This document shows positions 1-58,457 of a DNA stretch of 58,457 bases, piece by piece (the stretch's first letter is position 1; every line of letters begins with the position of its first letter). Under the pieces are notes generated by a model. It did not search any database, had not been told where the DNA came from, and worked only from the letters and a program-made list of their open reading frames with translations. Source of the DNA: Desulfobacula sp. (GTDB lineage: Bacteria > Desulfobacterota > Desulfobacteria > Desulfobacterales > Desulfobacteraceae); the NCBI GenBank assembly GCA_013792075.1, contig VMSR01000070.1, positions 1-58,457 of the forward strand. Direction: 5' to 3'. The position numbers and the translations under genes are program-made.

Positions 1-185
1 AGGGAAGAATATGAAGAAAAATGATTAAAAAACATTTTAAAAGGGAAGAAAAAAAGAAGAAAAATACACACTTTCAGGCCGGGAAGTATAATGCATTTTC
101 AGGTCGGCCCTGACAGGTATGCTTTGGACAATACCGGGCAGAAGGATTAACCAGGGCATTGCATGGGTGTGCTGAACAGAATTGT

Positions 186-551
186 TTAGGCATAATTTAA
201 AGCCTTTATTTCCTTTGCAGTAGTCGGGAATCGTACTTCCAATAAGTGGAGACTATTTATGAATTTTTCACAATGCCGCTTAGCTGCATACCAAAGGAAG
301 TCGTCTTTCATAGACCCAAGGTTCATGGTTTTCCGTTCAGAATGTCCGGCCTCAATCAATGACATGGCGTATCTGAATGTATTGCGGGAATTAAAAATAG
401 CCTCAACTATAATTGATTCCTGCATTGCTTCCTTTGGGTTTGATAATGCTTTTTGGTAGATGTCGTTTTCCGGCTCCGTCCACGCTTTACATTTGCTTTT
501 GAATAAATCGGCTTTGGATCGTCCGGTTTGATTTTTGGTCGTGTTGTCCAT
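186..551 (-). CDS. Hypothetical element protein, 121 aa
   Basis: Unrecognised, mostly helical, charged soluble protein with no signal peptide or membrane segment. The start at 551 (MDNTTKNQ) is chosen because an AGGAG ribosome-binding site lies 8 bases upstream; the longer reading from 578 lacks one. It is the last visible gene of the leftward element operon, 28 bases after the TubC-like gene, and is probably co-transcribed with the primase. The middle holds a hydrophilic helix with an aromatic patch (F-L-W-Y-A-A near residue 85). No function is assigned. Confidence 0.6.
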   Translation of the reverse strand: MDNTTKNQTGRSKADLFKSKCKAWTEPENDIYQKALSNPKEAMQESIIVEAIFNSRNTFRYAMSLIEAGHSERKTMNLGSMKDDFLWYAAKRHCEKFINSLHLLEVRFPTTAKEIKALNYA

Positions 552-579
552 TTGGTTTTTCTCCTGTCTGTTGATCATA

Positions 580-930
580 TTAATTATTAAATGCTGTTAT
601 TTGATTTTTGTATAAACACTGATCAGGGTCACACGGCTGTCCCTTCCCTGGCTTCCCCTTGAAATAGGCTGTGCCATGACATAAGCCAGTCCGGGTGCAT
701 TGGGCAGGGCAGAACCGGACAGGGGATAATTGGGTGCCATCCCCTATATGGGTGGTCCCTTCCTGTATCTGGATTTCAGAGAGGATCTGTTGCTTATGAT
801 CTTTGGCGTATGTGATGACTTGAGTCTGCAAATCCCCTGGCAAAGAGGAAATTCCCAGGAGTTTAAAATGGTCCGCATCTACCAATATTACAGTCAGCCC
901 CTTGCTGGTCAATGGTTTCAGGTAGTTCAT
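580..930 (-). CDS. Small protein with TubC-like N domain and Cys-rich tail, 116 aa
   Basis: Residues about 10-53 have the pattern of the TubC N-terminal docking-like domain: beta strand (LTVILVD), GISSLPGDL turn, then a helix ending KQQILSEI. In mobile elements this domain often sits beside or inside primases. The C-terminal part has five cysteines (C74, C78, C84, C100, C105), suggesting a metal-binding knuckle. The start codon overlaps the primase stop as ATGA (927-930), so translation is probably coupled to the primase. Co-operation with the primase is inferred from position only. Confidence 0.65.
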   Translation of the reverse strand: MNYLKPLTSKGLTVILVDADHFKLLGISSLPGDLQTQVITYAKDHKQQILSEIQIQEGTTHIGDGTQLSPVRFCPAQCTRTGLCHGTAYFKGKPGKGQPCDPDQCLYKNQITAFNN

Positions 931-3920
931 ATGATCACCTCATCGTTATTGTTATCCACAAAGGGGGAACCTATTTCTAAAGGTTCCCCTATAGGTTCCC
1001 CTTTATAACTATCTAAGTTTATAAGATTTTGGGGACGTGGGGAACATGGGGAACCTTTTCCCCCTTCCACACTGTTCTCTTGCGTACGTGCGCATGCGCG
1101 TGTATGTATGTGCGCGTGCATGGGATTTAATTTAGGTTCCCCAGGTTCCCCAGGTTCCCCTTTCCCCGTAAAATCAACAAGTTTCAAGGGGGAACCTATG
1201 GGGGAACCTATGTTTTGAGGTTCCCCTTTTTCTATATGTTTGTTGGGCACCATTGGTTTGTATGTCAATTTCCATTGCTGGGCACTATGAGAAATCTTCC
1301 CAGCCGTCACTTGGAATAAACTATTCTCCTTGCCACCGTCCTCAGTCTCGGTTTCAATAGTAAACCGTCTACCCTTGAGTTGCCGCAACAATTGCCCCAA
1401 CTTTGTCTTTTGGCTCCGTTCTGATTTTTCGCCAATATCAACCGGTATCTCGTTCTTTATAACTATGTGGAAAATGTCTGAAACGCCTATTTCTGCCCCT
1501 CCAAAGGTCCGATACCAGGCAGAAATTAACGACCTTAGAACACTTCCTTCAGAATCAGAATCTTCATAAAAGTCATTTAAATTTTCAAGAAATCCGGGGA
1601 TACCAGCCACCGAAAGTATGCCGCCCAGGACATCAGACCAGGCTTCAAAACCGCCCAGGCGCTTTCCTTTTACTGCCGGGCGTCCTGCTGATATCCACGC
1701 CTGCGCCAGGGTTAAAACAGCGCCTATCAGTTCACCACGGTGTTTTTTTGTCCACCCCATCAGGTCCGGGTGTTTAAAATATTCCGCCCCTCTTTCCCAT
1801 GGTCTATCCAAACGAGCATCAAGTCTTATTCTAATCGTTCTCCGGGCTATTTCCGATGACATGGAAGGATTATTTCCGGTTGCGATAAATAAACAATTTA
1901 CGAGAAGATTTATTATCTCCGTTTTTCCTAAAATTCGGTCTTCCCATTTGCCAGAAGTTAAAACCGCTGCAAGTGGTGCCGAATCAATTTCATAACGAAC
2001 ATTGTCAATAAATATAACTGCTGGATTACTTTTCAACTTTGCCGTGAGCTTTTTTCGCCATTCATCATCATTCCTGCCTTCAGTCATTGTAGAAACAATT
2101 TGCCCCAAAAAAATATAAGTCAAAACGGTTACGAGTTTGGTTTTACCTGTTCCGGGTGTGCTTGCTTCCACGAGGTGTAATGGGACTTGACCGTCTATCA
2201 TTTCCCGGACAAATGGCAGAATCATCAAGGCAATGGCATGTGCTTTTTCTGCCGCACTGGTAAACGGAAAATCCGCCACGAATTCATAGATTAATAATCT
2301 GGCTTGTTTTATATCTTCGGCTGTGGGGTCATCCACTATGCACGGCATACCTATTCCTGGCGAAACCACTAATATATATTGGGATTCTTCGGAATAACCA
2401 GGGATGTGATGCAAAGTCCCATTTTTCATGAAAAAAGGAGCATATTTGAAGCCCTTCAGATAAGGAAGAGATGCGTTCTGATCCGCCAGAAGATCATCGC
2501 AAACAATGGTCGGAGGACTTATTGCATCTTCCACCCCAGTCGGCTTGCCTGAATCGTCTGTAATGACAGTGGCGTAAAAATCGGCAACATCGGTCAAGAA
2601 ACCCCGCATCATTGACCTTGTTACTTGCTTTATGTCCGAATCATCTTCATCGGAATTTTTACCCACCATCACTATCCCTAATGAATGACTGAACAAGACC
2701 GGATTTTCATCATTTTTCTGGTGGATAGCAGACCAACACTGTTTACGCACATCCCTTAATTGACTGTTTATTGGAACAATTACGGGAAGCTTTGAATTAA
2801 ATAAATTTTCTGCGGCCTTTTCTTCTTTCACTTCTTTTTGTTTGGATTCGTTTGTTTTTTTCTGCTCGACTTCAGGTTGCTTTTTAATCTCGACCTTCAC
2901 TGCATTTATGAGCAGATCCACAATACCCTTTATATCACCAGCTTTTAGCTTATCATTGATATCATACCCTTGACGGTAACACTTCGGCCATGGAGCAGTG
3001 CGTGAGCGAGCGCCCAGGATTTTTGCCGCTTTCTTTGTGGCTTCTTCCCCGGCCGGATCATTGTCAAAACACAGGATGAACTCTTCTATATGCTTATAAG
3101 GTTTTAAGGCTTTAAGTTTTTTTATACAGGACGTACTTCCTATGGCGATATGACACGCATCAGGAAGGCAAAAGTAACCGGTCAAGGCATTTATAACGGA
3201 TTCATATGTGAATATTTTTTTTGCGTCCTCGGGCTTCGTCCCGCAAATAAAAAAACAATCTGCACCCAACTTAGAACCTTTTTTGAGGACTTTATTTGCT
3301 GCCTTGCTATATTTTTCTGTAAACGAGTAGGTTTGACCACTCACCGTTTGATATTGAATGGCAAGAACATCATTCGCTTCCAAGGTTTTAAAAGCAAAGG
3401 CTACGGACGATTCATCGGCATAATATGCACCCCTGGCCATGCCCTCTTCAAATATTTTATCTGCGTACTTCTTGGAGAGTCCTCGTCTGGCAAATAGATC
3501 ATAAACAGGCTCCCTATTCGTATGCTTTTCCTGCATATTGTCCCAAGATTCTTGCATCTCTGGATTATCCCCTTGCCCGGTTTGCTCTTGCTGTTTTTTC
3601 GCCGGGCTTTCCTCTAGGGGTTTCACCGGACCTTGATTTTGAACCTGATTCGGATTGTATTCTGGCATATATTCCTTGAGGAGATCCTGGATAGACTTCC
3701 CATAATGCCATTTTTGAAAATCAAGATCGTCCATTACTTCTGGGTGGCAGTGTCGGCAAAACGCTTTTCCAGAATCGGTTTTATATACAAACCGGTCTTT
3801 TCCACCGCACTTGGGACAAGGGCCGCAAAAGCTATTTACAGATTCCTTACTCATGGTTACGACAGATGGAATTGACGGAACCCTGCGCTTCAGTTCTTCG
3901 ATTAACTGTTTATCAACCAT
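927..3920 (-). CDS. Element primase-helicase (CHC2 zinc finger, Toprim, AAA+/SF3-like), 997 aa
   Basis: Predicted to start and drive DNA replication of the element. Residues 35-58 form a CHC2-type zinc finger (CPKC then FCRHC). A Toprim core lies near residues 283-290 (ILCFDNDPAG). A charged linker follows, then a C-terminal ATPase with Walker A (STPGTGKTK, about residue 590) and Walker B (VIFIDNV, about 637), in the style of P4 alpha or ICE/prophage DUF927-type primases. The last 100 residues are not globular: repeated GEP and GSP triplets flank an H-A-H-I-H-T-R-A-C-A-R-T stretch, which reflects repeats in the DNA. It starts 8 bases after the excisionase-like gene with AGG 7 bases before ATG, and its stop overlaps the next start (ATGA). 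Confidence 0.85.
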   Translation of the reverse strand: MVDKQLIEELKRRVPSIPSVVTMSKESVNSFCGPCPKCGGKDRFVYKTDSGKAFCRHCHPEVMDDLDFQKWHYGKSIQDLLKEYMPEYNPNQVQNQGPVKPLEESPAKKQQEQTGQGDNPEMQESWDNMQEKHTNREPVYDLFARRGLSKKYADKIFEEGMARGAYYADESSVAFAFKTLEANDVLAIQYQTVSGQTYSFTEKYSKAANKVLKKGSKLGADCFFICGTKPEDAKKIFTYESVINALTGYFCLPDACHIAIGSTSCIKKLKALKPYKHIEEFILCFDNDPAGEEATKKAAKILGARSRTAPWPKCYRQGYDINDKLKAGDIKGIVDLLINAVKVEIKKQPEVEQKKTNESKQKEVKEEKAAENLFNSKLPVIVPINSQLRDVRKQCWSAIHQKNDENPVLFSHSLGIVMVGKNSDEDDSDIKQVTRSMMRGFLTDVADFYATVITDDSGKPTGVEDAISPPTIVCDDLLADQNASLPYLKGFKYAPFFMKNGTLHHIPGYSEESQYILVVSPGIGMPCIVDDPTAEDIKQARLLIYEFVADFPFTSAAEKAHAIALMILPFVREMIDGQVPLHLVEASTPGTGKTKLVTVLTYIFLGQIVSTMTEGRNDDEWRKKLTAKLKSNPAVIFIDNVRYEIDSAPLAAVLTSGKWEDRILGKTEIINLLVNCLFIATGNNPSMSSEIARRTIRIRLDARLDRPWERGAEYFKHPDLMGWTKKHRGELIGAVLTLAQAWISAGRPAVKGKRLGGFEAWSDVLGGILSVAGIPGFLENLNDFYEDSDSEGSVLRSLISAWYRTFGGAEIGVSDIFHIVIKNEIPVDIGEKSERSQKTKLGQLLRQLKGRRFTIETETEDGGKENSLFQVTAGKISHSAQQWKLTYKPMVPNKHIEKGEPQNIGSPIGSPLKLVDFTGKGEPGEPGEPKLNPMHAHIHTRACARTQENSVEGGKGSPCSPRPQNLINLDSYKGEPIGEPLEIGSPFVDNNNDEVII
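964..1226. repeat. Iteron-like array GGGGAACC, ten exact copies in both orientations
   Basis: GGTTCCCC occurs at 982-989, 994-1001, 1135-1142, 1144-1151, 1153-1160 and 1219-1226. Its complement GGGGAACC occurs at 964-971, 1048-1055, 1189-1196 and 1201-1208. A one-mismatch copy (GGGGAACA) is at 1039-1046. Spacing within clusters is 9-12 bp, about one helical turn. The array lies in the 3' end of the primase-helicase gene and encodes GEP or GSP depending on orientation. Iterons recognised by an element-encoded primase-helicase are known from the P4 origin, so an origin or incompatibility locus is the leading idea. No experimental support is available here. Confidence 0.75.
1081..1122. other. 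42-bp perfect alternating pyrimidine-purine tract (Z-DNA-prone)
   Basis: Every base from 1081 to 1122 alternates pyrimidine and purine, largely TG/CG/CA steps. The tract lies between the two halves of the iteron-like array. Such sequence can adopt left-handed Z-DNA under negative supercoiling. In the primase frame it encodes a His/Ala/Arg/Thr stretch. A role in origin structure or strand opening is an inference. Confidence 0.7.
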
Positions 3921-3928
3921 ATCAGAGC

Positions 3929-4252
3929 CTATGCCTTCAAACCATTAAACCATCCAATAGCCTCTAATTTTTTAAACCGGAGATACTTTCCAAGTTTAAA
4001 GCGTGGAAGCGATCCAGGACCAGTCTGCATGGTCAGACTATACAATTTGGTTTTGTCAATCTTGAAAAAGTCACACAACTCTTCCGGGGTCCAGATTTCG
4101 TCGGCATCAATAGGGACTGATCCGGGAGAGGTTGAGAATTCGCCTTTCAGTTTTTCAAGTAAGTGGGTTAAGGACGGGAGGTGAGCTTCAAGGCCACCGC
4201 TAAAACTGATTTCAATAGAGATTTTTTCTTGCTGGGCATTTTGATTTGGCAT
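3929..4252 (-). CDS. Excisionase/AlpA-like HTH DNA-binding protein, 107 aa
   Basis: Residues about 50-105 carry a MerR-superfamily helix-turn-helix of the excisionase (HTH_17) type: IWTPEELCDFF, a recognition helix KTKLYSL, and the wing PRFKLGKYLRFKK. The N-terminal 45 residues look like a separate alpha/beta part. In satellites and ICEs such proteins direct excision or activate the replication operon. It lies directly upstream of the primase, separated by 8 bases, so co-transcription is expected. The start at 4252 is supported by AGGA about 8 bases upstream. The choice between recombination directionality factor and operon activator is open. Confidence 0.65.
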   Translation of the reverse strand: MPNQNAQQEKISIEISFSGGLEAHLPSLTHLLEKLKGEFSTSPGSVPIDADEIWTPEELCDFFKIDKTKLYSLTMQTGPGSLPRFKLGKYLRFKKLEAIGWFNGLKA

Positions 4253-4368
4253 ATGCAGTTCCTTTTTCGCACCCGCTTGACTGGCCTTCTTAATCTGGGC
4301 TATAAGGAAGGGGTCAAGCTGACGCTTAAATTTGCCTGTGAGGGGCGTTTATTTGTTATTTTGACACC

Positions 4369-4402
4369 GGCCTGGGGGAGTGTTAGCGCACTCTCCTGGG
4401 CC
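4369..4402 (-). other. Intergenic hairpin between the 182-aa gene and the excisionase-like gene
   Basis: The arms GGGGAGTG and CACTCTCC (one G-T pair), with a TTAGCG loop and outer GGCC pairs, form a strong stem-loop in the 155-bp gap 4253-4407. No T-run follows on the leftward transcript, so it may be an attenuator, a processing site or a weak terminator rather than a classical terminator. Confidence 0.4.
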
Positions 4403-4407
4403 AACAA

Positions 4408-4956
4408 TTATTCTTTTAACGTTTGGAGCCCTCCATAATATTTATAATGTTCAAGGATAGTTTCAGCCAGACGCACCACCATATAGGAATAATCATAATA
4501 GGCCCCTTCAATAGATAACTGAAGTTCACGCAATGTATCCCAGTTGACATCCTGCCTTGGGATAAATTCGCATCGTTTCAACTCGGTAGCATCTTTGTCG
4601 GGATGGAATTGGAAAAAGATCACCTCTTGAAAACGTTCTTCTTCATCGCTTTCTGGAATCCAGTGGCAAATCTCATCATAAGTGTTCTTTGGTGGTATTA
4701 ACCACCTATCTGAGCTGATTTTTTTTTGTATTTCCTCAGCAACCAAGGCATTGCTCTTTGGGCTCCGCCCGATAAAAGATAAATGGTGCATGGTCTGTAT
4801 GAAAACAACTTCTTCCCATGGATGTTTCCTGTTTGTACCCCGTCCAGGGTTCTGCGCTTTTGAAGGAATTCGCCCCCTGGTTAATTGAGTCCTCAACCAC
4901 ACCATATTTATATCTATGATAAACTTTGGTAGGTCTGTTTGTGGAAATTCATACAT
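4408..4956 (-). CDS. Hypothetical element protein, possible DNA-binding regulator, 182 aa
   Basis: Not confidently recognised. The N-terminal 65 residues (hydrophobic D-I-N-M-V-W-L helix, then a basic R-G-R-I-P-S-K segment and W-E-E-V-V-F) resemble a winged-helix DNA-binding module. The remainder is an acidic, aromatic-rich helical domain. It is the first gene of the leftward unit and faces the RHH gene across a 181-bp divergent promoter region, the position usually held by an element master regulator. Start at 4956 follows GGGAG at 7 bases and an extended -10 element. The regulator role is positional inference. Confidence 0.6.
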   Translation of the reverse strand: MYEFPQTDLPKFIIDINMVWLRTQLTRGRIPSKAQNPGRGTNRKHPWEEVVFIQTMHHLSFIGRSPKSNALVAEEIQKKISSDRWLIPPKNTYDEICHWIPESDEEERFQEVIFFQFHPDKDATELKRCEFIPRQDVNWDTLRELQLSIEGAYYDYSYMVVRLAETILEHYKYYGGLQTLKE

Positions 4957-4979
4957 TTTAATTCTCCCATTCGTGTTTT

Positions 4980-4988
4980 ATTATACCA
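4980..4988 (-). promoter_or_regulatory. Extended -10 promoter for the leftward element genes
   Basis: On the minus strand the sequence reads TGGTATAAT, a full extended -10 element, about 24 bases before the ATG at 4956. No -35 with normal spacing is seen, which is acceptable for extended -10 promoters. Confidence 0.5.
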
Positions 4989-5087
4989 ATGATTACAAAT
5001 GCCAACATAATTGTCAAGTATAAAGTCAACTGACATCATTTTATTTTTGAAAGCAAAACTTTCCCTTGGCACTATCAAAAAACAGGC

Positions 5088-5115
5088 TTGACTGCAAAAC
5101 TGCATATGTTATATT
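5088..5115 (+). promoter_or_regulatory. Sigma70 promoter of the RHH gene
   Basis: TTGACT (5088-5093), a 16-bp spacer and TATATT (5110-5115) form a near-consensus promoter 22 bases before the ATG at 5138. The octamer GCAAAACT occurs at 5053-5060 and again at 5094-5101 inside the spacer, and could be an operator. Confidence 0.65.
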
Positions 5116-5137
5116 TCTGCATAAAAAGGAAAAAGCT

Positions 5138-5287
5138 ATGGAAAAAGAAAAAAGATTAACATTCACGATTCCAGAGGAACTGCACACAAAGTTTAAGATT
5201 TTTGCAGCTCAGGAAAAAGCAACGATGAAAGATTTAATAATAGGATTTATTAAAGAGGCGGTAAAAGAAGAATCGAACAAAAAATAA
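5138..5287 (+). CDS. Ribbon-helix-helix (CopG/Arc-like) protein, 49 aa
   Basis: A very small basic protein with the RHH pattern: beta strand KRLTFTIP, helix ELHTKFKIFAAQ, a turn, and second helix MKDLIIGFIKEAVKE. RHH dimers bind short operator repeats, and this gene has a strong promoter with repeated GCAAAACT. The start at 5138 is used because AAGGA lies 8 bases upstream; the longer reading from 5066 would run through the promoter. It may control its own promoter, the divergent regulator, or integrase expression. Confidence 0.75.
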   Translation: MEKEKRLTFTIPEELHTKFKIFAAQEKATMKDLIIGFIKEAVKEESNKK

Positions 5288-5291
5288 AACA

Positions 5292-5324
5292 GCTCTGCCC
5301 GGTGCTACCAACACCGAACAGAGC
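5292..5324 (+). other. Hairpin after the RHH gene
   Basis: Arms GCTCTG..CGGTG and CACCG..CAGAGC with a 7-base loop form a two-part stem just after the RHH stop codon. There is no T-run, so it is more likely an attenuator or RNA-stability element than a strong terminator. Confidence 0.4.
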
Positions 5325-5357
5325 CTAACCATTAATCACCTTCTAAGGAGGCAAAAA

Positions 5358-5612
5358 ATGACTAAAACGAACAATACCCTATCTGAAAAAAATTATCAAA
5401 ACGAATCCCTTTTTGGCAGCATCGGTGTCCCTCTTTCAAAATTAAGCCTTCTGTCAGAATTTCTGGACGCAAAAGAAGACCAGGCAATGAACTGCACATC
5501 CACCATGTCAGTTGAATGTTTGTCGGGGATGCGTCGCACCCTTGATAATGTTATTCAAGAGATCTTCACCATAGGAGAACGGTTTGATGGGGTAGACCAT
5601 GGACATAATTAA
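5358..5612 (+). CDS. Hypothetical element protein, 84 aa
   Basis: A small acidic, helical protein with no recognised family. It has an excellent ribosome-binding site (AAGGAGG, 7 bases before ATG). Its 3' end overlaps the start of the next small gene by 14 bases, so the two form a coupled pair downstream of the RHH gene and upstream of integrase. No signal peptide or membrane segment is present. Confidence 0.55.
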   Translation: MTKTNNTLSEKNYQNESLFGSIGVPLSKLSLLSEFLDAKEDQAMNCTSTMSVECLSGMRRTLDNVIQEIFTIGERFDGVDHGHN

Positions 5613-5757
5613 AATCACCCCAACAGAAGCCAAGGTTCTACATAAAGTTTTAGTGACCCATGAAGCCCGAACCCTGGACCCGGAATGTTCGGATTTCCGA
5701 AAATTAAATTTACTGCTTGATAAACTCAGGTTGATGTTATTGAACATGGCTGGATAA
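5599..5757 (+). CDS. Hypothetical small protein, 52 aa, overlapping the previous gene
   Basis: This frame starts at the ATG inside the end of the 84-aa gene and encodes MDIIKITPTEAKVLHKVL..., ending LLLDKLRLMLLNMAG. The two amphipathic helices and leucine-rich end look like a real small helical protein. Its start overlaps the upstream stop, suggesting re-initiation. A GC-rich hairpin (about 5768-5797) follows before integrase. No function is assigned. Confidence 0.45.
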   Translation: MDIIKITPTEAKVLHKVLVTHEARTLDPECSDFRKLNLLLDKLRLMLLNMAG

Positions 5758-5872
5758 AACAATCAAATCCCCCCTTCCTGCTGATCCGGGGAGGGGGTTA
5801 CATTGAACATGTGGTATATTAGCCTTTGAAAAAATAATTCTATACAATGTGCAGGGCAAAAAAGGGGAACCC

Positions 5873-6958
5873 ATGGCAAAAGTCAGAAAACGGGGAACGA
5901 GTTATTTCCTGGATTATTATGATCATGAAGGTATCCGGCAAAGAAAATTGTTGCCAAAGGGCACCACAAAAAAATCAGCTCAAGAAAAATTACGAGAAAT
6001 AGAAGATCAGCTTTCCAAAGGCAATTATATTTCCGCTCAAGAAATCCCAACATTTGATCGGGTAGCGCTTGAATGGCTGGAATTAAAAAAATTAAAAATC
6101 CGGGCATCCACCTGGGCAGTATATGAAGGCCATACCCGAAACCATTTTGATGAATTCCAGAATTTAAAAATTGATCGGATCACCATTAAAATGGTGGATC
6201 AATTCATAATTGACCGGCAAACCGATGGCATGAACATTTCCACGTTGAGAAAAATCCTTGTTTCCTTGCGCCAAATACTAAGCCTTGCAATGAAAAGGGG
6301 CTATTGCCATACCAACCCCCTGGACTATGCCGATATGCCGACAAGCCAAGGGAATGAAACTGATAACGGGGATAAGATCCAGGTGCTTAACCGGGCCGAT
6401 ATATCCGGTCTTCTGGATGCCGTCACAGCACATAAATACCATGTGCTGTTTTCATTGGCTATTTTCAGCGGTGCCAGGCAAGGGGAACTCCTGGGCTTGA
6501 AATGGCCGGATATCCAATGGGAGGCAAGCCAGATCCACATACAGCGAAGTTTTAACAACCAGCGCTTTTATGACACCAAGACCAAAGGGTCAAACCGGAA
6601 AATTGATATCGGACCTGCCATGCTGAAGAAATTAAAAAAATGGCGGATTGCTTGCCCACCTGGAAGCCTGGATTTAATATTTCCGACCGAAGCAGGGAAC
6701 CCGATGAACCACAACAATATGGTGAACAGATATTTCTTGCCGGGCCTAAAGCTTGCCGGGCTTGAAAAAATCCGGTTCCATGACCTTAGACATACATATG
6801 CCAGTCTTTTGATTGACCAGGGGGAGAACATCAAATACATTCAAACCCAATTAGGACACAGCAACCCAACGGTGACATTGAACGTGTATGCCCACCTGAT
6901 GGAAAAAACAAATCGAGTATCAGCACAGAAACTTGAGGATGCAATTTTAGGAAACTGA
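5873..6958 (+). CDS. int: Tyrosine-family site-specific integrase, 361 aa
   Basis: Catalyses integration and excision at the tRNA-Val site. The N-terminal 60 residues are an AP2-like arm-binding domain, followed by a SAM-like core-binding domain (about 60-165). The catalytic domain shows the first Arg (FSGARQGELLGL), the H-x-x-R box (HDLRHTYASLL), the later His (LGHSNPTVTL) and the nucleophile Tyr (NVYAHLM). Length is normal for the family and all key residues are present. Start 5873 (MAKVRKRG) follows AAGGGG; the alternative GTG at 5849 lacks a ribosome-binding site. The leader contains one GGGGAACC (5864-5871), the same octamer as the iteron array. Confidence 0.93.
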   Translation: MAKVRKRGTSYFLDYYDHEGIRQRKLLPKGTTKKSAQEKLREIEDQLSKGNYISAQEIPTFDRVALEWLELKKLKIRASTWAVYEGHTRNHFDEFQNLKIDRITIKMVDQFIIDRQTDGMNISTLRKILVSLRQILSLAMKRGYCHTNPLDYADMPTSQGNETDNGDKIQVLNRADISGLLDAVTAHKYHVLFSLAIFSGARQGELLGLKWPDIQWEASQIHIQRSFNNQRFYDTKTKGSNRKIDIGPAMLKKLKKWRIACPPGSLDLIFPTEAGNPMNHNNMVNRYFLPGLKLAGLEKIRFHDLRHTYASLLIDQGENIKYIQTQLGHSNPTVTLNVYAHLMEKTNRVSAQKLEDAILGN

Positions 6959-7044
6959 TACCAAAAATATAAAATTATTGAAATAAATTTTAACATATTT
7001 TCTATTGTGTATCTTTATAAATAAGCATAGGAGGAACTTCTATT

Positions 7045-7455
7045 ATGGCTCCCGAAACACTCGAATTGATACAATCCTTAATACCTGTTTGTTCGGCGAT
7101 TGCTGGTGCTATTGTAGGTGTTGCTGGCACTGTAATTGTCACATATATGAACAAGAAGTCAGAGGAAAGGAAACACCTTGCTTCTCTTTCATTCAATGCG
7201 GGGACGGAAAATTTTAAAGCTTCAGTAGAAATCACTAAAGCACGGATACTAAATTATCAAAAGTCACCCAATGTTCTTCCTTTGGAATATTATATCCTCA
7301 ATATGAAATATTTGACTGATATAATTCAAAAAAAAGGACTACGTAAAGAAGAGTTAAAAGCTTTTATTCTTCAAAAGAATGAAATCATGGAGGGAGTTTT
7401 TAATGCCGCTTATAAACCTAATTTGGAGAAAGACACTGAGAAGGTAGAAAAATAA
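7045..7455 (+). CDS. Single-pass membrane protein, element cargo, 136 aa
   Basis: Residues about 12-36 form one transmembrane helix rich in Ala, Gly, Ile and Val, ending in TYMNKKSEER, so the basic helical remainder should be cytoplasmic. The rest is predicted helical with two KGLRKEELK-type amphipathic stretches. The ribosome-binding site is AGGAGG, 10 bases before ATG. It sits between integrase and the tRNA attachment site, where satellites and islands usually carry accessory genes. No family is recognised; a role in phage exclusion would be speculation. Confidence 0.6.
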   Translation: MAPETLELIQSLIPVCSAIAGAIVGVAGTVIVTYMNKKSEERKHLASLSFNAGTENFKASVEITKARILNYQKSPNVLPLEYYILNMKYLTDIIQKKGLRKEELKAFILQKNEIMEGVFNAAYKPNLEKDTEKVEK

Positions 7456-7478
7456 AATATTTCTGCATTTTTTCAACC

Positions 7479-7499
7479 GGGCACAAAATGGGCACAAAA
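7479..7499. repeat. Tandem GGGCACAAAA repeats near the attachment site
   Basis: GGGCACAAAA occurs at 7479-7488 and 7490-7499 with an 11-bp period, 45-65 bases from the tRNA 3' end. Paired short repeats beside the crossover site are typical of integrase arm-type binding sites. Confidence 0.5.
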
Positions 7500-7500
7500 A

Positions 7501-7538
7501 ATCAAAAAGACCTACAGGGTTTCCTGTAAGTCTTTGAT
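7501..7538 (-). terminator. Rho-independent terminator of tRNA-Val (bidirectional)
   Basis: Arms of about 16-18 bases (ATCAAAAAGACCTACAGG with CCTGTAAGTCTTTGAT, two bulges) enclose a 4-base loop. On the minus strand the stem is followed by six T residues; on the plus strand it is followed by ATTTTT-type sequence. It therefore ends the tRNA transcript and may insulate the element from the host. Confidence 0.75.
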
Positions 7539-7543
7539 TTTTA

Positions 7544-7619
7544 TGGTAGGCACGATCAGACTTGAACTGACGACTTCTACCGTGTCGAGGTAGCACTCTA
7601 CCAACTGAGTTACGCGCCT
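7544..7619 (-). tRNA. tRNA-Val (anticodon GAC), element attachment site
   Basis: The minus strand folds as a full 76-nt tRNA: acceptor AGGCGCG/CGTGCCT with encoded CCA (7546-7544), D stem ACTC/GAGT, anticodon stem CTACC/GGTAG, T stem GTCAG/CTGAT and T loop TTCAAGT. The anticodon loop is TCGACAC, giving anticodon GAC (Val, codon GUC). Position 33 reads C, whereas bacterial tRNAs almost always have U33. A73 fits valine identity. The 3' end faces the integrated element. Confidence 0.9.
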
Positions 7620-7632
7620 TTAACGTCTGCTG

Positions 7633-7661
7633 TTTTTATCAAACCCTGTATTTTGTGTCAA
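7633..7661 (-). promoter_or_regulatory. Promoter of tRNA-Val
   Basis: On the minus strand TTGACA (7661-7656), a 17-bp spacer and TAAAAA (7638-7633) lie just upstream of the tRNA 5' end at 7619. The -35 is perfect and the -10 matches four of six positions. Confidence 0.65.
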
Positions 7662-7674
7662 GAGAAACCCAACC

Positions 7675-8922
7675 TTATTCATTTGTTTTTTCTTTGGTGT
7701 CTGTGTCATCCGCCCGGGGCAGGCCATCCTGTTTTTCAATAAACCGGATGGAGACCGACTGATCCGTCACTTCCGTCACCTCAATGCCAAACCCGTCAAA
7801 GGATTTGAGCATCACGGCATCGGCAAATTGTTGGGGGCTTCCCTTAAAAACAATATCCATAACGGCATTGTCGGTGCCGATCTCCTTGGGTTGCATGTTT
7901 TCAATGTCCTGGATTTCCCTGAGTTCTTTTTTCAGGGCAATGAACCGGGGCAGAAATTGTTCTCCTGAAATGGTGACATTGAACATATTTTCCTGTCTTA
8001 GCCGCTTGCTCCAGAAGGCATCGATTTTTTGGCTCAGATCCAGGGCAGACGCCACAGCCGCCTCGGCAATGGCTCCCCCGGATGCTTCCTGGCCCGGGAT
8101 GCTTTTTGCCGTTGCCTGGCTCACAGCGTTCAGTACTTCTTTCCCGGATGTAAGATCGTACCCTTTCAGGTCAATCACAGCATCAAATATTTTTTCATCC
8201 CCCATGCGGTTAACCGATTCCGATGCCCCGGTCTTTCCCATAACCACCATATCCGCCTTGAGAACCTTGCCCAGCTTCATGGCAGCATCGATATCGTAAA
8301 TGGATGTGAACTGGATATTGTAAAAAGAGGGATCCGGCCGGTCCGGGCCTGTCACTGCCAGTTTGAATCGATTTTGAACCATCTTTTCCAAAATAATCGT
8401 TTCCGAAAGGGCGGAATAGGGCTCTGGATTGTTTCCCCACCAATAGCTGGGAAGCAGCTTTTCAGGTGTCTGCTCAGCAATCAGAAAAAGGATCACAGGC
8501 TTATCTGTTGCGGCATTGAGTATCCTGGCATCGGTCAATTGTTTTTCGAGCAACTCCATGTTGATCTTGGATTCAACGCCCACCAGATAATATCCCTTGT
8601 GCTGCACCCCCCCCATCACCCGATAGGTGATCACATAGTCCGAGGCCCGGGGCAAAATATTTCCATACAAAAATTCAAGATTGGCGCCAAAGACCTGGCG
8701 GGAGACCAGGGATGCAAAGGCATTTTGAACCGCCTTTTCCAGGGCATCTTCCACTGCTTTTTTCTTGGCACCGGGAATGTCCTGTCCGCTGATCTTCTGC
8801 TGGCCTGTGGTCGCACCGGTCAATACCGTGACCGACCGCTCAGCAAATCCTGTCTCCTGGAAGAGGAGCAGCCCGAAAAGAATGGCAGCCATACACATGC
8901 CCGCCTGTTTTTTAGTCCCCAT
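7675..8922 (-). CDS. Exported protein of unknown function, FlgT-N-like, about 415 aa
   Basis: An N-terminal signal peptide (basic MGTKKQ, hydrophobic AAILFGLLLF, cleavage near G-F-A-E) directs export to the periplasm. Residues about 45-75 carry the G-x-x-x-A-K-K-K-A-V-E-D-A-L-x-K-A-V pattern seen in FlgT N-terminal and related exported proteins, followed by alpha/beta repeats that may bind the outer membrane or peptidoglycan. Start 8922 is preferred because AAGG is 7 bases upstream; the ATG at 8928 overlaps the previous stop (ATGA) but has AAGG too close. It is last in the htpG-rimO-prenyl synthase operon. A motility role is unproven; no flagellar genes are nearby. Confidence 0.6.
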   Translation of the reverse strand: MGTKKQAGMCMAAILFGLLLFQETGFAERSVTVLTGATTGQQKISGQDIPGAKKKAVEDALEKAVQNAFASLVSRQVFGANLEFLYGNILPRASDYVITYRVMGGVQHKGYYLVGVESKINMELLEKQLTDARILNAATDKPVILFLIAEQTPEKLLPSYWWGNNPEPYSALSETIILEKMVQNRFKLAVTGPDRPDPSFYNIQFTSIYDIDAAMKLGKVLKADMVVMGKTGASESVNRMGDEKIFDAVIDLKGYDLTSGKEVLNAVSQATAKSIPGQEASGGAIAEAAVASALDLSQKIDAFWSKRLRQENMFNVTISGEQFLPRFIALKKELREIQDIENMQPKEIGTDNAVMDIVFKGSPQQFADAVMLKSFDGFGIEVTEVTDQSVSIRFIEKQDGLPRADDTDTKEKTNE

Positions 8923-8924
8923 AA

Positions 8925-9908
8925 TCATACCTTTCTTTCAATTGAATAGTCTGCAATCATCTGCAGAAGGGCTTTTGAATCGGAATCCTCAAAAATGCCA
9001 AGTGATGCCTTGGCCTTTGTCACATGGTCGTTTGCCTGGCTCTGGGTATAGGCAATGCCCCCCAGGGCTGTCAGCTTTTCTTTTAAATTTTTAAATACGG
9101 TGCTGTCAAAGACAGGATCTGCCATCACGCCAACCATCCATTTACGATCACTGTCGCCAGCTTTTGCAAGGCTGTGAATCAGGGGCAGGGTTAGTTTCCC
9201 CTCCCGCATGTCTGCACCGGGATTTTTCCCCAGTTCTTCGGCTGTGGCCGTATAGTCCAGAAGATCGTCTGCCATCTGAAATGCCATGCCCAGATGGTAT
9301 CCATAGGAGGCCAGGGCCTTTTCCCGTTCTTCAGAAGCGCCGGAAATAATGGCCCCGCTCTGGCAGGCCCCCTGGATCAGGACCGCTGTTTTCTGCTCGA
9401 TGATCTTGAGGTATTCGGCTTCGGACAGATCTGTCCGGCCCTTTTGTTCCAATTGATCGATTTCCCCCTGGGACATGGCCTGGGTGATATGGGCGATCAC
9501 GGAAATCACACGGGGTTCACAGGTTTTAGCGGCAATGGCCAGCGCCCTTGCCAGAAGAAAATCCCCTGTAAGCACCACTTTGGGAGCCGACCATTTGGTA
9601 TGGGCGGCCTGTTTTCCCCGACGCAGGGTGGCCTCATCCACCACATCATCATGGAGCAGAGTGGCGGCATGGAGATATTCAAAAATAATGGAAAATAAAA
9701 TCTCAAACCCGGTTTCATACCCGCAGATCCGGGCGCTGTGGATCATGAGCAGGGGCCGCAGACGTTTTCCGCCGCTGAACAATAAATGGGAGGCAATTTC
9801 CCGAACCAGATCCAGGTTGGGGGCAAGATTTTCTTCCAGAGCCCTTTCCACCAGTGCAAGGTCAGGGGCCACCTGTCTCATAATCTTCGCCTTTATATCA
9901 GAACTCAT
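8925..9908 (-). CDS. All-trans polyprenyl diphosphate synthase, 327 aa
   Basis: Condenses isopentenyl diphosphate units onto an allylic primer to make a long prenyl chain, most likely the side chain of the respiratory quinone (menaquinone in sulfate reducers). The family signatures are present: first aspartate-rich motif LLHDDVVDEAT (about residue 84) and second QMADDLLDY (about 210), plus GGKRLRP near residue 48. Length is typical of octa/heptaprenyl synthases (IspB/HepT). The start overlaps the rimO stop as ATGA with GGAG upstream, so translation is coupled. Chain length cannot be read from the sequence. Confidence 0.88.
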   Translation of the reverse strand: MSSDIKAKIMRQVAPDLALVERALEENLAPNLDLVREIASHLLFSGGKRLRPLLMIHSARICGYETGFEILFSIIFEYLHAATLLHDDVVDEATLRRGKQAAHTKWSAPKVVLTGDFLLARALAIAAKTCEPRVISVIAHITQAMSQGEIDQLEQKGRTDLSEAEYLKIIEQKTAVLIQGACQSGAIISGASEEREKALASYGYHLGMAFQMADDLLDYTATAEELGKNPGADMREGKLTLPLIHSLAKAGDSDRKWMVGVMADPVFDSTVFKNLKEKLTALGGIAYTQSQANDHVTKAKASLGIFEDSDSKALLQMIADYSIERKV

Positions 9909-11242
9909 GCCATCTCCCCGGCAATATCATATTCAAACGCATCTGTTATTCTTACATGAACAAGGGTCCCGATTTCAAGTCCTTGTCCATAAATAAATGT
10001 CATCCCGTCCACCTCGGGTGCCTGGAATTGGGTCCGGCCGAGATAAACCCCTGGTTCGGGATTTTCCTCCACCAGCACGGGATAAACCTTTCCCACATGG
10101 CGCTGGTTGAGTTGTTCGGAAATCTTAGCCTGGGCTGCCATGAGGATGTCATGGCGCTGTTCTGCGATCTCCCCGGGCACATGGTCTTTGAATCCGTGGG
10201 AGGCAAGGTCATGGGAATCCGAATAGGTAAAAACCCCCAGATGGTCAAACCGGACCTGCTCTATAAACGCCTTCAAAATATCAAACTCTTCCTGGGTCTC
10301 CCCGGGAAATCCCACAATCAGGGTGGTGCGAAGGCAGGCCCCGGGGTCCAGTTTCCGGATCAATTTAAACAAGTCTGCAAGATCTTCCCGGGTATAGGGC
10401 CGTCCCATACGTTTGAGCATGGGGGTGGCGGCATGCTGGATGGGAACGTCATAATAGGAGCAGATATTTTCATGGGCGTGAACAGTTTTAATGATCCCAG
10501 GCCCTAAGGTCTTGGGATGGGTGTATAAAAACCGTATCCAGACACTGGGGTCCTGGGTTGCAAGTGTCGTGGCCAGGGAGGAAAGGACCCCGTCAAAGCC
10601 AATGGGGTCGGCAACCAGATCCTGGCCGTAATCCGTGGTGTTTTCCGCGGTAAGAATGATTTCTTTTACCCCCTTTGCCACAAGGGATACGGCCTCGGTA
10701 CAGATGTCCTTCATCGGCCTGGACCGCTGGGTCCCCCGCAGTTGGGGAATAATACAATAGGTGCAATGGCGGTTGCACCCTTCGGAAACCTTTATATAGG
10801 CAAACCCTTTTGAGATCAGCTCCCGGTCAATGGAAAGATCCTGAAATTTCCGCTGGTTGGGGTCGGGAAACATGGCCAGGGGGCTTTCCTGCCTGCCTTC
10901 CACCACATCCACGATCTGCTCACAGGCAGCTGTACCCAGAAAGGCATCCACCTCGGGCAGGCTGGCCAGAAGGTCTGCATCATCCTTATACCGCTGGGCC
11001 AGGCATCCTGTGGCAATGAGCTTTTTGCAGGCACCGGTCTGTTTGAACGCGGCCATCTCAAGGATCACATCCACTGCCTCCTCGGAGGCAGTGGAGATAA
11101 ATCCGCAGGTATTGACAATAATAACCTGGGCCAATGACGGATCATCGGTTCTCTTATGCCCCGCGGCCCCAAGCCTGCCCAGCATGATTTCGCTGTCCAC
11201 CTGGTTCCGGGAGCACCCGAGGGTTTCAAGAAAAACGATCAT
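9905..11242 (-). CDS. rimO: Ribosomal protein S12 methylthiotransferase RimO, 445 aa
   Basis: A radical-SAM methylthiotransferase that modifies the conserved aspartate of ribosomal protein S12. The N-terminal UPF0004 domain begins with [14 protein letters not shown] (first cluster Cys at 10). The radical-SAM motif CNRHCTYC lies near residue 150 and is followed by the [11 protein letters not shown] segment typical of this family. A C-terminal TRAM domain ends the protein. The [10 protein letters not shown] motif and length favour RimO over MiaB. Its ATG overlaps the htpG stop (ATGA at 11239-11242), so it is translationally coupled to htpG. Confidence 0.92.
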
Positions 11243-13161
11243 ATGGCTTTGGCCATGAGGTCTCCCAGAAGTGCGGAGAATCTTGCGGGATTGTCCAGCT
11301 TTCCGCCTTCGCTGATCACGGCAATATCATAGAGCAGATCAGAATAATCGGTGAGCACCGGATTTGTGGTGTCGGTCTCAAAGAGCCCTTTAATTTTTTC
11401 CAGGACCGGATGATTGACATTGACCTCCATCACCCGTTTCTGATCCGGTGTTTTCTGGCCCGAGGCTTTCAAAATTTTTTCCATGTAAGCGCTCATGCCC
11501 CAATCATCACCGGACAGGCAGGAAACAGAATCCTTGAGGCGGTTGGAAACCACCACATCCTTGACACGGGCTTCAAGCTTGCCCTTGAGAAAGGAAAGAA
11601 GCGCAGAATACTCGTTTTTCTTTTCATCATCCACCTTGTCCAGATCCAGGTCACCCTTTTCCGCGCTTTTTAATTTCTTTGTCTTGTATTCATGCAAAGA
11701 CTGGGTCACCCACTCGTCAATGGGGTCCACCATGAGCAGCACTTCAAAATCACGGGCTTTCAAAGATTCGAGCAAAGGCGAATTCAAAAGAGAGGTCAGG
11801 CTTTCACCGGTGAGAAAATAGATCTCTTTCTGGTCTTCCTTCATGTTGGCAATGTAGTCATCCAGGCTCACGGATTTATCCCCGGACTTGGTGGTCTTGT
11901 ACCGAAGCAGGGCGGCCAGACGCTCCTTGTTTTCATAATCGGTTGGGATCCCGGCCTTCAGGGACTGACCGAATTCTCCATAAAATTCTTCGTACTTTTC
12001 TTTTTCCATGCCTTCCAGGGTGGAAAAAATTTGTTTGACCAGGTTTTTTCTGATATTTCTCACCAGCCGGTCTTCCTGGAGGATTTCCCGGCTCACGTTG
12101 AGGTTCAGGTCCGGTGCATCAACAACGCCCTGGACAAACCCCAGATATTCGGGCAGAAGTTCCTTGCAGTCGTCCATGATAAAGACCCGTTTGCAATACA
12201 ACTGCATCCCGTTTTTTCTTTCCGGCCGAAACATGTCCATGGGGGCCTTGGACGGCAGGTACATGAGCACATCATACTCGGTCACCCCTTCAAATCTCTT
12301 GTGGATCGTCTCCAGGGGTTTGTCCCAGTTGTGGCTGATGTGCTTGTAAAATTCTTCATGCTCTTCGGGGGTAACATCTTCCTTTGCCCTGGCCCAGATG
12401 GCCTTCATGGAGTTAAGGGTCTCGTCTTTTCTGACTTTCCGATAGGTATCGCCAATGGGCTTTCCCTCGGAATCCTTGATGACCTCGTTTTCCGGGATGG
12501 GCTCACTTTTTTCCATGTTCATGATCACCGGGTAGGTCACAAAATCCGAATGCTTTTTAACAATGTGCTGGATGGTGTAATCCTCTGTAAAATCCTGGTC
12601 CCCTTCTTCCGGGTCTTTCAGAAACAGGGTGATGGACGTACCCCGTTTCTCTTTTTCAATCTCTTCAATTGTATAGGATCCTTTGCCGTCTGACTCCCAG
12701 CGGACCCCTTTTTCGGCCCCTGCTGCCCTTGTATCCAGACGGACCTTGTCTGCCACGATAAAAGCGGAATAAAAGCCCACACCAAACTGGCCGATGAGCT
12801 CAGGAGACAGACTGGTCTCTTTTTTGGATTTTTCCAGGGCTTCCATGAAAGCGGCTGTTCCGGACTGTGCAATGGTACCGATATTGTCGTTGACCTCGTC
12901 CAGGGTCATGCCGATGCCATTGTCGGAAATGGTAAAGGTTTTGGCTTCGGAATCCGTGGCCAGGCGAATGTGGAAATCCGTATCATCGGCAAAAAGTGCC
13001 GGCTCTGTCTGTTCCTTGAACCTGGCCTTGTCAATGGCATCCGATGCATTGGAGATCAGCTCCCGCACAAAGATCTCCTTATTGGAATACAAGGAATGAA
13101 TGATCAGGTGCAGCAGCTGCTGCACTTCGGTTTTAAATTTACGTGTCTTCTTTGTTCCCAT
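11239..13161 (-). CDS. htpG: Chaperone HtpG (Hsp90), 640 aa
   Basis: Bacterial Hsp90: an ATP-dependent cytoplasmic chaperone. The GHKL ATPase domain shows [31 protein letters not shown] and the lid [11 protein letters not shown]. Middle and C-terminal dimerisation domains follow to the normal length. Start 13161 (MGTKKTRK) follows GGGAG by 6 bases; the longer TTG start at 13179 overlaps that site. It is the first gene of a four-gene leftward operon with ATGA overlaps and faces the 318-aa gene at 13260 across about 100 bp. No heat-shock operator was identified. Confidence 0.95.
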
Positions 13162-13259
13162 GCTTAACTCCCGTTTCAATTATGTTTTGATCCTGTTTCA
13201 GGTTAAAATTGGTTCCCAATAATAATTGTGGCAAAAACCAAATTGTCAAGGCAGATCCG

Positions 13260-14216
13260 ATGAAATTCAAGTCCTTGACTCGTGATAGAAAATTTACGGT
13301 CTTTACCGGTTCCAGTGTCTTTGATACAATCAGCAAGGATCAAAAATCATTGCTTTTTTTAGGTACGGAGTCACCCATGAACCAGCTGACGGATATAAGA
13401 GACCGGGCCCATCTGCCGGGAAGCGAGGTAAAAAAACTCAATTTCATCAAAGATTCAAAGACCCTTGTGTTCCGGAAATATTATCGCTCCGGCCTGCGGT
13501 CCCATATTTTCGAGGTGCTTTTGGCCGAAGCGGTGCTAAAGGAAACCCAGGGAGAAATCATTGACGGCATCCGGATGTTTCCCAGGGCAAGACCTGTAAA
13601 AATGTTTCGAATATTGCGAAACCGGTTTGAGAGCAAAACGGCTGTTTTCCGGGAAATTGAAAAATATAACCTCCTGCTGAAATTTCTGGGAAAGAATTTG
13701 ATTGCCCTTTCCGAAGAGTTTCTGGTGGACTATAGGGGTACGGGAAAAAGCCAAATTGTCCTGTGCGGTCTCCAGGAATATGTGGCAGGCCCGATACTGG
13801 ATCCCTGGAGATTATTTGGTGAGGCTTCTTTGATGGATATCCTGCACAGCCACTCCCTGGTCGAACACGCAAAAAAAAATATCGCAATCTTTGTTAAAAA
13901 AATCCGGCAAATGATTGACCAGACCGGATATATTCCCGACCTTGCCGGCATCGGCAACCTGATATTAACCTGTACAGGGGATCTGAAATTGGTAGACATC
14001 AATAATATTGTTGAAATTAAGCTGGACGACACCATTCTTCTGGATGACAAGGGATACCCGTCCTGTGATGTCTCTATTGCGGTTTTGTCCATCCTTGAAC
14101 AGAATCTCCTTGGCAGGGACATCCCCATGGACGATCTGCTTTACCGGCATTTTCTGTCGACCGAAAGAAAAGACCGGGTAAAGGCCATTGAAAAAGAATT
14201 CTATACCAACCTATAA
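13260..14216 (+). CDS. Hypothetical protein, possible kinase-like fold, 318 aa
   Basis: A soluble protein of unknown family. The middle and C-terminal parts have an aminoglycoside/LPS-kinase-like flavour: a Lys in V-F-R-K-Y-Y, a long helical lobe, then P-D-L-A-G-I-G-N-L followed by L-K-L-V-D-I-N-N, which resembles the catalytic-loop and D-x-x-N/DFG region of small-molecule kinases. The start at 13260 (MKFKSLTR) follows AAGG by 8 bases; a TTG start at 13209 is possible. It precedes the two-component genes by 116 bp but may be a separate unit. The kinase-like reading is low confidence. Confidence 0.55.
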   Translation: MKFKSLTRDRKFTVFTGSSVFDTISKDQKSLLFLGTESPMNQLTDIRDRAHLPGSEVKKLNFIKDSKTLVFRKYYRSGLRSHIFEVLLAEAVLKETQGEIIDGIRMFPRARPVKMFRILRNRFESKTAVFREIEKYNLLLKFLGKNLIALSEEFLVDYRGTGKSQIVLCGLQEYVAGPILDPWRLFGEASLMDILHSHSLVEHAKKNIAIFVKKIRQMIDQTGYIPDLAGIGNLILTCTGDLKLVDINNIVEIKLDDTILLDDKGYPSCDVSIAVLSILEQNLLGRDIPMDDLLYRHFLSTERKDRVKAIEKEFYTNL

Positions 14217-14226
14217 TCTAAACCCC

Positions 14227-14239
14227 TGCCATTTTGGCA
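14227..14239. promoter_or_regulatory. Palindrome TGCCA-TTT-TGGCA upstream of the NtrC-like gene
   Basis: A perfect 5-bp inverted repeat with 3-bp centre, 94-106 bp upstream of the regulator ATG. The reverse-complement sequence reappears at 17541-17552 (12 of 13 bases), upstream of the sigma54 promoter of the HD-domain gene. The pair is a candidate upstream activating sequence for the regulator encoded at 14333. Confidence 0.5.
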
Positions 14240-14332
14240 CAATAAACCGCTTGTCCGGATTGATTTGTCCGCCATTTTTTTTTATACTCACTTTCCAAAT
14301 GGACTCAAACCACGATTACAATGGGATTGTAA

Positions 14333-15700
14333 ATGGAAAACCGGATACTTGTGATAGATGATGAAACAGATTTTTTAGATACCATCAAACGCGGGCTGGT
14401 CATCTCCGGGTATAAAAATATTCACACGGAGAACAATGCCGAAACTGCGCTTTCCTTTTTTAAAAATGGGGAAAAGTTTGATGCCGCACTCCTTGATATC
14501 ACCATGCCGGGAATGAATGGGATCAAACTGCTGGAAGAGATCAAAAAGATCAGTCCCCACACCGAATGTATCATGTTGACCGCCATGAATGAAGCCCAGA
14601 TGGCCGTTGACTGCATTCGAAAAGGGGCCTACGATTATCTGGTCAAGCCCATCTCAAAAAATGATCTCCTCTTATCTCTGAACCGGGCATTGGAACGAAG
14701 ACGGTTTTTAAAAATTCTGGCTTTGAGAAAAGAAACCCCTTTGAAAAATATCCGCCCTCCCAGGGATTTCTCTTCTATCATCACCCAATCTCCCAAGCTC
14801 ATCCGAATTCTTTGCGAGGCTGAGCTCCATGCTGCCAGCAAAGTTCCGGTTCTGATCACCGGAGACAGCGGGACAGGCAAAGAGCTTCTGGCCCGGGCTA
14901 TTCACAGGTCAAGCCCCAGGGCGTCTGCTGCCTTTTCCGCCATTAATATGGCATCCATGTCTTCAACCCTTTTTGATGCCGAATTTTTCGGCCATACCAA
15001 GGGGGCCTTCACAGGGGCCCAGGCAAAAAGGCCCGGATACCTCACCACAACGGACAAAGGAACTCTTTTTCTAGATGAAATCGGATCCCTTCCCCTGGAA
15101 CTTCAGGGCAAACTGCTCCGGGTTCTCCAGGAGGGAGAACATCTGCCCATTGGTACAGATACCCCCATTAAAACGGACATCCGGTTTATTGCTGCCACAA
15201 ATGAAACCATTGAAACGCTGGTCCTGAAAAATAAATTCCGGAAAGATCTCTATTACCGATTAAAAGGGGCATGGCTTCACCTGCCTGCCTTGAAAGAAAG
15301 AAGAGAAGATATTGCCTTGCTGACAACCTATTTTTTAGAACAATTGGGGGATAAGCCAAATTCAAACAAACTCCATCCCGAGACCCTGTCCCTTTTGGAA
15401 CGCTATCCCTATCCCGGAAATGTCCGGGAACTAAAATCCATTATCCAGTCCGCTTTTAACCTTTCCCAGGGCCAAATCATCACCCCCGGCCATTTGCCCG
15501 AACACGTCACAGCCAATAATACCCTTCCTTTTCTCCCGGGACAGGAGATTCTTGGGGTAGCCCCCCTATCCCTGGTGGAAAAAAAACATATCCTCCACGT
15601 GTATGAACATACTGGCCACAACAAATCAAAAACAGCCGTTCTTCTCGGCATCGGCCTGAATACACTCAGACGAAAGCTCAAATCCTATAGTATTTCATAA
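14333..15700 (+). CDS. NtrC-family sigma54-dependent response regulator, 455 aa
   Basis: A cytoplasmic transcription activator. Residues 1-120 are a receiver domain with acidic pocket VIDDE and phospho-acceptor Asp in ALLDITMPGMNG, and the conserved Lys in LVKPIS. The AAA+ domain (about 145-385) has Walker A GDSGTGKELLAR, the sigma54-contacting GAFTGA motif (TKGAFTGAQAKR) and Walker [10 protein letters not shown] Fis-type HTH closes the protein (KTAVLLGIGLNTLRRKL). All motifs needed to activate sigma54-RNA polymerase are intact. The hybrid kinase gene begins 43 bases downstream and is the probable partner. Target promoters may include that at 17658. Confidence 0.93.
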   Translation: MENRILVIDDETDFLDTIKRGLVISGYKNIHTENNAETALSFFKNGEKFDAALLDITMPGMNGIKLLEEIKKISPHTECIMLTAMNEAQMAVDCIRKGAYDYLVKPISKNDLLLSLNRALERRRFLKILALRKETPLKNIRPPRDFSSIITQSPKLIRILCEAELHAASKVPVLITGDSGTGKELLARAIHRSSPRASAAFSAINMASMSSTLFDAEFFGHTKGAFTGAQAKRPGYLTTTDKGTLFLDEIGSLPLELQGKLLRVLQEGEHLPIGTDTPIKTDIRFIAATNETIETLVLKNKFRKDLYYRLKGAWLHLPALKERREDIALLTTYFLEQLGDKPNSNKLHPETLSLLERYPYPGNVRELKSIIQSAFNLSQGQIITPGHLPEHVTANNTLPFLPGQEILGVAPLSLVEKKHILHVYEHTGHNKSKTAVLLGIGLNTLRRKLKSYSIS

Positions 15701-15743
15701 CGCCTATGTACCCGGCAGATCTTCATATTCAGGACAAACTGCA

Positions 15744-17537
15744 ATGACAAACCAAACCAAAATACTGATCATAGAGGATAACCTGGCTATCCTGGAGGCC
15801 TATACCAAGATCATAAGCCGGAAAGGGTATCAAACGGAGACTGCCTTCAACGGGCAGGAGGCCATTGGCAAACTGGATTCGTTCTTTCCGGATATTGTAT
15901 TATTGGACATCAGCCTTCCGGATATGAACGGATTCGATATTCTATCCATTATCCGGTCTGAAAATCGATTCCAGCAAATGTTTGTTATTATCTGCACCGG
16001 AATGATGACCAGCAGGGAACACCGAAACTACGGCCTTGAATCCGGTGCGGACGATTACCTGTACAAGCCTGTCACGGCAGATGTGCTTTTGGCAAGAATA
16101 AAGGCCATGGTCCGTATTAAGGAGACCGAGCATCAGCTGAGGAACGTCAATAAAACCCTTGAAACCAAAGTGGAAAAAAGAACAATTGCACTTCAGCAGA
16201 CCAATCAAATCCTCAAAGATGAGATCCGGGAGCATGAAAAAACCCTGGAAGCACTCAAAAAAGCCCAGGAAGACCTGGAGCAGAAGATTACAGACAGAAC
16301 CTTTCAGCTGCAAAAAGCCAACCGGGAGTTGCGAAATGAAATAAAAGAACGGAAACGGGCCCAGGAAGAATCGTTGAGCAAAGAAAACCATTTACGAACC
16401 GCCCAGAAAATTGCAAACATGGGAAGTTTTTTCACCTCTTTGAACGGTGAAATCCTTAACTGCTCAGATGGATTATACAGTCTGTTTGGGTATGTCCCGG
16501 GTCAAATACAGATGGATTATCGATTCCTGGCAGATCATATTTTTTCCCAGGACATAGACCGGTTTGAAAAAGATTTACAAACATTTTTCAAATACCATGG
16601 GCCCATTGACAATGAATACCGAATTGTTTGTAAAAAAGGCTCTATCAGAGAACTTCGGTTCATTGCCACGGCAAAACTGCATAAAGACGGTAAGACAACA
16701 GAGATTCAGGGGATTTTCCAAGACATTACCGAAAGAAAAAATATGGAGCGCCAGGTCATTCAGACGGAAAAACTGGCATCCCTGGGATTTCTTGTTTCAG
16801 GGATGGCCCATGAAATCAACAATCCCAATAATTTTATTTCCTTTAATATTCCGATTTTAAAAGATTACCTGGGCGCCATTCTTCCCATCATAGACGACCA
16901 TGCAAAGATCCGTAAAAATTTTGAAATCTGCAATATGACCTATCCGGATTTCAGAAAGGATCTGTTCAAGCTGGCGGACAATATTGAAAACGGGTCCCTC
17001 CGCATCCATAAAATTGTGACAAATCTTCGGAAATTCGTGCACATGAAAAGCAATGTGGCGTTTAGCCGGGTGGACATCAAAAAATTGATCCAGGGATGTT
17101 TGGAAATTGCCAGAGGCAAAATTAACCGGCTGGTTAAGACCGTTGAGGTCGCAATACCGGATAACCTGCCATCCCTTGAAACCTCACCTGAAATGCTTGA
17201 AATTGCCCTTACAAATCTTATCATCAATGCAGCCCAGGCATGTGATAAACCCGATTCATTTGTAAAGCTGCTGGTTTCCCATAATTTTCTTTTAGATCAA
17301 CACCTGGTGATTGATGTGATCGACAATGGATGCGGGATGGATGCCAAAACAATTTCCCGGGCCTTTGATCCTTTTTTTTCAACCAAAACCTCAAAGGAAG
17401 GAATCGGCATCGGGCTTTCCCTGTGCCATAATCTGATCACTTCCCTTGGGGGCAAGATTGAGGTTGAAAGCCAATTGGGCCAGGGGAGCTCCTTTCGACT
17501 GATTATACCCCTCCTTAAAAAGAAGCCGACCTCCTAG
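15744..17537 (+). CDS. Hybrid sensor kinase: receiver-coiled coil-PAS-histidine kinase, 597 aa
   Basis: No signal peptide or membrane span, so a soluble sensor. Order: N-terminal receiver (about 1-120; DIVLLDISLPDMNGF, Lys in LYKPVT), a long coiled coil (about 125-215) with heptad-like E/K/Q repeats, a PAS domain (about 215-335, ending ITERKNMERQ), HisKA with the phospho-His in SGMAHEINNP, and a HATPase domain with N-box NLIINAAQ, G1 DNGCGM and G2 GIGIGLSLC. It follows the NtrC-like regulator by 43 bases and probably phosphorylates it. The N-terminal receiver implies an input from a second phosphorelay. Confidence 0.9.
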   Translation: MTNQTKILIIEDNLAILEAYTKIISRKGYQTETAFNGQEAIGKLDSFFPDIVLLDISLPDMNGFDILSIIRSENRFQQMFVIICTGMMTSREHRNYGLESGADDYLYKPVTADVLLARIKAMVRIKETEHQLRNVNKTLETKVEKRTIALQQTNQILKDEIREHEKTLEALKKAQEDLEQKITDRTFQLQKANRELRNEIKERKRAQEESLSKENHLRTAQKIANMGSFFTSLNGEILNCSDGLYSLFGYVPGQIQMDYRFLADHIFSQDIDRFEKDLQTFFKYHGPIDNEYRIVCKKGSIRELRFIATAKLHKDGKTTEIQGIFQDITERKNMERQVIQTEKLASLGFLVSGMAHEINNPNNFISFNIPILKDYLGAILPIIDDHAKIRKNFEICNMTYPDFRKDLFKLADNIENGSLRIHKIVTNLRKFVHMKSNVAFSRVDIKKLIQGCLEIARGKINRLVKTVEVAIPDNLPSLETSPEMLEIALTNLIINAAQACDKPDSFVKLLVSHNFLLDQHLVIDVIDNGCGMDAKTISRAFDPFFSTKTSKEGIGIGLSLCHNLITSLGGKIEVESQLGQGSSFRLIIPLLKKKPTS

Positions 17538-17540
17538 GCA

Positions 17541-17553
17541 TGCCAAAATGGCG
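17541..17553. promoter_or_regulatory. Second copy of the TGCCA/TGGC palindrome (candidate UAS)
   Basis: TGCCAAAATGGC, the reverse complement of the site at 14227, sits right after the kinase stop and about 105-117 bp upstream of a good sigma54 promoter, a normal distance for an NtrC-type enhancer. Confidence 0.5.
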
Positions 17554-17657
17554 TACCCGGTCATTCTGGCAGGCGCCGCCCTCTGACAAATCCGGCTCTT
17601 CTTCTATAACTATTTGGTTTTATTGAATTTACCATATCATCCTCTTTGGGTCACACC

Positions 17658-17673
17658 TGGCACATTAACTGCA
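17658..17673 (+). promoter_or_regulatory. Sigma54 (-24/-12) promoter of the HD-domain gene
   Basis: TGGCACATTAACTGCA matches TGGCACRNNNNTTGCW with one mismatch and the required 10 bases between GG and GC. Transcription would begin near 17684, which places the true start codon of the HD-domain protein downstream of the first available ATG at 17674. Confidence 0.6.
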
Positions 17674-19266
17674 ATGCATGAAAAACGGTTTTCCCATATT
17701 GCGCAAAAATTGGGAAGATACCATGAAAGCCCGGAAAATATTTTTCTACCATTGGGGTATGGGGCGGATCACCGACAATTGACACGCAGTTTTAAAAAAA
17801 ATATGAACAGATCTGATGATATCCACGGGGTTCAAAAATTAACACTGCCGAACCCCTCTCCCCTCAAAAAAAACAATTCCTCTCTTTTCTTACACCTTCC
17901 ATTAAAAAAACTGGGGAAAACCGAAAGCATCTTTACAGATCGGAATTTGGGTATTTTTGATGATCGGTTCAAGCCAATAATGCTTTCCATCATGAATCGG
18001 CAGCTTGCCGTCAATACCTATTATGGAAATGAATTAATTGCGCCTGCCAGCACCCGGATTTCAATTGAGTTACTCAAAAAATTTGATACGCTTAAAATCA
18101 ACTTCACGGTCCTGAAAAAAGAGATTTCTATCCTGGAAAACAATGAACGCTTTGATTGTGAAATGATCCGGCTGATCAATACCCAAAAGCACTTTTTTGA
18201 CAGTTTAACACAAGAAAACCTCCCCCAGGTTCAAGCGCAGGTAAAGGCATTTGTCAGTGCCGGATTGTCCAATGGAAAAAGTCCCTTGTTCCAGTTGCTT
18301 CAAAAAAAATATCAACAATTGCACCCATTTCTTGAAGCAGCCTGCGGGGTTCTCACTTCCGATAAAAAATATGCTGCTGTTTCCATTTCCCTGAATCAAA
18401 TAATCCACAACGACAGGCTGGTGTTTAACAAAAAGACCATGGGAGAAACCATTGCCCATATTGTCAAAATGAGCTGGATAGCCATGATCATGGCCCATGA
18501 GCTTGATGATTTCAGGGAAGACGAGTACCGGGAACTTGGAATTATCTGCCTGGGACATGACACGGGCAAGGCCTTTATTCCCCAGGAGATCTTATACAAA
18601 AGCGGGCGGCTGACCCAACTTGAAAATGAAATTATGAAAAGCCATGTATTGTTTTCCTTTCTCATGGCATCCAAAGATCAATCTTTTCCTGATTTCAATA
18701 GTTTTGTAATGGGGCTGCACCATGTGAAAGAAGCGGACCACCTGGCCCAAAGCTATGGTATTTTCCATGACACCCCGACCTCTTTTTACCGCTATTTGAA
18801 CCCGGATGCCCGGAACCGGTTGGATCAGGCCTATGGGTTAACCAAGAAATTTTATCGCATCGTCAATATTGCAGACACCTTTGAGGCCATTACTGCCAGC
18901 CGCGTTTATAAAAAACCCTCCTCCATCGGAAAGGCTCTGGATATAATGGTTAAGGAAAATGCAAAGGACAGGGTTTTGTATGCCCCCTATTTAAACACCT
19001 TAATTGAAGTGATGATCAAAACCCTGCTCCCCGAAAACCAGGTATTCCGGATCACGGATAAAATTTTGGACCTTTTTTTTCCTGCAGGTGATACCACTTC
19101 CGGACAAAGGGCCTATATGAAAAAATACCATCGCGGCATTATTGTCAAATCCTGCAAAGGCCTGGACCAACACCTGGAATGCCTGATTTTTAACATGGCC
19201 CTTAAAAAGGACCGCAAGCCCGTTCAGCTCTCTCCCAGACTTTTTTTGGAAAACCTGTTTTTCTGA
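17674..19266 (+). CDS. HD-GYP-like domain protein, about 530 aa
   Basis: Predicted cytoplasmic metal-dependent phosphohydrolase of the HD-GYP group, which degrades cyclic di-GMP. The HD core is visible as LGHDTGKAFIPQEIL, then LHHVKEADH, and the late helix ADTFEAITASRVYKKPSS that is characteristic of HD-GYP proteins. The GYP triplet itself is missing, so activity may be altered or lost. The N-terminal 230 residues are unrecognised. The start is uncertain: ATG 17674 lacks a ribosome-binding site and lies at the sigma54 promoter, and ATG 17803 (MNRSDD) is an alternative; the frame is open back to a TTG at 17614. It is probably controlled by the adjacent two-component system. Confidence 0.75.
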   Translation: MHEKRFSHIAQKLGRYHESPENIFLPLGYGADHRQLTRSFKKNMNRSDDIHGVQKLTLPNPSPLKKNNSSLFLHLPLKKLGKTESIFTDRNLGIFDDRFKPIMLSIMNRQLAVNTYYGNELIAPASTRISIELLKKFDTLKINFTVLKKEISILENNERFDCEMIRLINTQKHFFDSLTQENLPQVQAQVKAFVSAGLSNGKSPLFQLLQKKYQQLHPFLEAACGVLTSDKKYAAVSISLNQIIHNDRLVFNKKTMGETIAHIVKMSWIAMIMAHELDDFREDEYRELGIICLGHDTGKAFIPQEILYKSGRLTQLENEIMKSHVLFSFLMASKDQSFPDFNSFVMGLHHVKEADHLAQSYGIFHDTPTSFYRYLNPDARNRLDQAYGLTKKFYRIVNIADTFEAITASRVYKKPSSIGKALDIMVKENAKDRVLYAPYLNTLIEVMIKTLLPENQVFRITDKILDLFFPAGDTTSGQRAYMKKYHRGIIVKSCKGLDQHLECLIFNMALKKDRKPVQLSPRLFLENLFF

Positions 19267-19414
19267 TTTTTTTTCAATGGCAGATTGATCATCTCCCGGA
19301 ACCGTGTCAGAATATATGCTTACAAAAAGTGCTGGGGAAAAATCTCCCGGTTTGACAAGCACCGGCATTCCCTGTATCTTTTTGTTTTTGTTTAACATCT
19401 CACAGGCCAGGCAT

Positions 19415-19984
19415 ATGGACCAGACCCATTGTATTCAAAAAATTCGTTCCGCAGTCCAGACTGCGGTCCATCCGTTTCCCCCGGACCCGGCGCTATTTCA
19501 ACCCACCAGTGTGATGGCCCTGTTCGTGTTTAATGAGGTTCTGGAACTGCTTTTTATCCAGAAGGCAGATGTGGAAGGGTATCCCTGGCGGAACCAGATG
19601 GCTTTTCCCGGCGGTCATGTGGATGAACAGGACGCCTCCACCCAGGAGACCGCACTCAGAGAACTTAAGGAAGAGATGGGGATTTGTGCAGAAAATGTAA
19701 GGGTAATTGGCTCTTTGGGCCATTTCCAGACCATTAACAATAAGGATATTGAGGCCTTTGCCGGTATCTGGAATCGACAAGAAAAGATCACCCACGACAC
19801 AGCAGAAATTTCACGGGTGCTTCCCATCCCCGTCTCCCATCTGACACGTCTGCACAGGGAAAAAGGCTATGCCGGCCGCAGGCCCAATATAATGGAACTC
19901 ACCTATCCCTATGAAGATGTGGTCATCTGGGGCGTCACAGCAAAGATTCTCCACCATTTAATAGAGGTGATCACAAGCAGATAG
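19415..19984 (+). CDS. Nudix hydrolase, CoA pyrophosphatase (NudL)-like, 189 aa
   Basis: Likely hydrolyses CoA or acyl-CoA to 4'-phosphopantetheine and 3',5'-ADP. The Nudix box is complete (GGHVDEQD, then TALRELKEEMG), preceded by the CoA-pyrophosphatase-type segment YPWRNQMAFPGG. Length from 19415 (MDQTHCIQ) suits the NudL family; an in-frame GTG at 19304 would add 37 unconserved residues. It lies 148 bases after the HD-domain gene and ends just before the convergent small membrane gene. Nearby acyl-CoA metabolism makes a CoA-related substrate plausible. Confidence 0.82.
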   Translation: MDQTHCIQKIRSAVQTAVHPFPPDPALFQPTSVMALFVFNEVLELLFIQKADVEGYPWRNQMAFPGGHVDEQDASTQETALRELKEEMGICAENVRVIGSLGHFQTINNKDIEAFAGIWNRQEKITHDTAEISRVLPIPVSHLTRLHREKGYAGRRPNIMELTYPYEDVVIWGVTAKILHHLIEVITSR

Positions 19985-20004
19985 CCCGTCCTTATCCCCA
20001 GGCA

Positions 20005-20253
20005 TCAGCCTTTGTTTGATCGTATCTTAAGCCGGATAAAGACCTTTAGGGCAAGAAATCCAGATAAAAATGCCAGAAAACCCGGAAACCAGAGGTGTGC
20101 TTCAAAAGCAGGCTCTCCCAAAGCCACGATGACCCCTGCCAGGGAAAACACAAACACAAGGAGCATCATGGCGATCAGCAGCCAGCAGGCAAAGCTTGAA
20201 TCATACCAGGAAGTTATGGCTTTTCTAAAGAAGGGATTCTGGTCAAGTTGCAT
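20005..20253 (-). CDS. Small two-helix membrane protein, 82 aa
   Basis: Two hydrophobic segments (about residues 22-46 and 57-76) separated by a short loop GEPAFEAHLW, with a basic C-terminus KVFIRLKIRSNKG. No family is recognised. The start at 20253 (MQLDQNPFF) is chosen because the longer in-frame reading from 20340 passes straight through the NrdR boxes and promoter of nrdD. It is divergent from nrdD and convergent with the Nudix gene. It might share NrdR control because the boxes lie in the divergent promoter region. Confidence 0.6.
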   Translation of the reverse strand: MQLDQNPFFRKAITSWYDSSFACWLLIAMMLLVFVFSLAGVIVALGEPAFEAHLWFPGFLAFLSGFLALKVFIRLKIRSNKG

Positions 20254-20281
20254 TTGTATCCATCTTGCATTTGTGGTACAA

Positions 20282-20328
20282 CCACAATATATAGCTTTTT
20301 TGCCTTGACAACCAGCTACATATTGCGA
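20282..20328 (+). promoter_or_regulatory. NrdR box pair and promoter upstream of nrdD
   Basis: Two sites resembling the NrdR consensus (ACACWATATATWGTGT) are at 20282-20297 (13 of 16 matches; core CAATATATAG) and 20313-20328 (core CTACATATTG, 9 of 10). They start exactly 31 bp apart, the spacing required for NrdR binding on one face of DNA. A perfect -35 TTGACA (20305-20310) lies between them, so NrdR bound here would block transcription of nrdDG. A palindrome GTGGT-ACA-ACCAC abuts the first box. Confidence 0.75.
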
Positions 20329-20427
20329 TAGGTTTGTCATCCAGCAACCAAAATCACTATAAAGTAGGTTTCCGGAACTGCTGACAGAAGATAGTCTAAA
20401 TTCAATCAGATTTCAAGAGGTGGATAC

Positions 20428-22527
20428 ATGTTTGAGCAAATTAAAAAACGTGACGGACGGGTAGCTGAATTTGATCCGACAAAGATCACACACGCCCTGG
20501 TAAAAGCAGGAGAAGCAACCGGGGAATTCAATGGCAGAGACGCCCAGAAACTGACGTTAAAAGTGCTCACCCTGGCAAGGGATTTGCAATTAGGCCCCGT
20601 TCCGGACATAGAAGAAATTCAGGACATTGTTGAAAGGGTCCTTTTGGATTCCCCTTTTTATAAGACCGCCAAAGCCTACATCATTTACCGGGAACAGCAC
20701 AACCAAATCCGGAAAATTGCCATCAAGGAAAATGTGGGCCTCATGGAATCCTATATCAGCCGGATGGACTGGAAGGTAAAAGAGAACAGCAACATGAGCT
20801 ATTCCCTCCAGGGGCTTAACAATCATATCTCTTCGGACATTACCGCAGAGTACTGGCTCAACAGAGTGTACCCCCCGGAAGTCAGGGATGCCCATTACGC
20901 AGGGGATATCCATATCCATGACCTAAGCCTGCTATCGGTCTATTGCGTGGGCTGGGACCTCCAGGATCTATTGGCCGAAGGGTTCAAGGGCGTTGCCGGC
21001 AAGGTGGAATCTTCACCGCCAAAGCATTTCCGAAGCGCTTTGGGCCAGATTGTAAACTTTTTCTACACCCTCCAGGGAGAGGCTGCCGGTGCCCAGGCCA
21101 TGTCCAACTTTGACACCCTCCTGGCCCCGTTTATCCGGGAAGACCAGTTAAACTACAAAGAAGTCAAACAGGCACTCCAGGAATTTATATTCAATATCAA
21201 CATCCCCACCCGTGTAGGATTTCAGACCCCTTTTACCAATATCACCATGGACCTGATTGTCCCCTCCACCCTGAAAGATGTCCCTGTCATGATCGGCGGC
21301 AAATACCAGGAAAAAACCTATGCCTATTTCCAGGAAGAAATGGACATGCTCAATGCCGCCTTTGCCGAGGTAATGATGGAAGGGGATGCCAAGGGCCGGG
21401 TTTTCACATTTCCCATCCCCACCTATAATATTACAAGCGATTTTAACTGGGACAATCCCAATCTGGAAAATATCTGGAAAATGACGGGCAAATACGGCAT
21501 TCCCTATTTCTCCAACTTTGTCAATTCAGACATGGACCCGGAAGATGCAAGGTCCATGTGCTGCCGCCTGAGACTGGACAATCGGGAGCTTCGCAAAAGA
21601 GGCGGGGGGCTGTTTGGTGCCAATCCCTTAACCGGTTCAATCGGGGTTGTCACCCTGAACCTTCCCAGGATAGGCTACCTGGCCACGGACGAAGCAGATT
21701 TTCTCGACCGCCTGGACGACCTTATCCAGATTTCCGCCGAATCCCTGAGCATCAAACGCAAGATCCTTGAAAAATTTACCAATGGCGATCTCTATCCCTA
21801 TTCAAAATTTTATTTAAGAAAGATTAAGGAAAGCACCGGGGTTTACTGGCGCAATCATTTTTCCACCATCGGCATACTGGGCATGAACGAGGCCTGCCTC
21901 AACTTTTTGGGAGAAGGCATTGCCACCAAAGCAGGACAGGCATTTGCCGTCCGGGTCATGGACCATATCCGCAAGCAGATAGAAATCTTGCAGGAAACAA
22001 CCGACGAGATCTTCAACCTGGAAGCCACCCCTGCAGAAGGCACCACCTATCGATTTGCCAGCATGGACAAGAAAAAATTTAAGGACATTCTCTGTGCCAA
22101 TGAAGAAGAATATCAGCAGGGCAAGGATCCCTTCTATACCAATTCCACTCATTTGCCGGTCAATTATACAGATGATTTATTTGAAGCCCTGGAACTCCAG
22201 GACAATCTCCAGACAAAGTACACCGGCGGTACGGTCCAGCATCTGTTTCTGGGAGAGGAAGTGACAGATACCCAGGTTGTAAAACAGCTGGTCAACAAAG
22301 TTTCCTCAAGTTTCAGGCTTCCCTATTTTACCCTGACCCCGACCTTCAGCGTCTGCCCCTCCCATGGCTATATTTCAGGCGAGCATGCAAAATGCGGCAC
22401 CTGTGATTCGGAGACGGAGATCTATTCGCGGGTGGTGGGTTATCTTCGGCCTGTGGGCCAATGGAACAACGGGAAGCAGACCGAATTCTGCATGCGCAAA
22501 ACCTATAACGTTTATAATGTGGCTTAA
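20428..22527 (+). CDS. nrdD: Anaerobic ribonucleoside-triphosphate reductase NrdD, 699 aa
   Basis: Class III ribonucleotide reductase: makes deoxyribonucleotides without oxygen using a glycyl radical. An N-terminal ATP-cone (about 1-90; KKRDGRVAEFDPTKI) provides allosteric control, followed by the ten-stranded barrel. The glycyl radical site is G671 in SRVVGYLRP. C-terminal zinc ligands are visible (C643, C656, C659). Start 20428 follows GAGGTGG. The activase gene nrdG begins 11 bases downstream. A pair of NrdR boxes upstream predicts repression when dNTPs are plentiful. Presence of this class fits an anaerobic lifestyle. Confidence 0.96.
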   Translation: MFEQIKKRDGRVAEFDPTKITHALVKAGEATGEFNGRDAQKLTLKVLTLARDLQLGPVPDIEEIQDIVERVLLDSPFYKTAKAYIIYREQHNQIRKIAIKENVGLMESYISRMDWKVKENSNMSYSLQGLNNHISSDITAEYWLNRVYPPEVRDAHYAGDIHIHDLSLLSVYCVGWDLQDLLAEGFKGVAGKVESSPPKHFRSALGQIVNFFYTLQGEAAGAQAMSNFDTLLAPFIREDQLNYKEVKQALQEFIFNINIPTRVGFQTPFTNITMDLIVPSTLKDVPVMIGGKYQEKTYAYFQEEMDMLNAAFAEVMMEGDAKGRVFTFPIPTYNITSDFNWDNPNLENIWKMTGKYGIPYFSNFVNSDMDPEDARSMCCRLRLDNRELRKRGGGLFGANPLTGSIGVVTLNLPRIGYLATDEADFLDRLDDLIQISAESLSIKRKILEKFTNGDLYPYSKFYLRKIKESTGVYWRNHFSTIGILGMNEACLNFLGEGIATKAGQAFAVRVMDHIRKQIEILQETTDEIFNLEATPAEGTTYRFASMDKKKFKDILCANEEEYQQGKDPFYTNSTHLPVNYTDDLFEALELQDNLQTKYTGGTVQHLFLGEEVTDTQVVKQLVNKVSSSFRLPYFTLTPTFSVCPSHGYISGEHAKCGTCDSETEIYSRVVGYLRPVGQWNNGKQTEFCMRKTYNVYNVA

Positions 22528-22538
22528 GAAAGCCACCC

Positions 22539-23243
22539 ATGCACATTGGCGGCTTTCAAAAAAATTCCCTGATTGATTTTCCCGGGAACATTGCGTGTGT
22601 GGTCTTTACTTCGGGTTGTAATTTTATCTGCCCCTATTGCCACAACCCGGACCTTGCTGCCGGCCCTGTAAAAGGGGTCGGCAGTCTTTATGATGAAAAT
22701 GAAATTTTTTCATTCCTTGAAAAACGCCAGGGCCAGCTTTCCGGGGTGGCCATCACCGGGGGGGAACCCACCCTCCAGCCGGATCTTGTTGACTTCTGCC
22801 AAAAGGTTCGGAAAATGGGATTTAAGATCAAGCTGGACAGCAACGGCACCCGGCCCCATATCCTTGAAACCCTTATTGATGAAAAACTGATTGACTATCT
22901 GGCCATGGATATCAAGACCAGCCTGGCCCATTATCCCCTGCTGATCAAGGGCGATTTTGATGTAAAAAAAATTTCCGAGAGCATCTCGCTGATAATGGAA
23001 AAGGCCCCGGCCTATGAGTTTCGCACCACCTGTGCCCGCCCTTTCATCACCAAAAATATCATGGCCCGGATTGCAAGGATGCTACAGGGAGCAGACCGAT
23101 ATGTCCTGCAAAAATGCTCCCGAAATGTTCCTGTTCTGGATCCTCTCTTTTTAAAAGAGGACCACCATTTTTTTTCCAACGAAGACATGCAGGAATTGAA
23201 AGCGATTGTGGAAAACAGCGTTAAAACAATAGCCCTGCGGTAA
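22539..23243 (+). CDS. nrdG: Anaerobic ribonucleotide reductase activating protein NrdG (radical SAM), 234 aa
   Basis: Radical-SAM activase that generates the glycyl radical on NrdD. The [4Fe-4S] motif is CNFICPYC (C27, C31, C34) with a downstream GGEPTL SAM-binding segment. At 234 aa it is the longer NrdG type usual in anaerobes. It follows nrdD by 11 bases, so they share an operon and the NrdR-regulated promoter. Its stop codon is immediately adjacent to the stop of the convergent regulator gene, with no intergenic base. Confidence 0.93.
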   Translation: MHIGGFQKNSLIDFPGNIACVVFTSGCNFICPYCHNPDLAAGPVKGVGSLYDENEIFSFLEKRQGQLSGVAITGGEPTLQPDLVDFCQKVRKMGFKIKLDSNGTRPHILETLIDEKLIDYLAMDIKTSLAHYPLLIKGDFDVKKISESISLIMEKAPAYEFRTTCARPFITKNIMARIARMLQGADRYVLQKCSRNVPVLDPLFLKEDHHFFSNEDMQELKAIVENSVKTIALR

Positions 23244-24173
23244 TTATTGTTTCGGCAGCAGATCCGTTAGATTGACCGCGGGTTCCGGGTAGACCATTTT
23301 TCCGGTTAAAGACAGGTCATATCCGCCATATTCTTTGGCAGCCGCCTGAATCACCTTGCCTTTTAACAAAGAGAGAAACAGCTGAATACCCTGGTCAAAA
23401 AACCGGTCTTTGCCGATGAGCAGGTCAAAGCGCTCCCAGCACAACGGGATAAAATCAAGCCCCAGAATTTTGGCAACCGGTTTAATCCCGGGGCCAGCAT
23501 GGGCCTGTCCGCTCAGGATCGCAAGCCCTATATCCAGGTGCTTTGACAGACAATTGTCATACCCGTCAATGGTTTCCCCTTTGATCTCCGCTTTTTTCAA
23601 TTCCTTATCAAAGAGCTGGCGGGTACCGGTTCCCAGCATCCGGTTGACTATTTTTATATGGGGCTGTTTCAAATCCTTAATTGAGTGGATCTTTTCCGGG
23701 TTTCCTTTTTGAACCAGAATCCCCTGCTCCCGTAAACAAAAATTCACCACAGCCGGGACCGGGGCATCCTGGATAAAAGGGAAATTATACTCCCTGTTAT
23801 CGGCCACCAGATGGCTTGCGGCGATATGGCACAGGTTCTGGCGCAGGGCCTTAAGTCCGCCCATTGAACCTGCCAGGCCAAACATGGCCATATGGTCCTG
23901 GTGCTTAAGATTAAAGGTGGCAATGATTTTATCCAGCAGCAGGTCATTGGATCCGGCAATGAGCACCAACCCGTGGTAGGGCGGCAATTTTGCCATTTCC
24001 GGATAGTTTTCGGTTCCTGTTTCCACCCACTGGCGGACCAGATCGATGGGGAAAAGCCATTTGCCCGTTACCTTGGAAGCAGGAAGGCCTTTTTCGGCAA
24101 TGAGTGAATAGACCATTTTTTCATTTACGCTTAAAAATTGTGCCACCTGCTTCGTGGTCAGCATCTCGCCCAT
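23244..24173 (-). CDS. HTH plus periplasmic-binding-like domain regulator, 309 aa
   Basis: One-component regulator type. The first 55 residues are an excisionase/MerR-like HTH (TTKQVAQFLSVNEKMVYSL, wing KVTGKWLFP). The rest resembles the PBP-like ligand domain related to molybdate/tungstate-binding proteins (SNDLLLDKI, then GTGTRQLFDKEL). Such proteins are annotated as substrate-binding domain transcription factors, and some respond to molybdate or tungstate. Start 24173 follows GGAGG by 6 bases; the ATG at 24179 is too close to that site. No transporter gene is adjacent, so the ligand is unknown. It lies 18 bases downstream of aroK on the same strand. Confidence 0.78.
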   Translation of the reverse strand: MGEMLTTKQVAQFLSVNEKMVYSLIAEKGLPASKVTGKWLFPIDLVRQWVETGTENYPEMAKLPPYHGLVLIAGSNDLLLDKIIATFNLKHQDHMAMFGLAGSMGGLKALRQNLCHIAASHLVADNREYNFPFIQDAPVPAVVNFCLREQGILVQKGNPEKIHSIKDLKQPHIKIVNRMLGTGTRQLFDKELKKAEIKGETIDGYDNCLSKHLDIGLAILSGQAHAGPGIKPVAKILGLDFIPLCWERFDLLIGKDRFFDQGIQLFLSLLKGKVIQAAAKEYGGYDLSLTGKMVYPEPAVNLTDLLPKQ

Positions 24174-24191
24174 GATCATCCTCCCTGGTAA

Positions 24192-24695
24192 TTATGACAA
24201 ATATTGTTCGACGGCTGTTACAACCTGTGCCGGACTTTTTGTCCCGCACTCAATTTTTATATCACAATATTTATCATACAAGGGAGTTCTTTCTTTGTAA
24301 AGATCGTGGATACCCTTTCCAGGGTCCATGGCCACCCCCCTTTCAACCACGTCCGACAGCCGGGTTGTCAGGATATCCAGATCCACGGCAAGATAGAGGA
24401 TGGTTGCCCGTTGCGCCAGGTGGACCATGGCCCTTTCCTTGTAAACCACGCTGCCGCCGGTGGCAATGACATGCTGTGAACACTTCACCCCAAGCAAATG
24501 GGATTCCTCAATTTCAAGAAATCGTTCCAGTCCCTTTGCCGAAATAATCTGGGATAACGTCATTTGTTCTTTTGTCTGGATCAGAATATCTGTATCTAAA
24601 AACGCATACCCCAGTTGTTTTGCCAGCAGCACCCCCACGGTGCTCTTGCCCACAGCAGGCATTCCTATCAATGCAAGATTTTCTTTAATTTTCAT
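24192..24695 (-). CDS. aroK: Shikimate kinase, 167 aa
   Basis: Phosphorylates shikimate at O3 in the pathway to chorismate. Walker A is GMPAVGKST (residues 11-19), the substrate/Mg site DTD is at residues 34-36, and the GG motif (ATGGSVVY) follows near residue 82. The lid contains an Arg in E-R-G-V and a later K-E-R-T-P-L-Y segment. Length is normal. The start at 24695 (MKIKENLA) is chosen because the upstream in-frame extension runs through the MarR operator. It is the only aromatic-pathway gene in the window. Confidence 0.9.
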   Translation of the reverse strand: MKIKENLALIGMPAVGKSTVGVLLAKQLGYAFLDTDILIQTKEQMTLSQIISAKGLERFLEIEESHLLGVKCSQHVIATGGSVVYKERAMVHLAQRATILYLAVDLDILTTRLSDVVERGVAMDPGKGIHDLYKERTPLYDKYCDIKIECGTKSPAQVVTAVEQYLS

Positions 24696-24816
24696 CAGTT
24701 TTATTCCAATTATTTTAACTAAACCCTCTTTTATAACAAAATAATATGCAAAATCTAATACTATCCTTTTAATATGATTACAAGCAGAAAGGGGCATCCG
24801 CCCAGGGAAGTCTGAT

Positions 24817-24861
24817 TTTATTTGCAACATGCAAATAAAATACTTGCATGTTGCAAATAAA
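24817..24861. promoter_or_regulatory. MarR-type operator: 18-bp perfect inverted repeat
   Basis: Arms 24817-24834 and 24844-24861 are exact reverse complements, separated by 9 bp. Each arm itself contains TTGCA-N3-TGCAA, a MarR-box-like half-palindrome, so two dimers could bind. It ends 17 bases before the MarR start codon and lies 121 bases upstream of the divergent aroK, so autoregulation is likely. Confidence 0.75.
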
Positions 24862-24878
24862 TAATCTACGTTCCATCC

Positions 24879-25337
24879 ATGACACCTATTGCCCCACCCA
24901 TAAACATATCCCGGCATGAGTTTGATGCCGTTATTATTCGCAGTTTTCGCGCCATTTATAAATTTGAGCAAGCCAATGTGCAGCGGTTCGCCTTGAATTA
25001 TGATGGCATTTTCCTGCTCCAGTTTTTGCGCAGCCAATCACCCTCAACAATGGGAGCCATTGCCCAGGAGATGCAGATTCCCGTCAGCACGGCCACGCGA
25101 ATGGTGGACCGACTGGTGGCCAAAGGCCTGGTTTCCAGAAAAAAAGCACCCAAAGACAAACGCATCATGCTTGTCTCGCTGGAACCTGGGGGGGAAGAGC
25201 TGCTTAAGGCTGTTGAAGACGGATCCTTTGATACCATAACCCAGAATCTTACCCGTTTTACTGAAGCTGAGATCAAGATGTTTTTTGAAACCGCACGTTC
25301 AATGGAAAAAATTCTCGAAATACCTGAATCGCCCTGA
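24879..25337 (+). CDS. MarR-family transcriptional regulator, 152 aa
   Basis: A winged-helix repressor acting as a dimer. The recognition region is TMGAIAQEMQIPVSTATRMV followed by the wing KKAPKDKRIMLVSL, which carries the D-x-R signature of MarR proteins. Dimerisation helices lie at both ends. The ligand is unknown; by position it may sense a lipid, steroid-like or aromatic compound metabolised by the downstream GMC oxidoreductase and acyl-CoA dehydrogenase. The adjacent 45-bp operator supports autoregulation. No ribosome-binding site is obvious, so the mRNA could be near-leaderless. Confidence 0.88.
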   Translation: MTPIAPPINISRHEFDAVIIRSFRAIYKFEQANVQRFALNYDGIFLLQFLRSQSPSTMGAIAQEMQIPVSTATRMVDRLVAKGLVSRKKAPKDKRIMLVSLEPGGEELLKAVEDGSFDTITQNLTRFTEAEIKMFFETARSMEKILEIPESP

Positions 25338-25351
25338 TCAACAGAACGCCC

Positions 25352-25380
25352 GGCCCGGATCTTAACGGCCGATCCGGGCC
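25352..25380 (+). terminator. Intercistronic GC hairpin after marR
   Basis: GGCCCGGATC (25352-25361) and GATCCGGGCC (25371-25380) form a perfect 10-bp stem with a 9-base loop. No T-run follows, so it may attenuate rather than fully stop read-through into the GMC oxidoreductase gene. Confidence 0.5.
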
Positions 25381-25412
25381 ATGAACCCAAAAGTTCCCGG
25401 AGGAGGTGCGCC

Positions 25413-27038
25413 ATGCAGTTTGATTTTGTGATCATCGGCAGCGGTTTCGGCGGCAGCGTTTCTGCATTGAGACTTGCGGAAAAAGGGTATCAGGTGGCAA
25501 TCATCGAGCAGGGCAAATGGGTGGACCCTGTCCAGATGGAGGCGGCGGCTCAGGATACAAAAAAATTGTTCTGGATACCCGGCCTTGGTCTGTCGGGCTT
25601 CTTCCGCCAGTCTGTGTTCCGACACCTGGGCATCGTGGGAGGGGTGGGGGTCGGCGGCGGCAGTCTGGTCTATGCCGCGGTTCTGCTGAAACCCAAAGAT
25701 AAATTCTATGAAGATCCTCTCTGGGGAAGCCTGGGCATTGACTGGAAAGAGGAGATGTCCCCTTTTTACGAAAAGGCGTCAAAAATGCTGGGCATCACCC
25801 CAAACCCAGTGCTTGATACCATGGACCACTATCTGAAAATGACGGCCCGGGTGATGGGAGCCGAAGACAGCTTTGGTCCGACCCCCATGGGAATCTTTTT
25901 TGGTACGCCGGAGGTGATGGAAAAGGACCCGTTTTTCAATGGCAAAGGACCCGAACGAACCGGCTGCCACCTCTGCGGAGAATGTCTGACCGGGTGCCCC
26001 CATGGGGCCAAAAACAGCCTGGACAAAAACTATCTTTATCTGGCGCAAAAATCAGGGGCCATCATCCTTGACCAAAGAAAAGTGGTAAACATTGCCCCCA
26101 TGGAGAACGGCGGGTATGAGATATCCATGAAGCACCCCATCCACCCCTTTAAGACCTATCCGTCCCTTAGGGCATCCAAGGTGATCCTTTCTTCCGGGGT
26201 GCTGGGCACCCTGGAACTGCTGTACAGATGCAGGGACGTGACAAAAACCCTTCCCAAGATTTCCAGGCAGATGGGGAAAATCGTCCGCACCAACAGCGAA
26301 GCCATTGTGGGGTCCCTGTCGCCAGACCCTGACCTGGACCTTTCCAAAGGGACCACTATCTCGTCTGATTTTTATCCGGATGCCCACACCCACATCACCC
26401 AGAACAGGTTTCCCCGGGGGTTTTCCTTCCAGAAATGGTATTTTGCGCCCATGATTGACCATGACAATCCCCTGGTTCGGTCCCTTTTAACCCTGGCAAA
26501 AATTCTGGGCAACCCCTGGCCTGTTTTTCAAAACTGGTTTGCCCGAGACTGGCACAAACGGGTGACCATTCTCACGGTGATGCAGAACCTGGACAACCAG
26601 ATTTCCATAGGGTATGGACGCAGTCTGGCCTTTTTGTTTCTGGGACGGCGCCTCAAGACCTTTGCCGTAAAGGGCAAAGAAGCGCCCACCAACCTTCCCG
26701 TGGCCAACAGGGCCGCCGCAATCCTGGCAAAACTCACCAACGGGATTCCCTTGAACGTCATCATGGAGAGCATGGGGAACCTGTCCTTTACCGCCCACAT
26801 CCTGGGCGGGTGCCACATGGGGTCTTCTCCTGCCAACGGGGTCATTGACATCAGCCACCAGGTCTTTGGCCATCCCGGCATCTATGTGGTCGACGGGTCT
26901 TCCATCTCTGCCAATGTGGGGGTAAACCCCAGTCTTACCATAACGGCCATGGCCGAACGGGCCATGGACCTGATTCCCCCGAAGCAGGGGATGCCAAAGA
27001 ACTACCTGTCAAAATATGGTTCATCGTCAACACTTTAA
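25413..27038 (+). CDS. GMC-type FAD oxidoreductase, cholesterol oxidase (ChoD)-like, 541 aa
   Basis: FAD-dependent oxidoreductase with the N-terminal dinucleotide fold IIGSGFGGSVSALRLAEKG, a GVGVGGGSLVYA FAD-contact segment and the C-terminal GMC signature region (HILGGCHMG, then VVDGSSISANVGVNPS). It follows the recalled pattern of actinobacterial ChoD closely, including the cysteine-rich CHLCGECLTGCPHGAKN segment. In those enzymes the substrate is a sterol-like secondary alcohol. In an anaerobe an oxygen-linked oxidase is unlikely, so it is probably a dehydrogenase passing electrons to another carrier. AGGAGG precedes the ATG; an acyl-CoA dehydrogenase follows 17 bases later. Confidence 0.82.
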   Translation: MQFDFVIIGSGFGGSVSALRLAEKGYQVAIIEQGKWVDPVQMEAAAQDTKKLFWIPGLGLSGFFRQSVFRHLGIVGGVGVGGGSLVYAAVLLKPKDKFYEDPLWGSLGIDWKEEMSPFYEKASKMLGITPNPVLDTMDHYLKMTARVMGAEDSFGPTPMGIFFGTPEVMEKDPFFNGKGPERTGCHLCGECLTGCPHGAKNSLDKNYLYLAQKSGAIILDQRKVVNIAPMENGGYEISMKHPIHPFKTYPSLRASKVILSSGVLGTLELLYRCRDVTKTLPKISRQMGKIVRTNSEAIVGSLSPDPDLDLSKGTTISSDFYPDAHTHITQNRFPRGFSFQKWYFAPMIDHDNPLVRSLLTLAKILGNPWPVFQNWFARDWHKRVTILTVMQNLDNQISIGYGRSLAFLFLGRRLKTFAVKGKEAPTNLPVANRAAAILAKLTNGIPLNVIMESMGNLSFTAHILGGCHMGSSPANGVIDISHQVFGHPGIYVVDGSSISANVGVNPSLTITAMAERAMDLIPPKQGMPKNYLSKYGSSSTL

Positions 27039-27055
27039 CCCAAAGGAAAGAAACA

Positions 27056-28207
27056 ATGGCACAAGACCTCTATTTTACAAAGGACCATCAACAGGTGAGA
27101 AAGGCGGTTGCGGATTTTATCAAAAAGGAAATCAATCCCCATGTGGATGAATGGGAGGAGGCCGGCATCAGCCCCCTCCATGACATCTTCAAAAAAATGG
27201 GAGCGTTGGGGTTTCTGGGAATCCGCTACGATACCCAATACGGGGGAGAGGGCCTGGATTATTGGTATGAACTGGTTTTTCTGGAAGAAATCGCCAAAAT
27301 ACAGGCAGGAGGGGTTGCCCTGGCCATGATGGTCCAGACCAACATGGCCACCCCGGCTATCTATGATTTCGGAAGCGAATACTTAAAACAAACCTACCTG
27401 GCCCCGGCACTCAAGGGGGAAATGGTGGCAGCCATTGCCGTCACGGAATCCGATGCAGGATCTGATGTGGCGGCATTGAAAACCTTTGCAAAAAAGCAAG
27501 GGGACCACTATATCCTCAACGGCTCAAAAACCTATATCACCAACGGCACCCAGGCTGATTTTCTCACCCTCCTTGCCCGGACAAGCGATGATCCCGGCTA
27601 CCATTGTTTCAGCCTCTTTGTCGTTCCCACAAACATCAAGGGCTTTTCCGTAAGCAAAAAACTGGACAAGCTGGGCATGCGCAGCAGCGACACGGCAGAG
27701 CTTTTTTTCGACAACATGAAGATCCCTGCCGAAAACCTGATCGGCCGGGAAGGAGAAGGCTTTATCCAGCAGATGATGCAGTTCCAGCACGAACGGTTTT
27801 CAGCCCTGCCTTTGGCCTATGGCACCGCTGAAATGATCATAAAGGAGACCGTAGAATACCTGAAAACCAGAATCGTGTTTGGAAAACCTTTGATTAAAAA
27901 ACAGGTGATCCGCCACAACCTTGTCCAGTGGGGAGCGGAAATCCTGGCAGTAAAACAGCTGACCTATCATATTGTGCGACTGAAAATGGCAGGCCAGGAT
28001 GTCTCCAAGGAGGTTTCCATGGGTAAACTTCTGGCGGCCCAGCTGGTTCAGAAGGTTGCCGACGGCTGCCTCCAGTATTACGGGGGCTCGGGATTCATGA
28101 ATGAGATGCGGATATCCCGGTTTTTCAGGGACTCCAAACTCATATCCGTGGGCGGAGGGGCGGACGAGGTCATGAAGGATATCATTGCTAAATTGGAGGG
28201 CTATTAA
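27056..28207 (+). CDS. Acyl-CoA dehydrogenase, 383 aa
   Basis: Flavin enzyme that introduces the alpha-beta double bond in an acyl-CoA, passing electrons to ETF. The family layout is complete: helical N domain, middle sheet ([16 protein letters not shown]), and C domain with [13 protein letters not shown] and the end motif [11 protein letters not shown] holding the likely catalytic Glu. Start 27056 follows AAAGGAAAG. It lies between the GMC oxidoreductase (17 bases) and the sigma54-type activator (13 bases), so the three genes form one unit. Substrate chain type cannot be deduced. Confidence 0.92.
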
Positions 28208-28220
28208 AAGGAAATCACTA

Positions 28221-31200
28221 ATGGAAAAAGACAGCAGACTGGATATTTTAAGCTATGCCGCTATCTTTGAAGACGATTTTTCCATTGACTGGGTGATCGA
28301 GATCACCGGAAAAAAAGCCATGGCGGTCTTGTCTGCCCTGGAGCATGGGTGTAAAACCCTGGGGCTGGAAAACAAGGGCACCGGCATCTTCCGGTTCACG
28401 GACCCGGACAGGCTCGCCAGCCTCCGGGCCCTGGTGCCGCCTGAAAAAACCCGGGACCTCCATGCCAGGGCACTTAAAATTCTGTCCTCGGAACTGCCGG
28501 ATATCCCGGGGAAGAACAGCCGGTTAACCCCCCATTTGCTTAAAATGCAAAACACGATTTCCGGCTGCCGCCTGCTGCTCAAAGAAGGCAGTGAACAGAG
28601 AAAAATCTGTTGCATTGACGGGGCCAAACGCTACTATGACAAGGCCCTGGAGGATCTGGAACACCTGAGCGGAACCGAGGCAGATGTCCTTTTTTTGGCT
28701 GTAACCCTTCAGTACGCCAAGATCTGGACCACAAGCCAGAGCTATGAACAGGCCCAATCCATATTAAAAAAAGCCATTGTCAAGGCAGAGCACCTAAAAG
28801 ACACCACCTCACTTCCCCTGCTGCACCTGCATCTAGCCCACCAGGAATTGTTTTTCGGGCAATATGAGGAGGCTGAAAAACAGGTTGAACTGGGCCGGGC
28901 CATGGTCAAGGGAACCGATAACCCCTCCCTGATCCGGCCCATGAAATTGTTCAACATGTTTCTTTTGTATTGGCAGGGATCTTTTCAGGAAGCCTTTTCC
29001 AACTATGACGCCTATGTCCCCACCATTGAAACCCCGCCGGAAAGCCGGCTGGACTGTATGGCCAAACTCATTGCAGGCCATGCCTCCGGCCTGACCGGAA
29101 ATATCACCCAGGGCATGGGTATGATCCATGCCGTTCACCAGCATTGCACAACCATAGGGGATATTTCCATTTCCACCTATGCCTCCCTTGCCATGGGCTC
29201 CCTGCTGGGGACCCTCAACCGGTTTGAAGAGGCAATCCTTTATTACGATCAGGCCCTGGACGAGGCCACGGCCAGCCAGAGCAACCGGTCCCGGATCTAT
29301 GGACTGCTCTCCCTTGCCCATGCCAATTTCCGGCTGAACAACCATAAAGCGTCTGTAGCATATCTCCGGGACTACCTGCGCTTAAGTAAAAAAACCCGGT
29401 TCCAGGTGGTCCAGGACCCGTTTTTGCTGGAAATCGCCTGGGCCATGGAACAAAACACCTATCCCAAAATCGACGGATTCAGCCTTGAACAGGAATGCCG
29501 GCAGACAGAAAAAAGCCACAATATTTTCATGCAGGGCGTGGCAGGCTTTTACAAGGCCCTTTCCATGGAGGCCCGAAACCTGCCACCAACAGATGTGATT
29601 GACGTATACAAACAGGCCATGGAGAAAATCCGCTGTTCCGGCCATCAGATTTACCTGGCCCATGTGGGATTGTCCATGGCCCGGCTGATGCAGCAAAACG
29701 GCCTGGAAGAAGAGGCCCGGCAGACAGCCGCACCCCTGGTCAAGACCCTTAATTCCATTGATGAAAATCTGATACCGGACGATTTTTCATTTCTGGTCAA
29801 GGATTCTTCAAACCAGGACGACCTTCTCAAGGAAATTTTAAATCTGGGCCAGGAAATCGTCAACATGCGCAACACCCATGATCTTCTGGGGAAAATCATC
29901 TCAACTGTCAACCGCATCACGGCAGCGGAGCGGGGGGCCATTTTCCTGGCCAAAGAAACAATCGGGGGCCTGCACCTGGAAGCGGCAAAGAACCTGACCC
30001 AGGAACAGATTTCATCCCCAGGGTTTGCCGCCTCCATGAAAATTGTGGAAACCATTGCCCTTTCAGAAAAAGGGGGGATCTTCGCGCCTGCCCAGGACAC
30101 CGAAGGAGAGGGTTCAAAATGGGAAAGAATCCGTTCCCTGATCTGTGTGCCCATGCGGCTTAAGAACCGGTTGATCGGGGTGCTTTACCACGACAACCGC
30201 CTGTTTCCGAGCGTGTTCAAGGAATCGGACCTGGAAATTCTGAATTATTTTGCAGCCCAGGCCGCCATTGCCATTGACAATGCCAGGGTCTACCAGACCC
30301 TGGAAAATCTTTACCAAAAGGAGCGGGAAGAAAAAAAATACTATGAGGAACAATACCTGGAAAATCTGGCCGTGGGGGAGATCGTGGGCAAAAGCCCGGC
30401 CATCAAACAGGTCTTTTCCCTGATGGAATCTGTAGCCGGAACAGACACCACGGTTTTGATCACCGGAGAAACCGGCGTGGGCAAGGAATTGGTGGCAAGG
30501 GCCCTGCACCAGAACAGCCTGCGAAAAGAAGGTCCTTTCATCCGGGTCAATTGTGCAGCCCTTCCTGAAAGCCTCATTGCCAGCGAGTTGTTCGGCCATG
30601 AAAAAGGGGCTTTCACCGGTGCCACACGCCAGCGCATGGGCCGGTTTGAGCTGGCAGATACCGGCACCCTGTTTTTGGATGAGATCGGAGATATCCCTCC
30701 CTATATCCAGGTGCGGCTGCTCCGGGTCCTGCAGAATCACGAGTTTGAACGGGTGGGCAGCCAGACCACCATCCAGTCCAATTTCAGGCTCATCACGGCC
30801 ACGAACAGGGAGCTTCAACAAGAGGTCAAAAACGGGAGCTTCAGGGAGGACCTTTTCTACCGGTTGAACATCTTCCCCATCCACATCCCGCCCCTGTGAC
30901 AGCGGACAGAGGACATCCCCATTCTGGTCCGGCATTTTCTTAATAAGAGTGCCGAACGCCTGAACAAGAAGGTTTACAAGATTTCCAAGGAGGAGACGGA
31001 CAAGCTGCTGGCCTATCAGTGGCCGGGCAACATCCGGGAATTGGAAAATATCGTTGAAAGGGGCGTGATCTTAAGCCACGGCCCGAACCTTAAGATTCCC
31101 AAGACAGAGTTTCAATCCAAGACCCTGGAAGCACAACCCATGGATCTTTCCCTGGAAAAGATGGAACGCGCCCATATTCTGAAAGTTCTCAAGCATACCA

Positions 31201-31313
31201 AGGGCAAGATCAACGGAAAAGGCGGGGCAGCAGAACGCCTCGACCTCCACCCCAGCACCCTGCGCTTCCGCATCAAAAAACTGGGGATTGTTCTGGAACG
31301 CACCTCTATTTGA
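28221..31313 (+). pseudogene. Sigma54-dependent activator (TPR-GAF-AAA+-Fis) with one in-frame TGA at 30897-30899
   Basis: The frame from ATG 28221 encodes an N-terminal STAND/TPR-like helical sensor (about 1-540), a GAF domain (about 560-690), and a sigma54 AAA+ module (Walker [27 protein letters not shown], Walker B TLFLDEIG). It then reaches TGA in P-P-L-stop-Q-R-T-E-D-I-P. The same frame continues without a shift to the Fis HTH (AERLDLHPSTLRFRIKKL), ending at 31313. In this family the interrupted position is an Arg (PPLRxR), so a single CGA-to-TGA change explains it. The stop would remove the end of the AAA+ domain and the HTH, which should abolish DNA-specific activation. A sequencing error or rare read-through remains possible. 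It is the natural candidate activator of the sigma54 promoters near 41431-41676. Confidence 0.82.
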
Positions 31314-31764
31314 TGTAAAACAGGGTCAGGCTCTCTGCATAGCAGGCCGGTTTTTTATTGCCCTTAATTTCAACCGTGTGAACGGCCGTGGTCAGGATTC
31401 TGCCCTTGCTCTTTTCTTCCACATTCCCTAAGGCAATTCGGTCCCTGATATGGGAATCCACGGTAACAGGGGACAGATGCCGGATTTTGTTCATCCCGTA
31501 ATAGATGCCCATGACCGCCCCTTCGGGAACCACCATGAACTGCTCATGAAAATGGGTGAGCAGAGAGACAATGAGATTCCCCTGGGCAATGGTCTTGCCG
31601 AAAAACCCCTGTTTGGAGGTCTCTACATCCACATGAACCCAGTGGTTCTCCAGAGTGCAGTTGGCAAACTTGTCTATCCGATCCTGGTCAATGGGGAACC
31701 AGTCGGAACAGCCGATCTGTTTTCCCTGAAATTTTTTCATCCTTTCCAACGGCAGAATCTGCAT
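31306..31764 (-). CDS. MaoC-family dehydratase (hotdog fold), 152 aa
   Basis: Small single-domain MaoC/NodN-like enoyl-CoA hydratase. The hydratase pattern is visible: DWFPIDQDRIDKFA, then W-V-H-V-D in place of the usual Q-x-I-H-x-D, and IAQGNLIVSL corresponding to the A-H-G segment. The Asp is kept but some positions differ, so the exact reaction is uncertain. It is the last gene of the ten-gene leftward operon and overlaps the convergent activator gene by 8 bases at their 3' ends. Start at 31764 has no strong ribosome-binding site; MKKFQGK 8 codons later is an alternative. Confidence 0.8.
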   Translation of the reverse strand: MQILPLERMKKFQGKQIGCSDWFPIDQDRIDKFANCTLENHWVHVDVETSKQGFFGKTIAQGNLIVSLLTHFHEQFMVVPEGAVMGIYYGMNKIRHLSPVTVDSHIRDRIALGNVEEKSKGRILTTAVHTVEIKGNKKPACYAESLTLFYIK

Positions 31765-31787
31765 GGGTCTTTATCCCGTTTTTGTAT

Positions 31788-32591
31788 TTATCGTCCCTGG
31801 AACCTGGGCTCCCGTTTTTCCTTAAACGCCCTGGGGCCTTCCTGGGCATCCCGGCTCAAAAAAACCGGAATGGCCAGTTCCATTTCCGTGGCAAGTCCCT
31901 GGGCAAGGCTGACGCCGATATTGGCCGCCACTGCTTTTTTGATGGCAGTGATTGCCAGAGGACCGTTTTTAACGCTGATCCGGGCCAGTCGTTCACATTC
32001 CGCCATAACCTTGTCCTTTGGAACCACGCGGTTGATCAGGCCCAGGGCCAGGGCCTCTTGCGCCTCTATGAGCTCCCCTGTAAGCATCATTTCCATGGCC
32101 CGGGCATAGGGGATCTGGCGGATAAGCTTCACACTGGATCCGCCCATGGGAAAAACACCCCATTTTACCTCCTGGAGACCGAACCTTGCGCCCTCTGCCG
32201 CAATGCGGATATCCGTGGAATACAGCAGCTCCAGGCCGCCTGCAATGGCCTGGCCGTTGATCCCGGCAATGATGGGCTTGAAAATGTTCAAATCCCGCAA
32301 AAACGCCCGCTGGACAATCATGGGATCGGCTGCCACCTTTTTCTCCGCCTCGGTCACAGGGGGTTTCATGCCGGTGAACAAGGGGACAAGGGTGCCAAGA
32401 TCTGCACCGGCGCAAAAACTTTTGTCTCCGGCGCCGGTGATGATGGCGCAGCGCATCTGGTCGTCGTCTTGAAAGTCTTCCCAGGCAGCGATCAGCGCCA
32501 CAATGATCTCCGGGTTCAGGGCGTTGTGGGCTTCGGGCCGGTTCAGGGTGATATAGGCGACCTGGTCTTTTTTTTCATAGATGAGGGTCAT
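31788..32591 (-). CDS. Enoyl-CoA hydratase/isomerase (crotonase family), 267 aa
   Basis: Adds water to, or isomerises, an enoyl-CoA in beta-oxidation. Crotonase signatures are present: LNRPEAHNALNPEI, the first oxyanion-hole segment (K-S-F-C-A-G-A-D-L-G) and AGINGQAIAGGLELLYSTDI. The active-site Glu of classic hydratases is not evident in P-M-G-G-S-S-V-K-L, so an isomerase or other crotonase activity is possible. Start 32591 (MTLIYEKK) follows GGAG; the longer frame to 32648 overlaps the acyl-CoA synthetase gene. It lies 17 bases downstream of that gene in the operon. Confidence 0.88.
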   Translation of the reverse strand: MTLIYEKKDQVAYITLNRPEAHNALNPEIIVALIAAWEDFQDDDQMRCAIITGAGDKSFCAGADLGTLVPLFTGMKPPVTEAEKKVAADPMIVQRAFLRDLNIFKPIIAGINGQAIAGGLELLYSTDIRIAAEGARFGLQEVKWGVFPMGGSSVKLIRQIPYARAMEMMLTGELIEAQEALALGLINRVVPKDKVMAECERLARISVKNGPLAITAIKKAVAANIGVSLAQGLATEMELAIPVFLSRDAQEGPRAFKEKREPRFQGR

Positions 32592-32608
32592 TGCGTTTCT
32601 CCATTTCT

Positions 32609-34444
32609 CTATTGGTAAGGTCTGTTTTTTTCTATGGGTTTGGTACAATCGGCATACATTTCTTCAATTAGTTCCTGGTATCGTTTCAGGATAACATTTC
32701 GTTTCAATTTTAAAGATGCGGTCAGTTCCCCACCTTGGGAGGAAAAAGGGGTTTTCAGAATCCGGTACCGTTTGATGGTCTCATACCGGGCAAGCTGGGT
32801 GTTTCTTTCCGCCACATGGTCATCGACGATCTTCAAAAAAAGGGGATTGTCCAGAAGCGCTTCCGGCCTGTCAAAGGCAAGCTTCTCCTTTCGGGACAGC
32901 AGAGATGCCTGCATCAGGTTGATGCTTAAAAGGGCTGTCAAAAACTTTCTGCGCTCTCCGATGACGATCACATGCTCGAAAAGGGGGTCAAACTTGAACA
33001 GGCCTTCGATTTTCTGGGGGGCAATATTTTTTCCCCCGGAGGTGATGATCAGATCTTTTTTTCTGTCCGTAATTTTTAAAAACCCCTCTTCCATCTCTCC
33101 TATGTCGCCGCTCATGAGATAGCCATCCGGAGTAAAGGCCTTTTCAGTTTCCTCCTCCATCTTCCAATACCCGGCAAATACACTTTCGCCCTTGATTAAG
33201 ATCTCACCATCGTCTGCTATCTTGATTTCAACGCAGGGAATGGGATTTCCCACCGTGCCGATACGATAATCGTCCAGATGGCTCATGGTGGCAGGCGCGC
33301 AGCATTCTGTCATGCCATAACCTTCCACCACGGTGATGCCCGCGGCATTGAAAAAAAGAATGATGTCCCGGGATGTGGGTGCCCCGGATGCCGTCATCCA
33401 GCGGACTCTCCCCCCCAAGGCCTGGGCCAGGTTTTTAAACACCAGGAAATAGGCCAGTTTATACCGTAGCTTCAGGTAAAAGGAGATGGGCGCATGCCGC
33501 TCCCGAAGCCCGCTGATCTCAATACCGATCCTGTGTCCCCACTTAAAGATCCTCTGCTTCCACCCGGGCTGCGCATCCACCTGTTCTAAAATTTTCTGGT
33601 AGACCTTTTCACATACCCTTGGCACAGCCTGGATAACATGGGGCCTCTTTTCTTTAATGTCCCTTGCAAAGGTTTCAATGCTTTCGACATAGGAAGCGGT
33701 CACCCCAATATAGAGGCCGAAAAAATGGTCGGTCAGTCTCCCGTACACATGGGACAGGGGCAGAAAGGGCACCACCTGGTCGGTGTCAAAACAATATTGG
33801 GGCCTGACACTGGCAAGGCTGTGCAGCACTGCCATGATGTTTTTATGGCTGATCATGGCACCCTTGGGAACACCCGTGGTCCCGGAGGTATAGACAATGG
33901 TGGCAATAGACGTGGGATCAACCGCTTTTGAAAGCTGCTCAAAAAGTTCCGGAGATTCTTTTTGTTTTTGCCGGCCAAGGGCATAAAAATCTTTAAAGCC
34001 GGTAAAAAAGTCCTTGCCCCCCGCAGCATCCGGATGGTCCATGACAATGATCTGTTCCAGATAGGGCAGATTCTTCTGCCAGGCCGTCACCTTGTCCAAT
34101 TGGGCGGTGTTCTCAACAAAGATGATTTTTGCCTCGGAATTTTCCAGCACATAGCCCACCTCTTCCGGGGTAAGCGTGGTATAGATGGGCACCACCACTG
34201 CGCCCAGCCCCATCGTTCCCATGTCCGCATACAACCATTCCAGACGGTTTTCAGAAAGAATGGCGACCCGATCCCCTCTTTTAACCCCCATAGAATGGAG
34301 GGCAAGTCCGATGGCGCTGGCCGATGCATAGTATTGCCGCCAGGAGGCAGATTCCCAGACCCCGTTGTGTTTTTTTTCAACGGCAATCCTGTCCTTGTAT
34401 TTTTCAGCCCGGTTCTTGAAAACTTCATTTATTGTCTTTTCCAT
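32609..34444 (-). CDS. AMP-forming long-chain acyl-CoA synthetase, 611 aa
   Basis: Activates a carboxylic acid to its CoA thioester through an acyl-adenylate. The P-loop-like motif YTSGTTGVPKGA is at about residue 188, the A8-type motif GYLMSGDIGEMEEGFLKITD near 435, and the catalytic-Lys region ends the protein. Overall layout matches FAA1/FadD15-type synthetases that act on long or bulky acids. Start 34444 (MEKTINEV) follows GAGG by 6 bases. In this operon it would supply the CoA ester handled by the acyl-CoA dehydrogenase, hydratases and thiolase-like enzymes. Confidence 0.92.
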   Translation of the reverse strand: MEKTINEVFKNRAEKYKDRIAVEKKHNGVWESASWRQYYASASAIGLALHSMGVKRGDRVAILSENRLEWLYADMGTMGLGAVVVPIYTTLTPEEVGYVLENSEAKIIFVENTAQLDKVTAWQKNLPYLEQIIVMDHPDAAGGKDFFTGFKDFYALGRQKQKESPELFEQLSKAVDPTSIATIVYTSGTTGVPKGAMISHKNIMAVLHSLASVRPQYCFDTDQVVPFLPLSHVYGRLTDHFFGLYIGVTASYVESIETFARDIKEKRPHVIQAVPRVCEKVYQKILEQVDAQPGWKQRIFKWGHRIGIEISGLRERHAPISFYLKLRYKLAYFLVFKNLAQALGGRVRWMTASGAPTSRDIILFFNAAGITVVEGYGMTECCAPATMSHLDDYRIGTVGNPIPCVEIKIADDGEILIKGESVFAGYWKMEEETEKAFTPDGYLMSGDIGEMEEGFLKITDRKKDLIITSGGKNIAPQKIEGLFKFDPLFEHVIVIGERRKFLTALLSINLMQASLLSRKEKLAFDRPEALLDNPLFLKIVDDHVAERNTQLARYETIKRYRILKTPFSSQGGELTASLKLKRNVILKRYQELIEEMYADCTKPIEKNRPYQ

Positions 34445-34494
34445 AAAAATCCTCAAATCGGTTAACCTGCTGATTGTTATTTACCTTCCGCCCT

Positions 34495-35658
34495 CTACAT
34501 GACAAAGCCGGATATGATTTCCTTCATGATCTCGGTGGTGCCGCCGCCGATGGAAAGAATCCGGTTGTCCCGATAAAGTCTTTCCACAAGGTATTCGCGC
34601 ATGAATCCGTAACCGCCGAAGATCTGAACCGCGTCATAGGTCACCTTGTCACTGACCGAGCAGGCAAAATTCTTGGCCATGGACACCTCCTTGAGTTGGT
34701 CCAAACCCGCACCGATCTTGGCAGCCACCCGATAGGTGAACTCGGTGCTGGCTTCCACCAGGGTGGCCATGTCCACCAGCTTGTGCCGGGTGACCTGGAA
34801 TCCGTTGAGCTTTTTGCCAAAGGCCTGGCGCTTTTTGGCATATTTCACAGATTCCTCCAGGGCCATGCGTGCCGTCATATTGGCCATGATGGAGATGGCC
34901 AGGCGCTCCTTCTGGAAATTGGCCATGATGGCGAAAAACCCCTGGTTCTCATCACCGATGAGATTTTCCCGGGGCACCCGGCAATTGTCAAAAAAGATCT
35001 CGGCCGTGTCAGACGCCCACCACCCTGTTTTCTTTAATTTTGCAGAAACCGAATATCCGGGGGTGCCCCGCTCAATGACCAAAAGACTGATGCCGTGGGC
35101 GCCGGCAGGACCTGTTCTCACGGCACAGGTGAGCTGGTCCGCCCGAACGGCGCTGGTGATAAAGGTCTTGCTGCCGTTGACCAGATAAAAATCTCCATCC
35201 CGTTCAGCCGTGGTCTTTAAATTGGCCACATCCGACCCGCCACTGGGTTCTGTGATGCCAAGGGCGGCTATCTTCTCCCCGGCCAGGACCGGCGCAACAA
35301 ATCTTTGTTTCTGATCCTGGGTCCCAAAGAGCACTATGGGCGGCAGGGCAATGTTCAAAGACCCAAGTCCGCTGACAAACCCGCCGGACCCGGACCGCAT
35401 CAGCTCCTCTGTCGTTGCTACCTGGAAGAAAATGTCCCCCGGGGTTCCCCCCAGCTCTTCGGGAAACCCCATGCCCAGAATTCCGACCTCGCCTGCTTTT
35501 TTGTACAGGCCGAGGGGAAATTCGCCGGCCTCTTCCCATTCATCGATAAAGGGGGTTACCTCCTTGTTGATGAACTCTCTTACCGCCTTTCTCACCCGGT
35601 CGTGGGCTTTTGAAAAATATTCCTGACAGCTTGATTTTGTATTGAATCCATCTTCCAT
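34495..35658 (-). CDS. Acyl-CoA dehydrogenase, 387 aa
   Basis: Second acyl-CoA dehydrogenase of the cluster, clearly a paralogue of that at 27056 (shared E-W-E-E-A-G segment and overall layout). The FAD/substrate segments LGITEPSGGSDVANLKTT and QAFGKKLNGFQVTRHKL are present, and the end motif GGGTTEIMKEII contains the probable catalytic Glu. Electron acceptor should be ETF. It sits between the DUF35-MaoC fusion and the acyl-CoA synthetase in the leftward operon. Having two differently placed enzymes of this family suggests successive oxidation steps on one substrate. Confidence 0.92.
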   Translation of the reverse strand: MEDGFNTKSSCQEYFSKAHDRVRKAVREFINKEVTPFIDEWEEAGEFPLGLYKKAGEVGILGMGFPEELGGTPGDIFFQVATTEELMRSGSGGFVSGLGSLNIALPPIVLFGTQDQKQRFVAPVLAGEKIAALGITEPSGGSDVANLKTTAERDGDFYLVNGSKTFITSAVRADQLTCAVRTGPAGAHGISLLVIERGTPGYSVSAKLKKTGWWASDTAEIFFDNCRVPRENLIGDENQGFFAIMANFQKERLAISIMANMTARMALEESVKYAKKRQAFGKKLNGFQVTRHKLVDMATLVEASTEFTYRVAAKIGAGLDQLKEVSMAKNFACSVSDKVTYDAVQIFGGYGFMREYLVERLYRDNRILSIGGGTTEIMKEIISGFVM

Positions 35659-35719
35659 CTTAATTTTCCTTTTATGATCACCCTAGGTAACTTTCCCTGT
35701 TGAAACGCCTGTCCGCGCA

Positions 35720-36616
35720 TCAGGGCATGGACGGGGGCGGCAGGACCAACGCCGATCCTTCGGCCACCAGTTCATTTTTCTGGTTGGTAAAGGTCAGGGC
35801 CATTCTCACCCATCGCCTTTCAGGCAGTTTTTCCACGACTTCTCCAGTGGCGGTAATGGTATCCCCGAAATAGGTGGGGGCCTTGAACCGTGTGGTGACC
35901 TCCAGGGCAATGGTGCCGAGCCCAGGCAGCTTCATGCCCAGCACCGGGGCGATCAGGCACTGGGGAAGGGCGCCATGGGCGATGCGCGTGCCCATGGGGG
36001 TGGTCTTGGCAAATTCCTCATTCATGTGCATGGGGTTGAAATCACCGGAAATGCCGGCAAACAAATAGACATCGGTTTCACTGATGGTCTTGGTAAAGGA
36101 ATCGGACATGCCCACCTCAAGCGCGTCATAGGAATATCCCAGTTTAAAAGAAGGACCTTCCTTTATGGGTCTGAAATGGTCGATATCCATGATGGTGGCG
36201 GTTGTTCGCTTGGCAAAAACCGCTTCCACCCGCAACCCTGTCTTCATTTTGGACAAGGGGATGCCTTTTACGATGTGAGCAAAGGGGGTGTCTGCCTTGT
36301 CCAGCTTGACAAGGGCCGTGATATACGGCGGTTTCACCGGCTGATGGGGCTCTTCGTAGCGGACAATGGTAAACCCTGTCACAATTCCTGTATTGGGCAG
36401 GTCCACCCAGTTTTCCGAAATATCCTCGAAACAGACCTCGCAGGTGGACCTGGGGGGAACAAACACCTTGTTGCAGTGCTTGCATTCAAGCCCCATTATT
36501 TTTTTATTGTCCCGAAGGGAAGTGATGAAACGGCTACCGGTACGCCCGGCAAAATACTGATAGGGCAGGGCCAGTTTCCCTTCAATGGTAAAGCAATCCT
36601 TGGTATCAATTGTCAT
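35720..36616 (-). CDS. DUF35 zinc-ribbon/OB-fold fused to MaoC dehydratase, 298 aa
   Basis: N-terminal half: DUF35 module with a rubredoxin-like zinc ribbon (CKHC then CEVC, about residues 46-64) and an OB fold ending A-H-I-V-K-G. C-terminal half: MaoC hotdog domain with the hydratase motif LFAGISGDFNPMHMNEEFA and AHGALPQCL, so catalytic Asp and His are present. The actinobacterial steroid enzyme ChsH2 has the same two modules in the opposite order and supports both hydration and Ltp2 retro-aldol cleavage. Start 36616 (MTIDTKD) follows AAGGGAA; the 36646 start overlaps the upstream gene. A dual role is inferred. Confidence 0.85.
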   Translation of the reverse strand: MTIDTKDCFTIEGKLALPYQYFAGRTGSRFITSLRDNKKIMGLECKHCNKVFVPPRSTCEVCFEDISENWVDLPNTGIVTGFTIVRYEEPHQPVKPPYITALVKLDKADTPFAHIVKGIPLSKMKTGLRVEAVFAKRTTATIMDIDHFRPIKEGPSFKLGYSYDALEVGMSDSFTKTISETDVYLFAGISGDFNPMHMNEEFAKTTPMGTRIAHGALPQCLIAPVLGMKLPGLGTIALEVTTRFKAPTYFGDTITATGEVVEKLPERRWVRMALTFTNQKNELVAEGSALVLPPPSMP

Positions 36617-36642
36617 GGTGTATTCCCTTTTCTTATGGTCCA

Positions 36643-37470
36643 TCACGCATTAATAATTTCAAAATATTTAATATCGGTCACACACCCTTTAAGCGTGTCA
36701 TTCCAGACAGGCCTTACCCGTACCCCCCGTTTGGCCCTGGGTATGTCGCTGGCCTTGAGCTCATGCCACATGGTTTCATGGCCCTTGCACCCGTCCAGGA
36801 GAAAATGGCAGGAGCAATAGGGGGTTTCCCGGGTCTCGGCAGTGAGGGGATCCGGACTTGCGTAATAAACCACATCCGGGGTGGAGATCACCCCTTCCGG
36901 TCCGATCTCTACAAACTCCTCGCACCGGACCACACACTCGGCACACACCTCCCTGGGCGGAATCTGGAGCCTTTTGCATTCCGGGCATTTGTTGGCCAGA
37001 ATTTTTTTCTCTTTCAGGGCATTTAGAAATCTTCCCATGACAGGGCCTGTGGAAAAGGTCTGGTCAAGGGACAATACCTGCTTGAGCACGATGAGTTCTT
37101 CCGGGGTCTCTTGGGGCCCTGCCCCGGGAGCTGCATATTTTTTAAAGAACCTGGCAGCAGCGATCAGAAGCCCCATATCTCCTTCCACCTTAAGTTTGCC
37201 CGAGGAAAAAGCCGTCATCCCGTCCAGTTCGCCCAGGGTGATGGCGACCCAGTCTTCGTCCGTGCAGGTGGTGGTGACATGGGGGTCCACAAGGCCTTCC
37301 CGGACTGTCACCTTTCCGTCGGCAACGCACACGGTCCAGGTACCGCCGTCAGGCCCCTGGATGACATATCCGTAATTGGCTGTGATGCCTTTGATCCCAT
37401 CCGGGTTAACCCGGGATTCCATGGTCCCGAAAATATCGGCAACCAGGCTGTTCTTGTTGTGTTCACTCAT
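36643..37470 (-). CDS. SCP2-like domain fused to DUF35 zinc-ribbon/OB-fold, 275 aa
   Basis: Residues about 1-115 match the sterol carrier protein 2 lipid-binding fold (W-T-V-C-V-A-D-G-K-V-T-V, then GKLKVEGDMGLLIAA). Residues about 140-275 are a DUF35 module with zinc ligands CPEC and CAEC. SCP2 binds fatty acyl or sterol-like ligands; DUF35 proteins partner with thiolase-like enzymes and stabilise them. The gene lies between the DUF35-MaoC fusion and two thiolase-like genes, so it is probably the non-catalytic subunit and lipid-docking arm of a thiolase-type complex. This fusion is unusual to my knowledge. Confidence 0.82.
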   Translation of the reverse strand: MSEHNKNSLVADIFGTMESRVNPDGIKGITANYGYVIQGPDGGTWTVCVADGKVTVREGLVDPHVTTTCTDEDWVAITLGELDGMTAFSSGKLKVEGDMGLLIAAARFFKKYAAPGAGPQETPEELIVLKQVLSLDQTFSTGPVMGRFLNALKEKKILANKCPECKRLQIPPREVCAECVVRCEEFVEIGPEGVISTPDVVYYASPDPLTAETRETPYCSCHFLLDGCKGHETMWHELKASDIPRAKRGVRVRPVWNDTLKGCVTDIKYFEIINA

Positions 37471-37528
37471 AAAATATCTCCTGTGTCTATGTGGGGAACT
37501 GATTGGGTTGTAACGGCCAGGCCTCCTG

Positions 37529-38722
37529 TCAAAGCTCGGGCGCCTCCCGGGTCAGAAGGGTCAACACCGTCCACATGGTGCCGCCGAAACCCGAAGCCAG
37601 GGCCGTGTTCACCTGTTTGGGAACCTGGTGATCCCCTGCTGTCCCCATGATCTGCATGGCAGCTTCTGCCACCCGCACCATGGCGGTGGCGCCAATAGGA
37701 TTGGAAGCGGTTACCCCGCCCGAAGGATTGATGGGAAAGGCGCCGTCAATGGCGATGTCACCCTCTTCCACCATCCGGATATGCGCGTCCCCTTCCAGCA
37801 TGAGAAATTCCCTGATCCAGTCCAGACCCCACCAGGAAGACGGATCGTACATTTCCATCATATCGATCTGTTTTCGCGGGTCTGTGATATCATTTCTGGC
37901 AAACAGCTTTTTTGCCGCATACCGATGGGTGGAAACCACGAGCGCGTCCCCGAAAATCGTGAAGTTTTCTTCCCTGTGCACGGAGATATGATCCTTTATC
38001 CAGGCCGGCTGTTTGCAATGGAGTCTCGCTTTTTCCTCGGAAGCAAAAATCATGACGCAGGTGCCGTCGCTCTGGGAACACATGTGAATCATGCGCAGCT
38101 CTCCCACCAGGGCAGGTGACTTTTTGGCAAGGTCATCGGCCTGGTCAAACTCAAGCCCCAGACGGCGGTGGGCCTTGTCATTTTTCATGGCGTGTTTGTC
38201 CATGAAGATCCGGTAGAGCATGGAGGCCTTCTTGGCCCGCTCTTCCCCGAATTCATCGATCACTTGGGTGGCGGTCATGCCGGTCAGGGCGCCGGTCTGG
38301 AGTTTCCGGGTCCAGAGGGGGTCTGCCATGTTGGTGATGCCGCCGGTGGTGTGTCCCTCCTGGAGTTTTTCAAACCCGATGGCCATGACCACCTCATGGA
38401 GGCCCGAGGCCACAAGCGCATCGGCTGCGCAGACCAGGGTGGCGCCTGTGGTGCCGCCGGTGGTGATTCGCAGGGATTCCCTGCCAAAGGCGCCCGTGCC
38501 GATGGTATGCCAGAGATCGGGCTGGTGGACCATCTCAAACAGCTCCATATTGCCGTGGACCACGCAATCGATATCTTCCATGGTCATGCCTGCCTGGTCC
38601 AGGGCTTCGACAACTGCCTCATGGATCATTTCCGGCTGGTTCACCTCTTCCCTATGGCTTGAAAAAACAGATTGCCCCACTCCGATGATGCCCACATTTC
38701 TGTTTTTTTTCATTTTTTTCAT
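37529..38722 (-). CDS. Thiolase-like protein 1 (SCPx/Ltp2 type, atypical active site), 397 aa
   Basis: Thiolase fold with both halves (IIGVGQSVF start, GG-T-T-G-A-T-L motif near residue 88, and the C-terminal NPSGGVTASNPIGA). The three canonical catalytic residues are absent: the nucleophilic Cys is Gly in T-T-G-G-T-T-G, the GHP His is Asn (SNP), and the C-terminal Cys is Gly (A-S-G-F-G-G). This matches non-thiolytic members such as the Ltp2 aldolase rather than a normal thiolase. Start 38722 follows AAAGGG by 9 bases. It sits 4 bases after the second thiolase-like gene and before the SCP2-DUF35 gene, its likely partner. Confidence 0.85.
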   Translation of the reverse strand: MKKMKKNRNVGIIGVGQSVFSSHREEVNQPEMIHEAVVEALDQAGMTMEDIDCVVHGNMELFEMVHQPDLWHTIGTGAFGRESLRITTGGTTGATLVCAADALVASGLHEVVMAIGFEKLQEGHTTGGITNMADPLWTRKLQTGALTGMTATQVIDEFGEERAKKASMLYRIFMDKHAMKNDKAHRRLGLEFDQADDLAKKSPALVGELRMIHMCSQSDGTCVMIFASEEKARLHCKQPAWIKDHISVHREENFTIFGDALVVSTHRYAAKKLFARNDITDPRKQIDMMEMYDPSSWWGLDWIREFLMLEGDAHIRMVEEGDIAIDGAFPINPSGGVTASNPIGATAMVRVAEAAMQIMGTAGDHQVPKQVNTALASGFGGTMWTVLTLLTREAPEL

Positions 38723-38726
38723 TTTA

Positions 38727-39875
38727 TTAATCCCTTTCAAGTGTCACCACAGAATGAAACTGGCCTGCGGGGCCCATGACGCCATGGGCAAGTGCGGTTC
38801 TTGCATTTTTAACCTGGCGGCTGCCGGCTTCCCCCTTGAGCTGGAGTGCGGCCTCGGCAGCCCGGACAAATCCCCCCAGCAACAGGGGGTTGCCGGCGAG
38901 CATGCCGCCGGAGATGTTGACGTTTGTCTTGTCCCATTCCTGGTCATCCACCCACCTGGCGCCCCGGCCTTCCTGGATCAGGCCCAGACCTTCCATCCAC
39001 ATGGGCAGCTGATAGGCGTATTGGTCGCAGACTTCCTTCACATCAAAGGCAGATTTCGGATCCCGGATCCCGGCCCGTTTATAAGCACGGCCGGCCGCAG
39101 CTTTCAGGGCAACGCTGGAAGCAAGATCCCGGTCCCCCAGAAAAAAGCTGTCCATGCTGTTGCCAACCCCTGTGATCCACACCGGGGTGTCGGTGAACTC
39201 CCGGACCCTGTCTTCTGCTGCCAGGATCATGCCCACGGCCCCGTCTGAGACCGGGTAGGCATGAAGGGTTCGGATGGGGTCGGCCAGAAATGCCGAAGCC
39301 ATCACCTCTTCTGCGGTCACCTGTTGGGTGTCGGGCTGATTGGGGTTGTTGGCGGCCATTTTTCTGGCCCGGACAACGATTTTTGCCAGGTGGTCGTCTG
39401 TAATCCCGGATTTTTCCCCATAGGCCTGGGCCTGGAGCCCGGCCCCCACGCAGAAATCCAGCCCCACCGGCCGGGTGTAAAAGGGATCGAATGCCAGGTG
39501 GGTGACGCGGTTGCGGCTCTTTCCCTGGGATTCCTTACAATGACCCAGCAGCAGCACCACGTCTGCATGGCCGGACCGGATGGCAGCCAGGCCGTAGTAA
39601 AGGGCCTGGATTCCCTCCTGGGCGATTTTTTCTTCACACCTGAAATGCCCGCCCAGAACATCGGTGAGCCCGTTGTCCGAAATGGTCCGGGCATCAAACA
39701 TATCGTCGGAACAGGAAATGCTCATGTCGATGCCCTTGTCTTCGGAAAAATCGACGCCGGTCTGCTGTTGAAGGGATTCCAAAACCTCCAGGGCCATGTT
39801 CTGGAATCGCTGGTCCCATTTATTTCGTTGAAAATGGGTCTGGGCAACAGCGCAAATGCCTACTTTTCTATCCAT
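38727..39875 (-). CDS. Thiolase-like protein 2 (SCPx/Ltp2 type, atypical active site), 382 aa
   Basis: A second thiolase-superfamily protein (VGICAVAQTHF start; Q-A-L-Y-Y-G-L-A-A-I helix after the active-site position; SGGMLAGNPLLLGGF near residue 328). The Cys nucleophile position reads Ala (K-I-A-Q-E-G-I-Q-A-L) and the GHP His is Asn (GNP), as in its neighbour. The two may form a heteromer or act on successive intermediates with the two DUF35 proteins. Start 39875 follows AAGGAGG. A carbon-carbon lyase reaction is inferred by analogy and not shown. Confidence 0.83.
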   Translation of the reverse strand: MDRKVGICAVAQTHFQRNKWDQRFQNMALEVLESLQQQTGVDFSEDKGIDMSISCSDDMFDARTISDNGLTDVLGGHFRCEEKIAQEGIQALYYGLAAIRSGHADVVLLLGHCKESQGKSRNRVTHLAFDPFYTRPVGLDFCVGAGLQAQAYGEKSGITDDHLAKIVVRARKMAANNPNQPDTQQVTAEEVMASAFLADPIRTLHAYPVSDGAVGMILAAEDRVREFTDTPVWITGVGNSMDSFFLGDRDLASSVALKAAAGRAYKRAGIRDPKSAFDVKEVCDQYAYQLPMWMEGLGLIQEGRGARWVDDQEWDKTNVNISGGMLAGNPLLLGGFVRAAEAALQLKGEAGSRQVKNARTALAHGVMGPAGQFHSVVTLERD

Positions 39876-39899
39876 TAAAACTTCCTCCTTGTTTTCAAA

Positions 39900-40478
39900 T
39901 CATGAACTGCGGTTCCATGGGGATGTGTTCCGGAGATAACAATTCCAAAAATCCCCGGCTTTTATGGTTTTCAGTATTCTGTCCCTGTCCCGGGGGGCAT
40001 CCATTTCAATCCAGGCCCGGCCGCATCCCAGACGGGTGTGGGAATCATCGGTTGCCACCTTGTGAAAGGGCATTTCGGGCACCTCATACTCGGGACTGCG
40101 AAATCCTTTGGACGTGACTTCCACGGCATCCAGGGGCAAGGTTTGGGCCACGCTTTGAATGCGGTCCACAACCTTGTCAAAGGGCAGTCCCAATTCAGAC
40201 GGGTGGTTGAAGATATGCAGTTCCTGAAGATCTCCGTAAATATGGCTGATATGGACATAGCCCTTGTTGAACACGGTTCGTTCAACGCCTTGAAAAATGA
40301 TCAGATTGGTCTTGATGCTGCCAAGATCCCCATAGCAGTCCGGCCGCATGAGAAAATCATGGTCGGTCAGGGCAATGAAGTCAAACCCCAGACGTTCATA
40401 GACCCTCACCACCTTTTTGATGCTCAACTCTCCATCGGAACAGGTGGTGTGGGTATGCAGACCGCCTTTCAAATGCAT
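39900..40478 (-). CDS. PHP-domain metal-dependent hydrolase, 192 aa
   Basis: A compact PHP phosphoesterase-like protein. Metal-binding motifs are visible: HTHTTCSDG (residues 8-16), LTDHD, a later H-P-S, and TDDSHTRLG. The C-terminal insert found in histidinol phosphatases is missing. PHP proteins hydrolyse phosphate esters, but the substrate here is unknown and its place in an acyl-CoA catabolic operon is unusual. It lies 43 bases after the BKACE gene and 24 bases before thiolase-like gene 2. Start 40478 is the only Met that preserves the first metal motif. Confidence 0.82.
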   Translation of the reverse strand: MHLKGGLHTHTTCSDGELSIKKVVRVYERLGFDFIALTDHDFLMRPDCYGDLGSIKTNLIIFQGVERTVFNKGYVHISHIYGDLQELHIFNHPSELGLPFDKVVDRIQSVAQTLPLDAVEVTSKGFRSPEYEVPEMPFHKVATDDSHTRLGCGRAWIEMDAPRDRDRILKTIKAGDFWNCYLRNTSPWNRSS

Positions 40479-40521
40479 GGACGGCCTGACAATTGTCCGG
40501 TTGTAGGAAAAAAGAAGGGCG

Positions 40522-41379
40522 TCATCCCCGAAGCCCCATTATCTTTCGGGCCTCATCCGGGGTTGCCACGGACCGGCCCAAGAGGTTTGCCACGTTTACG
40601 GCACATTCCACCAGCTCGTAACTGCCCTTTGCAAGTTCGCCATTGGGCATCCGCACATTGTCTTCAAGGCCCACGCGCATGTGGCCGCCCAGCATGCAGG
40701 ATTGCATGATGCAGGCAAATTCCTCGGTCCCCACGCCACAGGTGGTAAAATTGCTTCCTTCCGGAAGGGCATGGAAAAGGGCCATGAAGGCATCGGGCCT
40801 GAAGGCCTGACCACCGGCAACCCCCCATACAAAATTAAAATTAAGGGGGCCTGAAAAAATCCCCTGCTTACCGATGAGCAGGGTGTTGTCCAGCCCGCCC
40901 ATGTCATAGACTTCGATTTCAGGCTTGACCTTGTTTTCTTCCATGGCCTTGCCAAAATCCTGGAGCATGGTAAAGGTGTTTTCAAACACATAGTCCACGA
41001 AAATCTGGCCGCTCTTGCGGTCCAGCATGCCGAAATTCATGGTATTGGTGTTTAAGGAGGCCATCTCCGGCTTGATTTCAACAATCTGGGTCAGCCGTTG
41101 TTCGGCTGTCTTGCCCATGCCCACGGCCGAGCTCAGGTTCACGATCAATTGGGGAGTCCGCTCCTTGATGGCGTCATGGGTCTCCCGGATGCGTCCCACA
41201 TCATGGGTGGGCATGCCGTCTTCCTGGCGGGCGTGGATATGGACCATGGCCGCCCCTGCCTCAAAGCATTTGGCTGCTTCTTTGGCAAACTCTTCGGGTG
41301 TATAGGGAACTGCAGGATTGTTGTTTTTAAAGGTGCCTGCTCCGGAAAGTGCTGCTGTAATGATTACTTTTTTAAGCAT
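40522..41379 (-). CDS. Beta-keto acid cleavage enzyme (BKACE, DUF849), 285 aa
   Basis: TIM-barrel zinc enzyme of the 3-keto-5-aminohexanoate cleavage (Kce) family: condenses a beta-keto acid with acetyl-CoA and cleaves it to acetoacetate and a new acyl-CoA. The family motifs I-I-T-A-A-L-S-G-A, MVHIHAR (zinc His pair near 47-49) and NLSSAVG are clear, as is the YDMGGLDN segment. It is the first gene of the ten-gene operon, with GGAG 8 bases upstream of ATG and a sigma54 promoter about 52 bases before it. Its substrate here is probably a branched beta-keto acid. Confidence 0.9.
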   Translation of the reverse strand: MLKKVIITAALSGAGTFKNNNPAVPYTPEEFAKEAAKCFEAGAAMVHIHARQEDGMPTHDVGRIRETHDAIKERTPQLIVNLSSAVGMGKTAEQRLTQIVEIKPEMASLNTNTMNFGMLDRKSGQIFVDYVFENTFTMLQDFGKAMEENKVKPEIEVYDMGGLDNTLLIGKQGIFSGPLNFNFVWGVAGGQAFRPDAFMALFHALPEGSNFTTCGVGTEEFACIMQSCMLGGHMRVGLEDNVRMPNGELAKGSYELVECAVNVANLLGRSVATPDEARKIMGLRG

Positions 41380-41430
41380 GTGCGCATCTCCTTAAAATTT
41401 ATGGATATGGATATTCCAAATATTCCAAAA

Positions 41431-41446
41431 AGCAACAAGCATGCCA
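41431..41446 (-). promoter_or_regulatory. Sigma54 promoter of the leftward catabolic operon
   Basis: The minus strand reads TGGCATGCTTGTTGCT, matching TGGCACRNNNNTTGCW with one mismatch and exact 10-bp GG-to-GC spacing. Transcription would start near 41420, about 40 bases before the BKACE start codon. Confidence 0.75.
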
Positions 41447-41660
41447 GATTCAAATTTGGATATTTTCGCTTAATATTTCAGTAAGTTAAGACCGCAACAA
41501 CCATCACGGACCCCAGGGGCCGGGTATCAACATATGGAGAAAAAACCGCATTCTGTGATTTTTGGAAGGCCCCCCAGGATAAAATCCAGACCTCTCCTTT
41601 GGACCCAAGCTTTGGGAGGGAAGCGTTTCTGCGGGAAAGAAAGCCCCTTAACGGGAGTCG
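41447..41660. promoter_or_regulatory. Divergent control region between two sigma54 promoters
   Basis: No gene is seen in 41380-41734. Candidate activator sites are the palindromes CCCC-A-GGGG (41511-41519) and CCCAA-GCT-TTGGG (41604-41616), about 90-190 bp upstream of the leftward promoter and 50-160 bp upstream of the rightward one. A palindrome CAAATTTG lies beside the leftward promoter and could bind a bending protein. Confidence 0.5.
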
Positions 41661-41676
41661 TGGCATGATGATTGCT
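41661..41676 (+). promoter_or_regulatory. Sigma54 promoter of the DmdC-like gene
   Basis: TGGCATGATGATTGCT matches the -24/-12 consensus with one mismatch and 10-bp spacing, and differs from the divergent leftward promoter at only three bases. The predicted transcript begins near 41687, about 48 bases before the ATG at 41735. Confidence 0.75.
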
Positions 41677-41734
41677 GTTCTTCCCATAAGACATGAATAA
41701 CAGATGATTCACAAAAACATTAGGAGAGACGTCC

Positions 41735-43588
41735 ATGGCCCACCAGCTTGCCGACAGGCGCGATGTTGATTTTGTCGTATTTGAACAGCTTGAGAGCGAA
41801 AACATCTTAACCAAGGAAAAATTTAAAGATCTGAATCGAAAAGCCCTGGAGCTTGCCATTACAGAAGCCCGGAATCTGTCCATCAAAGAAATTCTCCCCA
41901 CCAATGTTCCGGGCGACCGGGAGGGGGTCTTGTTTGAAAAAGGCGAGGTCAGGGTTCCGGAGGCGTTTCACCGGGCCTATAAACTCTATTGTCAGGGAGA
42001 ATGGATCGCCTTCATGGATGATGTGGAAGTCGGAGGCCAGGGCATGCCGGCAACGATCTGGGCGGCTGTGACAGAATATTTTGTCAGCGCCAACCTGGCC
42101 TTTATCATGTATCCTGGGCTCTGCCACGGCATCGGGAAGGTGATTGAAACCTATGGGACCTTCGATCAAAAGGCCATGTACCTGGAAAAATTATATGCCG
42201 GCCAATGGGGGGGGGCCATGCTGCTCACCGAACCCCAGGCAGGCTCGGATGTGGGAGAACTCTCCTGCGAGGCCGTAAAAAACGAGGATAACACCTATTC
42301 CATCATTGGCAGCAAGATCTTTATCACAGGCGGAGAACACAACCTGACCAGCAATATTATCCACCTGGTTCTGGCACGCATCAAGGGGGCTCCAAAAGGC
42401 AGCCGGGGGATATCGCTTTTCATTGTGCCCAAACGGCGGGTCAACCCGGACGGCAGCCTGGGCGAGGCCAATGACGTTATCTGCACCGGCATAGAAGAGA
42501 AAATGGGCATCCACGGCAGTGCCACCTGCTGCCTGAGCCTTGGCGACAAGGGCAATTGCCGGGGAGAATTGATCGGTGAGGAAAACAAGGGATTAAAGGC
42601 CATGTTCTGCCTGATGAATGAGGCAAGAATCGGTGTGGCACTCCAGGGACAGGCCCTTGCCGGTGCTGCCTATGCCCAGGCCCTCACCCATGCAAAACAA
42701 AGGTGCCAGGGGAAAAACCTGCTGCAAATCTTTGATCCCGATGCTGTCCAGGTGCCCATTATTCAGCACCCGGATGTTCGGCGGATGCTCATCTGGATGA
42801 AAGCCCATGTCGAAGGCATGCGGAGTCTGATCTATTATACGGCCCATTGCCTTGACCTGGAAGCCTTTGAGGAGAAACAGGAAGATCGCGAAAAATATAA
42901 AGGACTGATTGAATTTCTCACCCCCATTCTCAAGTGCTATTGTTCCGAGAAAAGTTTTGATGTCTGTACCCAGGCCCTGCAGGTATTCGGCGGATACGGC
43001 TACACCACCGAATACCCCATGGAGCAATACCTGAGGGACTGCAAGATCACCAGTATTTACGAAGGCACCAGCGGTGTCCAGTCCATGGATCTTCTGGGAC
43101 GGAAACTGGGCATGAAAAACGGGAAAATCTTTGCAGATCTTTTGGGGGAGATGGAAAAAACCATTGCAGCGGCAAAACAGATAAGAGGGATAAAGGATCT
43201 GGCAGACAAGGTTGAACGCGCGGTGATCCGGTCAAGGGAGGTGGCACTTGCTCTGGGCACCCTGGCCATGGGGCCGGATCTCATGACAGCCTTTACCTTT
43301 TCCCACCCCTTTCTCATGGCCCTGGGGGATGTGACAATGGCCTGGATGCATCTCCAAAGGGCTGTAAAAGCGGTTCCTGAACTGGAAAAACAGGTCGAAA
43401 ACCTTGATGCCAAAGACCTGGCAAAAAAAGCTGCAACCAACAAACAGACCGCATTTTACCAAGGCGTATTTTGCACGGCCCGATTTTTCATCAATTCGGA
43501 ATTGCCAGTCACCATGGGCAAATTCGATGCCATTGCCGCAAGCGACCCCAGCGCCATGGAAATGCCTGAAGTTTCCTTTGGGAGCTGA
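41735..43588 (+). CDS. Acyl-CoA dehydrogenase, DmdC-like large type, 617 aa
   Basis: A large acyl-CoA dehydrogenase with an N-terminal extension and a C-terminal helical domain, the layout of 3-methylmercaptopropionyl-CoA dehydrogenase (DmdC) and related enzymes. Visible motifs are LTEPQAGSDVGEL in the middle domain and SIYEGTSGVQSMDLLGRKL, where the Glu of Y-E-G-T is the expected base. DmdC-like enzymes also act on other short or branched acyl-CoAs, so the true substrate is open. AGGAG precedes the ATG by 8 bases, and a sigma54 promoter lies 59-74 bases upstream. It is expressed divergently from the BKACE operon, presumably with the same activator. Confidence 0.9.
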   Translation: MAHQLADRRDVDFVVFEQLESENILTKEKFKDLNRKALELAITEARNLSIKEILPTNVPGDREGVLFEKGEVRVPEAFHRAYKLYCQGEWIAFMDDVEVGGQGMPATIWAAVTEYFVSANLAFIMYPGLCHGIGKVIETYGTFDQKAMYLEKLYAGQWGGAMLLTEPQAGSDVGELSCEAVKNEDNTYSIIGSKIFITGGEHNLTSNIIHLVLARIKGAPKGSRGISLFIVPKRRVNPDGSLGEANDVICTGIEEKMGIHGSATCCLSLGDKGNCRGELIGEENKGLKAMFCLMNEARIGVALQGQALAGAAYAQALTHAKQRCQGKNLLQIFDPDAVQVPIIQHPDVRRMLIWMKAHVEGMRSLIYYTAHCLDLEAFEEKQEDREKYKGLIEFLTPILKCYCSEKSFDVCTQALQVFGGYGYTTEYPMEQYLRDCKITSIYEGTSGVQSMDLLGRKLGMKNGKIFADLLGEMEKTIAAAKQIRGIKDLADKVERAVIRSREVALALGTLAMGPDLMTAFTFSHPFLMALGDVTMAWMHLQRAVKAVPELEKQVENLDAKDLAKKAATNKQTAFYQGVFCTARFFINSELPVTMGKFDAIAASDPSAMEMPEVSFGS

Positions 43589-43604
43589 CCCCCAGAGGAG
43601 TTGT

Positions 43605-44420
43605 TTATAATTCAAGCGTCGGGATATCGGCAAAAACAAAAGACAGGTGTGCCAGGGACCGGGTCAGGTTTTCAAGATTAAAAACTTCCAGGGAAACCGT
43701 GCCCCCATAGTCGGCCAGAAGCCGGACTGCCAGGGAAAACAGGTCTGAAGGAAGCCTGTCCAGGCTTGTATGATCCTTGGGGTCCGGGCCTGAAAAGTCC
43801 ACCCCGTGCAGGTGGACAACCGGTATCCGATCCCTGTGGACCGCAAAGGTGGTGCCCAGATCATGGCCGTATTTAAAATGGTGGCCCGCATCAACGCACA
43901 GGGCAAGGCCAAAATCCGTTACCAGACTTCCCAGGCAGCCAGGCGCGTACCAGAGGGTTTCAAGACAAATCCTGGCCGGGTCGGCCAAGCTGGGGACAAG
44001 ACGTTCCAGGCCCTTTCGGGCCCGTGTCTCCCAAGCCTGAAACGCTTCAGGTGTTTTAACGCCCCTGTCCATGGGCAGATGAAGGGTATGGGTGGTGGGA
44101 TTTAAGGGTGCCAGCAGGTCGATCACCCGCAACAGGGTGTCAGCCGCCCTGGATTGTTGTGTGTCGGAAGGGTCTGTCAGGCTGATATCCGTGGGCAGAT
44201 GAACATTATAGGTAAGGTTAAGCTCCCCGGACAAGCGCCCAAGCTCCCTGATATCTGCCCTGGAGGGCAGCACCCCTTTGGGCATGCTCTCAAATACCAG
44301 CAGTTCAATCTCGTCAAAAAAAGGCCCCAACCGCCGGACATTTGGAATAATATGGTCCGGATAAATAAAGGAGGTGGTGCAAAGCCGGAAGGGCCGGTCC
44401 TGCAATGGCATCTCTTTCAT
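43605..44420 (-). CDS. CbiR-like cobamide-remodelling hydrolase (AP endonuclease 2 fold), 271 aa
   Basis: A TIM-barrel protein of the xylose isomerase/AP endonuclease 2 family: YNVHLPTDIS, then CLETLWYAPG, CVDAGHH and VHLHGVDF provide barrel-end metal ligands. A member of this family, CbiR, cleaves the nucleotide loop of cobamides so that the lower ligand can be replaced. It is the last gene of a cobamide nucleotide-loop cluster, 39 bases downstream of cbiB, which makes CbiR the best reading. Plain sugar-phosphate isomerase remains possible. The start at 44420 (MKEMPLQD) has only a weak ribosome-binding site. Confidence 0.68.
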   Translation of the reverse strand: MKEMPLQDRPFRLCTTSFIYPDHIIPNVRRLGPFFDEIELLVFESMPKGVLPSRADIRELGRLSGELNLTYNVHLPTDISLTDPSDTQQSRAADTLLRVIDLLAPLNPTTHTLHLPMDRGVKTPEAFQAWETRARKGLERLVPSLADPARICLETLWYAPGCLGSLVTDFGLALCVDAGHHFKYGHDLGTTFAVHRDRIPVVHLHGVDFSGPDPKDHTSLDRLPSDLFSLAVRLLADYGGTVSLEVFNLENLTRSLAHLSFVFADIPTLEL

Positions 44421-44459
44421 CTGTTTGCCTTTTTAAAAAAAACCATTTTTAAACCCTTT

Positions 44460-45407
44460 TTAAACAAAGGCAAGGCCGCAGGCAGCCAGGGTGGCGATGA
44501 GGGCGGAAAGCTGCATCAGTTCACAGGCCCGAAAGATCCCATGGATATCCGGGTCGGCAAATTGCCCGCCGATATAGGGTTTGTCCACCCATTGCCCGTG
44601 GTAGACATTGGGGCCGCCCATGCGGATGCCAAGGGCCCCTGAAAAGCTTGCTTCCGGATATCCGGCATTGGGGCTTTTGTGCTGCCGGCCCTGGGAGATG
44701 CCTGTTTTCAAAGCCCTGATCCCTTTGGGCACAGACAGGATACAGGCGGCAAGAAAAATCACCAGAACAGAAATCCTGGCCGGTATGAAATTGGCGGCAT
44801 CGTCAATCCGGGCCGATGCCCTGCCAAAAAGGATATAAGACTCATTTTTGTATCCCACCATGGAATCCAGGGTGTTGATCATCTTATAGGCCAGGGCACC
44901 AGGCACCCCGAACAACAGGGCAAAAAACAAAGGCGACAAAAACCCGTCCACAAAATTTTCCGCCACAGTTTCAACGGCAGCCCGGGTGACGGCGGCTTCA
45001 TCCAGGTTCCGGGTTTCGCGGCCCACGATCATGGCCACTTTTTTCCGGGCAGTTTCAAGATCACAGGCTTCAAGGGGGCGGGCCACAGCCTTTGCTGCCT
45101 GGACCAGGCTTGTTGCGGAAAAACAATAAAAAAGCAGGACAACCTGGACACAGGTTCCCAGAAGGGGATGAATGAAAACCGCAAGTTTTACCAGGGCAAA
45201 GGAGAGGGCAAAGGTTGCACTGATGAGGAAAAGGGCAAAGAAAAGACCGGACACAAATGGGTTTTTTAGGATGCGCCTGAACCGTATTTCAAAAAAAGAG
45301 ATGGCGTTTCCCATGCCCACCACCGGGTGGGGCAGCCATAAAGGGTCCCCCAGGAGAAAATCCAGGACAAAGGCTGAAAACAGGACATACCAGGCGATAT
45401 CACTCAT
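44460..45407 (-). CDS. cbiB: Adenosylcobinamide-phosphate synthase CbiB, 315 aa
   Basis: Inner-membrane enzyme that attaches aminopropanol phosphate to adenosylcobyric acid. Several membrane helices and the family motifs FLLGDPLWLPHPVVGMG (N-terminus), A-K-A-V-A-R-P-L, N-F-V-D-G-F-L-S-P and the YPEASFSGALGIRMGGP segment are present. Start 45407 (MSDIAWYV) follows AAAGGA by 6 bases and overlaps the cobD end by 8 bases. The longer frame to 45569 lies inside cobD. It forms a pathway step with the CobD product. Confidence 0.9.
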   Translation of the reverse strand: MSDIAWYVLFSAFVLDFLLGDPLWLPHPVVGMGNAISFFEIRFRRILKNPFVSGLFFALFLISATFALSFALVKLAVFIHPLLGTCVQVVLLFYCFSATSLVQAAKAVARPLEACDLETARKKVAMIVGRETRNLDEAAVTRAAVETVAENFVDGFLSPLFFALLFGVPGALAYKMINTLDSMVGYKNESYILFGRASARIDDAANFIPARISVLVIFLAACILSVPKGIRALKTGISQGRQHKSPNAGYPEASFSGALGIRMGGPNVYHGQWVDKPYIGGQFADPDIHGIFRACELMQLSALIATLAACGLAFV

Positions 45408-46494
45408 GGTTATCCTTTCCGGCCAGAACTTTTTGTATGCTCCGGGCCAGGGCCAGGTTGGCCTCCCGGGTCTTGAGGGAAAACCGCACAAACTGGTCGG
45501 AAAGCCCGGAAAAATTACTGCAGTCCCGGATGAGGATTTTATCCTCGCCAATGGCCCGGCAAAAATCAAGGGCCCTCATTTTCTCCAGCTCGGCCAGGAT
45601 AAAATAGGGGGGGGCATCAAAGAGTCGGATGCCGGAAATTTTTCCGAGGGCCTGGACAAAAATCTCTTTTTCCGTCTTAATATAGTTCCGGGTCTGTTCG
45701 TAAAAGGGCTCAATGGCATCGGGATTGGCAAAGATATCCGTGATGACTTCCTGGGCAAGGGAGTTGACGCTCCAGGGCTGGTAATACCCCATGACCTTGT
45801 CTATTAACGCCTTGCCCCCGCTTAAAAACCCGGTCCTAAGGCCCGGGATCCGGAAGATCTTTGACATGGAAGACAAGACCAGCAGATTGGAGTACCGGGT
45901 GTCTGAGACAAAGGAAAGCGCCCTGGCATCGTCCACAAAGGGCAAATAGGATTCATCCACCACAAAACAGGTGTTTGGGTGTTTTTCGATCAGGCGGGCA
46001 ATCTTATCCCTGGGCGTCAATGCGCCTGTAGGATTGTTGGGATTGCATAAAAAAACCAGGTCCGCCGCGTCTGCCAGGTCCGAGAGCCGGTCAATATCCA
46101 CTTGAAAATTGCGGGACCGTTCTGCCAGACACTGCACAGCTTCAATGCCGTGCATGGCGCAGGCATCCATATAATCCGAATAGGTGGGGCCGGCAATGAC
46201 CACCCGTTTGGCACCAATGGCCTTGGGAATGGTATAGATAAAAAAAGTGGTGCCGTTGCCGGCAATGACCTGGCTTGGGTCAATTTTGTAGTAGCGGGCA
46301 AATCCGGCCCTCATGGCAAAGGCATCCGGCTCCGGCAGGGAATGGATGGACCCAAGCTTTTCCAGAATAAGGGCATGTATGTTGTCCGGCGGCCCCAGGG
46401 GATTTAAATTGCTGCTCATGTCGATAATATCTTCAACAGGGCAGCAAAGATGTCCTGCCAATTCTTTTTTATTGCCCCCATGTCCTTGAATCAT
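45400..46494 (-). CDS. cobD: Threonine-phosphate decarboxylase CobD (PLP enzyme), 364 aa
   Basis: Fold-type I PLP enzyme predicted to decarboxylate L-threonine-O-3-phosphate to aminopropanol phosphate for cobamide assembly. It begins with HGGNKKELAG and has D-M-S-S-N-L-N-P-L-G-P, both typical of CobD rather than HisC. The PLP-binding Lys lies in SSMSKIFRIPGLRTGF and the Asn/Asp pair in FLCNPNNPTGAL and VVDESY. It overlaps cbiB by 8 bases and follows cobS by 29 bases. The neighbours make CobD much more likely than histidinol-phosphate aminotransferase. Confidence 0.9.
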   Translation of the reverse strand: MIQGHGGNKKELAGHLCCPVEDIIDMSSNLNPLGPPDNIHALILEKLGSIHSLPEPDAFAMRAGFARYYKIDPSQVIAGNGTTFFIYTIPKAIGAKRVVIAGPTYSDYMDACAMHGIEAVQCLAERSRNFQVDIDRLSDLADAADLVFLCNPNNPTGALTPRDKIARLIEKHPNTCFVVDESYLPFVDDARALSFVSDTRYSNLLVLSSMSKIFRIPGLRTGFLSGGKALIDKVMGYYQPWSVNSLAQEVITDIFANPDAIEPFYEQTRNYIKTEKEIFVQALGKISGIRLFDAPPYFILAELEKMRALDFCRAIGEDKILIRDCSNFSGLSDQFVRFSLKTREANLALARSIQKVLAGKDNHE

Positions 46495-46523
46495 GTTTGC
46501 GTCCTTTTACAAAGGGAATCTGG

Positions 46524-47288
46524 TTACAAAAAAACCTGGGCAGAAACGCCCAAAAACAACAGGGCTTCCATTACCTCGCACAGGGCGCCCAGCATATCCC
46601 CTGTTATACAATTCATTTTTCTCTTATAAAACGCCAGTATCAGGGCCACTCCCCCACAAAAAATCAAATTCAAAACCAGGCCTTTATATCCTAAAAACAG
46701 GGAGAAAAACAGGGGAATCAGGCAATATGAAAAATCATTCCAGCCAATGGGTCGCCCAAAATGCGCTTTTCCGGTCCCCCCTTCTGTTCTGCCGTAGCTT
46801 AAAAATTTAATACCGAAAATCATGGCGGCCCGGGAATAGGCCGGCACGATAAAAAGCAGGACCAGGGTCTGGGCCGGTGTCCCCCATGCCTTAACCGACC
46901 AGATCCCGGCCAGCTTCACCGCCAGAACACAAACCACGGCCACAAGTCCCATCATGCCGGTCCGGCTGTCTTTCATAATTTCCAATGCCCGTTCCCTGGG
47001 CCTGTGGCTGAAAATACCATCCGCCGTGTCCCCGACGCCATCCAGATGGAAGGCACCGGTAATCACCACCAGAAAAAGCAGATCCAGCAAGGCTGCAACA
47101 GGAGGGGCCCAAAACCTTGATACCCCAAGATCCACCAGCATGAGCATTGCGCCGATGATCAGCCCCGCCACCGGGAAAAACCGAATCATGCCCATGGGAG
47201 AATAGGCCACATTTCTGCCGGCCGGCAAAATCGTGATAAACAAAAGGGCTGATCTTAAATCCGCGAAACGCCCGGTTTTCTTTTCCAT
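46524..47288 (-). CDS. cobS: Adenosylcobinamide-GDP ribazoletransferase CobS, 254 aa
   Basis: Integral membrane transferase joining alpha-ribazole to adenosylcobinamide-GDP, the last step of cobamide assembly. The signatures F-P-V-A-G-L-I-I-G-A and HLDGVGDTADGIF (Asp-rich catalytic motif) are clear, followed by R-T-G-M-M-G and several hydrophobic helices. Length is typical. It lies 10 bases downstream of the radical-SAM gene. The C-terminal part (D-M-L-G-A-L-C-E-V-M-E-A) is also typical of CobS. Confidence 0.92.
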   Translation of the reverse strand: MEKKTGRFADLRSALLFITILPAGRNVAYSPMGMIRFFPVAGLIIGAMLMLVDLGVSRFWAPPVAALLDLLFLVVITGAFHLDGVGDTADGIFSHRPRERALEIMKDSRTGMMGLVAVVCVLAVKLAGIWSVKAWGTPAQTLVLLFIVPAYSRAAMIFGIKFLSYGRTEGGTGKAHFGRPIGWNDFSYCLIPLFFSLFLGYKGLVLNLIFCGGVALILAFYKRKMNCITGDMLGALCEVMEALLFLGVSAQVFL

Positions 47289-47298
47289 TTAATCGCCT

Positions 47299-48234
47299 TT
47301 ATTTAATGGTCTGGTAAAAAATACCCCGGGCCTGTTGCCTGGCTTCAATGCGGCCGGAAGCTTCAAGCGTTGCCAAAAGGGTGTCCACCCGGGCCGGGTC
47401 AGTATTTAAAAGGGCCACCAGGTCATCCCGGGTGCAGGGCCTTCTGTGAATGGTTTCAAGAACGGCAGAGGTCATATCCCTTTGCTGGCCCTTGTGCTTC
47501 TTGTCACCTGCCCTGGCAATGATCTCAACCTTGTCCGGGCCCAAAATTTTTTTTACCCGCTCAAGTTGCGCCCTTGTTGCCGGCAGAATTTGGGCAATGG
47601 TTCCCGGCCGATCCAGGGTATTGAGCTGGACCCTTTCCGGATCAATGGCGAAAATGGCCTTTTTGAACGCGTCCAATTCCGCCTGGGTGTCATTGACCCC
47701 GGGCACAATAAAAATTTCCAGCCAGATTTTCCCGGCAAATTGTCTGGCAAAGGTTTGAATCCCGTCTATAATCTCCTGGGCCAAAATACCCTTAAACGGG
47801 CGGTTGATCTTGATGAACGTTTCTTTTGTAACCCCGTCAAGGGAGGGGATCACAAGGTCGGCCAGGGCCAGTTCCCGGCACACTTCCGGATCAGTCAAAA
47901 GGGTGGAATTTGTCAGAACCGCCACCCGGATTTCAGGTTTTTGGGTTTTTATGTAAGTGATCACCCGTCCAAGATCCAGGTTCAACGTGGGTTCGCCAGA
48001 TCCTGAAAAAGTAATATAATCCGGGTCTTCATTGTGTTCCCAATAATGGTCCAGTTCTGTTTTAACCGCCTCAAAAGGGACATAGGCCTTCCGGTGGAGG
48101 GTCAAATTGGTTGTTTTTCCGCACTCGCAATAGACACAGTCCAGGCTGCAGATTTTATGGGTAACAAGGTCCACCCCAAGGGAGATGCCCAGGCGCCGGG
48201 ACAAAACCGGGCCGAAAATATGCTGATAGTTCAT
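47299..48234 (-). CDS. Radical SAM protein with C-terminal winged helix, 311 aa
   Basis: The N-terminal radical-SAM domain has the motif C-S-L-D-C-V-Y-C (about residues 29-36) and the G-S-G-E-P-T-L segment, of the type annotated as wyosine-like radical SAM proteins. A winged-helix-like tail (about 230-311; R-D-D-L-V-A-L-L, then G-R-I-E-A) follows. Reaction unknown. It sits between cobU and cobS with gaps of 17 and 10 bases, so it is firmly inside the cobamide operon, but a cobamide role is unproven. The Y-C-E-C-G-K segment adds a further Cys after the cluster motif. Confidence 0.8.
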   Translation of the reverse strand: MNYQHIFGPVLSRRLGISLGVDLVTHKICSLDCVYCECGKTTNLTLHRKAYVPFEAVKTELDHYWEHNEDPDYITFSGSGEPTLNLDLGRVITYIKTQKPEIRVAVLTNSTLLTDPEVCRELALADLVIPSLDGVTKETFIKINRPFKGILAQEIIDGIQTFARQFAGKIWLEIFIVPGVNDTQAELDAFKKAIFAIDPERVQLNTLDRPGTIAQILPATRAQLERVKKILGPDKVEIIARAGDKKHKGQQRDMTSAVLETIHRRPCTRDDLVALLNTDPARVDTLLATLEASGRIEARQQARGIFYQTIK

Positions 48235-48251
48235 TTTATTAGGCTCGCTGT

Positions 48252-48803
48252 TTAATTTTTTTGGGGCTTGATGGGAAGCGCAATGCCGGCCACCGTCAGG
48301 AAAACCCGGTCGGCCTTTGCGGCAATTTTCTGGTTCACAAGCCCTGCAAGATCCCGGAATTGTCTGGCAAGAAAATTATCCGGCACAATGCCGTACCCCA
48401 CCTCATTGGACACCAGAAAAACCGGACAAAAACTTTGCTCCAGGGCAGCAGTCAAAAGGCCGACCGCCTCCATTATCCTTTCTTCATCATATTCGGCAAA
48501 CAAAAGATTGGAGGTCCACAGGGTCAGACAATCCACCAGAATGACATCTGCTGTTTTTGACACCTGTTCAATGGCCTTATGGATCATCACAGGTTCTTCT
48601 ATGGTCAGCCAGTCCTCTCCCCTTTCTTCCCGATGCTTGCGCACCCGTTTGTCCATTTCCGGGTCCGTTGGAACCGAGGTGGCCAAAAATATTTTTCCCC
48701 GGGCCTGCCCTTGCTTGATCTGATTGGCTTCCTCCAGCGCGAAACTGCTTTTACCGCTTCTGCACCCGCCGATCACCAGGGTGATATTTGCTCGATTTTC
48801 CAC
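48252..48803 (-). CDS. cobU: Adenosylcobinamide kinase/guanylyltransferase CobU, 183 aa
   Basis: Bifunctional enzyme that phosphorylates adenosylcobinamide and transfers GMP to it. The P-loop VIGGCRSGKSSFAL is at residues 10-23, and the guanylylated His is probably that in KHREERG. The D-C-L-T-L-W segment and V-S-N-E-V-G-Y-G-I-V motif are diagnostic. It is the first gene of the leftward cobamide operon. I did not find a convincing cobalamin riboswitch in the 200 bases upstream. Confidence 0.93.
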   Translation of the reverse strand: MENRANITLVIGGCRSGKSSFALEEANQIKQGQARGKIFLATSVPTDPEMDKRVRKHREERGEDWLTIEEPVMIHKAIEQVSKTADVILVDCLTLWTSNLLFAEYDEERIMEAVGLLTAALEQSFCPVFLVSNEVGYGIVPDNFLARQFRDLAGLVNQKIAAKADRVFLTVAGIALPIKPQKN

Positions 48804-49400
48804 AACCAGGCGTTCTCCTTGTCCTAAACGTCATCCCACTCTTTAAAATTGGACCAGGATATCGTATCCGGCATGTCCTGTGCAACCCCAAATATTGCCT
48901 CACCGCCGGGAAATTACTTGCCCATTCTCTTGTTTTTCGAATAGGTTGCAAATAAAATTTCAGGATACCCAAGCCGGATACCCAAGATAGTGTGGTCTAA
49001 AAATATCAAAAAAGAGACCCATTTTCGCTTTTATTGACCGTATCCTAAATGATACCATTTGAATTGTTGACCGTTGGAAGAATTAATCTAAATGTAAGTA
49101 TCATTCATTCTTGAAATCTAAAAGAAACAAGAATAATTGATTTAACTCTCTCTCAAATATGATTTCCACATATTGTAACAAATTTGCGTTAAGCTAAAAT
49201 TTGTTGTAACATCAAATTTGTATCAAATAAACTGAACCCCAAATGGGATAAATGAATTTACGTACCGAGTTCCCATTGGGGAAACCCGCTCAAGTAAGAC
49301 CAAGTCCATATTTACTTAATTCGTTGAGAAGTTTTTTCGCTTTTGGTTATTATTTTTTCTGTAGGTTGGCTTTCAACCCTATGACATACAGGACAAAAAT
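48804..49400. other. AT-rich intergenic region upstream of cobU
   Basis: No convincing gene. Visible structures are a near-tandem 13-bp repeat GGATACCCAAGCC (48963-48986), three AAATTTG copies within 49180-49230, and an inverted repeat CCCCAAATGGG/CCCATTGGGG (49237-49281; ten pairs with one bulge). The promoter of the cobamide operon should be near the left edge. The right part is much more AT-rich than the cob genes. Confidence 0.5.
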
Positions 49401-49565
49401 ATGGAAAAATGCGAATGGGAACTTGTATTTGATGAAAATGAAGTTCATTACACATCCGAATGCGGTGGTGAATGGTTTTTTTTCGAGGGGACCAGAGAAG
49501 AGAACCAAATGAACTTGTGTCCATTTTGTGGTGAACCAATTCACGAGAAGGAATTAATAGTCTGA
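49401..49565 (+). CDS. Small zinc-ribbon protein, 54 aa
   Basis: A short frame encoding MEKCEWELVFDEN... with cysteines in C-E-W, S-E-C-G-G-E-W-F-F-F and L-C-P-F-C-G-E-P-I. The pattern C...C...CPFCG is that of small zinc-ribbon proteins common in phages and mobile elements. AGGA lies 7 bases before the ATG. It lies in the AT-rich island with no close partner. The overlapping 86-residue frame from 49252 has no such features and is discarded. Confidence 0.68.
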   Translation: MEKCEWELVFDENEVHYTSECGGEWFFFEGTREENQMNLCPFCGEPIHEKELIV

Positions 49566-49865
49566 ACAGGTAACTCTGACCAACTGACTGAACTTGAGTT
49601 CTGATTAATCACCCCTGTACAGACTATCCGGGGGCCTGATTCTTTCTCAGGATACAAAAACTATTTAAAACCAAAAATAGGCTATGAAAATGCAAGTATT
49701 TGTGTCTTTTTTTTAAAAATATTTATTGTAATTACCAGGCATCCCTGATAGCAATTTGAGTGTTCCCCGATTTGTTATTTTTGTATGTTCAACAGAAAAA
49801 ACTGGTGACCAAGTTAAGCCATTTTTCGGGAAAAAATTTTGTCGAATAAGAATAAAGAAAATTTA

Positions 49866-50591
49866 ATGATTAATTACAGATTATTAATTTTTCTTTATTC
49901 AGTTATCACCATTTCAATTGTTTCAGTAATATCCTGCACCCATCAAAAAAAAATGGTGACACCTGTCAAAATATGGGGGCGAACCAGTATCCTCATGATA
50001 GGTGACTCCATCACCGAGGGGGTACAGAGCAATCCTTCAGCCGAGCCTTACACCGCCGTTGCAGCGAAGATTCTGGGGAAGGGATTCACGGTCACTCAGG
50101 TCGGTTGCGGTGGGGCCACAACATGGGATTGGTCTTCGCTCGGCGGAGTAACACATTGCGGCGGCCAGTTCTGGGACCGGAATGTCTATGAAGCTCGGGC
50201 TCGACCGAATCTTCCCGCTGATGTGGTGACGGTCATGCTGGGTACCAACGATGCCACCGGTTTTTTTGAACCCGCACCCATTTCTCCCAATGAATACCGT
50301 GACAACCTCGCCAACCTTGTGACAAACCTGCTCAATGATGGTGCAGGACAAGTCATGCTGATGACGCCACCCCCCATGTGTGAATCGACCAATCCAGATG
50401 TCGTTATGCGTCTGGAAGCGTATCGCACCATTGTGGAGGCCATGTGCAGCACACGCAAGGGTGTGGTTTGTGGACCCGACGTCTACACCCTGTTGACTGA
50501 AGACGATTTCCAGGGCTGCGACCCACACCCGAACGGCCTTGGTCATCTGACCCTTGGTATTGCGGTCGCAATGATGATCTTGGGGCAATGA
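49866..50591 (+). CDS. SGNH/GDSL-type hydrolase lipoprotein, 241 aa
   Basis: Secreted esterase/acyl-hydrolase-like protein. The N-terminal hydrophobic segment ends in a lipobox V-I-S-C (Cys 24), so it is probably anchored in a membrane by lipidation. SGNH blocks are present: block I LMIGDSITEG (nucleophile Ser), block III MLGTNDAT, and block V DPHPNGLGH (catalytic Asp and His). An extra Cys pair (VGCGG, HCGG) may form a disulfide. Start 49866 gives a normal lipoprotein signal; the frame is open upstream to a TTG at 49839. Substrate unknown. Confidence 0.82.
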   Translation: MINYRLLIFLYSVITISIVSVISCTHQKKMVTPVKIWGRTSILMIGDSITEGVQSNPSAEPYTAVAAKILGKGFTVTQVGCGGATTWDWSSLGGVTHCGGQFWDRNVYEARARPNLPADVVTVMLGTNDATGFFEPAPISPNEYRDNLANLVTNLLNDGAGQVMLMTPPPMCESTNPDVVMRLEAYRTIVEAMCSTRKGVVCGPDVYTLLTEDDFQGCDPHPNGLGHLTLGIAVAMMILGQ

Positions 50592-50683
50592 TCTGTTAAA
50601 AAAATAGATAACCTTCTTGTTGTTTGGAAAAGGTTTTATCACAACGAGCTCATAAGGAGTGGTAAATGAAGGAGAAATTGTAA

Positions 50684-51034
50684 GTGGTCCTTCTTAGGTC
50701 TTTTGCCCGTAAGTTGGAGCAGACCAAGTTCGGTCAAAAATCCCTGACCAAACCGGACGGGCTGCCTATCTTGAAACAGCAACCTGGCCCGCGTGTTTAC
50801 ATAGGATTGGTCTTACTTGTGATGAGTTTTTTGATAAGTTTTCCGGCTCTGGCTTTCTTGACCTATCTGTCGGTGAAATTAACCAAACCGTTTATAATTG
50901 CAATTGGCGGCCCTGTTGTTTTCATATTGGTGCACATCATGTTCGGGGTGGGCGTTTATCTGGCCGGGAATAACTACGCTTTAGAGATGCTGCATTGGGC
51001 CACCAAGCGATTTTTACAGAAATATGGTAGTTAA
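50684..51034 (+). CDS. Small membrane protein with two helices, 116 aa
   Basis: Two hydrophobic helices (about residues 39-62 and 69-93; G-L-V-L-L-V-M-S-F-L, then G-G-P-V-V-F-I-L-V), with basic ends. It resembles the short membrane domain seen as a 'transporter suffix', but I am not certain. The start is a GTG directly after the stop of a five-codon mini-ORF (ATG 50666, MKEKL, stop 50681-50683), which itself has AAGGAG upstream; GGAG within the mini-ORF could serve the GTG. Confidence 0.5.
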   Translation: MVLLRSFARKLEQTKFGQKSLTKPDGLPILKQQPGPRVYIGLVLLVMSFLISFPALAFLTYLSVKLTKPFIIAIGGPVVFILVHIMFGVGVYLAGNNYALEMLHWATKRFLQKYGS

Positions 51035-51491
51035 TTACCATGGTATCGAATTAACAAAGAGAATGAAAAATATGACCAGAGACAAATATAAAACATCGTC
51101 CGGATTCAACCGCTTGATCAAAACCATCAGAAAAAAGAAGTGGCCCGGCTATGCCACCCCCCCTGCTCAGGCCATGGGAAAGTCCTTGAGCATCTGGACA
51201 GATACACGCATCCCCTGCGGACCAGATAGATTTCATTGGACGTCTCTCCCTCCTTAAACAGGATTTAGCCACGGTTTAGGGGGGGTATGCCCGAGAATGG
51301 GATGCGGTATCATCAGTTCCGGGTTTCGTCAACCCGGCCAGAATGGAAAAATGATTTGAATGAACTGTTCTTTTGTGATAGCTTTAACAAGCTAAGCCTG
51401 AGGTTAATCAAATTTGTAAAACTCGTCAACTGCAGAAAAATCATTGTGAAAATCGTTTTTTATAACCGCTCGATTAAGAGGAGTTCCGGAA
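51035..51491. other. Intergenic region without a recognisable gene
   Basis: An open frame at 51072-51257 (61 residues) lacks family resemblance and a clear ribosome-binding site. A hairpin CCGGGTT-N5-AACCCGG is at 51319-51337. The region probably holds decayed sequence, consistent with the nitrilase remnant that follows. Confidence 0.4.
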
Positions 51492-51664
51492 ATGTTTCAA
51501 GTTGTTGCCATTCAGATCACACCGATTTTAGGTGATGTTCGGGCTAATTTCAGTTTATGCGACAACTCGGCCAGGAAGCCAATCTAATCGGTTATCCTGA
51601 ACTCTGGACCACGGGTTCTGTGAACATTGAAAACACTATGATAAAAAAGCGAGTTGATGAATAA
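51492..51664 (+). pseudogene. Nitrilase/carbon-nitrogen hydrolase N-terminal remnant, frameshifted
   Basis: ATG 51492, with AGGAG upstream, begins MFQVVAIQITPILGDVRANF, the classic start of a nitrilase-superfamily protein. The frame then stops, but a shifted frame continues with R-Q-L-G-Q-E-A-N-L-I-G-Y-P-E-L-W-T-T-G, the family's catalytic-Glu region, and ends at 51664. Nothing further of the 250-residue enzyme follows. The diguanylate cyclase start overlaps the end of this remnant. Confidence 0.75.
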
Positions 51665-53255
51665 TTCAAACAAAAGGACTATCAGAAAAGAATTATTTAA
51701 AAGTAGTATAATTCTTTCATGTGCAATATTAATAATATTCAGCATTTTGTCGTCGAGTGTTCTTTACTATTCCGGGATTTCCAATGCCTATGCTGTTATC
51801 AGGCAAAGAAATCAAGCTGTAAATTATTTTATAGCAGGTTATTTCACTAAAATTCACAATGCCGTTCAATTTTTGGCAACCAACAACAAAATTAAAAATG
51901 CCCCTTCTCTTGGTGCAGACGATCATAAAGAAATATTAGATTTATACAAATCTCTCGAAATAGCTAATCCTGATATAAATTATATTTATTCAGGCTACAA
52001 GAATGGTTCTTTGTTGATAAATAACTATACCCCTCCAGAAGGCTATAATCCAGTTGTTCGCCCCTGGTATCAAGTGGCAATAGAATCTGCACCCAATATT
52101 TCAGATGGGCTGCCCTATAAAGAAATGAAAACTAAGGAGTGGTTAGTTTCTATCAGCAAGGTGTTGATAGATCTTGAAAATAAAATTAATGGCGTTATAT
52201 CGATTGATTGCTCTATTGATACTGTTGGGAATTTATTGAAAGAAACAGGGGGGGAATATAAATCATCTTATAGCTTTGCAGTAAAACAGGATGGAAAAAT
52301 ACTTATCCATCATGAAAATTCATTTTTAAACAGAACTATATCGGATGTAATCAATTCTCCGATAACGTTTGATAAAAAAAATGGGGAATTTAGCTATAAG
52401 CTTAATGATGCTGATAAACTCGCTTATTACAGCCGAATTGATAAAATTGGGTGGATTATTGTAACAGTAGTGGATAGAAGCGAAATTATCAATCCGATTA
52501 TTCTGAAAATATTTGTCAGCATTTTAATAATCGGAGTTGTAGCTGTTTTCCTTGCCTGGTTTTTAAGTGCTTCATTAAGTAAACGATTTATTATTCCGCT
52601 AATTGAGCTTAAAAAAAGGGTTAATGCCATCATTACAGGAGATTGTGACCTTGGCCCTGCCTATGAATATCCAAAGAATGAAATTGGTACAATAGCCACG
52701 GATATTGAACAGTTCACAGAGCATGAGTTGTATGCTAAGAATATAGAATTGCAAACTATAAACAAAAAGCTTGAATTTCTTTCCACAACGGATCAACTCA
52801 CAAAATTATCAAATCGCCATAAAATGAATAGTCAATTGGAAAAAGAATGGAAACGGGCAATCCGATACGGAAATACTTTTTCACTCATTTTGTTTGACAT
52901 AGATTGGTTTAAAAAAATCAATGACACTTATGGACATCAAGCCGGGGATTCTGTACTTGATGAAATAGCACGATTAATAAAAAACACTTTCCGTTCGACA
53001 GATATTGTTGGCAGATGGGGAGGCGAGGAGTTTTTAGTGTTGTGCCCTGGGACCAATTTGAGTGGAACTAAGGTATTGGCTATAAAACTTTGCTCTACTA
53101 TTGAAAGTTATCAGTTTACAGTAGGTGCGACCATAACCTTAAGTGCAGGGTTGTGTGAATTTGATGAACACAAGACGATAGACCATATGATAAAGGAAGC
53201 AGATGAAAAACTATATGAGGCCAAGCGACAAGGAAGAAACATTGTTGTGGATTAA
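51657..53255 (+). CDS. dCACHE-GGDEF membrane diguanylate cyclase, 532 aa
   Basis: Synthesises cyclic di-GMP in response to an extracellular ligand. TM helix 1 (about 14-36) is followed by a periplasmic double-CACHE sensor (Y-N-P-V-V-R-P-W-Y-Q, then a second lobe), TM helix 2 (about 280-305), a HAMP-like linker and a GGDEF domain. The active site reads RWGGEEF (about 452-458) and an RxxD inhibitory site (RSTD) lies five residues before it, so both catalysis and product inhibition are predicted. Codon use is strongly AT-rich compared with flanking genes. The ATG at 51657 overlaps the nitrilase remnant. Confidence 0.9.
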   Translation: MNNSNKRTIRKELFKSSIILSCAILIIFSILSSSVLYYSGISNAYAVIRQRNQAVNYFIAGYFTKIHNAVQFLATNNKIKNAPSLGADDHKEILDLYKSLEIANPDINYIYSGYKNGSLLINNYTPPEGYNPVVRPWYQVAIESAPNISDGLPYKEMKTKEWLVSISKVLIDLENKINGVISIDCSIDTVGNLLKETGGEYKSSYSFAVKQDGKILIHHENSFLNRTISDVINSPITFDKKNGEFSYKLNDADKLAYYSRIDKIGWIIVTVVDRSEIINPIILKIFVSILIIGVVAVFLAWFLSASLSKRFIIPLIELKKRVNAIITGDCDLGPAYEYPKNEIGTIATDIEQFTEHELYAKNIELQTINKKLEFLSTTDQLTKLSNRHKMNSQLEKEWKRAIRYGNTFSLILFDIDWFKKINDTYGHQAGDSVLDEIARLIKNTFRSTDIVGRWGGEEFLVLCPGTNLSGTKVLAIKLCSTIESYQFTVGATITLSAGLCEFDEHKTIDHMIKEADEKLYEAKRQGRNIVVD

Positions 53256-53261
53256 ATATCT

Positions 53262-53345
53262 TTGCAAGCGATTCAAAATATTGAAGATCCTCCAGAATTT
53301 ATAGAAGATGTTTTTCAATTAATTACAGAGGAAAGAAAATTATAA
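53262..53345 (+). pseudogene. Possible C-terminal coding remnant
   Basis: After the cyclase stop (53253-53255) the same frame stays open for 29 codons and encodes S-L-Q-A-I-Q-N-I-E-D-P-P-E-F-I-E-D-V-F, ending E-E-R-K-L. It looks like the tail of some protein. It could be debris of a lost gene or a former extension of the cyclase. No family is recognised. Confidence 0.3.
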
Positions 53346-53365
53346 AGGGAAGAGACGGGTCAAGT

Positions 53366-53956
53366 ATGAAACAAAAGCTTGAACGATTGCTCCGGGAAGC
53401 AAAAAGCCTTGGCGCAAGCGATTCCGCTATTATATCGTCCAAAGCGATTCTGGTGAAGGATGATTTGGCAGCGCTTTGTAATGGATCGCACCCCTGCCCG
53501 AATTACGGGCTTGCGGCAAGCTGTCCACCCACGGTGGAAGGACCGGTCGAATTTAGAAAATGGCAGATGCAGAGCGATTATTCCATTACCGTAAAAATAG
53601 AATTGCCAGCATCTGTTATGTTTTCCGATTCACGCAAGGGTGTGATGCAACTGCTTCATGAAATTGTTGCAGCAGTAGAACAAAAAGCCATTGAAATGGG
53701 TTTTGGAAAATCTCAAGCCTTTGCCGGCGGATCCTGTAAGGAATTGTTTTGCAGCGATCAGGAAAACTGCTGCGTTGTAACAGAAAATACACCTTGCCGC
53801 CATATGGAATCTGCCCGCCCCTCCATGTCAGGTTTTGGTATCGATGTCAGCCGGTTGATGATCTCTTCCGGGTGGTCGGCGCTGAAAGCCAAAGATACCG
53901 CTTTATCAGATAAAGATGCCGCAAGCTGGGTGGCAGGCCTGATTTTACTTGCTTGA
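53366..53956 (+). CDS. DUF2284 metal-binding protein, 196 aa
   Basis: Soluble cysteine-rich protein of the DUF2284 family, common in anaerobes and thought to bind metal or an Fe-S cluster. Cysteines occur as CNGSHPCPNYG then SCPPTVEG in the N-terminal half, and as GSCKELFC, NCC and PCRH in the C-terminal half. The end is a helical domain. It is separated from the convergent kinase gene by only 5 bases. Function is unknown; a redox or electron-transfer role is possible but not shown. Confidence 0.8.
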   Translation: MKQKLERLLREAKSLGASDSAIISSKAILVKDDLAALCNGSHPCPNYGLAASCPPTVEGPVEFRKWQMQSDYSITVKIELPASVMFSDSRKGVMQLLHEIVAAVEQKAIEMGFGKSQAFAGGSCKELFCSDQENCCVVTENTPCRHMESARPSMSGFGIDVSRLMISSGWSALKAKDTALSDKDAASWVAGLILLA

Positions 53957-53961
53957 ACTTT

Positions 53962-55269
53962 TCAGGGTAGCGGCAAAAAAAGACTAACAACAGTACCCTT
54001 GCCCGGCGCACTGTCGATCTGTATTTTCCCGTTGTGGGCATCCATGATGGTTTTGCACAGACTTAACCCCAGGCCGTAACCACCGGTTTGTTTTGAGCGG
54101 GATTTGTCCAGCCGGTAGAACGGTTCCAGGACACGGTGCAGTTTGGTTTTATCCATGCCAATGCCGGTGTCCGTTATCTTCACGGTGATCCAGGGGGGGT
54201 GCCGGTCCAGACAAATGGTGACAGGATCACTGTCTCTGGTTGAATATTTTATGGCATTTTCAAGAATGTTGACCACCACTGTTTTGATTCTGGCCCGGTC
54301 AAATTCGCAGATGACAGGACCATGTTCAAAAAAAACAACACCCGGTGTCCTGGATTCAAAGCTGACGGCAATATCCTTGACAACGGCTGCCAGGTCGGAA
54401 GACTGTTTTTCAAGATTGGCCTGGTCATGGTGGAGTCTGGCATTTTCAAGGATGGCGGTCACCATGGTTTCCATTTCCAGAATATCCCCGCTGATACTCT
54501 TTTTCATCTGGTCATCGGATGGAAACTCCAAAGCCACCTTGACCCGTGTCAGGGGGGATCGAAGTTCGTGGCTGACGTCCCTCAGCAGCTGGTGTTTGAA
54601 TTCCAGCATCTGGTGAAGCCGCCGTGTCATGGCATTGAATGCTGCGGCCAGTTTTCCGAATTCATCTTTTCTGTTCTCCGGAACAATATGAAGCAGGTTG
54701 CCCCTGCCCACTTCCTTTACGCCTTCATGGAGCCAGTTGATGGGGGCCAATACTTTTTTTACGGCAAAATAGGCGCCGCCAAGGACCAGGGAAAGGGATA
54801 TCAATAAAATCAAAAGCAGCCACAGATAATGGGTCTTGTTTTTATCGTACCCGGAAAATTCAAAAACAAAGGTCCCTTTTTCATGGGTGCTTTTTAAAAA
54901 ATGCCGGCCATGGTATCTGCCGAAGTATATGGTCTTTGAATTGGAAAACAGCCGGTATCGAATTTTATTGTTTTCAGGAAGCGCTTCAATCAACGACCAG
55001 GAGCCCGTATCCCCCTGGAAGGCAATTTTGAGGCCTGTTTGCCCGAATATGGTTCTGGCACGTTCTATATCCGGGGGGGAGCCCAGGTCATTGATCACAT
55101 AGGTGAAATACTGAATGGCATTGGTGTGGAATGGTGTAACCGAGGTGAGGCGATGGACGACAAAAAGACTTCCGGCAACCAGGACGATGCAGATCCAGGT
55201 GATAAGGCTGATGATAATGAGCTTGGCCTGTACCGAGTGAATACTGCGCGTGAAGTATTTCAAGATCAT
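53962..55269 (-). CDS. Sensor histidine kinase, CpxA-like, 435 aa
   Basis: Inner-membrane sensor with TM1 (about 16-38), a periplasmic domain of roughly 115 residues, TM2 (about 153-175), HAMP, HisKA with the phospho-His in LRDVSHELRSPL, and HATPase motifs N-box (NILENAIKYS), D-T-G-I-G-M-D and GYGLGLSLC. Start 55269 follows GGAAG and lies 3 bases beyond the response-regulator stop; a GTG at 55275 overlaps that stop. With the adjacent OmpR-type regulator and Spy/CpxP-like gene it forms a Cpx-type envelope-stress system. Confidence 0.88.
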   Translation of the reverse strand: MILKYFTRSIHSVQAKLIIISLITWICIVLVAGSLFVVHRLTSVTPFHTNAIQYFTYVINDLGSPPDIERARTIFGQTGLKIAFQGDTGSWSLIEALPENNKIRYRLFSNSKTIYFGRYHGRHFLKSTHEKGTFVFEFSGYDKNKTHYLWLLLILLISLSLVLGGAYFAVKKVLAPINWLHEGVKEVGRGNLLHIVPENRKDEFGKLAAAFNAMTRRLHQMLEFKHQLLRDVSHELRSPLTRVKVALEFPSDDQMKKSISGDILEMETMVTAILENARLHHDQANLEKQSSDLAAVVKDIAVSFESRTPGVVFFEHGPVICEFDRARIKTVVVNILENAIKYSTRDSDPVTICLDRHPPWITVKITDTGIGMDKTKLHRVLEPFYRLDKSRSKQTGGYGLGLSLCKTIMDAHNGKIQIDSAPGKGTVVSLFLPLP

Positions 55270-55271
55270 GT

Positions 55272-55964
55272 TCACGCTTCCGGGCTTCCGCCGAGAAACA
55301 GGTAGCCTGATCCCCAGATGGTTTTTATAAACCTGGGGTTTTTCGGGTCATCCTTGAGTTTCTGGCGAAGCCTGCTGACCACCACATCAACGGTTCGGTT
55401 AAATGCCTCACAGTCCATGCCGGACAGCTCCTGCAGGATCTGGTCCCGGTCAAGAACTTTGCCGGTATTTACAGCCAAAAAACAAAGGGCCGTGTATTCG
55501 CTGGTGGTCAAATCCAGGGGATGGCCGTCCAAGGCACCTGTTTGACGGGCAAAATCAATCTCAAGGCTGCCAAACTTTTCTGTTTTCCCAAAAAGGAGTG
55601 GACTGGTCCGCCTGAGCACGGACTGGATTCGGGCCACCAGCTCCCTGGGTTCAAAGGGCTTGGGAAGGTAATCATCTGCCCCGAGTTCAAGGCCGACCAC
55701 CTTGTCGGTCAGATCCCCCCGGGCTGTCAGCATGATGATGGGAATACGGCTGGTTCTCCGGATGGTCTTGCAGACCTCGAATCCATCCATTTCCGGCAGC
55801 ATGATATCCAGAATGATCAAATCCGGAGGGCTTTCTTTTAACAATTTAAACCCAGCCGAAGGCGTGACCGCCCATTGCACGGCCATCCCAAAATCTCCCA
55901 GAAATTTTTCCAGAAGCCGGTTAAGTTTTTCATCATCATCAACAATTAAAATTGTCTGTTTCAT
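55272..55964 (-). CDS. OmpR-family response regulator, CpxR-like, 230 aa
   Basis: Receiver domain (IVDDDEKLNRLL; phospho-acceptor in LIILDIMLPEMDGF; Lys in LPKPFEP) followed by a winged-helix DNA-binding domain (about 130-228; V-D-V-V-V-S-R-L-R-Q-K-L and I-W-G-S-G-Y-L-F). Start 55964 (MKQTILIV) is the family-typical start; 55988 would add eight residues. It precedes the kinase gene, its likely partner. It should bind the GTAA-type repeats upstream of the CpxP-like gene. Confidence 0.9.
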   Translation of the reverse strand: MKQTILIVDDDEKLNRLLEKFLGDFGMAVQWAVTPSAGFKLLKESPPDLIILDIMLPEMDGFEVCKTIRRTSRIPIIMLTARGDLTDKVVGLELGADDYLPKPFEPRELVARIQSVLRRTSPLLFGKTEKFGSLEIDFARQTGALDGHPLDLTTSEYTALCFLAVNTGKVLDRDQILQELSGMDCEAFNRTVDVVVSRLRQKLKDDPKNPRFIKTIWGSGYLFLGGSPEA

Positions 55965-56016
55965 GCTGTCCCACGTTCTCCTTTTCACCCATTTTCATAT
56001 ACCCTTTTTGCACCAC

Positions 56017-56057
56017 AATGGGAATCCCAAAAATATGTCCTGCCTGGGATTCCCATT
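56017..56057 (-). terminator. 13-bp inverted repeat between the cpxP-like gene and the response regulator
   Basis: AATGGGAATCCCA (56017-56029) and TGGGATTCCCATT (56045-56057) are exact reverse complements with a 15-base loop. It lies just after the CpxP-like stop. With no T-run after the stem, it may act as an attenuator or 3'-stabiliser that lowers expression of the downstream kinase pair. Confidence 0.55.
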
Positions 56058-56081
56058 ATGCATGGGCCGGCCTGGGTTTCA

Positions 56082-56519
56082 TTACCACTCTTTGTTGTGC
56101 CAGGCTTCAAATTTTTCAATCTTTTTGATCAGTTTGGCCTTTTGATCAGGGCTCAATTTATTGTGGAAAAGAATGAGACGGTCAACGGCCAGATCAATCA
56201 CCTGGTTCATCCGTTCACGGTGGCCGGCCACAAGATCCTTGACCACGGCAGTATCCATCCGGTCGGACCCAAGCTGTTCCTTAAGCAGTGCATGCATGGC
56301 CTTTTTGTCTTTGTGCACAAGATCCATTTTTGCTTGGATTTCATCCTTGATCTGGGCCAGGTGTGACTCCTGGGCTGCTGTCAGATCAAGAATTTCGCTG
56401 ATGTAATCCAAGCCAAATGCAAGGCCTCTTTGGCTGCCATGGGAACGGCACCCGATAAAAATGGTCGTGCAAAAAATTAACCCTGCGATGACGGCAATGC
56501 CGATACTTGTTTTTTTCAT
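56082..56519 (-). CDS. Spy/CpxP-family periplasmic stress protein, predicted lipoprotein, 145 aa
   Basis: Helical periplasmic chaperone/regulator. An N-terminal signal ends with F-I-G-C, a plausible lipobox, so it may be membrane-anchored. The mature part has the LTxxQ signature twice (LDLTAAQ, then KLSPDQ), as in Spy and CpxP. AAGGAGGAG precedes the ATG. It is first in the order cpxP-cpxR-cpxA and should feed back on the kinase by sensing misfolded envelope proteins. A repeat array upstream suggests activation by the adjacent regulator. Confidence 0.8.
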   Translation of the reverse strand: MKKTSIGIAVIAGLIFCTTIFIGCRSHGSQRGLAFGLDYISEILDLTAAQESHLAQIKDEIQAKMDLVHKDKKAMHALLKEQLGSDRMDTAVVKDLVAGHRERMNQVIDLAVDRLILFHNKLSPDQKAKLIKKIEKFEAWHNKEW

Positions 56520-56612
56520 ACCCTTCTCCTCCTTGAATTGTTCAAATTTTACACCCTGGGACTGTCATGGTGATCAATATATCTTTTTTCAAACAAATAG
56601 CTTTTCTGCCGG

Positions 56613-56637
56613 GTAAAATTGTGTAACAAAATGTAAT
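56613..56637. promoter_or_regulatory. CpxR-box-like triple repeat GTAAA-N5-GTAAC-N5-GTAAT
   Basis: Three GTAA-type pentamers at exact 10-bp spacing (56613, 56623, 56633) match the enterobacterial CpxR consensus GTAAA-N5-GTAAA. They lie 94-118 bases upstream of the CpxP-like start codon, with TATATT at about 56582-56577 as a possible -10 and no good -35, as expected for an activator-dependent promoter. The divergent threonine aldolase is 134 bases away on the other side. Confidence 0.6.
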
Positions 56638-56770
56638 GCTCCCGGGCGGACCAAGATCAAGCTGTTTAAGGACAAGCTGAACCATATTTTTGTAAATTGC
56701 CGCCCAAAGTATGATAAGAAGAAACAGACCGGATTCTTTGGATAAAAATACAAATAAAGGAAAACCAGAT

Positions 56771-57784
56771 ATGAAATGGATTGATCTGAGAAGCGACACG
56801 GTTACCAGGCCGACAAAACCCATGCTGGAAGCCATGATGCAGGCCGAAGTCGGAGATGATGTGTATGGGGAAGACCCCACGGTGAATCTGCTTGAAAAAA
56901 CCACAGCCCGGATGACCGGTATGGAAGCGGGGCTGTTTTGCACCAGCGGCACCCAAAGCAATCTGCTGGCCCTGATGTCCCATTGCAATCGGGGGGATGA
57001 ATATATTGTGGGCCAGCTGGCCCATACCTATCGCTATGAGGGCGGGGGAGCTGCCGTCCTGGGCAGCATCCAGCCCCAGCCCCTGGATCTTGAACCCGAC
57101 GGCAGTCTGGATCTGGCAAAGGTGGCCCACTTTATCAAGCCGGACGACTACCATTTTGCGAAAACAAAATTACTCTGCCTTGAAAATACCCAGGGCGGAA
57201 AGGTCCTGCCCATGGACTACCTTGCCAAGGCCCGTGCTTTTGTAAACACCCACGGACTTTCCCTCCACCTGGACGGGGCAAGGGTGTTTAATGCGGCCGT
57301 CAAACTCGATGTGGCGGTAGAAGAGATCACCCGGCATTTTGATACCGTCTCCTGCTGCTTGTCCAAAGGGCTGGGGGCCCCCGTGGGATCCGTTCTCTGC
57401 GGTCCTGAAAAAATTATCCAAAAGGCCAGGCGGTGGCGGAAGGTTCTGGGGGGCGGCATGCGCCAGGCAGGCATTCTGGCGGCAGCCGGCCTCTATGCCC
57501 TGGAAAACCATGTGGCCCGGCTTGAAAAGGACCATGTAAATGCCCGGCACCTGGCCGCAGGGCTTGCCAAGATCAAGGGCATAAAAATTGATTCGGAAAT
57601 GGTTCAGACCAATATTGTTTTTGCGGATATCACGGCCGACATGTCCAAACTGCACGGGCATTTAAAGGAAAACAGGATTCTCATTGACCCGTCCAGCCAT
57701 TTGCGCCTGGTCACCCACCTGGATATACAGGCCCCGGATATTGACCATGCCATTGGGGCGTTTCAATCCTTTTTCAGGGGATAA
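56771..57784 (+). CDS. ltaE: Low-specificity L-threonine aldolase, 337 aa
   Basis: PLP enzyme splitting L-threonine or allo-threonine to glycine and acetaldehyde. It begins with IDLRSDTVTRPT and VGDDVYGEDPTVN, both diagnostic, and the PLP Lys is in CCLSKGLGAPVGS (about residue 200). Start 56771 (MKWIDLRS) follows AAAGGA; the longer frame to 56711 adds unconserved residues. Its 3' end overlaps the convergent phosphodiesterase gene by 11 bases. Confidence 0.92.
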   Translation: MKWIDLRSDTVTRPTKPMLEAMMQAEVGDDVYGEDPTVNLLEKTTARMTGMEAGLFCTSGTQSNLLALMSHCNRGDEYIVGQLAHTYRYEGGGAAVLGSIQPQPLDLEPDGSLDLAKVAHFIKPDDYHFAKTKLLCLENTQGGKVLPMDYLAKARAFVNTHGLSLHLDGARVFNAAVKLDVAVEEITRHFDTVSCCLSKGLGAPVGSVLCGPEKIIQKARRWRKVLGGGMRQAGILAAAGLYALENHVARLEKDHVNARHLAAGLAKIKGIKIDSEMVQTNIVFADITADMSKLHGHLKENRILIDPSSHLRLVTHLDIQAPDIDHAIGAFQSFFRG

Positions 57785-58457
57785 ATCTTTGGGGGAAATC
57801 CGTAAAAATTCCGTCCGCCCCGGCAGCGACAAACCGGGTAAACTCCTGGGGATCATTGATGGTAAACAGGTTTACTCTTTTGCCTTTTGCCTTGAGTTCT
57901 TCCATATGGGCTGGGGTTATCAGCAGGGCATTGGCATTGTACACCGGGAATGAAAAATCCTTAAAATCAAGGGGAAGCACATCGTCATCCCCCACCAATG
58001 CCTGGATCTCAATGGGGGCATTTTTGTTCACCCACCGGAGCCAGTCATGGTTAAAAGAGGAAATAACCACCTGTTCCAGGGGGATATTGGTTTGTTTGAT
58101 GGTTTCCAGGGTTCGGGAGGCAAGGAAAAAAGGGGCCGGCTCATTTCCATGGTCCTTAAGCTCTATATTGATCTTAAAATCAAGATCCCTTGTCAGCAAA
58201 AGCCCCTGTTCCAGGGTGGGAATCTGCTCCCCCTTGAAGGCAGCCAGCTCCTGAGCTTTTATCCTGCCCCGGGCAATGGTTGAAAAGGGATCTTTGGATA
58301 TAAAAACAGACCCAAGGTCCAGGGTTTGAAGTTCTGCCAATGTGTAGCGGATCAGGGTATCTTCCGCTGTACCAGCATCTCCTGATGCAGCATATCCGAA
58401 CCGAGCCGGCGCATCCGTGCACCGGGACAGGGTGGCATCATGGAATAAAACCAGATG
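57774..58457 (-). CDS. Glycerophosphodiester phosphodiesterase, N-terminus beyond the window
   Basis: The minus-strand frame is open from the window edge for 228 codons. It shows the GDPD motifs: L-F-H-D-A-T-L-S-R-C-T-D near the edge (catalytic His and Asp), T-L-A-E-L-Q-T-L-D-L-G, INIELKDHG and the C-terminal GADGIFTDFPQRF. It hydrolyses glycerophosphodiesters to glycerol-3-phosphate and an alcohol. The first part, containing the usual H-R-G motif, is missing because the window ends. It overlaps ltaE tail-to-tail by 11 bases. Confidence 0.88.
   Translation of the reverse strand, partial: HLVLFHDATLSRCTDAPARFGYAASGDAGTAEDTLIRYTLAELQTLDLGSVFISKDPFSTIARGRIKAQELAAFKGEQIPTLEQGLLLTRDLDFKINIELKDHGNEPAPFFLASRTLETIKQTNIPLEQVVISSFNHDWLRWVNKNAPIEIQALVGDDDVLPLDFKDFSFPVYNANALLITPAHMEELKAKGKRVNLFTINDPQEFTRFVAAGADGIFTDFPQRFIP

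Follow-up and report, generated by a model that had tools for sequence, protein, structure and literature searches.

Positions 964-1226 of the window, the whole 58,457-bp stretch of DNA analyzed here, very probably serve as the origin of replication for an integrated satellite-like element, whose predicted initiator is the 997-aa primase-helicase encoded by the enclosing gene. The segment carries a dense array of GGGGAACC/GGTTCCCC octamers in both orientations. Its layout recurs with many different octamers among relatives, where the array is constrained at the DNA level and co-varies with the C-terminal domain of the helicase. These features were established in this analysis; octamer binding and origin activity in this element are predicted by analogy. 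An origin lying within the gene of its own initiator, as a first-pass annotation had suggested, is thus supported as probable by the array, the recurrence of its layout, and the homologous array of Streptomyces pWTY27. The main features are the following.

964-1226 (both strands), entire bidirectional octamer array, proposed replication origin
927-3920 (-), 997-aa primase-helicase with Zn ribbon, Toprim, D5/SaPI-PriRep-like AAA+ helicase, and C-terminal winged-helix-like domain
1257-1580 (-), C-terminal winged-helix-like domain, approximately aa 781-888
580-930 (-), next ORF, 116 aa, whose start overlaps the primase stop as ATGA

Octamer array within the primase-helicase gene

Exact octamers start at 964, 982, 994, 1048, 1135, 1144, 1153, 1189, 1201, and 1219, and a 1-mismatch copy of GGGGAACC at 1039-1046 is the eleventh member of the array. 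All ten exact copies fall within ORF 927-3920 (-) in one shared codon phase, encoding six GEP (invariably GGG GAA CCT) and four GSP (invariably GGT TCC CCN) tripeptides. Only five exact octamers occur in the rest of the 58,457 bp. The first-pass annotation had described precisely this, i.e., ten exact copies and one near copy in two orientations, written as GEP/GSP coding repeats and sporadic elsewhere, and the counts agree on each point. Its further claim that the copies are spaced by about a helical turn stands for some gaps and fails for others, since start-to-start distances (near copy counted) are 18, 12, 45, 9, 87, 9, 9, 36, 12, and 18 bp, every one a multiple of 3. Shuffles of the whole window (n = 100) yielded on average 5.3 octamers in total (maximum, 11), and Markov shuffles of 900-1300 (n = 20,000) a mean of 0.07 (maximum, 2). 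When synonymous codons were redrawn from the gene body, the mean was 1.3 octamers (maximum, 7) and ten were never reached in 20,000 trials; permutation of the tail's own synonymous codons reached ten in 2 of 20,000.

Block layout, core, and alternating tract

The octamers are arranged, in order, as an outer block, an inner block, a core, a facing inner block, and a second outer block. The window pattern is A > < <, B > > >, a 79-bp core, C < <, and D > > <, with one inexact copy.

1189-1226, outer block A, on the gene's 5' side: GGGGAACC at 1219-1226 (-), 1201-1208 (+), and 1189-1196 (+)
1135-1160 (-), inner block B: three tandem GGGGAACC copies on the gene strand with a 9-bp period (1153, 1144, 1135)
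1056-1134, core of 79 bp between the convergent inner blocks
1081-1122, uninterrupted alternating purine-pyrimidine tract of 42 bp, read as part of MHAHIHTRACARTQ
1039-1055 (+), inner block C, facing block B: GGGGAACC at 1048-1055 and the 1-mismatch copy at 1039-1046
1002-1038, AT-rich gap separating block C from block D, with 27% GC versus 42% for the element part
964-1001, outer block D: copies at 994-1001 (-), 982-989 (-), and 964-971 (+)

The core and the 42-bp tract interrupt the array; neither was mentioned in the first-pass annotation. This tract is the longest of its kind in the window, the runner-up measuring 12 bp, and its sequence suggests that it would be prone to adopt Z-DNA. Core GC content is 0.49, versus 0.42 in the element part, and the AT-rich gap at 1002-1038 is a possible melting region. 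Both the sequence (TAAATTAAATCCC versus TTTTCCnACCC) and the length (79 bp versus mostly 53-71 bp among relatives) of the window core differ from the family consensus.

In 41 of 49 cores the alternating tract is the longest of its locus; these comprise 35 cluster representatives and 14 other loci, with the core of L007 placed by hand and 10 representatives that had no detected or complete convergent core excluded. The tract is accordingly not a universal feature (the misses are L008 [a tie], L046, L055, L080, L087, L089, L090, and L115), and against synonymous resampling it was unusual (≤10 of 200) in only 19 of 39 clusters.

The host element

The array-bearing element spans ∼15.5 kb plus a gap between contigs and is integrated at tRNA-Val. 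Besides the replication gene, the window holds the following parts of it.

186-578 (-), ORF of 130 aa, no family found
3929-4252 (-), HTH_17 protein (weak match, E = 0.004)
5849-6958 (+), tyrosine integrase
7534-7588, 55-bp att repeat, overlapping the 3' end of tRNA-Val (7544-7619, -)

An identical 55-bp att copy at G000:C202:7948-8002 marks the other end of the element; contig C202 was joined to the window by att and gene content, the two sharing no sequence overlap. The element encodes an integrase, an HTH protein, the replication gene, its own terminase, a protease-capsid fusion, and a portal. No tail or lysis genes were found among the element proteins searched, a set that left several small ORFs and the contig gap outside, and PADLOC returned weak matches only. 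The HTH_17 protein may be AlpA/excisionase-like, as far as its weak match (E = 0.004) suggests. The gene set of cfPICIs consists of an integrase, an AlpA-like protein, a replication module, their own TerL, a protease/capsid, and a portal, and they are not known to carry tail or lysis genes. Judged by this description, the element resembles them in its integrase, HTH protein (weak match), replication gene, TerL, protease-capsid, and portal. Its gene content is thus best read as that of a capsid-encoding satellite.

Known origins and the possibility of a non-origin target

Lambda is an in-gene precedent for this arrangement, and P4 crr, PICIs, and pWTY27 are noncoding counterparts. N15, whose origin lies in repA, was considered as a precedent for the same array and rejected, as its region shows no such array. 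In lambda, O recruits the host helicase through P, and convergent blocks are not known. The lambda initiator's iterons likewise lie within its own gene, O, but they are four 19-bp iterons in mid-O (PMC3985674). In PICIs, the origin is located at the 3' side of rep, and its central region lies between two sets of iterons (PMC6092414). That central region is AT-rich and the origin outside rep, in contrast to the in-gene, alternating core of 49% GC found here.

The P4 kinship suggested in the first pass is supported in kind by crr: convergent 8-bp type 1 repeats (GGTGAACA and variants) lie there immediately 3' of alpha, the primase-helicase gene, in a >> 35 bp << > layout present twice (according to the annotation of the P4 record). 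Unlike the window array, crr is noncoding, has a pyrimidine-rich rather than an alternating core, and coexists with a separate origin, ori1. Use of both orientations, initially deemed unusual for iterons, is shared by P4 crr, pWTY27, and all 75 array-bearing relatives described below.

The RepA protein of pWTY27 is homologous to the helicase half of the window protein (30% identity over 42% of the query, E = 7e-52; tblastn, NC_013667), and both match PHROG families 19930, 10537, and 29234. Directly 3' of repA lies the octamer GTGGGAAC in both orientations and in the order > > <, > >, a 64-bp core, < <, and > < <, one copy being inexact. This array differs in being noncoding and in its octamer, whereas ours is inside ORF 927-3920; moreover, the pWTY27 primase is a separate prim-pol protein, and the longest alternating run in its core is 12 bp. 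RepA binds the array beside its gene, protecting 405-447 and 462-509 (PMC3583192), and we mapped an inner block, the core, and the facing inner block to the protected stretch (405-502). Deletion of the 300-bp array region abolished replication, and adding back an inner piece of 149 bp (382-530) failed to rescue it; bidirectional replication was inferred by the authors of that study (PMC3583192).

These systems bear on the strongest alternative, in which the initiator binds the array not as an origin but as a copy-number or incompatibility locus like P4 crr, and replication starts mainly at another place in the element. P4 itself provides the precedent, its type 1 repeats occurring both in crr beside alpha and in ori1 several kb away, and a second array could lie in the contig gap of this incomplete element. 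However, neither the window nor the 12 kb read from C202 showed a second array of the same octamer, pWTY27 requires the array beside repA for replication, and PICI origins occupy the same 3' side of rep (PMC6092414). We consequently regard this alternative as unlikely, and an origin at 964-1226 as the preferred reading.

Recurrence of the layout among relatives

Among the best 80 of 200 IMG/VR relatives, 3 end before the region, leaving 77 loci. An array of at least 5 exact octamer copies (range, 5 to 16) is present in 75 of these 77, always in both orientations (75/75); every counted copy lies within the ORF in 71 of the array-bearing loci, and 66 of them have a convergent core. L103 (4 copies) and L104 (3 copies) are the two misses. 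Counting the octamer across related elements, as proposed in the first pass, recovered the arrays but with other octamers: octamer and encoded peptide differ between relatives and the layout persists. We counted 27 best octamers, some of which are shifted registers or one-base variants of others. The array exceeded synonymous chance in all 39 testable cluster representatives (45 in all), and in the relatives found it sits at the 3' end of the helicase gene.

Arrays are not confined to coding sequence. L006-L015 carry bidirectional arrays partly or wholly outside the ORF, most with the inner convergent pair kept, and 5 of 13 plasmid/phage relatives (L037, L038, L043, L048, and L049) have arrays of at least 6 exact copies outside it. 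Block order in pWTY27 and L048 equals that of the window; the arrays of L037, L043, and L049 deviate from the simple four-block order. Weak or degenerate arrays were seen in the plasmid relatives L039, L044, L045, and L046, and no clear array accompanied the helicase homologues of the large phages phiCbK (L040), phiAsp2 (L041), and RpAliso (L042) or that of a Legionella adelaidensis plasmid (L047). The helicase therefore does not always bring an array, and the notion that every homologue has one was rejected. Eight helicase matches from the host's phylum (L017-L024) contained at most 4 copies of any 8-mer; five of them (L017, L018, L021, L022, and L023) have a degenerate-convergent look, judged by eye only. 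In L130, a relative belonging to the host's family, a 10-mer occurs only 4 times, in noncoding sequence and with an AT-rich core. We recognized no description of such an in-gene origin class in the literature searched.

Selection on DNA rather than on the encoded peptide

Alternatively, selection might have favored the repeats for the protein tail that they encode, a flexible linker rich in Gly-x-Pro, with the repetition in the DNA arising as a side effect when the peptide was duplicated in frame. The single codon phase of the ten copies and their spacing in multiples of 3 are in line with this, as is a short C-terminal peptide, W[LW]xx[VML], shared by 28 of the 41 cluster representatives whose ORF is closed. 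Nevertheless, the array peptides vary freely across relatives (GER, GEP, GDV, GVP, GTW, CEP, REC, and others), whereas 4-fold sites are nearly frozen: in 17 same-motif IMG/VR pairs, 8 of them from one cluster and none involving the window, which has no close relative to pair, 39/881 array sites differ (4%) versus 1581/8638 in the gene body (18%). The amino acid differences in the same pairs amount to 213/1684 in the array versus 934/14588 in the body. Since peptides diverge while silent sites are nearly frozen, selection acts on DNA. This is the opposite of conserved GEP/GSP repeats with randomized codons, the pattern named beforehand as the mark of selection on protein; the repeat tract persists as DNA when the protein diverges. 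In addition, in-frame duplication of one peptide cannot yield inverted copies, and bidirectional arrays of similar layout occur outside coding sequence. The protein-tail explanation is therefore strongly disfavored, and we consider it very improbable; silent-site conservation and the noncoding arrays led us to reject the protein-repeat reading.

The predicted initiator and its C-terminal domain

The helicase domain of the 997-aa protein has the SaPI PriRep/pox D5 fold of D5/SF3-like initiators, resembling SaPI5 PriRep (7ola, 7om0). VIA matched it to 7ola with a Z of 13.9 over 329 residues at 5.9 Å, tied with pox E5/D5; Foldseek ranked NrS-1 first (8e-8) and retrieved 7ola at E ∼1e-6, with TM-scores of only 0.3 to 0.4. 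The protein is hence the likely initiator. The C-terminal domain alone gave nothing below E = 0.001 in Foldseek (best matches, PAS/LOV domains) and weak winged-helix matches in VIA (Zur, Z of 6.8; Fur; MecI; ORC), suggestive only. Octamer identity co-varies with this domain: between near-identical primases with switched octamers, changes are concentrated at window aa 780-895, beside the array. Part of this co-variation could stem from recombination at the 3' end of the gene. The domain is the candidate for binding the octamers and setting specificity.

Short-repeat clusters are also typical of partition, packaging, recombination, and regulatory sites, but a role as a centromere, pac/cos, resolution site, or transcription regulatory array is the least credible explanation, given the position of the arrays at the 3' end of the helicase gene in the relatives found, the co-variation with the helicase C-terminal domain, the binding of such an array by the homologous pWTY27 RepA, and an att site (7534-7588) that lies beyond the integrase, 6 kb away.

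Proposed mechanism and significance

For an origin at 964-1226, we envisage that the C-terminal winged-helix-like domain (∼aa 781-888) binds the octamers; the inner blocks, B and C, face each other over the core and are flanked by the outer blocks, A and D. The protein would assemble on both halves, probably forming two hexameric rings that oppose each other, like SF3 initiators, DNA may melt within or beside the core, and the initiator would then unwind and prime in both directions; the alternating tract might undergo a B-to-Z transition. The in-frame position of the origin is presumably explained by the following operon gene, which begins right at the stop codon of the primase (ATGA), and the C-terminal tail would therefore be largely a passenger of the DNA signal.

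A broader proposal, which we consider possible rather than probable, is that these loci represent a large undescribed class of origins, located in frame at the 3' end of the initiator gene and acting as transplantable specificity cassettes. The DNA-binding wing of the helicase and ∼11 to 12 octamers would adjoin and switch jointly to new words, so that a single 3'-end exchange creates a new replication/incompatibility type. In most members, the melting core would be a conserved pyrimidine/alternating purine-pyrimidine/purine sandwich that supercoiling drives into left-handed (Z-DNA) form while two opposed helicase rings hold it between them.

Collectively, these findings suggest an origin conserved as a layout while the binding word and the encoded peptide turn over. 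The relatives supply naturally occurring initiator-origin pairs for many different words (27 best octamers), one small system in which to ask how a self-loading helicase of the SF3-like type recognizes octamers and changes specificity, and whether alternating purine-pyrimidine DNA acts as an origin melting device. In practical terms, the final 300 bp of a single gene could suffice for reading the origins of such satellites.

The octamer array lies in frame at the 3′ end of the primase-helicase gene

The window contains 15 copies of GGGGAACC, 10 of which fall within 964-1226 (four on the plus strand and six on the minus strand), where an additional copy with one mismatch occupies 1039-1046; this recount agrees with the ten exact and one near copy of the first-pass annotation. 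The features of this putative origin are as follows (> denotes GGGGAACC on the gene strand).

927-3920, minus strand: primase-helicase ORF of 997 aa, with a Zn ribbon, a Toprim domain and an AAA+ helicase half
964-1226: array, in gene-strand order block A (> < <), block B (> > >), 79-bp core, block C (< <, second copy imperfect), block D (> > <)
1081-1122: strictly alternating purine/pyrimidine run of 42 bp in the core
1002-1038: AT-rich C-D gap (27% GC)

All ten exact copies share one codon phase and encode GEP (six) or GSP (four), with identical codons among the copies of each peptide, the last base of GSP excepted. Synonymous resampling with gene-body codon usage yielded a mean of 1.3 copies and never reached 10 in 20,000 trials, and permutation of the synonymous codons of the tail itself gave 10 copies in 2 of 20,000. 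Direct octamer pairs 1 to 30 bp apart occur four times in the array and once on another contig of the same genome. The stop codon of the primase and the start codon of the following ORF share the sequence ATGA. Since its repeats are inverted, the array also encodes on the antisense strand (958-1230, plus) a peptide that resembles the tail of the protein itself (49% identity, E 1e-13), a likeness that can mislead protein searches.

Comparable arrays recur in relatives

A first set of ten relatives, six from GTDB genomes (all planctomycetes) and four from IMG/VR, shares 31-34% identity with the window protein over the best segment. In all ten, copies of one octamer in both orientations form an array across or after the stop codon of the homologous gene, the weakest (locus L015) with four exact copies. 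Their octamers differ from that of the window (CGGGGTTA, GCGGGGTT, and GCGAGGTT among others); two inner blocks again face each other over a core, and the outer blocks are unlike those of the window. A profile search of IMG/VR provided 200 relatives; analysis continued with the best 80, three of which end before the region, leaving 77 scored loci. One octamer reached at least five exact copies in both orientations in 75 of the 77; the remaining two, L103 and L104, fall short of five. All counted exact copies lie within the ORF in 71 of these loci, and a convergent block pair surrounds a 50- to 160-bp core in 66. The best octamers are of 27 kinds, some being shifted registers or one-base variants of others, and four loci (L078, L093, L094, and L097) use the window's own. 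Clustering of 82 loci (the 80 from IMG/VR, L130, and the window) gave 45 sequence clusters, 39 of which had a representative with at least six coding copies (up to one mismatch) and were tested; in all 39, the exact count was above all 200 synonymous resamples.

Silent positions of the array are constrained in relatives

Tail peptides vary among relatives (GEPGEPGEP, GERGERGER, GDVGDVGDV, GVPGVPGVP, CEPCEPCEP, and others). Differences at 4-fold degenerate sites were counted in 26 nonoverlapping close pairs with bodies 72.8 to 97.5% identical, all from IMG/VR, the window having no sufficiently close relative. The 17 pairs whose two members share a motif family include eight from one cluster.

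Differences between close pairs
All 26 pairs, 4-fold sites: body 2984/12564, array 94/1042
All 26 pairs, amino acids: body 2152/22046, array 552/2277
17 same-motif pairs, 4-fold sites: body 1581/8638, array 39/881
17 same-motif pairs, amino acids: body 934/14588, array 213/1684

In these pairs the silent positions of the array are therefore constrained while the protein is relaxed, which is the opposite of normal coding sequence. The first-pass annotation had proposed that conserved peptides with randomized codons would point to selection on protein; what we found is variable peptides over constrained silent sites. Within the nine different-motif pairs, 4-fold differences are equally frequent in array (55/161) and body (1403/3926), as expected if the whole octamer set is rewritten.

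After the array, many IMG/VR relatives (e.g., L093, L116, and L122) end in a short peptide, PPxWLxxVP/L, and W[LW]xx[VML] is found in 28 of the 41 cluster representatives whose ORF is closed. The last codons of this stretch often hold a Shine-Dalgarno-like G-rich sequence ahead of a TGATG/ATGA overlap, so the stretch could function either as a protein motif or in ribosome binding for the downstream gene.

The core has a recurrent alternating tract

In most coding cases the core spans 53 to 71 bp (85 in L050 and 95 in L087) and roughly follows TTTTCC-nACCCyT-ACGCG-alternating-GAGAGGA-GGAAAA, i.e., a pyrimidine-rich left part and a purine-rich right part on either side of an alternating middle. 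Most relatives with noncoding cores show, by eye, a pyrimidine tract followed by ACGCG and an alternating tract. In 41 of the 49 cores examined, no alternating run elsewhere in the locus is as long as the one in the core; the second-longest run of the window is only 12 bp. From its sequence, this tract may form Z-DNA. Several TGTACA-type palindromes and GCGCGCG runs are also visible by eye in the ~200 bp preceding the octamer array of L007 (~7080-7150), L008 (~7000-7080), and L013 (~7570-7675).

Octamer and putative reader domain appear to change together

L052 and L076 have bodies 94% identical over the 648 codons covered by L076 and arrays of similar block order, built on GGGAACGT versus GTGGACGT. 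We compared seven such switched pairs with 11 unswitched pairs, chosen by us and with some loci used twice, in 20-residue bins. Changes were in 2.9- to 8.7-fold excess in switched pairs at window aa 780-895, peaking at 820-895; bins 660 and 700 were also ~3-fold, from few changes. The 780-895 region comprises three helices and then three strands, a predicted winged-helix-like order, in AlphaFold models both of aa 375-897 (pLDDT 91) and of the isolated C-terminal domain (pLDDT 86.5). A Foldseek search with the C-terminal domain alone found no significant match, and structure searching gave weak winged-helix matches only. Exchange of the 3′ end by recombination may have played a part in the coupled changes; with or without it, this putative octamer-reading domain appears to move together with its sites.

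Relation to studied origins

RepA of the Streptomyces plasmid pWTY27 is a homologue of the helicase half. According to the published study of that plasmid (PMC3583192), replication requires repA, repB, and a 300-bp noncoding sequence, of which a 149-bp inner piece is insufficient; RepA binds the noncoding sequence specifically, protecting 405-447 and 462-509; the repeats are GTGGGAAC and a near inverse; and bidirectional replication is the authors' inference. Our map places block B at 486-502, the core at 422-485, and block C at 405-421; together (405-502) they match the published protected stretch, with A and D outside. In P4 crr, 3′ of alpha, 8-bp type 1 repeats are arranged as > > 35 bp < < >, twice. 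PICI origins are described as two iteron sets on either side of an AT-rich stretch directly 3′ of rep (PMC6092414). L130, whose genome belongs to the host's family, carries at 4446-4700 a convergent GTGTGTTTAC array nearer to that description, being noncoding, after the stop, and AT-rich in its core.

The helicase model resembles NrS-1, pox E5/D5, ASFV PrimPol, and SaPI5 primase-helicase (TM 0.3-0.4; VIA Z up to 13.9). Because the blocks are convergently symmetric, the putative initiator would most likely load as two opposed hexamers on the array halves, a mode with a precedent in SV40 T antigen (PMC9894130).

The element is a probable capsid-encoding satellite

7544-7619: tRNA-Val
7045-7455: 136-aa ORF between integrase and tRNA-Val, N terminus hydrophobic by eye, weak PADLOC match only
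G000:C202:5821-7617: 598-aa RelA/SpoT-domain protein (L148) adjoining the satellite's distal att, weak PADLOC match only

A 55-bp sequence over the tRNA-Val 3′ end has an exact second copy on C202, another contig of this genome, where a terminase large subunit, a protease-capsid fusion, a portal, and the RelA/SpoT-like protein, probably satellite cargo, lie between the repeat and the contig start. The window side contributes the integrase, an HTH protein, and the primase. Joined by att and gene content, with no contig overlap, these genes would constitute a capsid-encoding satellite of ~15.5 kb plus the gap. It resembles cfPICIs, which make their own capsids (PMC11389934). A capsid gene also adjoins the primase in L050, the closest relative. 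Downstream of the primase, L053 (7865-9250) and L073 (7479-8687) encode a ParB_N-N6_N4 DNA methylase fusion, and L121 an N6_N4 methylase.

Bidirectional octamer origins adjoining a primase-helicase gene are already known in P4, PICIs, and pWTY27, and lambda provides a precedent for an origin within an initiator gene (PMC3985674). The literature searched yielded no class that combines a complete P4/PICI-like origin, read in frame at the 3′ end of the initiator gene, with a recurrent alternating core and co-switching of octamer and putative reader domain.
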